This document shows positions 1-40,529 of a stretch of 40,529 bases of DNA, piece after piece. The stretch is taken from contig JAJRRF010000124.1 of assembly GCA_024279735.1 (NCBI GenBank), forward strand, positions 1 through 40,529, written 5' to 3'. Both the position numbers and the translations under genes were made by a program. Within the stretch, counting starts at the first letter, position 1, and each line of letters opens with the position of its first letter. This DNA is from Alphaproteobacteria bacterium (lineage in GTDB: Bacteria > Pseudomonadota > Alphaproteobacteria > Rhizobiales > JAJRRF01). The notes beneath the pieces were generated by a model. The model made no database searches. It saw only the letters and a program-made list of their open reading frames with translations, and was not told the DNA's origin.

Positions 1-137
1 ATGGGCTTGATAAATTACGGCAATTGCTCATGCACCAAAAAGATGAAGCAATCCGCCTGCTTAAAAAGTTCCTAGCCCCACAAACGAAAAAACAGCCCGT
101 CCAAAAGGCTTTAGCCTGAAGAGAGTCGTGTACTATG
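1..137 (+). mobile_element. 3' end of a partial IS element (C-terminal transposase fragment plus right terminal repeat)
   Basis: Open frame from the window edge to TGA at 117-119, then AGTCGTGTACTATG at 124-137, the exact reverse complement of the 14-bp sequence at 40391-40404 that precedes a transposase-like ORF at the other edge. Confidence 0.65.
3..119 (+). CDS. C-terminal fragment of a putative transposase (truncated by window edge)
   Basis: Frame reads GLDKLRQLLMHQKDEAIRLLKKFLAPQTKKQPVQKALA*. A short 'GLDxLR' C-terminus just inside the terminal repeat resembles IS4-type transposase tails. Confidence 0.5.
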   Translation, partial: GLDKLRQLLMHQKDEAIRLLKKFLAPQTKKQPVQKALA

Positions 138-182
138 ATATCAATCACAAAAATGTGAACTGTGGAATTATCGCACCAATTA

Positions 183-656
183 TCAGTCCTTACCCTGCCC
201 AAACCGTTCAAGCCGTCTCTTTTGTAAGACAGCAACTTCCTCGTCAAACTGGCTTTTTGAACGTACCGACATCCTGAATGTCAGAATACTGGAAACGATA
301 AAATAGAAGATCCCAAACCCCATTATCACAAAATGCAGCTTGCCTGTCCCCAGGTCATTGCCCATAGCCATATAAAGCAGTGCAGCCACCAAGATCATTT
401 CCAGCCACATATTTCCAAAGATCCAGCGCAATGGACGGCGTGCTGCCAATATCTTGCCCCAGGTAACAGGAAAATAGAATGCCCCATCATGCCCGCCAAA
501 CTTTTGCACAAGTTCACTGCGATTCCAAATACCAGTAAGCTGGCGCAGGACACCTGCATGAATCTTTTTTGAAAAGAAGGATCGCAAGCCAGCCATCTTG
601 CCAAGCAGTCCATGTAGGATCAGGACACTGATCACCAGCGCAGCTATTTTCAACAT
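183..656 (-). CDS. Uncharacterised membrane protein, paralogue of the upstream neighbour
   Basis: 157-aa ORF with hydrophobic segments. Shares the pattern LRxxTGIxxxxxLxQxFG...RWIFGNxxxE with ORF 656..1174. Confidence 0.7.
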   Translation of the reverse strand: MLKIAALVISVLILHGLLGKMAGLRSFFSKKIHAGVLRQLTGIWNRSELVQKFGGHDGAFYFPVTWGKILAARRPLRWIFGNMWLEMILVAALLYMAMGNDLGTGKLHFVIMGFGIFYFIVSSILTFRMSVRSKSQFDEEVAVLQKRRLERFGQGKD

Positions 657-1174
657 CAGTTGTCCCCACCCTCCCCTTTCTTGTCACTCGTGTTTTCAGT
701 CCCACTCCCCAAATGGTCAAAGCTGAATCCTGTCTCACTTTTAGGGCCGTATCTTTTCAGCTTTTCATGGACAAACTGATAGTGAACCTTTTTGGCTTTT
801 GAGGCATAGATCAGATAACCAACCAGATAGTAGCCAATCACCAAGCCAAAACCAGGCCAGCCATATTCTGCCCCGTTCCAGGTCATTTGCCACAGGACAA
901 TAAATAGGAAAAACTCTATAAGCTTGTTTCCAAAAATCCAGCGCACAAACGGGCGCACCTTCAGGATTTGCCAATATGATACAAAAAACACCAGTCGATT
1001 GTCAGGGGAGCCAAAAATCTGGATCAGGGTCATCTTGTCAAGAATACCGGTCACAAGCCTCAGAGAATCAAGCGAAACTCTCCTCCCGAATACTTCCTTC
1101 CAGGCCAGCCCTTCCCAAATAAAGGAAAAGGCCATCAGCAACATCAGGATATTGGAAAGCAGAAAAAGGATCAT
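656..1174 (-). CDS. Uncharacterised membrane protein, paralogue of the downstream neighbour
   Basis: 172-aa ORF. Stop overlaps the next start (TGATG), suggesting translational coupling. Confidence 0.7.
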   Translation of the reverse strand: MILFLLSNILMLLMAFSFIWEGLAWKEVFGRRVSLDSLRLVTGILDKMTLIQIFGSPDNRLVFFVSYWQILKVRPFVRWIFGNKLIEFFLFIVLWQMTWNGAEYGWPGFGLVIGYYLVGYLIYASKAKKVHYQFVHEKLKRYGPKSETGFSFDHLGSGTENTSDKKGEGGDN

Positions 1175-1201
1175 GAAGACAGGATATACCCCAAAAGCAA
1201 A

Positions 1202-1226
1202 AAAGTGATGCCCAAGGCATCACTTT
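1202..1226 (-). terminator. Rho-independent terminator of secA
   Basis: Perfect 11-bp stem AAAGTGATGCC/GGCATCACTTT, 3-nt loop, followed by T-rich sequence on the minus strand. Confidence 0.85.
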
Positions 1227-1248
1227 CAGTAGGTTTACAAAGCAAAGG

Positions 1249-4032
1249 TTAGCTGAGCTTACCATGACAATGCTTGTATTTCTTGCCTGAACCACAAGGG
1301 CATGGCGCATTGCGCGGAACCTTGCCCCAGCTTTCAGGATTATCTGGATCAATATCCGCACTGGCCTGGCGTGTCCGCACAGGTTGTCTCGGGGCTTCAG
1401 GCATGGCATTCGGATCATAATTGGCATCAACCACATCATCAACACTGAAGTCATCAAAGCCGCCACCAGAAGAGTCGTGATGTGCCTCCATCTCCGGCAA
1501 TTCTCCCATATCCATCAGCTCATCAGGGTCATCCGCCAGCTCAATATGGAACAGGTGTCCTGTCACATCCTTACGCATACTGGCCAAAAGGCTGCTGAAC
1601 AAGGTAAAGGCTTCTGTCTTATATTCATTCAGGGGATCACGCTGGCCATAGCCACGCAGCCCGACGGCCTGGCGAAGATGCTCAAGTGTGACAAGATGTT
1701 CACGCCAGAGATGGTCAAGTGTCTGCAACAGGATAGACTTTTCGATCTGGCGCATGACTTCAGGGGTGAAATCAACAGCCTTTTTGGCATAGGAGACATC
1801 AACCGCCTCAATCAGCCTGTCATATATCTCATCATCCGCAATGCCTTCTTCCTCTGCCCAGTCTTTGACAGGCAACTGCATTGCAAATATTTCCTGGACA
1901 TCACTGTCCAGCCCGGAAATATCCCACTGCTCGGCAAAGGCCTTTTCAGGTATATGCAGGCTCACCAGCTCCTCAACAACATGATGACGCATATCCTGAA
2001 TGGTCTCCGAAACATCCTCAGATTCCATCAGCTCAATACGCTGCTCAAAAATAACCTTGCGCTGGTCATTCATGACATCATCATATTTCAGCAAATTCTT
2101 ACGGATATCAAAGTTATGCGCCTCAACCTTTTGCTGTGCCTTTTCCAAAGCCTTGTTAATCCAGGGCGAAACAATGGCCTCGCCTTCCTCCAGACCAAGC
2201 TTGAGCAACATGCTGTCCATACGGTCAGAACCAAAGATACGCATCAGGTCATCCTCAAGCGAGAGGAAGAACATTGAGTTTCCGGGATCACCCTGGCGGC
2301 CTGTACGGCCACGCAACTGGTTGTCAATACGGCGCGATTCATGGCGTTCTGTACCGACAACATAAAGGCCTCCTGCTTCCAGTGCCCTCTTCTTGTCCTG
2401 ATCCACCTTTTCCTCTAGCTTGCGGGTCAATTTCTTTATTTCCTGCTCGTCCGTGACACCTGTAAGCTTATCCTCAAGCATCATGTCAAAATTGCCGCCA
2501 AGCTGGATGTCAGTACCACGGCCAGCCATATTGGTCGCAATCGTTACCGCTTCAGGCACACCGGCCTTAGCAATAATCTTGGCTTCCTCTTCATGAAAAC
2601 GGGCATTCAGAACCTTGTGTTTCACGCCCAGTTTCTTGAGCTGGTCGGCAAACATTTCAGACTTCTCAATAGAGGTCGTACCCACCAAAATAGGCTGTCC
2701 CCGTTTCTGGCAATCCTTGATCAGCTCAATGATGGCTTCATATTTCTCTTTGGCCGTGCGGTAGACAGCATCATTTTCATCTTTTCTCAAGACAGGACGG
2801 TTGGTGGGTATATCAATAACCGCCAGGCCATAAATATCCATAAACTCGCCAGCCTCGGTCATGGCAGTGCCTGTCATACCCGACAGTTTTTTGTAAAGCC
2901 GGAAATAGTTCTGGAACGTAACCGATGCCAGGGTCACATTTTCAGGCTGGATGCTGACACTTTCCTTGGCCTCCAGTGCCTGGTGCTGCCCTTCTGAATA
3001 ACGGCGGCCTTCCATCATTCTGCCCGTAAACTCATCAATAATGACAACCTCATCATTCTTGACAATATAGTCCTTGTCCTTCTTGAATATTTTATGGGCA
3101 CGCAGAGCCTGGTTGATATGATGAACAAGGGAAACATTCTCAATATCGTAGAGGGATTCTGTTCCCTCTTTCAGCATTCCCGCATCAGTCAACATCTGCT
3201 CAACATGGATGTTACCTTCTTCTGTCAGGGTCGCTGTCTTGTGCTTTTCCTCTATCTCGTAATCTTCCTCAACCAGTTCAGGGATAAACTTGTCAATTGA
3301 GATATAGAGGTCTGCAAGGTCATCAGTCGGCCCTGAAATGATCAGCGGTGTCCTGGCCTCATCAATCAGGATGGAGTCAACCTCATCAACGATGGAAAAG
3401 AAATGGCCGCGCTGCACCATTTCTGCCATCTCAAACTTCATGTTATCGCGCAGATAATCAAAACCGTATTCATTATTTGTGCCGTAAGTCACATCACAGG
3501 CATAATTTTTCTTGCGTTCATCATCTTCCATATTATTGGTAATTACACCAACGCTCAGGCCAAGGAACTTATAGACCCGTCCCATCCATTCCATGTCACG
3601 GCCAGCCAGATAGTCATTGACGGTGACAACATGAACGCCTTTCCCTGCAAGGGCATTGAGATAAACCGCCAGTGTCGCCACCAGCGTCTTGCCCTCACCA
3701 GTCCGCATCTCGGCAATCTTACCATCATGAAGGGTCATGCCACCAATCAGCTGAACATCATAATGCCTCTGGCCAAGTGAGCGTTTTGCAGCTTCCCTAA
3801 CAGTCGCGAAAGCTGGAACGAGAAGTTCATCCAGTTTTTTGGCAAGCTCCTTCTTATCTTCAATCCCTTCAAGCTGGGCACGAAAATCATCTGTCCTGGC
3901 ACGCAGTTCATCATCAGAAAGCTTTTCTATCTCTGGCTCCAGGGCATTGATTTCCTCAACCTTTGGGGCATAAGCCTTAAGGACACGTTCATTGGCACTC
4001 CCAAAGAATTTTTTGGCTATGGAACCCAGCAT
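1249..4032 (-). CDS. secA: Preprotein translocase ATPase SecA
   Basis: Full-length 927 aa; [46 protein letters not shown] and C-terminal [14 protein letters not shown] metal-binding motif. Confidence 0.99.
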
Positions 4033-4396
4033 GTGGCAGAACCTCGTAAATATAATTTTTGATGTCGATAGACAAGGCAGTCCTGAAGCAACAGCCTTGA
4101 TAGATTTAAACCTTCAGAACCTTAATTTCATGTATGCCCCAATCAGTCAACCCTGTTACCAGAGTCAAGTGATGGATGCCTGCCTGTTATGGGCAAAAAA
4201 GTGATGATACTGGCCTATAATATGGTATCAGGCCAACAATAATCCAGACCTAACCCTGATACAAAGTTTCACCAAGGGTGTCTGCCAACAGGAATGATCC
4301 CCTGTCATTGGCACTATAAACCTAAAGACAGTACTTTTTGTAGAAAATTTATAAATTTTTTATATAGTTATCAGGGGCAAACAGGTCAACAAAAGT

Positions 4397-7231
4397 TTAC
4401 CCAGAAACTTTTTCAGAATTTGGTGTGTCATGGTCTTCCAAAAGGGTAACTGCGCCCAACAAGGACTTGTGGCTTTTTACAAGCCGTTCCTCTCCCGTTA
4501 TTTTACTGCCGGTCAGGTCTGTCACATAGAAAACATCGACAATCTTTTCTCCAAAAGTGGCAATATGTGCGGAATGGATATCAATATTCAGTTCATGCAT
4601 GGCTGAGGCAATCCTGAACAATAGTCCTGACCGGTCAAGACCCTGTATCTCAATGACCGTAAAACGTTCGGAAATGGCATTATCAATACGAACATCCGGT
4701 TCAACATGGAAGGCAGAAATTCTGCCCTTTGGCGGCCTGATCAGTTTCTCTATATCCTCCAGGGATTTTTCTCCACTGATAACCTGACCAATCAACTTGA
4801 TGATCCTGTCTGCCCGGCGCATCTCATCCTCATCCAGGTCAAAGCTGCGTTGAAGGATAATGTCATCCAGAGCCATGCCATCTCTTGTGGTTGAGATTTG
4901 CGCCCCTGAAATATTCGCGCCAACAGCGGCACAGGCCGCCGTTATAGTCATCAGGTGAAAGGGGTGGTCTACACGGTAGATTGTCACCTCAGTAGAATCT
5001 GTATAGCCATTAATCCTGAGCCTGGTATGAAGGGGCTGCGGGTCTTCCCTGGCCAGGTCAATCAGCGTGGCATGTTCAACCTGCTGCTCATGGGGGGTCT
5101 TTAGCCAGTAAGGTGAAGAATGAAGCTCTACAGCCTGGCTGATCCGCTTTTCATCCCAACCAGCCTTGCCCAGGGCGACCCCAAGCTTGGACTTTTCCTG
5201 GTCGACCCGTTCGCGAAAAGAACCGCCCGACATCTGCCCGGACAAATGAGACTCTACAGCATAGTAAAGGTTTCGCAACAATTGCCCTTTCCAGCCATTC
5301 CATGTGTCTGGGCCCACAGCCCTGATATCCACAACTGTCAGGATAAGCAACAGGTCAAGCCGTACCTTTGTCTGGACGATATTGGCAAAATCCATCAATG
5401 TCCTGCGGTCAGATATATCCCGGCTCTGGGCAAAGGTACTCATCTCAAGATGGTTCTCGACAAGCCAGGCCACAATCTCTGTTTCCGACCTGCTGAGGCC
5501 GAACCTTGGGCAAATCTGATGGGCAATCCTTGCCCCGGCGACCGAATGATCTTCTTTACGCCCCTTGGCAATATCATGAAGCAACACAGCGACATATATG
5601 ATGCGTCTATTGACATTCTGGATCAGGACGTAAGCCAAGGGATGCTCATCTGACATCTCCCCGCGATCCAGGGCAGCCAACAGCCCCACAGCCCTGATCA
5701 AATGGTCATCAACAGTGTAGTGATGATACATGTTAAACTGCATCATGCAGTCTATTGTGCCAAAGTCAGGTATAAACCGTCCCAACACCCCGCTGTCTGT
5801 CATGCGGCGCAAGGTTCCCTCGACATATTTGGGAGACATGAGCATTTCCAGAAAAAGGGCATTAGCCTCCCTATCTTCCCTCAAACTGTCATCAATCAGA
5901 TTCAGGTTTTCACGCACCAGACGGTAGGCCTTCGGGTGAAAGAAAGACCCTGACCTGACCGCCAGGGCAAAGATATGGATAAGGTTCACTGGGGTTTTGG
6001 AAAACACCTCCCCTGAAGATACATTCAGCCTGCCATATTCATAGAGAAAACCCTCAGGAAGCTGCACTGCTTTATCCTCTTCGGCAGTGCGTGAAGAAAG
6101 GCTTTTCAGGCGGGCAAACACCCTCTTGAGCATGGGCTGAGCCTTGAGATGCCGGACTTCCAGGGCAGAGCAGATGATACGTGTCAGGTCTCCTACCTCA
6201 CGGGCATTGAGGAAATAGGCCCGCATAAAGTTCTCGGCAGCCTGCATTCCCTCGGCATTTTTTGAATATTGCATCAGGCTGGCCATAGGCAACTGTATAT
6301 CAAAGGACAGGCGTTCATCAGGCCGTCCCCTTAAAAAATGCAGGTGACAGCGTGTTGTCCAAAGAAACTGTTCACATTTTTCAATGGCTCCTGCCTCAAT
6401 TTCATTGACCAGCGTGACCAGGCATTCCTTGTCTTCCCCGCTTTTTTCTATGGTATCGTCAAGGCTGATATAGGTGCTGAGCCAGTGCATCAGGTGCAAA
6501 TCCCTCATGCCGCCCTTATCCTCCTTCAGGTTCGGCTCAACCTGGTAACGGGTATCCCCTGAACGCTGGTGTCTGTCATCGCGTTCCTCAAACTTTGCCT
6601 GGACAAATTCCCGTGAATTTCCCCTGACCACATCATGGACAAACCTGGCCATATAACTGTCAAAGATAGCCTGCTGACCTGTGATAAGGCGTGAATCGAG
6701 CATAGCTGTACAGATCGTCATATCCGCCTTGGCCTCAGTTATGCAATCCTTCAGGGTTCTGGTAGCATGGCCGACCTTGAAGCCCAGGTCCCACAACATA
6801 TACAGGACATATTCCAGTATCTTGTTATGCCCTTCATTCTCAAGCGTTGGCATCAGGAACAAAAGGTCTATATCAGATTCCGGTGCCAGCAACCCCCTGC
6901 CATAACCACCCGTGGCAATGATGGTGACTGTCTCTTCGTCCACGTTGCTGCCCTGTTGCCCCGTGCCAGTATGCTGATGTTGGCAGGAAAAGTGGTAGAG
7001 TGCTGTAATCAGCATGTCCTGAAAATCACTCAGAGCCCGTGCACAGGCCTCACCATCATTGTCCGCAAGCAAGGTTTCTTTTGCCAACTCCCGCACCCGG
7101 TCAACATTATCCCTTAGAAACTTCTGAATTTCAGGCCGTGAATCCTCCCCCCTGGCATGGCTGTCATATATCGCGTTCATTTGTTCTGCCAGGCTTTGGC
7201 AGGAGATGGGGTTGGCTGAGGTAACAAACAT
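4397..7231 (-). CDS. glnD: Bifunctional [protein-PII] uridylyltransferase/uridylyl-removing enzyme GlnD
   Basis: 944 aa; nucleotidyltransferase GGYGRGLLAPESDIDLLFL, HD-domain LLHDIAKG, two C-terminal ACT-like regions. Confidence 0.97.
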   Translation of the reverse strand: MFVTSANPISCQSLAEQMNAIYDSHARGEDSRPEIQKFLRDNVDRVRELAKETLLADNDGEACARALSDFQDMLITALYHFSCQHQHTGTGQQGSNVDEETVTIIATGGYGRGLLAPESDIDLLFLMPTLENEGHNKILEYVLYMLWDLGFKVGHATRTLKDCITEAKADMTICTAMLDSRLITGQQAIFDSYMARFVHDVVRGNSREFVQAKFEERDDRHQRSGDTRYQVEPNLKEDKGGMRDLHLMHWLSTYISLDDTIEKSGEDKECLVTLVNEIEAGAIEKCEQFLWTTRCHLHFLRGRPDERLSFDIQLPMASLMQYSKNAEGMQAAENFMRAYFLNAREVGDLTRIICSALEVRHLKAQPMLKRVFARLKSLSSRTAEEDKAVQLPEGFLYEYGRLNVSSGEVFSKTPVNLIHIFALAVRSGSFFHPKAYRLVRENLNLIDDSLREDREANALFLEMLMSPKYVEGTLRRMTDSGVLGRFIPDFGTIDCMMQFNMYHHYTVDDHLIRAVGLLAALDRGEMSDEHPLAYVLIQNVNRRIIYVAVLLHDIAKGRKEDHSVAGARIAHQICPRFGLSRSETEIVAWLVENHLEMSTFAQSRDISDRRTLMDFANIVQTKVRLDLLLILTVVDIRAVGPDTWNGWKGQLLRNLYYAVESHLSGQMSGGSFRERVDQEKSKLGVALGKAGWDEKRISQAVELHSSPYWLKTPHEQQVEHATLIDLAREDPQPLHTRLRINGYTDSTEVTIYRVDHPFHLMTITAACAAVGANISGAQISTTRDGMALDDIILQRSFDLDEDEMRRADRIIKLIGQVISGEKSLEDIEKLIRPPKGRISAFHVEPDVRIDNAISERFTVIEIQGLDRSGLLFRIASAMHELNIDIHSAHIATFGEKIVDVFYVTDLTGSKITGEERLVKSHKSLLGAVTLLEDHDTPNSEKVSG

Positions 7232-7715
7232 TTTATAAACGAATCCTGTGTTTGGAGATCACTGAAAACTGGCACTATCTCAAAATAACATAACTTTTAA
7301 ATTATTATGTCTACTGATGAATCAAAGCTTATTGAGAGCTTAACAACAGGCGAAATATAAATTTTAAAAAGGCTTTGTCCTGAAGACAAATTAACCCTGC
7401 CTTAATGCTGAAAAGACTATAGTACACATGTCTTCCTGACCCTAGAAAATTCGTCAGTGTCAGGTGACTGTCACACAATGTAATGTGTTGAGTATTGCTG
7501 ATAGTTATGCGTTGTAGTTGAGTAAGTTGAGTAATCCTGGGAAAGAAACACCCCCCACCATATTAGAATTGACCTGTAATTAGGAAGCCAACCATTTTTT
7601 GAATGCGAACTGGCTCGTTAAATTTTAATACAGGTTCAGCCATAAGTCATGGGGCGAGTTTTAGGGAATGTATTTTCGTGAGTAATGCAACAAAGTATTG
7701 AGTATTGGAGTAGTT

Positions 7716-7847
7716 ATGAAAAGCGTAGTTTTTTATCTTATATGTAGCTTTTCTTCCATTTCAGCTTCACTTCTAATGGAAGATAGTGCGACCTCGAAGT
7801 ACAGTTATAGTATTGAAAAACAATATGGCCTTCTTGATATGCAATAG
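7716..7847 (+). CDS. Possible small secreted peptide (43 aa) or 5' end of a decayed gene
   Basis: ATG with GGAG upstream; MKSVVFYLICSFSSISASLLMEDSATSKYSYSIEKQYGLLDMQ*; signal-peptide-like N-terminus. Confidence 0.3.
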   Translation: MKSVVFYLICSFSSISASLLMEDSATSKYSYSIEKQYGLLDMQ

Positions 7848-8043
7848 GTTTTGCATCCAACTAACAGCCATAGCTTACAGTCAATATTATAAATATCTTT
7901 TGGGGGAGATATGTCTTGCCCTGTTTTACCAAGGCAATGCCTTGCTTTCCATTTCATATAGAAACAAGAAATGGTTAAGTCCTGAACAGTAAGGTTTACC
8001 AGGTCATCAGTGTAATTCATAAAGTATTGTAAGTAAACTTATT

Positions 8044-8085
8044 ACAGCCTGCTTTCTTTTCATAAGGAAGCAGGCTGTTTTGTTT
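8044..8085 (+). terminator. Rho-independent terminator
   Basis: Stem ACAGCCTGCTT / AAGCAGGCTGT followed by TTTTGTTTT. Confidence 0.75.
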
Positions 8086-8307
8086 TGTAATCATGTCCCA
8101 GAACCTAGAATTTATCATTTTTCCCAATATACTGGATTGCCATTATTTGGTATTTGTAAATTATTTATAGCCATGAAGGCTTTACAACAGCACCAACCCT
8201 ATTTATAACTAGGGTTAACTTGTTCTATAAACAAGAGTTAAATATTAATAAAAACACAGGAACAACAAGTTCCATCCAAAAATCAAGAGACCTTGAGGGG
8301 GAAAATA

Positions 8308-8493
8308 ATGAGGATCAGCTTTTTTCTAATTTCACTGATATTGGGCATCCTGTCTATTGTCATGCATTTCAGCGGCATGATTTCCGACATTTCAGGCTTT
8401 AATATCGGCAGCTATACAGGTATGGTGCCTGTCAGCCAGTTTTGGCTTGCATTCATTGCCTGGTTTCTGCTGATTATCCGTTACCTTAAATAG
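8308..8493 (+). CDS. Small two-segment membrane protein, uncharacterised (61 aa)
   Basis: MRISFFLISLILGILSIVMHFSGMISDISGFNIGSYTGMVPVSQFWLAFIAWFLLIIRYLK; the ATG at 8308 has a GAGGGGG ribosome-binding site, better than the TTG at 8293 in the ORF track. Confidence 0.65.
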   Translation: MRISFFLISLILGILSIVMHFSGMISDISGFNIGSYTGMVPVSQFWLAFIAWFLLIIRYLK

Positions 8494-8520
8494 CCAGCGA
8501 ACCTAACAGTAGCACCAAAA

Positions 8521-8570
8521 TAACCACTTTGTCCTCGCTTCTGGTTTTGGACAAGTGGTTATTTTATTTT
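8521..8570. terminator. Candidate bidirectional terminator between the convergent small ORF and mutS
   Basis: AACCACTT(T)GTCC ... GGACAAGTGGTT stem with one bulge, followed by a T-rich tract; overlaps the mutS stop codon. Confidence 0.55.
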
Positions 8571-11474
8571 TTCTTTAAGAGTATAAAGGGTTTCCAGTGC
8601 CTGTTTTGGGGTCATCTCATCAGGTTTCAAGGCTTCAATATTGTCTTTGACAGAGCGTAAGACTTTTGTTTCTGCCTGTGTCAGACCTGTATTTACAGAT
8701 GATACATCTTCTTCAGCTAAGGGTATTCCCTCCTGGGCTGTATCACTATCAATAACGGCAAACAGTGGCAGGTCTGCCAGCAATGTTGTTGGCCTAGACT
8801 GGCTACCGTCACTTTCAAGTCGGGACAGGACTTCATTGGCTCGCCTGATGACTGTTTCTGGAAGGCCTGCCAGTTTGGCGACCTGAATCCCGTAGGAACG
8901 GTTTGCCGCACCAGGAATGACCTTATGAAGAAACACAATATCATCCTGCCACTCCCGTACATCTATGGTGGCATTGGCTACATGGTCAAGCTGCTCTGAA
9001 AGAATTGTCAGTTCGTGGTAATGGGTGGCAAACAGTGCCCTGCAACAATTGACCCTGTTCAAATGTTCCACAGTCGCCCAGGCAATCGACAGGCCATCAT
9101 AGGTTGCTGTGCCCCGCCCTATCTCATCAAGTATCACCAGGGAACGACTGCCCGCCTGGTTCAATATACCTGCTGTCTCAATCATCTCAACCATAAAGGT
9201 TGAGCGACCTCGTGCCAGATCATCAGATGCCCCGACGCGGGAAAAAAGCCTATCAACCACTCCGATACGGGCATGGCTGGCAGGTACAAAGCTTCCTGCC
9301 TGAGCCATGATGGCAATCAGGGCATTCTGGCGTAAAAAGGTTGATTTTCCTGCCATGTTTGGGCCAGTCAAAAGCCAGAGACGACTGTCACCTTTTGCAG
9401 GATTGTCCTGCCCAGACCCATCAGCTGCACCCTGCTCAAACCCAGGCGGGTGCTGACCTGCACCATATTGATAATCCATATCATTACAGGCCAGGATGCA
9501 GTCATTCTCAATAAAATTTCCCGCAGAATTTTTAGCCAAGGCCTGCTCCACTACAGGATGACGGCCATCTTTAATGTAAAAAACCACGCTATCATCAACC
9601 TTCGGACGGCAATAGTTCTGCCGGACTGCCAGCTCCCCGAGCGCACTGTAAAGATCTGTCTGCCCTAACGCCGCTGCAATTGTCCCAAGCCCGCCACGGG
9701 CTGCCAACACATCCCTGACCAGTGCTGCAAAAATTTCCTGCTCAAGACTGAGCGCGCGTTCAGCAGCTGTCACAATGCGTGATTCCAGTTCTGAAAGCTC
9801 AGCAGTGATAAAGCGCATTGCACTTGCCAGGGTCTGGCGGTGTATAAACATATCACTGGCTTCCCCCTTCTCCATCAGCGTCGCATGGCTGGGCGTGACC
9901 TCAATAAAATACCCAAGGACATTGTTGTTCTTGACCTTCAGAGTCCTGATCCCCGTCAGCTCCCTATATTTTTGCTGCAAGGCCATAACAACCTTGCGGC
10001 TTTCATCGCGCAGCTTCCTGCTCTCATCAAGCTCACTGTGATACCCTTTCCTGACAAATCCGCCATCACGGCTATGGATGGGCAGCCCTTCCCCAAGGGC
10101 TGCTGTCAGGGTATCCGCCAGACAACTGCCCAACTTTTCCAGCCCAGTAGCAAGCCCTTCAATAATGGCAGGCATTTCAAGGCTGTTATGACCATCACGC
10201 AAAAGGGTCGCAACTGCCCCAGCAACACCCAGGCCTGCAGCAATCATGCCAAGGTCTCTTGGCCCGCCCCGTCCCAGGGAAAGCCGTGACAAGGCTCTTG
10301 AAATATCTGGGCTACCGCGCAACACTGTCCGGAGTCCTTCACGCAGACCTGTTTCATCAGCCATAAAGGAAACACATTCCAGCCTGTTATTTATCTCGGC
10401 AATATCGAGCAATGGGGAAGTCAGGCGTGCAGCCAGTTCCCGCGACCCCGCCCCTGTCACACTCATGTCCAGTGCGCCAAGCAGGCTGGTCTGCCGATCC
10501 CCCTTGACCGAACGCACCAGTTCAAGATTGATCCTGGTCGCACTGTCCATCACCATGACATGACCAAACCCCTGTTTTTTAGGAGGACGGACAGAGGGGT
10601 TCTGACCAATCTGGGTCAGTTCTATATAGGTCAGAACAGCTCCAATAGCTGACATCTCTGCCCCTGTAAAATCACCAAACCCCTGAATTTCCCTGACCCC
10701 TAAATATTTTTTCAGAATGTCTGCACCAGACCTGGCCGAAAAACTGCTGGCAGGCACGGGAGAAAGCGATGTACCAAGATGTTCCAGGACAGGCTGATAC
10801 TTGTCATGGTCAAAGGCGTTGTCGGCAATCAACAGTTCACGCGGCCCAAGACGCACCAACTCCCCCTCCAGGTCTTCCTCCCCGACTTCAAAGACAAGAA
10901 ACTCTCCTGTCGAGAGGTCGAAAGAGGCCAGTGCATAACCATTTTTATTTGATTTTTTCAGCTTTCCTGTTGTTTGCGAACTGATGTCTGCGATATGGCA
11001 CTGTATCAGGGCTGTCAGAAAATTATGGGCAGCGTTATCCAGCAGGTTATCTTCTGTAATCGTGCCAGGGGTGACAAGGCGCACCACATCACGGCGCACG
11101 ACGGATTTATAGCCGCGCTTTTTTGCGTCTACAGGGGATTCCATCTGCTCACAGACCGCCACCTTGAAACCGGCAGCTATCAGTTTTTGCAGATAGTCCT
11201 CTCCCTTGCTGACAGGAACACCACACATCGGGATGTCCTTGCCTTCATGCTTACCGCGATGGGTCAGGTGGATGCCCAGGGTCTGGGATGCCTGGACAGC
11301 ATCATCAAAAAACATCTCGAAAAAGTCGCCCATACGGTAGAACAGGATTGAATCGGCATTAGCCGCCTTGATCTCCATATATTGAGCCATCATCGGGGTC
11401 AGGCTTTTTGCCTTTTCCTGACCTGAAGCCGAAGATTTTGCTGGTTTTTTTTGAACAGACTGTTTGGAAGGCAT
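8559..11474 (-). CDS. mutS: DNA mismatch repair protein MutS
   Basis: 971 aa; TPMMAQYMEIKAANADSILFYRMGDFFEMFFDDA, LLTGPNMAGKSTFLRQ, LVILDEIGRGTATYDGLSIAWA. Confidence 0.99.
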   Translation of the reverse strand: MPSKQSVQKKPAKSSASGQEKAKSLTPMMAQYMEIKAANADSILFYRMGDFFEMFFDDAVQASQTLGIHLTHRGKHEGKDIPMCGVPVSKGEDYLQKLIAAGFKVAVCEQMESPVDAKKRGYKSVVRRDVVRLVTPGTITEDNLLDNAAHNFLTALIQCHIADISSQTTGKLKKSNKNGYALASFDLSTGEFLVFEVGEEDLEGELVRLGPRELLIADNAFDHDKYQPVLEHLGTSLSPVPASSFSARSGADILKKYLGVREIQGFGDFTGAEMSAIGAVLTYIELTQIGQNPSVRPPKKQGFGHVMVMDSATRINLELVRSVKGDRQTSLLGALDMSVTGAGSRELAARLTSPLLDIAEINNRLECVSFMADETGLREGLRTVLRGSPDISRALSRLSLGRGGPRDLGMIAAGLGVAGAVATLLRDGHNSLEMPAIIEGLATGLEKLGSCLADTLTAALGEGLPIHSRDGGFVRKGYHSELDESRKLRDESRKVVMALQQKYRELTGIRTLKVKNNNVLGYFIEVTPSHATLMEKGEASDMFIHRQTLASAMRFITAELSELESRIVTAAERALSLEQEIFAALVRDVLAARGGLGTIAAALGQTDLYSALGELAVRQNYCRPKVDDSVVFYIKDGRHPVVEQALAKNSAGNFIENDCILACNDMDYQYGAGQHPPGFEQGAADGSGQDNPAKGDSRLWLLTGPNMAGKSTFLRQNALIAIMAQAGSFVPASHARIGVVDRLFSRVGASDDLARGRSTFMVEMIETAGILNQAGSRSLVILDEIGRGTATYDGLSIAWATVEHLNRVNCCRALFATHYHELTILSEQLDHVANATIDVREWQDDIVFLHKVIPGAANRSYGIQVAKLAGLPETVIRRANEVLSRLESDGSQSRPTTLLADLPLFAVIDSDTAQEGIPLAEEDVSSVNTGLTQAETKVLRSVKDNIEALKPDEMTPKQALETLYTLKEKIK

Positions 11475-11551
11475 CAGGGATTACTTTACTCACTGCGTTT
11501 GTCTTTGGGATATTAATCTTTGCACGTTCATTTACAGTGACCTACAGTATC

Positions 11552-13336
11552 CTAAAACAGCCAATCAAAAATGCCCTTCTGCTTCCTCCTTGACCTTCTT
11601 CTCCTTTTTCTTTTTCTGGCCTGCCTTTGTGCCCTGGCCTTTGCCCTGGCTTTGGGTGAAGCACGGAAACCATTTGTGCCAATATTATCAGAGGAAGAAG
11701 CACCTGAAGCAATCCGAGATTTTCTTGCCTTCTTTAGGAAGACCTCACTTGATATACTGTCAGGGTCAGTAACAACAACTGAAACCTGCCGCCAGCTCCA
11801 CTTCGCAGTCTTATCACCCCATTTGTAGGGCTCCACAGCAACCAGACTGTTTGCCCTTATATTGACGATGCCAATATATTCCATGGCAATCTGGTTATCT
11901 TCATCCTGATACCCAGCAAAATAACGCAGCAGTCCAAAGCCCTGTAATGGTTTTTTCAGCATTGTCCACTCAAGCAGGCGCGGCACTCCCTTGCCATACA
12001 TCTCAACAGGGGCAGAAAAGTTGGGATAATCAGGATTGACCAAAGTATAGCGCGGACTTACTTGTGGGACAGTTCCTGTCTTAGGGGTTTTGGCCTCTTT
12101 GTCCCTGACAGAAATATCCAATATTTTCCATTTCCCCAGGTTTTCACCAATCTGCTTGCCATTTATCGGGGGCAAGGTTCCAGTCAAACGCTTGATATTG
12201 TCCCGGCACTCCCCAATAAGCGGGTCAAGCTCAAGGGCACGCCTGTAATGGGAAAGGGCTTGCTCGTCTTCCTTGTTGGCTTCAGAAACCTGGCCTAACA
12301 GTTTATATATTTCTGCATTTTTTGGGTCAAGCTCCTGGGCAGTTTTCAGGTCAATAATTGCCTTTTCCAACTCTCCCTGACGTTGGTAGATTCCTCCCCG
12401 GCGAATATATGTTTCTGTCCTGTCAGGATCATCCTCAATCGCCAGGCTGAGATCCTTTAGGGCAGCCCTAAATTTTTTAATCTTGCCATATGCCATACCG
12501 CGCACGATAAAGGCATCGACAAAACCCGGTGCAATCTTGAGAGCCTTCTGGGCATCATTAATGGCAGCATAATATTGCTTCTGCCCAAGACGAAGACGCG
12601 CCCTCTTGATCAGTATGGTATGGTTGTCAGGGTTATTCCGGATTGAGACCGACAGGTCTTCCAAAGACTTTTGCGGAAAATCCAGCTGGTCATAGACCTT
12701 GCTCCTGTTAAACAATGCTGAACTATATGATTTATTCAAAATCAGGGCACGGTTCAGGTTACGCAGGGCAGCATATTGGCGGCCAAGAGCAATATTTGAC
12801 AGGCCGCTGCCATGGTAGGCGATGGCCTGGGTTGGCAACAGACGCATTGCAGTCTGAAAATCAGCTTTTGCCAGTGTAAAATTCTTGGCAAGGTAATAGG
12901 CATTCCCACGGTTAATATAGGATATACCGTAATCTGGTGCTAAAACAGCGGCCTTGGTGAAGTCATTTATGGCTTCCTCAAGCTTTCCCATTTCCAGATA
13001 AACATTTCCACGGTTATTGAGAGCCTGGGGATATTCAGTCTTGTTTTCAAGTGAGGTGGTAAAGTCAGCTATCGCATTGTCATAATCCTTGAGCCGCCAG
13101 CGCGCCACGCCCCTGTCACTCAGAATAGCTGCCCGTTTTTCCCTGGAAAGCTCCTTAAGATCCAATGCCACACTGAAGGAACGGATTGCCTTTTCAAACT
13201 GGTTTCTCAGAAGATAGGCATGGCCTTGCCGAACATGATGGGCAGCACCACTCATTGATATTTGGGAAAAGGCCAGGCTGTTATATGTCAACAGGAAAAC
13301 CAGACCAAAAATAATCCTGATCATGCTGCACCTCAT
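11552..13336 (-). CDS. Secreted/periplasmic multi-TPR protein with polybasic C-terminus
   Basis: 594 aa; N-terminal signal-like MIRIIFGLVFLLTYNSLAFSQ, repeated TPR helices, C-terminal Arg/Lys tail ending GIFDWLF. Confidence 0.85.
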   Translation of the reverse strand: MRCSMIRIIFGLVFLLTYNSLAFSQISMSGAAHHVRQGHAYLLRNQFEKAIRSFSVALDLKELSREKRAAILSDRGVARWRLKDYDNAIADFTTSLENKTEYPQALNNRGNVYLEMGKLEEAINDFTKAAVLAPDYGISYINRGNAYYLAKNFTLAKADFQTAMRLLPTQAIAYHGSGLSNIALGRQYAALRNLNRALILNKSYSSALFNRSKVYDQLDFPQKSLEDLSVSIRNNPDNHTILIKRARLRLGQKQYYAAINDAQKALKIAPGFVDAFIVRGMAYGKIKKFRAALKDLSLAIEDDPDRTETYIRRGGIYQRQGELEKAIIDLKTAQELDPKNAEIYKLLGQVSEANKEDEQALSHYRRALELDPLIGECRDNIKRLTGTLPPINGKQIGENLGKWKILDISVRDKEAKTPKTGTVPQVSPRYTLVNPDYPNFSAPVEMYGKGVPRLLEWTMLKKPLQGFGLLRYFAGYQDEDNQIAMEYIGIVNIRANSLVAVEPYKWGDKTAKWSWRQVSVVVTDPDSISSEVFLKKARKSRIASGASSSDNIGTNGFRASPKARAKARAQRQARKRKRRRRSRRKQKGIFDWLF

Positions 13337-13460
13337 AAGTCATTGGAGCCGGATTGTAAAATATTTTCGCAGCGAAGGCAGCCCAAAACTGATGACTGCC
13401 CCATAGCCTAAGCCAAGCATACCCCATATTGAGATAAAAAGCAGCCACCTTAGTCATCAC

Positions 13461-13847
13461 CTAAGAAAAGTTACCTACAGCATCTGCCGACATAGGTGTA
13501 ATCTCGACAGACTCACCGCAACCACAGGCACTGGTCTGGTTTGGATTGTTAAACACAAACTGTGAAGAAAGTTTTTCCGTCACATAATCCATCTCTGTAC
13601 CAAGCAGAAAAAGGAACGCCCTGGAATCAATATAGATTGTCACGCCCTTGTCTTCCACAACCTCGTCAAGGGGTTCAGCTTCCCTGGCATATTCCATGAC
13701 ATATTCCATTCCTGCGCACCCCCCCTTTTTCATGCCAAGGCGCAGGCCTGTAATATTTTCTTCAGACCGCGCCATGATAACCTTGACCTGCTCCGCAGCG
13801 CGGTCTGTCAAAGAGATAGCCTTCGGTTTTTCCTGAATGTCTGACAT
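13461..13847 (-). CDS. sufA: Iron-sulfur cluster assembly accessory protein (A-type carrier, SufA/ErpA-like)
   Basis: HesB/IscA family; KKGGCAGMEYVMEYA and C-terminal SACGCGESV. Confidence 0.93.
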   Translation of the reverse strand: MSDIQEKPKAISLTDRAAEQVKVIMARSEENITGLRLGMKKGGCAGMEYVMEYAREAEPLDEVVEDKGVTIYIDSRAFLFLLGTEMDYVTEKLSSQFVFNNPNQTSACGCGESVEITPMSADAVGNFS

Positions 13848-13946
13848 TTCCTGTTCCTCCAGCCAACCGCCAAGGTTGGTTTGTTAAATAGTTTCCTGAC
13901 AATAGCATCCCAAAAGGACAACAGTAAGACTGTAGCGGCAAACTGG

Positions 13947-14390
13947 CTAAAACATGTTCAGTTCAACCCGAGCCTCGTCTGACATCATGCTCATGTCCCA
14001 TGGCGGTTCAAATGTCATGTTGACCCCCACCTTGTTGATATAGTCAACTTTAGAAATCGCATCATGCACCCAGCGCGGCATTTCCCCTGCCACAGGACAG
14101 CCTGGCGCGGTCAGGGTCATGTCAATGGTGACATTCTTTTCATCACTGACATCAATACGGTAAATCAGGCCAAGCTCATAAATATCGACAGGGATTTCAG
14201 GATCAAAAACTGTCTTGATGGCCGTAACAATATCGGACCGCATCCTGTTAAGCTGCTCCTTGCTCAGGTCTGACCCTGGTACAGGCGTTCCGCCCTCTGC
14301 CACAGACGGCTCGTCCAGAACCATCTTTACTTCTGGCTGCTTTGCTGCTGTTTCTGTTTCCTGGTTTTCCATAATTGTCTCACTCATCAT
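13947..14390 (-). CDS. sufT: DUF59 / SufT-like Fe-S maturation protein
   Basis: FDPEIPVDIYELGLIYRIDV and LTAPGCPVAGEMP motifs; start at 14390 (MMSET) after AGGACAG is preferred to 14453, which overlaps sufS. Confidence 0.88.
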   Translation of the reverse strand: MMSETIMENQETETAAKQPEVKMVLDEPSVAEGGTPVPGSDLSKEQLNRMRSDIVTAIKTVFDPEIPVDIYELGLIYRIDVSDEKNVTIDMTLTAPGCPVAGEMPRWVHDAISKVDYINKVGVNMTFEPPWDMSMMSDEARVELNMF

Positions 14391-14403
14391 CTGTCCTAAA
14401 ATA

Positions 14404-15654
14404 TTACCCGAAAAAATTTCGTGCCTTGTCCAGTGCCGTGACCAGCGCGTCAATATCTGCCCTGTTGTTATACATCGCCAGGGACGCGCGGCAGGTTGAG
14501 TTCACGCCATAACGCTGCATCAAAGGTTCAGCGCAGTGATGCCCAGCCCGTACAGCAACCCCGGACCTGTCCAATATTGTACTGATGTCATGGGCATGAA
14601 CACCTTCCATCGTAAACGAAAAAATACCGCCCTTGTCCTTGGCAACGCCAATGCGCTGCAACTTCCTGACCTGGGACAACTGGTCTTCGGCATATTGCCC
14701 CAGTTCATGTTCCCAGGCTGAAATCTTGTCACGGCCAATATCCATCATATAGTCAAGGGCTACCCCCAGGCCAATGGTCTGGACAATGGCGGGTGTGCCT
14801 GCCTCAAACTTGTGCGGTGCCTTGCCATAAGTCACCTTGTCAAAACTGACACATTCAATCATTTCGCCGCCGCCGCGATAAGGCGGCATGGCCTCAAGAT
14901 GCTTCTTCTTGGCATATAGCACACCAATACCGGAAGGCCCGTAAAGCTTGTGGCCTGTCATGATATAAAAGTCAGCATCCAGATCCTGGACATCAATTTT
15001 CATATGGACGCTGGCCTGCGACCCGTCTACCAGCACAGGAATATTTTTGCTGTGACACAGCGCAATCACCTGTTTCATCGGTACAATAGTGCCAAGCACA
15101 TTCGACATATGGGTCAGGGCAACCAGTTTGGTTTTGGGGGTAATCAGCTTTTCAAACTCATCAAGCAGAAAATCACCTTCATCCGAAACCGGAGCCCATT
15201 TCAGGACGACCCCATTGCGCTCCCTGTGAAAATGCCAAGGCACAATATTGGAATGGTGTTCCATCACAGAAAGGAGAACTTCATCGCCCTGCCCCAATAC
15301 CATCCCGCCAAAGGATTCCGCAACCAGGTTGATGGCATCAGTTGCACCGCTGGTCAGGATTACCTCATCGGTTGACGGCGCATTAATAAATTTGGCAATG
15401 GTTTTGCGCGCCTGCTCAAAATTATCAGTCGCCTTGTTACTGAGATAATGCAGGCCGCGATGGACATTGGCATATTCATGGGAATAAGCCTTCATAATCG
15501 CATCCAGCACAACCTGCGGTTTTTGCGCAGAAGCCCCGTTGTCAAGGTAAACCAAGGGCTTGCCATGCACCTCACGGGTGAGGATCGGGAAATCAGCCCT
15601 GATCTTTTCAACATCAAAAGCAGCAGACTTTATGTTATCATCTATAAGTGTCAT
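14404..15654 (-). CDS. sufS: Cysteine desulfurase SufS
   Basis: 416 aa; DFPILTREVHGKPLVYLDNGASAQKP, TGHKLYGPSGIGVLYAK, RAGHHCAEPLMQR. Confidence 0.97.
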   Translation of the reverse strand: MTLIDDNIKSAAFDVEKIRADFPILTREVHGKPLVYLDNGASAQKPQVVLDAIMKAYSHEYANVHRGLHYLSNKATDNFEQARKTIAKFINAPSTDEVILTSGATDAINLVAESFGGMVLGQGDEVLLSVMEHHSNIVPWHFHRERNGVVLKWAPVSDEGDFLLDEFEKLITPKTKLVALTHMSNVLGTIVPMKQVIALCHSKNIPVLVDGSQASVHMKIDVQDLDADFYIMTGHKLYGPSGIGVLYAKKKHLEAMPPYRGGGEMIECVSFDKVTYGKAPHKFEAGTPAIVQTIGLGVALDYMMDIGRDKISAWEHELGQYAEDQLSQVRKLQRIGVAKDKGGIFSFTMEGVHAHDISTILDRSGVAVRAGHHCAEPLMQRYGVNSTCRASLAMYNNRADIDALVTALDKARNFFG

Positions 15655-15673
15655 TATTGTCAGTTACCACTTT

Positions 15674-16999
15674 CTAGGAAGCCAGCCAATTTTGGGCCAA
15701 TCCTGTCAAGGCATCCCTTATCTCTTCATTCTCAATCTTTTCAATCGCCTCACCGACAAAAGCCTGGATCAGCAGTCCCCTGGCCTCAATATCGGGCAGC
15801 CCCCTGGATTTTAAGTAAAACAACAGGTCTTCGTCAATCTGGCCAGAGGTTGCGCCATGGCCGCAGATCACATCGTCGGCATAAATCTCAAGCTCTGGCT
15901 TGGCATCAAACTCGCAATGCTCAGACAACATCATGGATTGCATCATCTGGTGGCCATCTGTCAACTGGGCGTGTGGGCGGACAATCACCTTGGCCTGAAC
16001 CACAGCCCGCGCAGTATCATCCAGCACACATTTCACCATCTCACGGCTCCTGCCTTCAGGCAGCTTGTGGTCAACCAACAAGGTCGCATCACAATGTTGC
16101 GTCCCGCGCATCAAGGTTGCGCCGCTCATGTCAAATTCAGCCCTTTCGCCGTCAAACACAACAAAATGCTGGTGACGTGATAGGGCGGCCCCGATATTAA
16201 ACTGGTGCTCATGGTAGATCGCCTTGTCATCCAGCTTCAAATTCAGGGTTGAAAGATGGGTTGTTTCCAAATTTTCGGCCTGATACTTGATATGGTTGAC
16301 TTCAGCACCTTCTGCAATGCCAAGATTGGTCAGGCTGTTGACCTGAACCCCATATTGACCAAGACCGATATAACTTTCCAAAAGGGTTACCTTGGCAGAT
16401 TTTGCCACGCTGATATGGTTGTGCAGTGTCACCAAACCCTGTTGCTCGCCAGAGCTGACAAAAACAAGGTGGATCGGCTTTTCAACATCACCCTCAATAT
16501 GCAAGGCCGCACCATCCGCCATAAAGGCCGTATTCAGCGCAACAATGCTGTCATCCAAATCAGGCTGTGCCTGTTTCATTACCTTGGAAAAGGTTTCCCC
16601 TGACAAGGCCCGGGAAAGCGGCATTGCCTCAACATTCTTCATGGTAGAAAAATCAGCAGACAGCTCCGCAGAAAAATAGCCATCGACAAATACCAGGCGG
16701 CTTGCCTCAATATCCCCCAACGCCCCCAAAGCCTCATCCAGTTTGGCAGCAGTGACAGACCCTGCGCGTTCCAGCGGCGCGAAGGCATCCTTCAGGATAA
16801 AGCGCAAGTCTGTATAACGCCAGTTTTCCAGCTGGCGAGTTGGCAGGCCTTTTTCGTTAAACTGGGCTATTGCGTCCTGGCGCATCTGCGTTATGGTGCT
16901 GTCACCGGGCAGGTCATTGCCTACCTTATCAAAATGCCCTGAAAATCCGGTCTCGGCATCAGTCTTCTGGATGTTTCCTGTGTTACTCATCTCAAACAT
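15674..16999 (-). CDS. sufD: Fe-S cluster assembly protein SufD
   Basis: 441 aa; SufBD-type repeat; CGHGATSGQIDEDLLFYLKSRGL. Confidence 0.95.
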   Translation of the reverse strand: MFEMSNTGNIQKTDAETGFSGHFDKVGNDLPGDSTITQMRQDAIAQFNEKGLPTRQLENWRYTDLRFILKDAFAPLERAGSVTAAKLDEALGALGDIEASRLVFVDGYFSAELSADFSTMKNVEAMPLSRALSGETFSKVMKQAQPDLDDSIVALNTAFMADGAALHIEGDVEKPIHLVFVSSGEQQGLVTLHNHISVAKSAKVTLLESYIGLGQYGVQVNSLTNLGIAEGAEVNHIKYQAENLETTHLSTLNLKLDDKAIYHEHQFNIGAALSRHQHFVVFDGERAEFDMSGATLMRGTQHCDATLLVDHKLPEGRSREMVKCVLDDTARAVVQAKVIVRPHAQLTDGHQMMQSMMLSEHCEFDAKPELEIYADDVICGHGATSGQIDEDLLFYLKSRGLPDIEARGLLIQAFVGEAIEKIENEEIRDALTGLAQNWLAS

Positions 17000-17002
17000 T
17001 CC

Positions 17003-17749
17003 TTACGCTGCATTTACAATATCGGCATAACCGTTTTTCTCAAGCTCAAGTGCCAAATTTTTGTCACCTGACTTGATGATCTTTCCATCAGACAGGACAT
17101 GCACCTTGTCTGGCACAATATAGTCCAGCAAACGCTGGTAATGGGTAATCACCAGCATGGAACGCTCAGGACTGCGCAAGCTGTTGACACCATCCGACAC
17201 AGTTTTCAGGGCATCAATATCAAGCCCCGAATCAGTCTCGTCCAGCAGGCAAAGGCCGGGCTCAAGCAGCACCATTTGCAGAATTTCCATGCGTTTTTTC
17301 TCGCCGCCGGAAAAACCGACATTGAGCGGGCGGCGCAGCATATCCTTGGATACGCCCATAATCTCGGCCTTGGCATTAATCAGCTTGATAAAATCAGGTG
17401 TTTTCATGGGCTCTTCACCGCGCGCCTTGCGCTGTGAATTGATCGCGGTGCGCAAAAAGGTCATGGTCGCCACGCCAGGCACTTCCATTGGGTACTGGAA
17501 TGCCAGAAAAACCCCCGCCGCAGCTCGCTGGTCAGGTGTCATGGCCGTCAAGTCCTGCCCATCCCAAAGAATTTCACCCTTGGTAATGTCATAACCAGGC
17601 TTGCCCGCAATCAGGTAGGACAAAGTGGACTTGCCTGCGCCGTTTGGCCCCATAATAGCATGAACTTCCCCTTTTGGGATTGTCAGGTTCATCCCCTTAA
17701 GAATTTCCTTGCCGCCAACTGTAGCGTGAAGCTTTTTAATTTCTAACAT
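17003..17749 (-). CDS. sufC: Fe-S cluster assembly ATPase SufC
   Basis: Walker A GPNGAGKST, GFSGGEKKRMEILQM, LLDETDSGLDIDAL. Confidence 0.98.
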   Translation of the reverse strand: MLEIKKLHATVGGKEILKGMNLTIPKGEVHAIMGPNGAGKSTLSYLIAGKPGYDITKGEILWDGQDLTAMTPDQRAAAGVFLAFQYPMEVPGVATMTFLRTAINSQRKARGEEPMKTPDFIKLINAKAEIMGVSKDMLRRPLNVGFSGGEKKRMEILQMVLLEPGLCLLDETDSGLDIDALKTVSDGVNSLRSPERSMLVITHYQRLLDYIVPDKVHVLSDGKIIKSGDKNLALELEKNGYADIVNAA

Positions 17750-17830
17750 TTTTGTTTGTTCCTAGTTACTTGCGGCACATGTCCACTTTACTTTTAATTT
17801 TTACTGTTTTCATAATTTTCAGAACTACCG

Positions 17831-17894
17831 ACTGTCATACTGCGCCCTAGAGAAACATCACGGCATGGATACCGCATTTCTGTGGTATGACAGT
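17831..17894. repeat. Palindromic intergenic repeat (REP/RPE-like)
   Basis: 10-bp perfect inverted repeat ACTGTCATAC (17831-17840) / GTATGACAGT (17885-17894) enclosing CGGCATGGATACCG. Confidence 0.6.
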
Positions 17895-17999
17895 GAGAGA
17901 TATGCTCTATTTGGTATGCCCTAAATACACCAGCATGCAAGGACACGCTCCTTGACCGACAAATTTGAGAATACAGTACAATCCATCAAAACCTTGAAT

Positions 18000-18862
18000 C
18001 TATGACTTTCCACACTGTTTCTTTGTAATACAATAAATCCGAAACCTAAAATAATCCTGATCAGATTTATCTTTTGATAATGCAATAGCTTTTTTGGTAA
18101 CTCCCCAGCTTGTTTTAGGTGTATTAACTAATTGATAAATAACGATAAAAATAAATCGTTATTTTTAAAACCACTAAAATATGATCATTTTTCCATTAAA
18201 AAACAGGATTTTTAGACTGTATTCCGCTTGAAAACGCGTATTTACGTGAAAAAAGAAGCTGGGGAGTTACCTTTTTTGTACATAACCACGGCCTCATCAT
18301 TTCGGTTTAAGTTATCCAAAATAGTAGCAACCCCTCTATAATGGTCTGGATTTTTAGAATCTAGACCAATCAATTTTCTAAACTCAACCAAAGCCTTCTT
18401 CTTTTTTCCTTGAAACGAATAAACATATGCAATTAAGTTATAAGAAGTGAAATCTTTTGGATTATTATCAATTGCCTTACCGTAATCCTCTATCTTTTTA
18501 CGATAATTCGTTGCATTTTTTTTAATCTGTGCTTTCGTTAATGGAGCTGCCAAGGCTTGGGATATTTTGTAGGTTCCAGCCCGCCACCGATAGATTTCAC
18601 CACGTCGAATCTTTGACAACCCTTTTTGTTCCAACAAAAGATTACAAGATTCAAACGATTCTTTAAAAGAACCATTTTTACACATCGTAGAGGCTCCACG
18701 GTAACACGCAGCCATTGCTTTTTTCTCATCTTTTTCTTCTTTACAGATTTTTGTATCTTTTTTAACCTGTAATTAAGTCAGTCAACCACTGACTTGCCTG
18801 AACTGAGTTGATAGAGACAACCAACATAACAAAAAACTAAGAAGAATTTTAACTGAACCCAT
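18000..18862 (-). pseudogene. TPR-repeat exported protein gene disrupted by a MITE-like insertion and N-terminal frameshifts/stops
   Basis: ORF 18242..18715 is the intact middle; removing 18096-18271 plus one T6 continues in frame to ...AIALSKDKSDQDYFRFRIYCITKKQCGKS* (stop at 18000-18002). Upstream an ATG at 18862 starts a signal-peptide-like sequence separated from the mature region by stops. Confidence 0.75.
18096..18271. mobile_element. MITE-like non-autonomous element, 176 bp
   Basis: 16-bp perfect terminal inverted repeats (18096-18111 and 18256-18271), TTTTTT on both flanks (18090-18095, 18272-18277), AT-rich interior with hairpin AAATAACGAT/ATCGTTATTT, no ORF. Confidence 0.8.
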
Positions 18863-19048
18863 TACCTTGTCACCTTTTACCCTAATCTATACACAGACAC
18901 ATTCATCTTTATTGACTTCACCCACGTCATAGTTGGACTTGTTCCAACTATCCATGCTGTGAACGCTCATCCCTAAAACCAATTTATCAACCAAGACCAA
19001 AGCCTTCAGAATGGATCATTGGATATCCAATGATGACGGCTAGAGGGA

Positions 19049-19225
19049 TTATCTCTTCATTCTATATTTCTTCCAGCCCCATAAAACACTAAAAACAACG
19101 AGAGCCAGCCCAAATACAACGCCATAAATAGCAACCTGAAGATCTATTGTTGCCATCAAATGAGACTGGAGTTCCCATTTAACACCATAGTCTCCAAAGC
19201 AATTTATGATTCCCAGTTGCATCAT
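19049..19225 (-). CDS. Uncharacterised small single-TM protein immediately downstream of sufB
   Basis: MMQLGIINCFGDYGVKWELQSHLMATIDLQVAIYGVVFGLALVVFSVLWGWKKYRMKR; start 1 nt after the sufB stop. Confidence 0.5.
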   Translation of the reverse strand: MMQLGIINCFGDYGVKWELQSHLMATIDLQVAIYGVVFGLALVVFSVLWGWKKYRMKR

Positions 19226-19226
19226 C

Positions 19227-20720
19227 TTACCCCACACTTCCCTCAAGGCTAATGCCAATCAGCTTTTGGGTTTCGGCCATGAACTCCATTGGCAGATGTT
19301 GCAGTACATCACGGACAAAGCCGTTGACGATCAGGGCGACGGCCTCTTCCTCGTTCATGCCGCGCTGCATACAGTAAAACAGCTGCTCTTCTGAAATTTT
19401 TGAGGTGGTGGCCTCATGTTCAATGGTGGTGCTGGCATTCTTGGCCTCAATATAAGGCACAGTATTGGCACTGCACTGGCTGCCAATCAACAGACTGTCG
19501 CACTGGGTAAAGTTCCTTACGCCCGTTGCTTTCTTGTGGGACGAGACAATACCGCGATAGGTGTTGGACGATTTTCCAGCACTGATGCCTTTGGAAATGA
19601 TACGGCTGGAACTGTTCTTGCCCAGATGGATCATTTTTGTACCGCTATCGACCTGCTGCATCCCGTTGGAAATCGCAATTGAATAGAACTCACCGCGTGA
19701 ATTTTCGCCGCGCAGAACGCAAGACGGATATTTCCAGGTAATCGCAGACCCCGTTTCCACCTGAGTCCAGGAACATTTGGAGTTCTTGCCACGGCAATCA
19801 GCCCGCTTGGTGACGAAATTATAAATCCCGCCCTTGCCATTGGCATCGCCAGGATACCAGTTCTGCACTGTTGAATATTTGATCTCGGCATCATTCATCA
19901 CCACAAGCTCAACAACTGCGGCATGAAGCTGGTTCTCATCACGGCTTGGCGCAGTGCAGCCTTCCAGATAGGACACATAGCTGTCATCTTCGGCAATGAT
20001 AAGGGTGCGCTCAAACTGGCCTGTATTCTGTTCATTAATCCGAAAATAGGTGCTGAGTTCCATCGGACAGCGTACGCCCTTGGGAATATAGACAAAACTA
20101 CCATCAGAAAACACAGCCGCGTTCAGGGTGGCATAAAAGTTATCACTGGTCGGCACAACCGTGCCCAGATATTTACGCACCAGTTCAGGGTGGGTCTGCA
20201 ATGCCTCAGAAATTGGGCAAAAGATCACCCCTGCCTTGGCCAACTCCTTCTTAAAGGTGGTTGCTACAGAAACGGAATCGAACACAGCATCGACGGCCAC
20301 CCTAGGCCTTTCGGACGGCTCAACGCCTGCCAGAATTTCCTGTTCTGCCAGGGAAATACCCAGTTTTTCATAGGCTGCCAAAAGCTGGGGGTCAACCTCG
20401 CCCAGGCTTTTCAGCTTTTCGATATCCTTCGGCTCGGAATAATAATACAAATCCTGAAAATCAATCTTGGGATAGTTCAACAGTGCCCAGTCAGGCTCTT
20501 CCATCGTCAGCCAACGGCGATAGGCCTCCAACCGCCATTCCAACATCCATTCCGGCTCATTTTTCTTGGCAGAAATATATTTTACAATATCTTCGCTCAG
20601 GCCTTTTGGAGCCTTGACAGACTCAATGTCAGTGGAAAAGCCATATTTATACTTATCAACCTCAATGCCCTTGACGGCATCAACGGTATCCTGGTCAATG
20701 TTCTCTTTTACATCTGTCAT
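19227..20720 (-). CDS. sufB: Fe-S cluster assembly protein SufB
   Basis: 497 aa; [57 protein letters not shown]. Confidence 0.98.
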
Positions 20721-20815
20721 GGTCTACTCCACCTTGTCATACTAAAGACTTGCCTCATGATATCCAGGCTGGCTACAACCCAAGATATATAATATTTTTC
20801 TGCATATTCAACTGG

Positions 20816-22018
20816 TTATGCTGCCGCATGATGTTTTTTATGCTGCAAAAACATATCAGCATAAACAGACAGGAATGCGGTCACATCCTGCTTTTCTGAC
20901 TGCCACCCGAAACTGACGCGAATGGCACTGTTACACAAATCATCTTCATATCCCATAGCCTGCAACACATGAGAAACGGTTACCTTTCCTGACGAACAGG
21001 CTGACCCAGAACTGACCGCGATCCCGGCCAAATCCAGCGTCATCAACATATTTTCTGCCCTCAAACCTTTCGATAAAAAGCACAGTGTATTGGGCAACCT
21101 CTCACCCTTCCGGGCAACAATGACGATTTCATCATTGATCTGCCCCAAACCTTCTTCAAGCATGTTGCGCAAGCCTTCCAGCCGACTTCTTTCCGTTTCC
21201 AGCCTGCCTGCACATATCTCAGCTGCCAGCCCAAAGCTGACAATACCCGGCAGGTTTTCCGTCCCACCGCGTCTGTTCCTTTCCTGGCCGCCGCCCCTGA
21301 CCAGGACATCTTTCAAAACCAGGTCAGGATCCTTGGCAATCAGGGCACCAACGCCCTGCATCCCGCCAATCTTATGAGCCGAGACAGACATAAAATCGAC
21401 TGGCAAAGCCTCAAAATCCAAATTCATCTTTCCTGCGGCCTGCACTGCATCGACATGAAACAGCCCGCCAAACCTATGAACAATCTCGCCCAGGGCTGCA
21501 ATGTCCTGCACCTGCCCGGTTTCATTATTGGCCATCATCACCGATACCATAAAAGGCGTAGCTTCAGCTCTTCCAGCTTTCCTGTCCAGTGTTTGGCCAG
21601 GTAATTGCCCCTCCAGGAACTGCTGCAAAACGTCCCCTGTAATCTGGCCTTCGCGACCTACCGGAATGACAGACACCTGGCCTGAAACAAAGCGTCCACC
21701 AGCAAGAACCGAAGCATGTTCTGTTGCACCAACAAAAAGTCTGGCACTGGCAGCATGACCTGCTGATATAATCTGCGGACTCAGCACCAAGTTATTGGCC
21801 TCCGTTCCGCCGCCAGTAAAAATCACCTGGCTATCTTTTGCACCAACCAGCCCTGCCACCTGCTGCCGCGCTTTCCTTAAGACTGCCTTTGCCTTGCGTC
21901 CTTCACCATGTATTGAGGACGGGTTGCCTGGTTTCCGCAATAGCGTCACAACCGCCTCCCAAACCTCTGGCATCACTGGGGTCGTCGCATTATAGTCCAG
22001 ATAAATCCGCCTATTCAT
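20816..22018 (-). CDS. Cysteine desulfurase (NifS/IscS-type, class V aminotransferase)
   Basis: IYLDYNATTPV, SAHKIGGMQGVGALI, VSSGSACSSGKVTVSHVL. Confidence 0.95.
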   Translation of the reverse strand: MNRRIYLDYNATTPVMPEVWEAVVTLLRKPGNPSSIHGEGRKAKAVLRKARQQVAGLVGAKDSQVIFTGGGTEANNLVLSPQIISAGHAASARLFVGATEHASVLAGGRFVSGQVSVIPVGREGQITGDVLQQFLEGQLPGQTLDRKAGRAEATPFMVSVMMANNETGQVQDIAALGEIVHRFGGLFHVDAVQAAGKMNLDFEALPVDFMSVSAHKIGGMQGVGALIAKDPDLVLKDVLVRGGGQERNRRGGTENLPGIVSFGLAAEICAGRLETERSRLEGLRNMLEEGLGQINDEIVIVARKGERLPNTLCFLSKGLRAENMLMTLDLAGIAVSSGSACSSGKVTVSHVLQAMGYEDDLCNSAIRVSFGWQSEKQDVTAFLSVYADMFLQHKKHHAAA

Positions 22019-22031
22019 GAGCTATAAAGTC

Positions 22032-22547
22032 CTAACCCGCTTGTTTACTAGAGTTAAGGTAATCCTTTACATAATCCGTTGCAGGCGCATCTTCTGCCTG
22101 CGTGATAACTGGCGTTACTATTGTGTTGTCCAGAACATCCTGCAAGGTGACCTGCTCCAAAAAACTCTCAATATGCCCCCCTAACGATGACCAAAGATCA
22201 TGGGTGATACAATTGCCACCGTCCAGGCATCCTTCTGAATTATCCTCACCCTGGCAGCGTGTAATCTTGAAAGGCTCACCTACTGCAATCATTATTTCAG
22301 AAATCAGGATATCCCCTGAACTCTTGGCCAGGGCGTAGCCCCCACCGGGGCCGCGCATACTCTTGGCCAGTCCTGCGCGCCGCAACTTGACAAAAAGCTG
22401 CTCCAGGTAGGAGAGAGAAATTCTCTGGCGATCCGATATTTCGGACATGGGAATACTTTTGTCTTTGCCATGTTTTGTGTCTTTGCCATGTTTTGCCAGG
22501 TCTGCCATTGCCATGACGGCATACCGTCCTTTAGTGTTCAAACGCAT
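22032..22547 (-). CDS. iscR: Rrf2-family Fe-S responsive regulator (IscR-like)
   Basis: Start MRLNTKGRYAVMAMADLA at 22547 (GAGG upstream), RISLSYLEQLFVKLRRAGL, three-cysteine region RCQGEDNSEGCLDGGNC; upstream of the suf genes. Confidence 0.9.
   Translation of the reverse strand: MRLNTKGRYAVMAMADLAKHGKDTKHGKDKSIPMSEISDRQRISLSYLEQLFVKLRRAGLAKSMRGPGGGYALAKSSGDILISEIMIAVGEPFKITRCQGEDNSEGCLDGGNCITHDLWSSLGGHIESFLEQVTLQDVLDNTIVTPVITQAEDAPATDYVKDYLNSSKQAG
22460..22495. repeat. Perfect 18-bp tandem duplication inside the iscR-like gene
   Basis: TGTCTTTGCCATGTTTTG x2 (22460-22477, 22478-22495), adds KHGKDT in frame. Confidence 0.95.
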
Positions 22548-22968
22548 AAAAACCTCATTTTTCCAAAGCCCAGCCTGTTCCGCCTGCGTGACCATTAACA
22601 GAGGGTCTTCAGGCAACCAAAGGATACAAAGACACCCCTTGTCGTCCCTATCCTGAAATTCAGGCTATAATTTTAAATTTACCTTAACACAAAAAGTATA
22701 GAACCTTGAATTTAGGGCTATGAGTGTGTATCTCTACCCAATAGGCCAAACCCAACAAAACAGTCGACAGCGCAAAAACGCGGAAAACCTAATGTTTGGT
22801 GGGTTATGCATTATATCCTATAAATAAATATCTTGAGTAAAAAAGTCAAGAACTATAAAAAGAGATCCTGGACAACCCCAAGCCTGGCCAGACTCAATAA
22901 TTATACCCATAGTTATTACAAGTAAGCTGGCTGCAATTTATGAACTTTAAGGGTGACAAAAACCTACC

Positions 22969-23637
22969 ATGCCTGAAATCAATATTAATGGCCCGACTGG
23001 CCGTATCGAAAGCCGTTATCACCATGACCCCTCTGGAAACAGCCCGATAGCCCTGATACTGCACCCCCATCCACAGTTTGGGGGCACGATGAACAATCCG
23101 GTTGTCTATAACCTTTACCACAGTTTTGTTGACAGGGGTTTCTCGGTTCTGCGCTTTAACTTTCGCGGCGTTGGCAAGTCACAGGGTCTGTTTGACAATG
23201 GCCAAGGTGAACTGGCTGACGCGGCTGCGGCTCTGGACTGGATGCAGGGGCATAACCCTGAAGCCAAGACTTGCTGGATTGCAGGTGTCTCCTTTGGGGC
23301 CTGGATTTCCATGCAACTGCTGATGCGCCGCCCGGAAATTGAGGGCTTTATCTCTGTCGCCCCGCCTGCCAACCTGTATGATTTCAGTTTCCTCGCGCCC
23401 TGCCCGTCTTCTGGCCTGATGGTTGGCGGCGGCAAGGACAGGGTTGTGCCAACAGAGGCCGTTGCCGACCTGGTCAAGAAACTAAAAACCCAGAATGATA
23501 TCCTGATCACCAATGAGGTCATTCCTGATGCCAACCATTTCTTTGAGGACAAGGTTGATGAACTGATGGAGGTGATTGACGACTATATGGACAATACCCA
23601 CGGCTCTGCTCGCCAGCGCATGATTGGTGGTTTCTAG
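22969..23637 (+). CDS. Alpha/beta hydrolase (COG2945-like)
   Basis: ALILHPHPQFGGTMNNPVV, FNFRGVGKSQG, WIAGVSFGAWI. Confidence 0.9.
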   Translation: MPEININGPTGRIESRYHHDPSGNSPIALILHPHPQFGGTMNNPVVYNLYHSFVDRGFSVLRFNFRGVGKSQGLFDNGQGELADAAAALDWMQGHNPEAKTCWIAGVSFGAWISMQLLMRRPEIEGFISVAPPANLYDFSFLAPCPSSGLMVGGGKDRVVPTEAVADLVKKLKTQNDILITNEVIPDANHFFEDKVDELMEVIDDYMDNTHGSARQRMIGGF

Positions 23638-23736
23638 TGCATAGTGCGAGCAGGTTCGGTCAGCCGACCTTGCTCTAGCCCTTTAATTGCGCATATCTTA
23701 ACCCGCAAATCGTAACGATTTACTCGCACTATGCAC
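23637..23736. repeat. Structured inverted-repeat element with two internal hairpins
   Basis: 14-bp perfect outer repeat GTGCATAGTGCGAG/CTCGCACTATGCAC; inner AGGTTCGG-TCAG-CCGACCT-type hairpin and AAATCG-TAA-CGATTT. Confidence 0.7.
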
Positions 23737-23770
23737 AAGCCTGTCAATATGACTGGCTGACTTCTCTAAA

Positions 23771-23809
23771 AAAAACCCTCCTGAACTGGTTAAGTTCAGG
23801 AGGGTTTTT
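23771..23809. terminator. Bidirectional Rho-independent terminator
   Basis: 17-bp perfect stem AAAAACCCTCCTGAACT / AGTTCAGGAGGGTTTTT, 5-nt loop, between convergent genes. Confidence 0.95.
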
Positions 23810-23847
23810 TGTTGAAGAACGAAAACTGCCCTTGACGAGAAGCCAGG

Positions 23848-24063
23848 TCATTTATTTGTTTTTTGCTTTGTCCTGGTCACTGCCCTGACACCATCAACAG
23901 CAGTTCCGACCACAGCACCAGCCACCTTGGCAGTTGTTTTTACAGCGACAGACGTAATTGTTACAGCTGTATCAACAACAGCTATTGCAGCGCATCCTGA
24001 CAAACTGGCTGCCAAAATTGCTGAAATAACAACCACCCTATACTTCCGTTTCCACATCTGCAT
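23848..24063 (-). CDS. Small putative lipoprotein
   Basis: 71 aa with lipobox LSGC (VVVISAILAASLSGCAAIAVVD) and Ala/Val/Thr-rich mature part. Confidence 0.7.
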   Translation of the reverse strand: MQMWKRKYRVVVISAILAASLSGCAAIAVVDTAVTITSVAVKTTAKVAGAVVGTAVDGVRAVTRTKQKTNK

Positions 24064-24193
24064 TGAATGTGCCTGACATAAATTAGTTTCATGATACCTC
24101 CAGCGTAAGAAATTTTCATCACAGTACCAATAGATATATTCTGTAGACAGTTATTTTTATTCTTATTGTTACCCCTGAACCACAAACCTCTGG

Positions 24194-25189
24194 CTAGGCA
24201 ACACCTGCCCTCAGCAAGTCATGGATATGGACAATTCCCACTGGCCTGTCTGCCTCAACCACAAACAGGGCGGTAATATTGGATGAATTGATAATTTCCA
24301 GGGTCGCACTGGCCAAGAGGGAAGGCTCAATCGTTTTGGGCGAAGCTGTCATCACCTGTCCCGCCGTACTATGGATAATATCACTGCCCATCTTGCGGCG
24401 CAAATCACCGTCTGTAATGATACCTGCAAGCTTGCCGTCACCATCCAGAACCCCAAGACAGCCGAGACTTTTTTCCGTCATGATCACCAGAGCCTCACTC
24501 ATCAGGCTGTCCTGGTTTACCAATGGCAGGTCGTCCCCCTTATGCATCAGGTCAGACACATGGAGCAAATTGGCTCCCAGCTTCCCACCAGGATGAAAAA
24601 CCTTAAAGTCATGGGATGTAAATCCCTTGGCTTCCAGCAAGGCAATGGCAAGGCAATCAGAAATAACCAGTTGCATCGTGGTTGAGGTCGTTGGTGCCAG
24701 GCCATGGGGACAGGCCTCCTCCGCCTTAGGCAAACCAATCAAATAGTCAGAGGCGTTGCCAAGGGTACTGTCCATTCCCGAAGTGATGGCAATCAGGGGT
24801 ATCTTAAACCGCTGTGTATAATTCAGTAGACTGCCAAGCTCAACGGTCTCGCCAGACCATGAAAAGGCAATCACCACATCATCTGTTGTAATCATGCCCA
24901 GGTCACCATGGCTGGCCTCCCCAGGATGCACAAAAAAGGCCGGGGTGCCAGTCGAGGCCATTGTCGCTGCCATTTTAAGGCCAATATGGCCGCTCTTGCC
25001 CATACCCGTCACAATAACCCGCCCGCTACTTTCATGAATGGCTTTCACAGCCCCAGCAAAAGCCGCAGATAAATTTCCCTCCAGGGCTGTCCTTATCTGT
25101 GCCAGCCCCTCGGCCTCAATTTCCAAAGTCCGGAACGCCGAATCCAAGGCCTGTCTTGTCATGTCACTTGTCATTTCCTGAAATTCCAA
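24194..25189 (-). CDS. kdsD: Arabinose-5-phosphate isomerase, KpsF/GutQ family (SIS + CBS)
   Basis: VIVTGMGKSGHIGLKMAATMASTGTPAFFVHPGEASHGDLGMI plus two C-terminal CBS regions. Confidence 0.95.
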   Translation of the reverse strand: MEFQEMTSDMTRQALDSAFRTLEIEAEGLAQIRTALEGNLSAAFAGAVKAIHESSGRVIVTGMGKSGHIGLKMAATMASTGTPAFFVHPGEASHGDLGMITTDDVVIAFSWSGETVELGSLLNYTQRFKIPLIAITSGMDSTLGNASDYLIGLPKAEEACPHGLAPTTSTTMQLVISDCLAIALLEAKGFTSHDFKVFHPGGKLGANLLHVSDLMHKGDDLPLVNQDSLMSEALVIMTEKSLGCLGVLDGDGKLAGIITDGDLRRKMGSDIIHSTAGQVMTASPKTIEPSLLASATLEIINSSNITALFVVEADRPVGIVHIHDLLRAGVA

Positions 25190-25238
25190 TCCCTAAATTT
25201 TCGTTTTCAGAAGGTCACTGATACCCCTTCATGTCCCT

Positions 25239-25405
25239 GCCCTAAGGACACCCGCAAAAACAATCGTTACGTTTAGCTTGATCTTTTACCCGTCAGCGTC
25301 GTTTCAAAAATGCTTGTATAGCCTGCTATACGCACATTTTTGGCCTAACTGACAAGAAAAATTTCTACGCTATCCTAAGCACTTGTTTCTGAGGGTGCCC
25401 TAACA
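25239..25405. repeat. Large imperfect palindrome (~165 bp)
   Basis: Outer arms CCTAAGGACACCCGCAAAAACAA / TTGTTTCTGAGGGTGCCCTAA and central arms CAAAAATGCTTGTATAG-CCTG-CTATACGCACATTTTTG. Confidence 0.7.
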
Positions 25406-25539
25406 GGCCTTTACCATGTGTCTAATTTCGGTTTACCCCTGGCCGCCCCATAATAATACAGATGATAATTTGTTGTTAACCTATTCAGCCTAACCTTTGA
25501 AGCGTTATATTGCCATGGTTGCCCCCAGATTATCTATAG

Positions 25540-27351
25540 ATGCCCCAGGCTGAGCGAAAAAACAATAGAATGACAAAAATGACGAACACGACTTATCATA
25601 CCCTATTGATTACCGTTCTCTGTTTTGCAGCTTGCTTCGGTGCGCCAGCTTCTGCCCAGGAGATCGAACGCCAGGAACAGCAAAACCCGATAGACACTAA
25701 TATAAACAACAATGATCCTGCAACTGGGATATCTGATCTTGAAAGTAATCCAGACACTATCAGGCCGCAACAACAACCCACCCAGGCTCAACAAAATGCC
25801 GCACAAAACAACCAGGGTGATTTGCCCAATATAAGGCAACGCCCTGCCGAGGAAACAGACCCTTTTGCTTCACAGGACAACACTGGCGAAGCTGATTTTA
25901 ATGACGGGGAAACCAACAATAATCCAAACAGGACACCCCAAAGGGGACCAAGAATTCTGCGCAATGATGAAAGCTATGACCTGTTGCCTGATCCACAGGA
26001 CAGGGAAGATACACTTGCGCCTGTCATGAGGGACAGCGACCTTGAGGTACAGCAAGACCTGCCACCCCTTGCCCCCATCCGTAACAGACAGGGCAGAAAC
26101 CTTGATCCTTCGGGACAGCCCATCAGGATACCGCTTGAAAACGGGACTGTGAGCCGCCAGAGGGTGGATGGCAGGACACCACAACAGCGCACAGCGAATA
26201 CACGTGAAGAAATCATGCCCTATCAGGCACTTGGTATGCCTTTGGGTAGCTTTTACCTGTTTCCGTCCCTGACGATCCGTGAAAGCTATACTGACAATGT
26301 TTTCATTTCTGCCACCAGCAAGAAATCTGATGGCGCGCTCATTGTTGCCCCTGGATTTGTACTTGAATCAAACTGGGACAACCATGCCCTTGAATTTAGC
26401 CTGAACGGCGTGGCAACCTATCATCACAAATTCAGGTCACAGGACACCAAAAACCTTAATGCCCTCCTGAGGGGCAGGATAGATGTCACCAACCGAACTT
26501 TTATCCGTCTTGGCACAGGCTATCAGCTGAACCAGGAAACAGGATCGTCTCCTGATTTCCCGACCAATGCCGCTGGACCGTCAGATGTTGAGACCAAAAA
26601 TCTCTTTGGCGAACTCAATCACCGCTTCAACAGGCTTTCAGTCCAGTTCAGGGGAGAACATAGCCAGCTTGACTATGGGGATGCCACCTCTGTCAATGGG
26701 CAAGCCATCGACAATAACAACAGAGACCGCAACGAGGATGCAGCATTATCACGCCTGACCTATGAGTTTTCACCGCGCCTGAGCGTCTTTATGGACAATA
26801 ATTTCAGGTGGACCAATTATGATGCCGCCGAGAGTGCCACAAATATAAACAGGGACAATTTCCAGATGCTGAACGCAGCAGGGTTCAGGGCTGAAATAAC
26901 GCCCCTGGTCAATGGAGAATTGCGGGTTGGCAACGTGATGATTGACCCCAAAAGTGCCCGGCTTTCCAAAGAAAACGCTGTTGTGGTGGATGCCTCCCTT
27001 GTCTGGACACCAACAGAACTGACAACCCTGCGTGCAAGCCTGGCCACCACAATAGCAGAAACTACTGAAATTGGCGGCACTGCCCTGAAAGAAAATCTTT
27101 ACACCCTGGCTTTTGAACACCGTCTGCTGCAAAACCTTATCCTCAGCGGTGGGGTGAGCCTGAATGTACAAAACACCCTGGGAACTGACCGCGAAATCTT
27201 GACCTACCAGACAACATTTGGCACTGAATACCGCCTGAACAGGAATATTTACCTGACCTCCCTGCTCAGCTATACGCACTATAACAGCTCTACAGCCAAT
27301 TCAGATTATGAGATCAAGAGTGCCACAATCGGTGTGCGGTTGCAGCAATAG
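25540..27351 (+). CDS. Outer-membrane beta-barrel protein (BBP2-like) with long N/Q-rich N-terminal region
   Basis: 603 aa; signal peptide TLLITVLCFAACFGAPASAQE; barrel-like SLTIRESYTDNVFISATSKKSDGALIVAPGF and aromatic C-terminal strands. Confidence 0.8.
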   Translation: MPQAERKNNRMTKMTNTTYHTLLITVLCFAACFGAPASAQEIERQEQQNPIDTNINNNDPATGISDLESNPDTIRPQQQPTQAQQNAAQNNQGDLPNIRQRPAEETDPFASQDNTGEADFNDGETNNNPNRTPQRGPRILRNDESYDLLPDPQDREDTLAPVMRDSDLEVQQDLPPLAPIRNRQGRNLDPSGQPIRIPLENGTVSRQRVDGRTPQQRTANTREEIMPYQALGMPLGSFYLFPSLTIRESYTDNVFISATSKKSDGALIVAPGFVLESNWDNHALEFSLNGVATYHHKFRSQDTKNLNALLRGRIDVTNRTFIRLGTGYQLNQETGSSPDFPTNAAGPSDVETKNLFGELNHRFNRLSVQFRGEHSQLDYGDATSVNGQAIDNNNRDRNEDAALSRLTYEFSPRLSVFMDNNFRWTNYDAAESATNINRDNFQMLNAAGFRAEITPLVNGELRVGNVMIDPKSARLSKENAVVVDASLVWTPTELTTLRASLATTIAETTEIGGTALKENLYTLAFEHRLLQNLILSGGVSLNVQNTLGTDREILTYQTTFGTEYRLNRNIYLTSLLSYTHYNSSTANSDYEIKSATIGVRLQQ

Positions 27352-27363
27352 CATGACACCCCA

Positions 27364-28239
27364 TTACCGCGTTGGCACAGGCTGTTCACCGCTATAGTCA
27401 TAAAACCCCCTGCCAGTCTTGCGACCCAGCCAGCCTGCCTCAACATATTTGACCAGTAATGGACAGGGGCGGTATTTGGTATCCGCCAGCCCTTCATGCA
27501 AGACCTGCATTGCCGCCAGACAAGTATCCAAACCAACAAAGTCAGCCAGTTCCAGCGGCCCCATAGGGTGATGGGCTCCATATTTCAGAGCTGCATCAAT
27601 ATCCTTGACCGTCCCCACCCCCTCATAAAGGGTATAGATCGCCTCATTCATCATTGGCAACAAGATCCTGTTGACCATAAAGGCCGGGAAATCTTCTGAT
27701 ATGGCAATTCTCTTACCAAGGGACGCAACAAATTTTTGCGATATATCAAAGGTCTCCCTGTCCGTCACAATACCCCTGATCAGTTCAACCAGCTCCATGA
27801 CCGGAACAGGGTTCATAAAATGCATCCCAACAAACTTTTCGGCTCTATCTGTCGAGGCCGCAAGGCGGGTTATGGATATAGAAGATGTATTGGAGGCAAT
27901 TAAGGTGTCAGGACGAAGCAATGGACAAAGCTGGGAGAAAATTTCTTTCTTGAGTTTTTCATCTTCACTGACAGCCTCTATCACCAGGTCAACATCCCTA
28001 AGGGCAGCAAAGTCTTTGCCATAAGACAGCCGTTGCAGGGCATCCATACGCTGCTGCTCTGTGATAAGCTGTTTGGCCTGTTGCCGAATCAGGTTTCTCT
28101 GGATGGTCTTGACTGCCTGGTCATACCGGTCACGGTCAACGTCTGTCAGGATCACATCATAACCGGACAGGGCAGCAACATGGGCAATACCGTTTCCCAT
28201 CTGCCCAGCCCCGACAATACCTACTTTTTTAATATCCAT
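27364..28239 (-). CDS. hbd: 3-hydroxybutyryl-CoA dehydrogenase
   Basis: [48 protein letters not shown]. Confidence 0.95.
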
Positions 28240-29203
28240 GATGGTTATCCCAGTCCTTTAGCAAAGCTGTCAATTTTGGCACTATTTCACTGACATCACC
28301 AATAAGGCTATAATCAGACATCTTTATAATCGGGGCTTCACTGTCCATGTTCACCGCAATAATAATATCTGCGCCCTGGACTGCGCCAAGATGGTGCATT
28401 GAGCCAGAAACCCCCAGAGCCAAATACACCTTTGGCGAAACAGCCTTGCCGCTTTGCCCTATCAAGGCAGAGGCAGGCAAATATCCCGCATCTACTGTCA
28501 TCTTGCTCGCCCCCAAGGCAGCCCCAAGCACTTTTGCCAGCTCCTTTGCCAGCCCAAGACTTGCCGTGCTGTCAACACCTGCCCCACATCCAATAATAAT
28601 CTGCGCACCCGCAAAGTTGTCATCCCCTGAACCATTGCCATGAGAGGCTTTTATAGTCGCCAGCCCTGCCCTACCAGTCCTCGCAATCAGCTTTATCTTT
28701 GGGTTTTCAGCCCTCACGTCAGCCAAATCCCCTGCCCCATCAACCACGCCCACACCAGGAGCTATCGTGATGATTTTTGGAACAGCCTCTGAATAAACAG
28801 TTTTCAGGATGGTATTGTTATAAGCCTGATATTGCAGGGTATTTTTGTCAATTATTTTGGTAATGCCTAATAACGGCTCTCTCCCCAATGAAGCAGCACA
28901 CCGAGCCATGACCTGATCCATCAAATGCCCCTTGCCTGCAACAACAAGGTCATATTCCTTGGCCAAACCTTCAATAGCAGAAGACAAGTCTTCAGGTGAT
29001 ACCGCCCCAACCTCAGCGACTTCCCCAACCAGAACCGAACACAACCCATCAAGAACGCTTTGTGGCAACGAAAAAGACCAGTCACTTTCCAGAGTAATGA
29101 AAAGGTCAACAACCGAACTTTCCTGCCCCAACTGATAAAAAGACTGGACACTGGTCTGGTCAAGCTGACCATTATCTATCCTGCCAACCAATAAGACTTT
29201 CAT
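28229..29203 (-). CDS. etfA: Electron transfer flavoprotein alpha subunit (divergent)
   Basis: C-terminal FAD domain [67 protein letters not shown]; start [12 protein letters not shown] at 29203. Confidence 0.9.
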
Positions 29204-29213
29204 CACCCCATCA

Positions 29214-30191
29214 TCAACTTTCTTGCCGTGTCTTGGACAGACTGCCTGTAACACTGACCCTGAGTTTCTTTATTTTTCTCGAATCAGCCTCCAGCACCTC
29301 AAACTCAACCCCTTCAGGATGGGAGATAATTTCACCGCGAACAGGAACGCTTCCTGACAGAATAAAGACCAATCCGCCTAGAGTCTGTGGCTCTTCCTCA
29401 TTGTCTGGCAATGCCAGGGACAGGTCAAGAACCTGCTCCAGTTCCTCAACTGAAACGCGAGCAGAGGCAACCAGCCCATGATCATCCTGACGCTCAATCA
29501 GGTCTTTTTCTTCATCATCATGTTCATCCTCAATCTCGCCGACAATCTCCTCGACAAGATCCTCAATCGTGACCAGGCCATCAGTGCCGCCATACTCATC
29601 AACTACCAAAGCCATATGGTTTCGGGTTGCCTGCATCCTCAGCAAAAGGTCAACAGCGACAAGAGATGCGGGAATATAGGGCACCTCACGGGTAAGCCTG
29701 GCCTTTTCAATAGTGAGCAACAGGTCAACCTGTGAAAGGTTAAACCTGGCCTTGACCTTCCCACTGTCTTCCTTTTTGTCCTGCTTCCTGGCAGCCTGGG
29801 TCAGCCAGTTGAGAAAATCCTTGATATGGACAATACCGACAATATCATCAAGCGTCCCGCGATAGACCGGAATGCGGGAATGCCCCTCTTCCTCAAACAG
29901 AGACATCAGTTCTGTCAAAGGGCTGTCGACCTCAATCGCGATTATATCGGCGCGCGGAATCATCACATCCTCAATACGGGTACTGCCAAAACGCAACGTA
30001 TTACGAAGCATCAGGCGTTCCTGTTTGGAAAATTCCTGTGTCTCTTCATCAGTATTGGCCAACACCTGCAAAAGGTCTTTGCGTATGCTGCTTTTGTCAC
30101 TGGAAAAACCAAGCCTGGCCTTTATCCGTGACAACCCCCCAGCAGTATCCTTCTCGCCTGCCTGGCCTGAATCGTCAGATACATCACCCAT
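29214..30191 (-). CDS. corC: CBS/transporter-associated domain protein CorC-like
   Basis: [69 protein letters not shown]. Confidence 0.93.
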
Positions 30192-30251
30192 GATAATTCT
30201 TTAACCTCATTTTTCTTTTAGCCCCTATACGCAAAACTGAGTGACCTAATT

Positions 30252-30791
30252 TTATGTTACAAAATTCTCCGCATAGGGATCGGAAATCCCCATCCCCAGA
30301 AGAATATCTCGTTCCAGATTTTCCATTTCCACGGCTTCCTTTTGCCTTATATGATCATATCCAAGCAAGTGCAGGACTCCGTGGATTGCCATATGAGACA
30401 GGTGGTCTGCCAAAGGAAGGCCTGCAACCTCGGCTTCCTTGCTGATGGTTTCAAACGCCAGGATAACATCTCCCAGCTCACTGTTTTCCTCAGCCAACAC
30501 TCCTGATATAGTAGGAGTGTCAGTATTTGGAAAGGACAGCACATTGGTTGGCCTGTCCCTGTTCCGGTAATCCCTGTTCAGCGACTGGACAAAATCATCA
30601 TCTGCCAAAACAAACCCTGCCTCATATATCACAGGCCTCCCTTTCAGGCCGCTTTGATAGTCAAGTTTGTCCAGAACCCTTGAACCAAGCAGTTCCCATA
30701 CCATGTCCACTGCCTTTTGAACCACCGCAGGTGCTTCCTGACAGCCCTTCCAAAGCGGTGAATTATGATGGATATTGAGAAGAATTGGCAT
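30252..30791 (-). CDS. ybeY: Endoribonuclease YbeY
   Basis: LNRDYRNRDRPTNVLSFPN and HMAIHGVLHLLGYDH. Confidence 0.97.
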   Translation of the reverse strand: MPILLNIHHNSPLWKGCQEAPAVVQKAVDMVWELLGSRVLDKLDYQSGLKGRPVIYEAGFVLADDDFVQSLNRDYRNRDRPTNVLSFPNTDTPTISGVLAEENSELGDVILAFETISKEAEVAGLPLADHLSHMAIHGVLHLLGYDHIRQKEAVEMENLERDILLGMGISDPYAENFVT

Positions 30792-30797
30792 GAAAAA

Positions 30798-31829
30798 TTA
30801 CTTCTTCTTTTCATAGGCAGTAATAATTTTGGCAACCAGGGGATGACGCACCACATCCTTTTCATTAAATTTGGTATAACCAATATCTTCAATGTCCTTC
30901 AGTAGGGAAACTGCCTCAATCAGGCCAGACACTTCACCCCTGGGCAAGTCAACCTGGGAAGGGTCACCTGTGATAATCATCTGGCCATTTTCACCAAGGC
31001 GGGTCAAAAACATTTTCATCTGCATGGATGTGGTATTTTGTGCCTCATCCAGAATGATGACGGCATCAGAAAGGGTTCTGCCACGCATAAAGGCCAATGG
31101 CGCAATCTCAATCACCTCCGTCTCAAGATCCTTTTCAACCTTCTCTGGCGGCAACACATCATACAGCGCATCGTAGAGAGGCCGCAAATAGGGATCGACT
31201 TTCTCTTTCATGTCACCAGGCAAAAATCCGAGCCTTTCACCAGCCTCCACAGCGGGACGGGTCAGGATGATACGCTTGATCTCGCCGCGTTCCAAACGGC
31301 CAGCCGCATGGGCAACAGCCAGATATGTCTTGCCGGTGCCAGCCGCGCCTGTGGCAAAGATCAGTTCCTTATTCATCATGTCCAGGATATAGCGGCTCTG
31401 GTTTGGCGAACGTGCCGTGATATGCTTTTTGCGGGTACGCAATTGCGCGCCCCTGGCCTGGCTGTCCACTTTCTTGCCATCATGACCGCCACCCGATAAG
31501 TCTCCCTTACCAGAGGTCAGATGGTTATCTGAATTAAAATTTGACATCGCATGTCTCACAGCTCCCTGAACATCACCAACAGCAATTACTTCACTTCTTT
31601 CAAGACGGCGGTACAGGTGTTCCAAGACATCCCGTGCCATATCAACCGTTTCGCCAGTCCCGTTCAGCGTCAGGACATTACCCTGCGGAATAATCTGGAT
31701 TCCCAAACGATCCTCAATGATAGACAGATGACCATGGAACGACCCAAACAACTCAGCAAGCAGCCTGTTGTTGTCAAACTCAATGGTCAAGGAACCTTCC
31801 TTGTTATCTGCCGTTGTGGTTGTTGCCAT
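30798..31829 (-). CDS. phoH: PhoH family ATPase (YbeZ)
   Basis: FATGAAGTGKTYLAVAHA, RPAVEAGERLGFLPGDMKEKVDPYLRPLYDAL, DEAQNTTSMQMKMFLTRLG. Confidence 0.97.
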   Translation of the reverse strand: MATTTTADNKEGSLTIEFDNNRLLAELFGSFHGHLSIIEDRLGIQIIPQGNVLTLNGTGETVDMARDVLEHLYRRLERSEVIAVGDVQGAVRHAMSNFNSDNHLTSGKGDLSGGGHDGKKVDSQARGAQLRTRKKHITARSPNQSRYILDMMNKELIFATGAAGTGKTYLAVAHAAGRLERGEIKRIILTRPAVEAGERLGFLPGDMKEKVDPYLRPLYDALYDVLPPEKVEKDLETEVIEIAPLAFMRGRTLSDAVIILDEAQNTTSMQMKMFLTRLGENGQMIITGDPSQVDLPRGEVSGLIEAVSLLKDIEDIGYTKFNEKDVVRHPLVAKIITAYEKKK

Positions 31830-31928
31830 GCAAACTGTCTTCCTGTTTCAAATTTTACTCCTGATTACCCAGTCCTGATTTTGTCAGCCTAACTCATGTC
31901 GCCCTGACACATATAGCAAAGCTTACTA

Positions 31929-33296
31929 TTATGTCTGGGGCATGACAAGATCACCCTCAAGGCTGTTTGGCCCTCCTGAGGTCACCAGGACATCGTGGAC
32001 ACTGCCAATCAAACGCGGACTGCCCTTGACATGCACAGACTGCAAATATGGTGTTTTTCCCAAGATTTGCTGATCCTTATAGCCTGTCCTGTCAAATAAC
32101 ACAGGTAAAACCTTACCTTCAGAGTTTTTATTAAAGTTGGCCTGCTGCTGGTTGAGCAGGGCTTGCAAGGTCTGCAACCGTTCTGACTTAATATTTTCCG
32201 GTATTTGTTGCGCAATGTCGGCTGCCGGAGTGCCTGGCCTTATGCTGTACTTGAACGAATAGGCCGTGGAAAATGTCACCTTGCGCACCATCTCAAGGGT
32301 ATCTTCAAAATCCTGGTCGGTTTCACCAGGAAAGCCAACAATAATATCTGTTGAAAGGGCAATGCTGGGACAGGTTTTCCTCACTTTTGCAATAATGTCC
32401 CTGTAAAATTCCCCAGTATGCTTTCGGTTCATTGCCTTTAGAATTTTATCCGAACCGGACTGGAATGGCAGGTGCAGATAGGGCATTATTTTGGGCTGCC
32501 CTGCAAACAGGCCGATTAATTCATCTGTCATTTCACGCGGATGGCTTGTAGTATAACGCAGCCGCTCCAGCCCATCAATCTGCGCCATCTGTTCCAGCAG
32601 CCTTGCCAGTGACCAGTCCCGTCCGTCCAGACCTTCCCCATGATAGGCATTGACATTCTGCCCAAGCAGGTTGATTTCCCGCACGCCGCGTGACACCAGG
32701 TTTTCAGCCTCTGTGAGCAGTTGCGCTACAGAACGAGAATATTCCCCGCCCCTGGTATAGGGAACAACGCAGAAAGTACAGAACTTGTCGCACCCTTCCT
32801 GTACTGTCAGGAAAGCAGAGGCACTCAGTTTTTTCTCACCACTGGAGAAAATATCAAACTTGTCCTCTTCAGGGAAATCTGTATCGACAACTTTTTTGCC
32901 TGCAACCCGTTGTTTCATGAATTCTGGCAAACGGTGCAGGCTCTGGGGGCCAACAACCATATCTACAATCGGCGCGCGCCTGATAATTTCCTGCCCTTCG
33001 GCCTGGGCAACACATCCAGCAACCACCACAGTGGTCTCCAAGCCTTTTTCAGACCGCTTCTGCTTGAGCAGGCGAATCCGTCCCAGTTCAGAGTAAATTT
33101 TCTCGGCAGCCTTTTCACGGATATGGCAGGTATTCAGGATGATAATGTCGGCATCATCCATCTGGCCTGTCTCATTATATCCCTCATGTCCCAGACTGTC
33201 AGACATCCGCGTACTGTCATAGACATTCATCTGGCAGCCATAACTCTTGATGAATATATTTTCTTTATCAGTTTTCATCACTTCACTTTTCACCAA
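31929..33296 (-). CDS. miaB: tRNA-2-methylthio-N6-dimethylallyladenosine synthase MiaB
   Basis: YGCQMNVYDSTRMSD, VQEGCDKFCTFCVVPYTRGGEYSR, TRAM-like C-terminus. Confidence 0.97.
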   Translation of the reverse strand: MVKSEVMKTDKENIFIKSYGCQMNVYDSTRMSDSLGHEGYNETGQMDDADIIILNTCHIREKAAEKIYSELGRIRLLKQKRSEKGLETTVVVAGCVAQAEGQEIIRRAPIVDMVVGPQSLHRLPEFMKQRVAGKKVVDTDFPEEDKFDIFSSGEKKLSASAFLTVQEGCDKFCTFCVVPYTRGGEYSRSVAQLLTEAENLVSRGVREINLLGQNVNAYHGEGLDGRDWSLARLLEQMAQIDGLERLRYTTSHPREMTDELIGLFAGQPKIMPYLHLPFQSGSDKILKAMNRKHTGEFYRDIIAKVRKTCPSIALSTDIIVGFPGETDQDFEDTLEMVRKVTFSTAYSFKYSIRPGTPAADIAQQIPENIKSERLQTLQALLNQQQANFNKNSEGKVLPVLFDRTGYKDQQILGKTPYLQSVHVKGSPRLIGSVHDVLVTSGGPNSLEGDLVMPQT

Positions 33297-33367
33297 ACCA
33301 AACCTAAAATCCTGTCAGCCCCTTATATCATACCTAGCGTAACTGTCTAATGCCAAATGGTGCAGCA

Positions 33368-34213
33368 CTATTCTGGGCTGTTAAATTCATTGACCAACAA
33401 GTCCGAAACTGTCTTTTTTATCTCAGCTTCTGTATGACGACATAAATCTTTCCTGTCACGGAACTGATCCAGCAATGCTGGCTCCCCTATCTTTATAAAA
33501 ACATCCACCGTCCCAGACTTCAGCAGTGACCACATATGCGGCAGCAGGGCTGCGTCACCGACCCAGGCCACCTTGTACCTGCGCTGCCGCCCAAGTGGCA
33601 AGCCTCCCAGCCTGGTATAGGCGACAGAGACAGTCTGCACTTTCACATCATGCTCATTAAAACTGATATTTTCTGCCTCAAGCTGTTTCAGTTGCTTTGG
33701 GGTTGGCTTCACAGCGGCAAACAGGGCAGACTTAAAAGGCAGGACGCTATTGCCATCACTGCTGGTTCCTTCCGGAAAGAACACCACATTACCGCCCCCT
33801 GCCAAACGCTGTAAAATCGCATTGGAGACTGAGTGGGTTTCTGAACGGCGCGCCCTGTTGACAAAAATTGTTTTTTGCAGCCTGGCCAGCAGGTTAAAGA
33901 AAGGCCAGCTGTCTATCTCATGCTTGGCCACAAACGAGACCGGGGCAAGCTGGCTCAAAACAGTAATGTCCAGCCAGCTGGCATGGTTGGCAACGATCAG
34001 GACAGGGTGGGAGTTATCTTGAATTTCCCCCCGGACATGAAGCCTAAGACCAAGCAACTTTCCTATTTTCCTGTGATACCAGAGCGGCAAGGTCTTTGAC
34101 CACGGCATCTTAAACAGCAAAAAAACAGCCTGCACAAGCATCGTTGGCAGGGTCAAAAGGATATAGGCACATAATATATAACAGGCACGGGCAGTCTGCA
34201 TCATCGTTTGCAA
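33368..34213 (-). CDS. plsC: 1-acyl-sn-glycerol-3-phosphate acyltransferase (PlsC-like)
   Basis: VANHASWLDITVLSQLAPVSFVAKHE and FFPEGTSSDGNSVLPFKSALF. Confidence 0.92.
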   Translation of the reverse strand: MQTMMQTARACYILCAYILLTLPTMLVQAVFLLFKMPWSKTLPLWYHRKIGKLLGLRLHVRGEIQDNSHPVLIVANHASWLDITVLSQLAPVSFVAKHEIDSWPFFNLLARLQKTIFVNRARRSETHSVSNAILQRLAGGGNVVFFPEGTSSDGNSVLPFKSALFAAVKPTPKQLKQLEAENISFNEHDVKVQTVSVAYTRLGGLPLGRQRRYKVAWVGDAALLPHMWSLLKSGTVDVFIKIGEPALLDQFRDRKDLCRHTEAEIKKTVSDLLVNEFNSPE

Positions 34214-34238
34214 AACAACTTTCCCAAAATTTAGGAGT

Positions 34239-34679
34239 TTAGTTTTTACCCTTTTTCTTTATCGGCACGCCATAAAGTTCCATCTTATGGCCTGTCAACT
34301 TATAGCCCAGGGATTCGGCTATCGTGACCTGGAGTTTTTCCAGCTCCTCATTATAGAACTCTATCACTTCTCCAGAAGCAGTATTTATCAGGTGGTCATG
34401 ATGCTTGCGTCCTACCTGCTCGTAGCGGGCGCGGCCATCGCCAAAATCATGGCGTTCCAAAATACCCTCTTCCTCAAACAGCCTGACAGTCCGGTACACC
34501 GTAGACAAGGAGATATGCTGGTCAACCGCACTCGCCCTGCTATAGACCTCCTCAACATCAGGATGGTCATCAGCATCAGACAACACCCTGGCAATCACAC
34601 GGCGTTGTCCTGTCATCCGCAAACGTTTTGCCTTGCATAATGCCTCTACATCTGGAGCGTCATCTTCTAAACTGGCCAT
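34239..34679 (-). CDS. fur: Fur-family transcriptional regulator
   Basis: LRMTGQRRVIARVL, SLSTVYRTVRLFEEEGILERHDFGDGRARYE, KHHDHLI. Confidence 0.92.
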   Translation of the reverse strand: MASLEDDAPDVEALCKAKRLRMTGQRRVIARVLSDADDHPDVEEVYSRASAVDQHISLSTVYRTVRLFEEEGILERHDFGDGRARYEQVGRKHHDHLINTASGEVIEFYNEELEKLQVTIAESLGYKLTGHKMELYGVPIKKKGKN

Positions 34680-34817
34680 AAGGCAATTTTCCTATACGTG
34701 TTTTTACGAATAACTCGGACAATATCATTAAGCATGAACAGCCAGGCCAAATCAATATTGCTAAAGGAATAATCCAGTAAAATGAAAGATTTACACATAA
34801 CCCTATGTCTGCAATTA

Positions 34818-35324
34818 CTAAAACTGGTCAACCAGATAAGATACTGGCTCAAACTGGAATTTTGCAGTCTGTATATCAAGAGACATCCGCAAGGCATCTT
34901 CGCGCTGGCCGCCCTGCCTTGCCCCATAATATTTGGGCCGGACACCAACCCTCTCAAACCCAACCTTTTGATAAAGCCGTATTGCCCTCAAATTTTCAGT
35001 ACTGACCTCAAGGTGAACCTTTTTGATACCCTGCCCTGATAAACAGCGCAGCGTTGCATGGCAAAGCCCGTAGCCAACCCCCCTGTTTTGTAGCTCAGGG
35101 GTAACGGCCAGCGTCAATATATCAGCCTCGCCAGCAACAAACCGGGTCATGACAAAACCCAGAATATCTGGTCCAGGAGGCTGGAGTGCCAAAAAAGACA
35201 ACACTGTCTTGTCCTCAACAAAGCCCCTTATGGCCGCCTGATCCCAGGGCAACGGAAATCCTGTTGCATGAATTTTTGCCAATTCACTGGCCTGCCTGCC
35301 ATTTGCCTTGCTTATCCTAAACAT
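34818..35324 (-). CDS. rimI: Ribosomal-protein-alanine N-acetyltransferase RimI-like (GNAT)
   Basis: LAVTPELQNRGVGYGL, LEVSTENLRAIRLYQKVGFERVGVRPKYY; next to tsaB. Confidence 0.9.
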   Translation of the reverse strand: MFRISKANGRQASELAKIHATGFPLPWDQAAIRGFVEDKTVLSFLALQPPGPDILGFVMTRFVAGEADILTLAVTPELQNRGVGYGLCHATLRCLSGQGIKKVHLEVSTENLRAIRLYQKVGFERVGVRPKYYGARQGGQREDALRMSLDIQTAKFQFEPVSYLVDQF

Positions 35325-35616
35325 CCGTACACTTTATTTTTTCTAGGTTATACTCCCCCAACATCAAAACCCCGATTTTCAGTTGGCTCTTTTGCACTCT
35401 GGAGTCGTTCCGCTCTTCTCCCAATGCTAAGGCATTGCAGCGAAGAACGCGCCTATCCAGATCACAAAATTTCTCACCTGAAAAAACCAGGTTTCCACGT
35501 CGTGTGAGTATACAAAGAGCCTGCCCCTGTTATCATACCCAATATTCTTTTCCCTATAACTACCGCTTTTGGCCATGCGTTACAAGCCATCAAGTCATTC
35601 AAGACACCTTCGCGCG

Positions 35617-36339
35617 CTACTTTCTGGCTATCGCCTTGCCTGACTGGGTCTTGGCATCAGCTGCCCGAAGATAAAGCGGCGAGATTTTTCCTTCAGAAAC
35701 TGGCAACTTTTCAGCTATAACTGACAAGTCACGGGCATCTGGCAAGAACAGGCTATCTTTCCAGAATTCACTCCCCAAAGCATCCGCCTGAAGCAGTCCC
35801 GCGCCGCTTCCAATCATCAGATGCTGAGCACACCCACCCCGTTTTTTGAGATAACCGGCTACGTCCCGAACAGATAAAATTTGCACATCATCCAAAGGAA
35901 GCCCTTTGGAGGAGAAGCATTGCAGGTAAACATCGCCACGTCTGGCATCCAGAACAACAATAATTTCACTGTCATCAGCAGAAAATTGCTGCTGGCTACT
36001 ATCTGCCACCTGGCGCAACCACCCCAAGGCAATGACATGAAGGCTGGTTGTAGAAACAACAGGCTTTTTGGAGGCCAATGCAAGACCCCGCGCGGTTGCC
36101 ACCCCAATGCGGACACCTGTAAAGGTTCCTGGCCCCGCTGTTACAGCAATCCGGTCAAGATCAGCAAAGCCAAGACCACTTTTATCCAGCATAGCCTTTA
36201 TCATTGGCAAAAGCTGCTCGGCATGCCCCTTGTTCATGACCTCAAAAGTTGCGAAAAGATCAACCAGTGCGCCATCTTCCAGATGTGCAACGGCAGCAGA
36301 GCAAGCCCCAACTGATGTATCAAATGCCAATATTTTCAA
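35617..36339 (-). CDS. tsaB: tRNA threonylcarbamoyladenosine biosynthesis protein TsaB
   Basis: MKILAFDTSVGACSAAV, HAEQLLPMI, AVTAGPGTFTGVRIGVATARGLA. Confidence 0.95.
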   Translation of the reverse strand: MKILAFDTSVGACSAAVAHLEDGALVDLFATFEVMNKGHAEQLLPMIKAMLDKSGLGFADLDRIAVTAGPGTFTGVRIGVATARGLALASKKPVVSTTSLHVIALGWLRQVADSSQQQFSADDSEIIVVLDARRGDVYLQCFSSKGLPLDDVQILSVRDVAGYLKKRGGCAQHLMIGSGAGLLQADALGSEFWKDSLFLPDARDLSVIAEKLPVSEGKISPLYLRAADAKTQSGKAIARK

Positions 36340-36362
36340 GGAGACTGCCCTTTGCTGTTAAG

Positions 36363-36953
36363 CTAGATAATTTCTGCAAATTCATCAAAGCTAAAGCGCG
36401 GTGACCTTGGAAACAACCCTTCTGGGTCGCCAAACCCAATATTGCACAAAAAATTACTCTTATAGCCTGTGTCTGCGAAAAATTCCTTATCCACAGCCTC
36501 ATTATCAAAACCGGACATTGGCCCACAATCCAGCCCAATCGCCCGCGCAGCCATAATAAAATAGGCTCCCTGCAACGTACCGTTCCGAAAAGCTGTCTCC
36601 TCAATCAGGGCATCATTCCCCTCAAACCAACTTTTGGCATCATCATGAGGGAAGAGTTGGGGCAAATGCTCATAAAATTTCATGTCATGGGCGAGAATGG
36701 CACAGACAGGAGCAGCTAACATTTTCGTCTGGTTACCTTCCATAAGGTGCGGCTTCAGGCGTTGCTTGCTTTCCTCTTTCTTCACGAAGACAAGGCGCAG
36801 CGGGGAACAGTTTGCACTGGTCGGAGCCCATTTGAGCAGATTGGCCAACTCTTTCAAAGCCGTATCTGAAATTGGTTTGTCAAGCCATTGATTATGGGTT
36901 CGTGCCTCAAAAAAAAGTTGGTCGAGTGCAATTTGCGATATTTTGTCAGCCAT
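36363..36953 (-). CDS. Nitroreductase family protein (RutE/HadB-like)
   Basis: [65 protein letters not shown]. Confidence 0.88.
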
Positions 36954-37083
36954 AGTCAGGCGGGCCTTCTCAAGGAATTAGGTAAGCTTTATAGTCCACA
37001 AAGCATGGACTGATCGTCAGGTTATAGGGGCAAGGCAAGGGAATGTCAGTAACTATTGTCACCCCATCCCCTACATCATCTTC

Positions 37084-37653
37084 CTAACCCATCGTCTGCT
37101 GGACTTCCTTGACAGACGGTACATAATGCTTGAGCATTTTTTCAACGCCGTTTTTCAGGGTCGCAGTAGAGGACGGGCAACCGGAACAGGCTCCGCGCAT
37201 TTCCAACATCACAATACCGTCCTTGAAACCACGAAAGATAATGTCTCCGCCGTCTTGCGCAACAGCAGGGCGTACCCGGGTATCAAGCAATTCCTTGATT
37301 TCCTTGACCAGGTCAGCATCCTGTTCGTCGAAGGTCTCATTTGCAATTTGTTCAGGAACCTCTTCGCCCTCTACCACTGGCAGGTCAGACATATAGTGTT
37401 CCATGATCGTACCCATAATTGCAGGCTTGATACTGGCCCATTCTGTGGCACTGTCCTTGGTCACAGAAATAAAGTCCGTACTCAAAAAAATACCGCCAAC
37501 CCCCGGGATACCAAACAGGGTCTTCGCCAATGGGGACTGGCCAGCATCTTCCGCCTTCTTATAGTCCAGCATCCCGCTTTTGAGCACAGGCTTGCCTGGG
37601 ATAAACTTAATGGTGGCCGGATTTGGGGTTTCTTCTGTCTGGATAAACATCAC
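37084..37653 (-). CDS. NfuA-like Fe-S carrier (Nfu N-terminal + NifU C-terminal)
   Basis: IQTEETPNPATIKFIPGKPV; RPAVAQDGGDIIFRGF; GACSGCPSSTATLKNGVE. Confidence 0.95.
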   Translation of the reverse strand: MMFIQTEETPNPATIKFIPGKPVLKSGMLDYKKAEDAGQSPLAKTLFGIPGVGGIFLSTDFISVTKDSATEWASIKPAIMGTIMEHYMSDLPVVEGEEVPEQIANETFDEQDADLVKEIKELLDTRVRPAVAQDGGDIIFRGFKDGIVMLEMRGACSGCPSSTATLKNGVEKMLKHYVPSVKEVQQTMG

Positions 37654-37796
37654 ACTGTCCTTAATGTTTTGGAATCTGAAGCCGTAAAGGCCACAAGACT
37701 AAAATGCCTTGGCCTACAACTCTTTATTTAAGTCCCAACAAACTAAACCCTAGCAAAACAGTCAAGATTTATCTTGGCTATACATGTTATTACCCA

Positions 37797-38555
37797 TCAT
37801 TTCTGTTCTGACTGGCCCTTAAGGCCAAAACGCAGCCTGAAGGCATCCGGAGTTTTGTAAAAGATATGTGACCCGACCTGCCCAAGATGGCAAAACCTTC
37901 TTGCCCAGGATGGCCTGACGGCTTCTGTATGGAAATAGGTCGCATTGGCAATATTATCCAGCCAAATATTACCGCTGACAAAGTTGCGCACCACCATTTG
38001 CGCCTGCTCCCAGCTGTCTGGGTCTACAGCCGGCCTCTTACGCTTGTCACAGGCAAAAGAGAACTGGCATCCCTTTTTCCTTTGATAGACAACGCCGCAC
38101 ACCGTATCAGGAAAATCATCACTGATAACCCGGTTGATAATCACCTGGGCAACTGCAATCTGTCCCTTAAGGTTTTCCCCCCGCGCCTCATAATAGATAG
38201 CCGTTGCCAGACACCCCTGCTCCCTAACGCTGAACACATCCCCTTTCTTCTTCAAAAGCTTGTGCCTTGAGAGGAGATATTCCATCGGGGTAATATGCGG
38301 GCCATGCAATGCGCCATGAGCATAAAATTTTTGGCTGCGTTGCCCTGCCTTGAAACACACAGTCTCAATATCCAGGCTCTTGTCTCCCAAAGACCTGACT
38401 GGCCTGTGCCCATTACGCTTATTGGGGATCGTTTTATGACGTTCAGGAAGCGGGTCAACAAGGTTATCCTCCCCTGATTTCACGGCTCCAAAACCCGCAG
38501 AAATACTGGTTGGCATAACCAGCAACAAAACACCAAAAAGGAAAGGGTAACGCAT
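37797..38555 (-). CDS. Cell wall hydrolase, SleB family
   Basis: CLATAIYYEARGENLKGQIAVAQVIINRV, CQFSFACD, ATYFHT; N-terminal signal peptide. Confidence 0.92.
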   Translation of the reverse strand: MRYPFLFGVLLLVMPTSISAGFGAVKSGEDNLVDPLPERHKTIPNKRNGHRPVRSLGDKSLDIETVCFKAGQRSQKFYAHGALHGPHITPMEYLLSRHKLLKKKGDVFSVREQGCLATAIYYEARGENLKGQIAVAQVIINRVISDDFPDTVCGVVYQRKKGCQFSFACDKRKRPAVDPDSWEQAQMVVRNFVSGNIWLDNIANATYFHTEAVRPSWARRFCHLGQVGSHIFYKTPDAFRLRFGLKGQSEQK

Positions 38556-38652
38556 ATTTGTCTCTTACCATCATCACTCAAAATACTGTCATACAACACG
38601 AAACAGTTGCATAGAGACAGTATAATAAATTTTTATGGTAAAATTCACTATC

Positions 38653-39696
38653 CTAAATAAAACCAACAATGCCTTTCACCGCCTTCATGACAGGCTGAGA
38701 AATTTCTCTGGCTCTTACAGCCCCATCGCGCAAAATTTCATCTATATGGCCAGGATCATCCATAAGACGGTTCATCTCATCGCCGATTGGCTTCATTTTG
38801 GCGACTGCCAGCTCTGAGAGGGCTGGCTTGAAAGCAGAAAACTGCTGGCCGCCATATTGTTTCAGGACATCCTCAACAGTGCTGTCACTCAGAGCTGCAT
38901 AGATATTGACCAGGTTACGTGCCTCTGCCCTGCCCTCAAGCCCCTTTTCTTCAGACGGCAGCCCGTCAGGATCCGTCCGCGCCTTGCGGATTTTCTTGGC
39001 AATGGTCTCTGCGTCATCACTCAGGTTAATCCGCGACAGGTCGGAAGCAGCGGACTTGCTCATCTTTTGCGAGCCGTCCTTTAGCGACATCACGCGGGTG
39101 GCTGTCCCTGCAATCAAGGGGTCAGGCTGCGGAAAGAAACCGTCAGCAAAGCCAGCCTCTGCGATTGGCTCTGCAAAGTCCTTATTGAATTTTTGGGCAA
39201 TATCACGCGCCAGTTCCAGGTGCTGTTTCTGGTCTTCACCAACAGGAACATGGGTGGCGCGGTACAGCAAAATATCGGCGGCCATCAACACAGGATAGGC
39301 ATAGAGACCAACAGAGGCATTTTCCTTGTGCTTACCAGCCTTTTCCTTGAACTGGGTCATGCGGTTGAGCCACCCCATCCGCGCCACACAGTTAAAAATC
39401 CAGGCCAGTTCAGCATGTCCAGAGACCTGAGACTGGTTAAAGATAATATGCTTTTTGGGGTCAACCCCAGAAGCAATAAAGGAGGCCGTCACTTCCCTGA
39501 TATTTTTGGTCAGCTCGGCAGGGTCTTGCCAAACTGTAATGGCGTGCATGTCCACAACACAATACAGACAGCTGTCAAACTTTTGCTGCAAGTCTACAAA
39601 TTTCCTGATTGCCCCCAGATAATTTCCCAGGTGCAAGTTTCCAGTAGGCTGCACCCCTGAAAATACCCGTTCTATCATACCGTCGTTCAGTGCCAT
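38653..39696 (-). CDS. trpS: Tryptophanyl-tRNA synthetase
   Basis: [20 protein letters not shown] and KMSKS motif [11 protein letters not shown]. Confidence 0.98.
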
Positions 39697-39783
39697 TTCA
39701 AAAATCTCTTATATACTGGTTGAGTGTGGGGCAGTTATGGCGCAACTGACACAATGGCGCAAGGGGCGCGGCCTGATATTCAT

Positions 39784-39798
39784 AAAGAACGGTTCTTT
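39784..39798. promoter_or_regulatory. Candidate autoregulatory operator of the toxin-antitoxin operon
   Basis: 15-bp palindrome AAAGAAC-G-GTTCTTT upstream of the antitoxin start. Confidence 0.35.
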
Positions 39799-39875
39799 TT
39801 GCCCAACCCCCCAGCCTGTGATATAGTCAAAAGGTGATAGGTATTAACTCATTTACCAACATTGAAAGCACCAAA

Positions 39876-40097
39876 ATGTCTGACCAAACCATAGCCGCAA
39901 ATATTGATGCCAAAATTGTTAAGGAAATAGAACAGATTGCCAAACAGGAGGGTCTGTCTGTAGAATCCCTTGTCGCTGAAGCCCTTGGGGATCTTATTAC
40001 AAAAAAACAAAAAGACAAACCCCGTAGCCATGTCATGTCCGCCTATCAGGACAGCCATAAAGACTTTGCACCCCTTTATAAAAAACTGGCACAATGA
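39876..40097 (+). CDS. Ribbon-helix-helix-type antitoxin
   Basis: MSDQTIAANIDAKIVKEIEQIAKQEGLSVESLVAEALGDLITKKQ...; ATGA overlap with the doc start. Confidence 0.8.
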   Translation: MSDQTIAANIDAKIVKEIEQIAKQEGLSVESLVAEALGDLITKKQKDKPRSHVMSAYQDSHKDFAPLYKKLAQ

Positions 40098-40423
40098 CAG
40101 ACTACATTACCCTGGCTGAAATACTGGCTATTCATAAAGACCAGATCATCCGCTATGGCGGGGCAGAAGGTATGCGAGACCAAAACCTGCTTGATTCGGC
40201 ATTATTCAGGCCACAATCGGGCTATTATCCTGATGTGATCGCGGAAGCTGCTGCCCTATGGGAAAGCCTGTTACAGAACCATCCCTTTATAGATGGCAAT
40301 AAACGTACAGCCTTTGCTGCCATGTTTACCTTTTTGCATATTAACGGCTGGAAGCTTACTGCAAATGCAGACGAAACCTATGCTTTTCTCCATAGTACAC
40401 GACTAATTTGCATAAGACATTGA
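40094..40423 (+). CDS. doc: Doc/Fic-family death-on-curing toxin, C-terminus replaced by IS sequence
   Basis: IHKDQIIRYGGAEGMRDQNLLDSAL and HPFIDGNKRTAFAA; the final HSTRLICIRH* is encoded within the IS end starting at 40391. Confidence 0.85.
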   Translation: MTDYITLAEILAIHKDQIIRYGGAEGMRDQNLLDSALFRPQSGYYPDVIAEAAALWESLLQNHPFIDGNKRTAFAAMFTFLHINGWKLTANADETYAFLHSTRLICIRH

Positions 40424-40529
40424 AAAAGCGTTAAGATTTTCTGATTTGTTTCACGACATAATGAGGAAACCTTATGAAACACTTGATCAATGCCCTGCAA
40501 GGAAGCCTAAAAGAATATATTCCACTTCG
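40391..40529 (+). mobile_element. 5' end of partial IS element with start of transposase ORF
   Basis: CATAGTACACGACT terminal repeat; ATG at 40474 with GAGGAAAC upstream, reading MKHLINALQGSLKEYIPLR... off the window edge. Confidence 0.7.

Follow-up and report, generated by a model that had tools for sequence, protein, structure and literature searches.

The element and its insertion site

The window, i.e. the whole 40,529-nt stretch of DNA analysed, corresponds to contig C175 in an assembly of 308 contigs totalling 3.04 Mb and contains a MITE that cuts a TPR-domain reading frame near its 3' end. The features of the locus are as follows:

18242–18715, minus strand: reading frame with TPR repeats, cut near its 3' end; the final codons (GNSPASFFT and stop) come from the MITE end and the duplication
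18097–18270, plus strand: complete MITE copy, 174 bp, with 1 substitution relative to the consensus of 10 copies
18097–18111, plus strand: terminal repeat on the left, GTAACTCCCCAGCTT; the last 15 bp at the right end of an IS66 element have the same sequence
18248–18270, minus strand: MITE right end GTAACTCCCCAGCTTCTTTTTTC, 23 bp identical to the left end of the IS66 element
18089–18096, strand not applicable: left copy of the target site duplication, CTTTTTTG
18271–18278, strand not applicable: right copy of the duplication, CTTTTTTG, followed by TA (18279–18280) as in the target consensus
18132–18169, strand not applicable: interior A/T-rich inverted repeat with 15-nt arms (87%)

The MITE, with the tips GTAAC...GTTAC and ends written GTAACTCCCCAGCTT...AAGCTGGGGAGTTAC, is shorter than 500 bp and contains neither a transposase gene nor a noteworthy ORF. 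Its inverted arms (18096–18116 and 18251–18271) match at 95% over 21 nt (20/21, with 15/15 at the tips), and within the window the 15-mer GTAACTCCCCAGCTT is present only at the two MITE ends (0.06 occurrences expected). The terminal repeats, as well as an interior lacking an ORF and containing a hairpin, had been described in an earlier note made from the sequence alone, and both descriptions hold, the hairpin being the A/T-rich inverted repeat listed above. The same note gave a length of 176 bp and a 6-bp duplication of T6. Comparison with nine other intact copies instead places the boundary bases at G18097 and C18270, giving 174 bp, and the outer G/C pair at 18096/18271 is part of the 8-bp target duplication, not of the MITE. 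The single-strand fold of the MITE is far more stable than those of shuffled sequences (z = -5.8), a strength that is mostly due to the terminal repeats. No Rfam family was matched in the window, and no promoter or terminator pattern was found within the MITE.

The reading frame (18715–18242) terminates inside the MITE as ...YKKGNSPASFFT and a stop codon. When the MITE and one 8-mer are removed, it continues as ...YKKAIALSKDKSDQDYFRFRIYCITKKQCGKS before its stop, the insertion having exchanged the last 29 residues for 9 and a stop. The empty-site reading proposed previously was thereby reproduced, since the number of bases removed is the same (174 + 8 = 176 + 6). The placement of the element inside a TPR gene is correct as regards the 3' end, but the 5' part has two stops in frame ahead of the body. 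Given these stops upstream of the TPR body, the gene may have been disrupted separately from the MITE and was possibly an older pseudogene already. On the minus strand of 18716–18860, a signal-peptide-like start (MGSVKILLSFLLCWLSLSTQ...) is split from the TPR body by the two stops and adjoins a short inverted repeat, AAGTCAGT...ACTGACTT. No orthologue of the TPR gene was found in 199 genomes of the order, the gene itself aside; the hits were to generic TPR sequences, with identities no higher than about 40%, the best outside its own genome being 38% over 80 aa. A dispersed palindromic repeat unrelated to the MITE, CACGGCATGGATACCGC...GCGGTATGACAGT, is located at 17861–17875 of the window and near loci L005, L006, L034, L044 and L087.

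Copies in the genome

With up to one mismatch allowed, the 15-bp end has 162 matches genome-wide, while the reversed control pattern has none. With 61 occurrences of the MITE left end, the genome has a minimum of 61 copies, roughly one every 50 kb. The multicopy nature supposed in the earlier note is thus established, and a lack of further copies, named there as the outcome that would tell against the element, is not what was found. Ten copies are complete, each exactly 174 bp long with 1–4 substitutions from the consensus, and they share 96.6–98.9% pairwise identity (mean 98%). Nine of them are flanked by perfect, mutually different 8-bp duplications. The tenth (L008, G000:C234:13375-13548) is intact but has no target duplication, which suggests that copies recombined or that neighbouring sequence was deleted. 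Pairing of left and right MITE ends by matching 8-mers yielded 21 pairs (10 within single contigs and 11 across contigs), compared with a mean of 1.7 and a maximum of 5 for shuffled controls and 0 for an offset control. This pattern of near-identical copies, distinct duplications and joinable ends indicates a recent transposition burst, and the 174-bp unit is a real, recently spread non-autonomous transposon.

Many contigs break off about 140 bp into a MITE copy, which makes the MITE a main cause of the fragmentation of the assembly. Most copies adjoin only short open frames (median at the copy boundaries, 49 aa), suggesting that they occupy intergenic sites. Two kinds of variant were observed. 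A second subfamily with the same ends (L033 and L091, on contigs C9 and C254 of G000) is represented by two ends with differing flanks and is 81% identical to the main MITE over 116 bp. A 127-bp deletion variant (L185, G000:C199:11004-11130), flanked by A8, has lost 47 bp between two ATTTTT repeats, and one of its ends is mutated to GCAAC.

Target preference

The A+T content of the duplicated 8-mer, taken over 118 ends, is 76%, falling to 59% further out. The central six positions are all A/T at 48% of the MITE ends and 64% of the IS ends (background 5–8%), and TA lies just outside the 8-mer at 37% and 29%, respectively (background 7–8%). The target consensus is about TA-nWWWWWWn-TA, of which CTTTTTTG in the window is one instance. 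A T6 duplication with a strict poly-T target was rejected because other copies carry unrelated 8-mers; the poly-T target suggested earlier is one case of a more general A/T-rich 8-mer flanked by TA.

A partner IS66 element

The same 15-bp end comes, at 18 contig ends, after the C-terminal coding sequence of an IS66 transposase (...AERDLRMMKVREKISGSFRTREGAKTFATIRSVISSAKKQKLNILEVL...), of which the C-terminal part alone is present and matches PF03050 with 42 bits (cut-off 23.1). One of these right-end copies has an in-frame stop in the transposase. IS left ends were found neither by single duplication 8-mers nor among the sampled contig starts; sampling of the matches to the 15-bp end yielded ten, each starting with GTAACTCCCCAGCTTCTTTTTTC. 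This sequence is followed by a short leader and then by a reading frame that begins 61 bp from the tip (MADDTKILHRIIAAQKILIEDQGKQL), of which the 26 aa in view are too short for homology to show. Six left/right pairs share a common 8-bp duplication, and the tips are GTAA. The partner IS likely has a single ORF.

The MITE right end and the IS left end agree at 23/23 bp, the MITE left end and the IS right end at 15/15 bp. Past these 23 and 15 bp the similarity stops sharply, and the interior of the MITE has no match in the IS sequence available (the outer 140–210 bp and one internal fragment). All of 123 sampled ends belonged to the MITE, to IS66 or to five minor or rearranged variants, and no other IS class carrying this end was found among them. 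The search that the earlier note called for, that of an IS with the same ends, thus succeeded for the ends (18 right and 10 left) but recovered no full-length IS, the interior being missing. Neither this interior nor an intact transposase gene was seen in the assembly, probably because the collapsed contig falls below the assembly size limit; no contig shorter than about 2.5 kb was seen.

In L079, one IS copy is inserted within a MITE copy. In L189 (the first 160 bases of G000:C206), an IS66 left end has two head-to-tail copies of GTAACTCCCCAGCTTCTTTTTTC, an arrangement that fits insertion of an IS into CTTTTTTC, subterminal in another copy, since 15 bp plus the 8-bp duplication make up the 23 bp. 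Several other high-copy repeats also terminate contigs (contig starts L110–L149), among them an IS30-like transposase end, ...GTTGAAGGGGCG, and the further ends ...CAATTGCCCTG, ...AACTGTCCAAACTATTG and ...GGTAATCAGG, so this genome has a very high load of insertion sequences.

Relationship to known elements

The mobilising family, which the earlier note left unassigned, is almost certainly IS66, ISBst12-like. The nearest plasmid relative of the transposase (55% identity) is encoded on plasmid pOA238_160 of Octadecabacter arcticus 238, in an element of 1605 bp with ends GTAACTCCCAAGC and the 8-bp duplication TGTTTTTA. ISGst1 of Geobacillus has ends GTAACTATTCAGCC and the duplication AAAAGAAC, and ISDge4, an active element of the ISBst12 group, has GTAACTGCTCAGCA / GTGACTACTCAGCA ends and an 8-bp duplication (PMC12898284). 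The end found here matches those of the three elements at 10–12 of 14 positions. Like members of the ISBst12 group (ISDge4, ISGst1 and ISBst12), the MITE has GTAACT..CAGC-type ends, an 8-bp duplication and, in the linked autonomous element, a DDE_Tnp_IS66 transposase; unlike them, it lacks a transposase gene and has an interior unrelated to the IS sequence available. It resembles MITECca01 of the Cardinium symbiont cOegib, a short IS-linked MITE that is very abundant in an IS-rich genome alongside its parent IS (PMC9769881), but that is a different element, with 169 copies and IS982 as parent (PMC9769881), compared with the 61 or more found here. Chunjie, QMITE2, MITEPsy3 and Correia are likewise short, with terminal inverted repeats, target duplications and tens of copies (PMC10969869, PMC6053426), but differ, in a comparison by description and not by sequence, in length and mobilising family.

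Neither the 397 other genomes searched from the order nor the 387 sampled from the class (about 780 in total) contained a genuine match to the MITE. The weak matches (2 among the order genomes and 12 in the class sample) are taken as chance, since they span about 20–60 bp and have no terminal repeats. Nothing was found in 72,556 plasmids, 50,697 phages or IMG/VR. No IS66-linked MITE was found in the papers searched (subscription literature and ISfinder lying outside this scope), and IS66 goes unmentioned in a review of MITEs in prokaryotes from 2024. The MITE is a new family, although its general kind is well known.

Mobilisation and origin of the MITE

From the directly observed ends, copy number, 8-bp duplications and end identity with the IS66 element, we conclude with high confidence that the MITE is moved by an IS66-family, ISBst12-type element of the same genome, whose ends match. 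As a non-autonomous DNA transposon, it would be acted on in trans by the IS66 transposase, which would recognise the common end GTAACTCCCCAGCTT, together with CTTTTTTC on the side of the MITE right end and IS left end; the 174-bp unit would then be inserted at an A/T-rich 8-bp target, which becomes duplicated. Counting against this explanation are the absent IS interior, the one in-frame stop and the single copy in ten (L008) that has no duplication. A different, unseen IS with ends similar by chance could account for the missing IS interior and for a MITE interior unrelated to the visible IS ends, but it is very improbable: a single IS of this genome has ends identical to those of the MITE at 23/23 and 15/15 bp, the two elements agree in duplication length and target preference, and the 123 sampled ends included no other IS class with this end. 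It is scarcely credible that the unit is instead a repeat with a cellular role (REP/ERIC-like, a terminator or an RNA) spread by selection for function. Its strong terminal and inner hairpins and the short open frames (median 49 aa) bordering most copies, suggestive of intergenic sites, would suit such a role, whereas perfect, different 8-bp duplications and IS-shared ends demonstrate transposition, and neither an Rfam match nor a promoter or terminator pattern inside the element was found. A later host role for the MITE may nevertheless exist. The mover would almost certainly be the IS66 transposase and no other, and this transposase appears to be active now or to have been so recently.

How the MITE arose from, or alongside, its IS66 partner is a separate matter. 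The likeness to the partner IS breaks off abruptly after 23 and 15 bp, suggesting that the MITE interior was not inherited from that IS and that the MITE may not descend from it directly. Internal deletion is the usual assumption for MITEs (PMC3189936), and the exact 23-bp match at one end agrees with a simple internal-deletion derivative of the same IS66 element whose interior has been altered beyond recognition. We consider such an origin unlikely, though by no means negligible: adjacent terminal sequence should have persisted, yet the likeness stops at 23/15 bp in copies that are 98% alike, and the L033/L091 subfamily (81% identical) also resembles the MITE and not the IS. In the outer 140–210 bp and the one internal IS fragment compared, no interior sequence next to both ends was shared with the parent. 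We put forward only tentatively, at slightly less than even confidence, that this is the first MITE described for the IS66 family (ISBst12 group) and that its interior comes from elsewhere than the partner IS.

In this genome, the MITE accounts for many of the contig breaks in the assembly. MITEs are common, yet the papers searched yielded none tied to IS66, a family whose transposition has been described as insufficiently characterised (PMC12898284). If the interior is foreign, the IS66 transposase would need only about 15–23 bp per end, and such MITEs could form by capture of foreign DNA between two ends and not by internal deletion. Being a minimal substrate that has been highly successful, and one whose ends and target rule are known, the MITE would make end recognition by IS66 elements directly testable.
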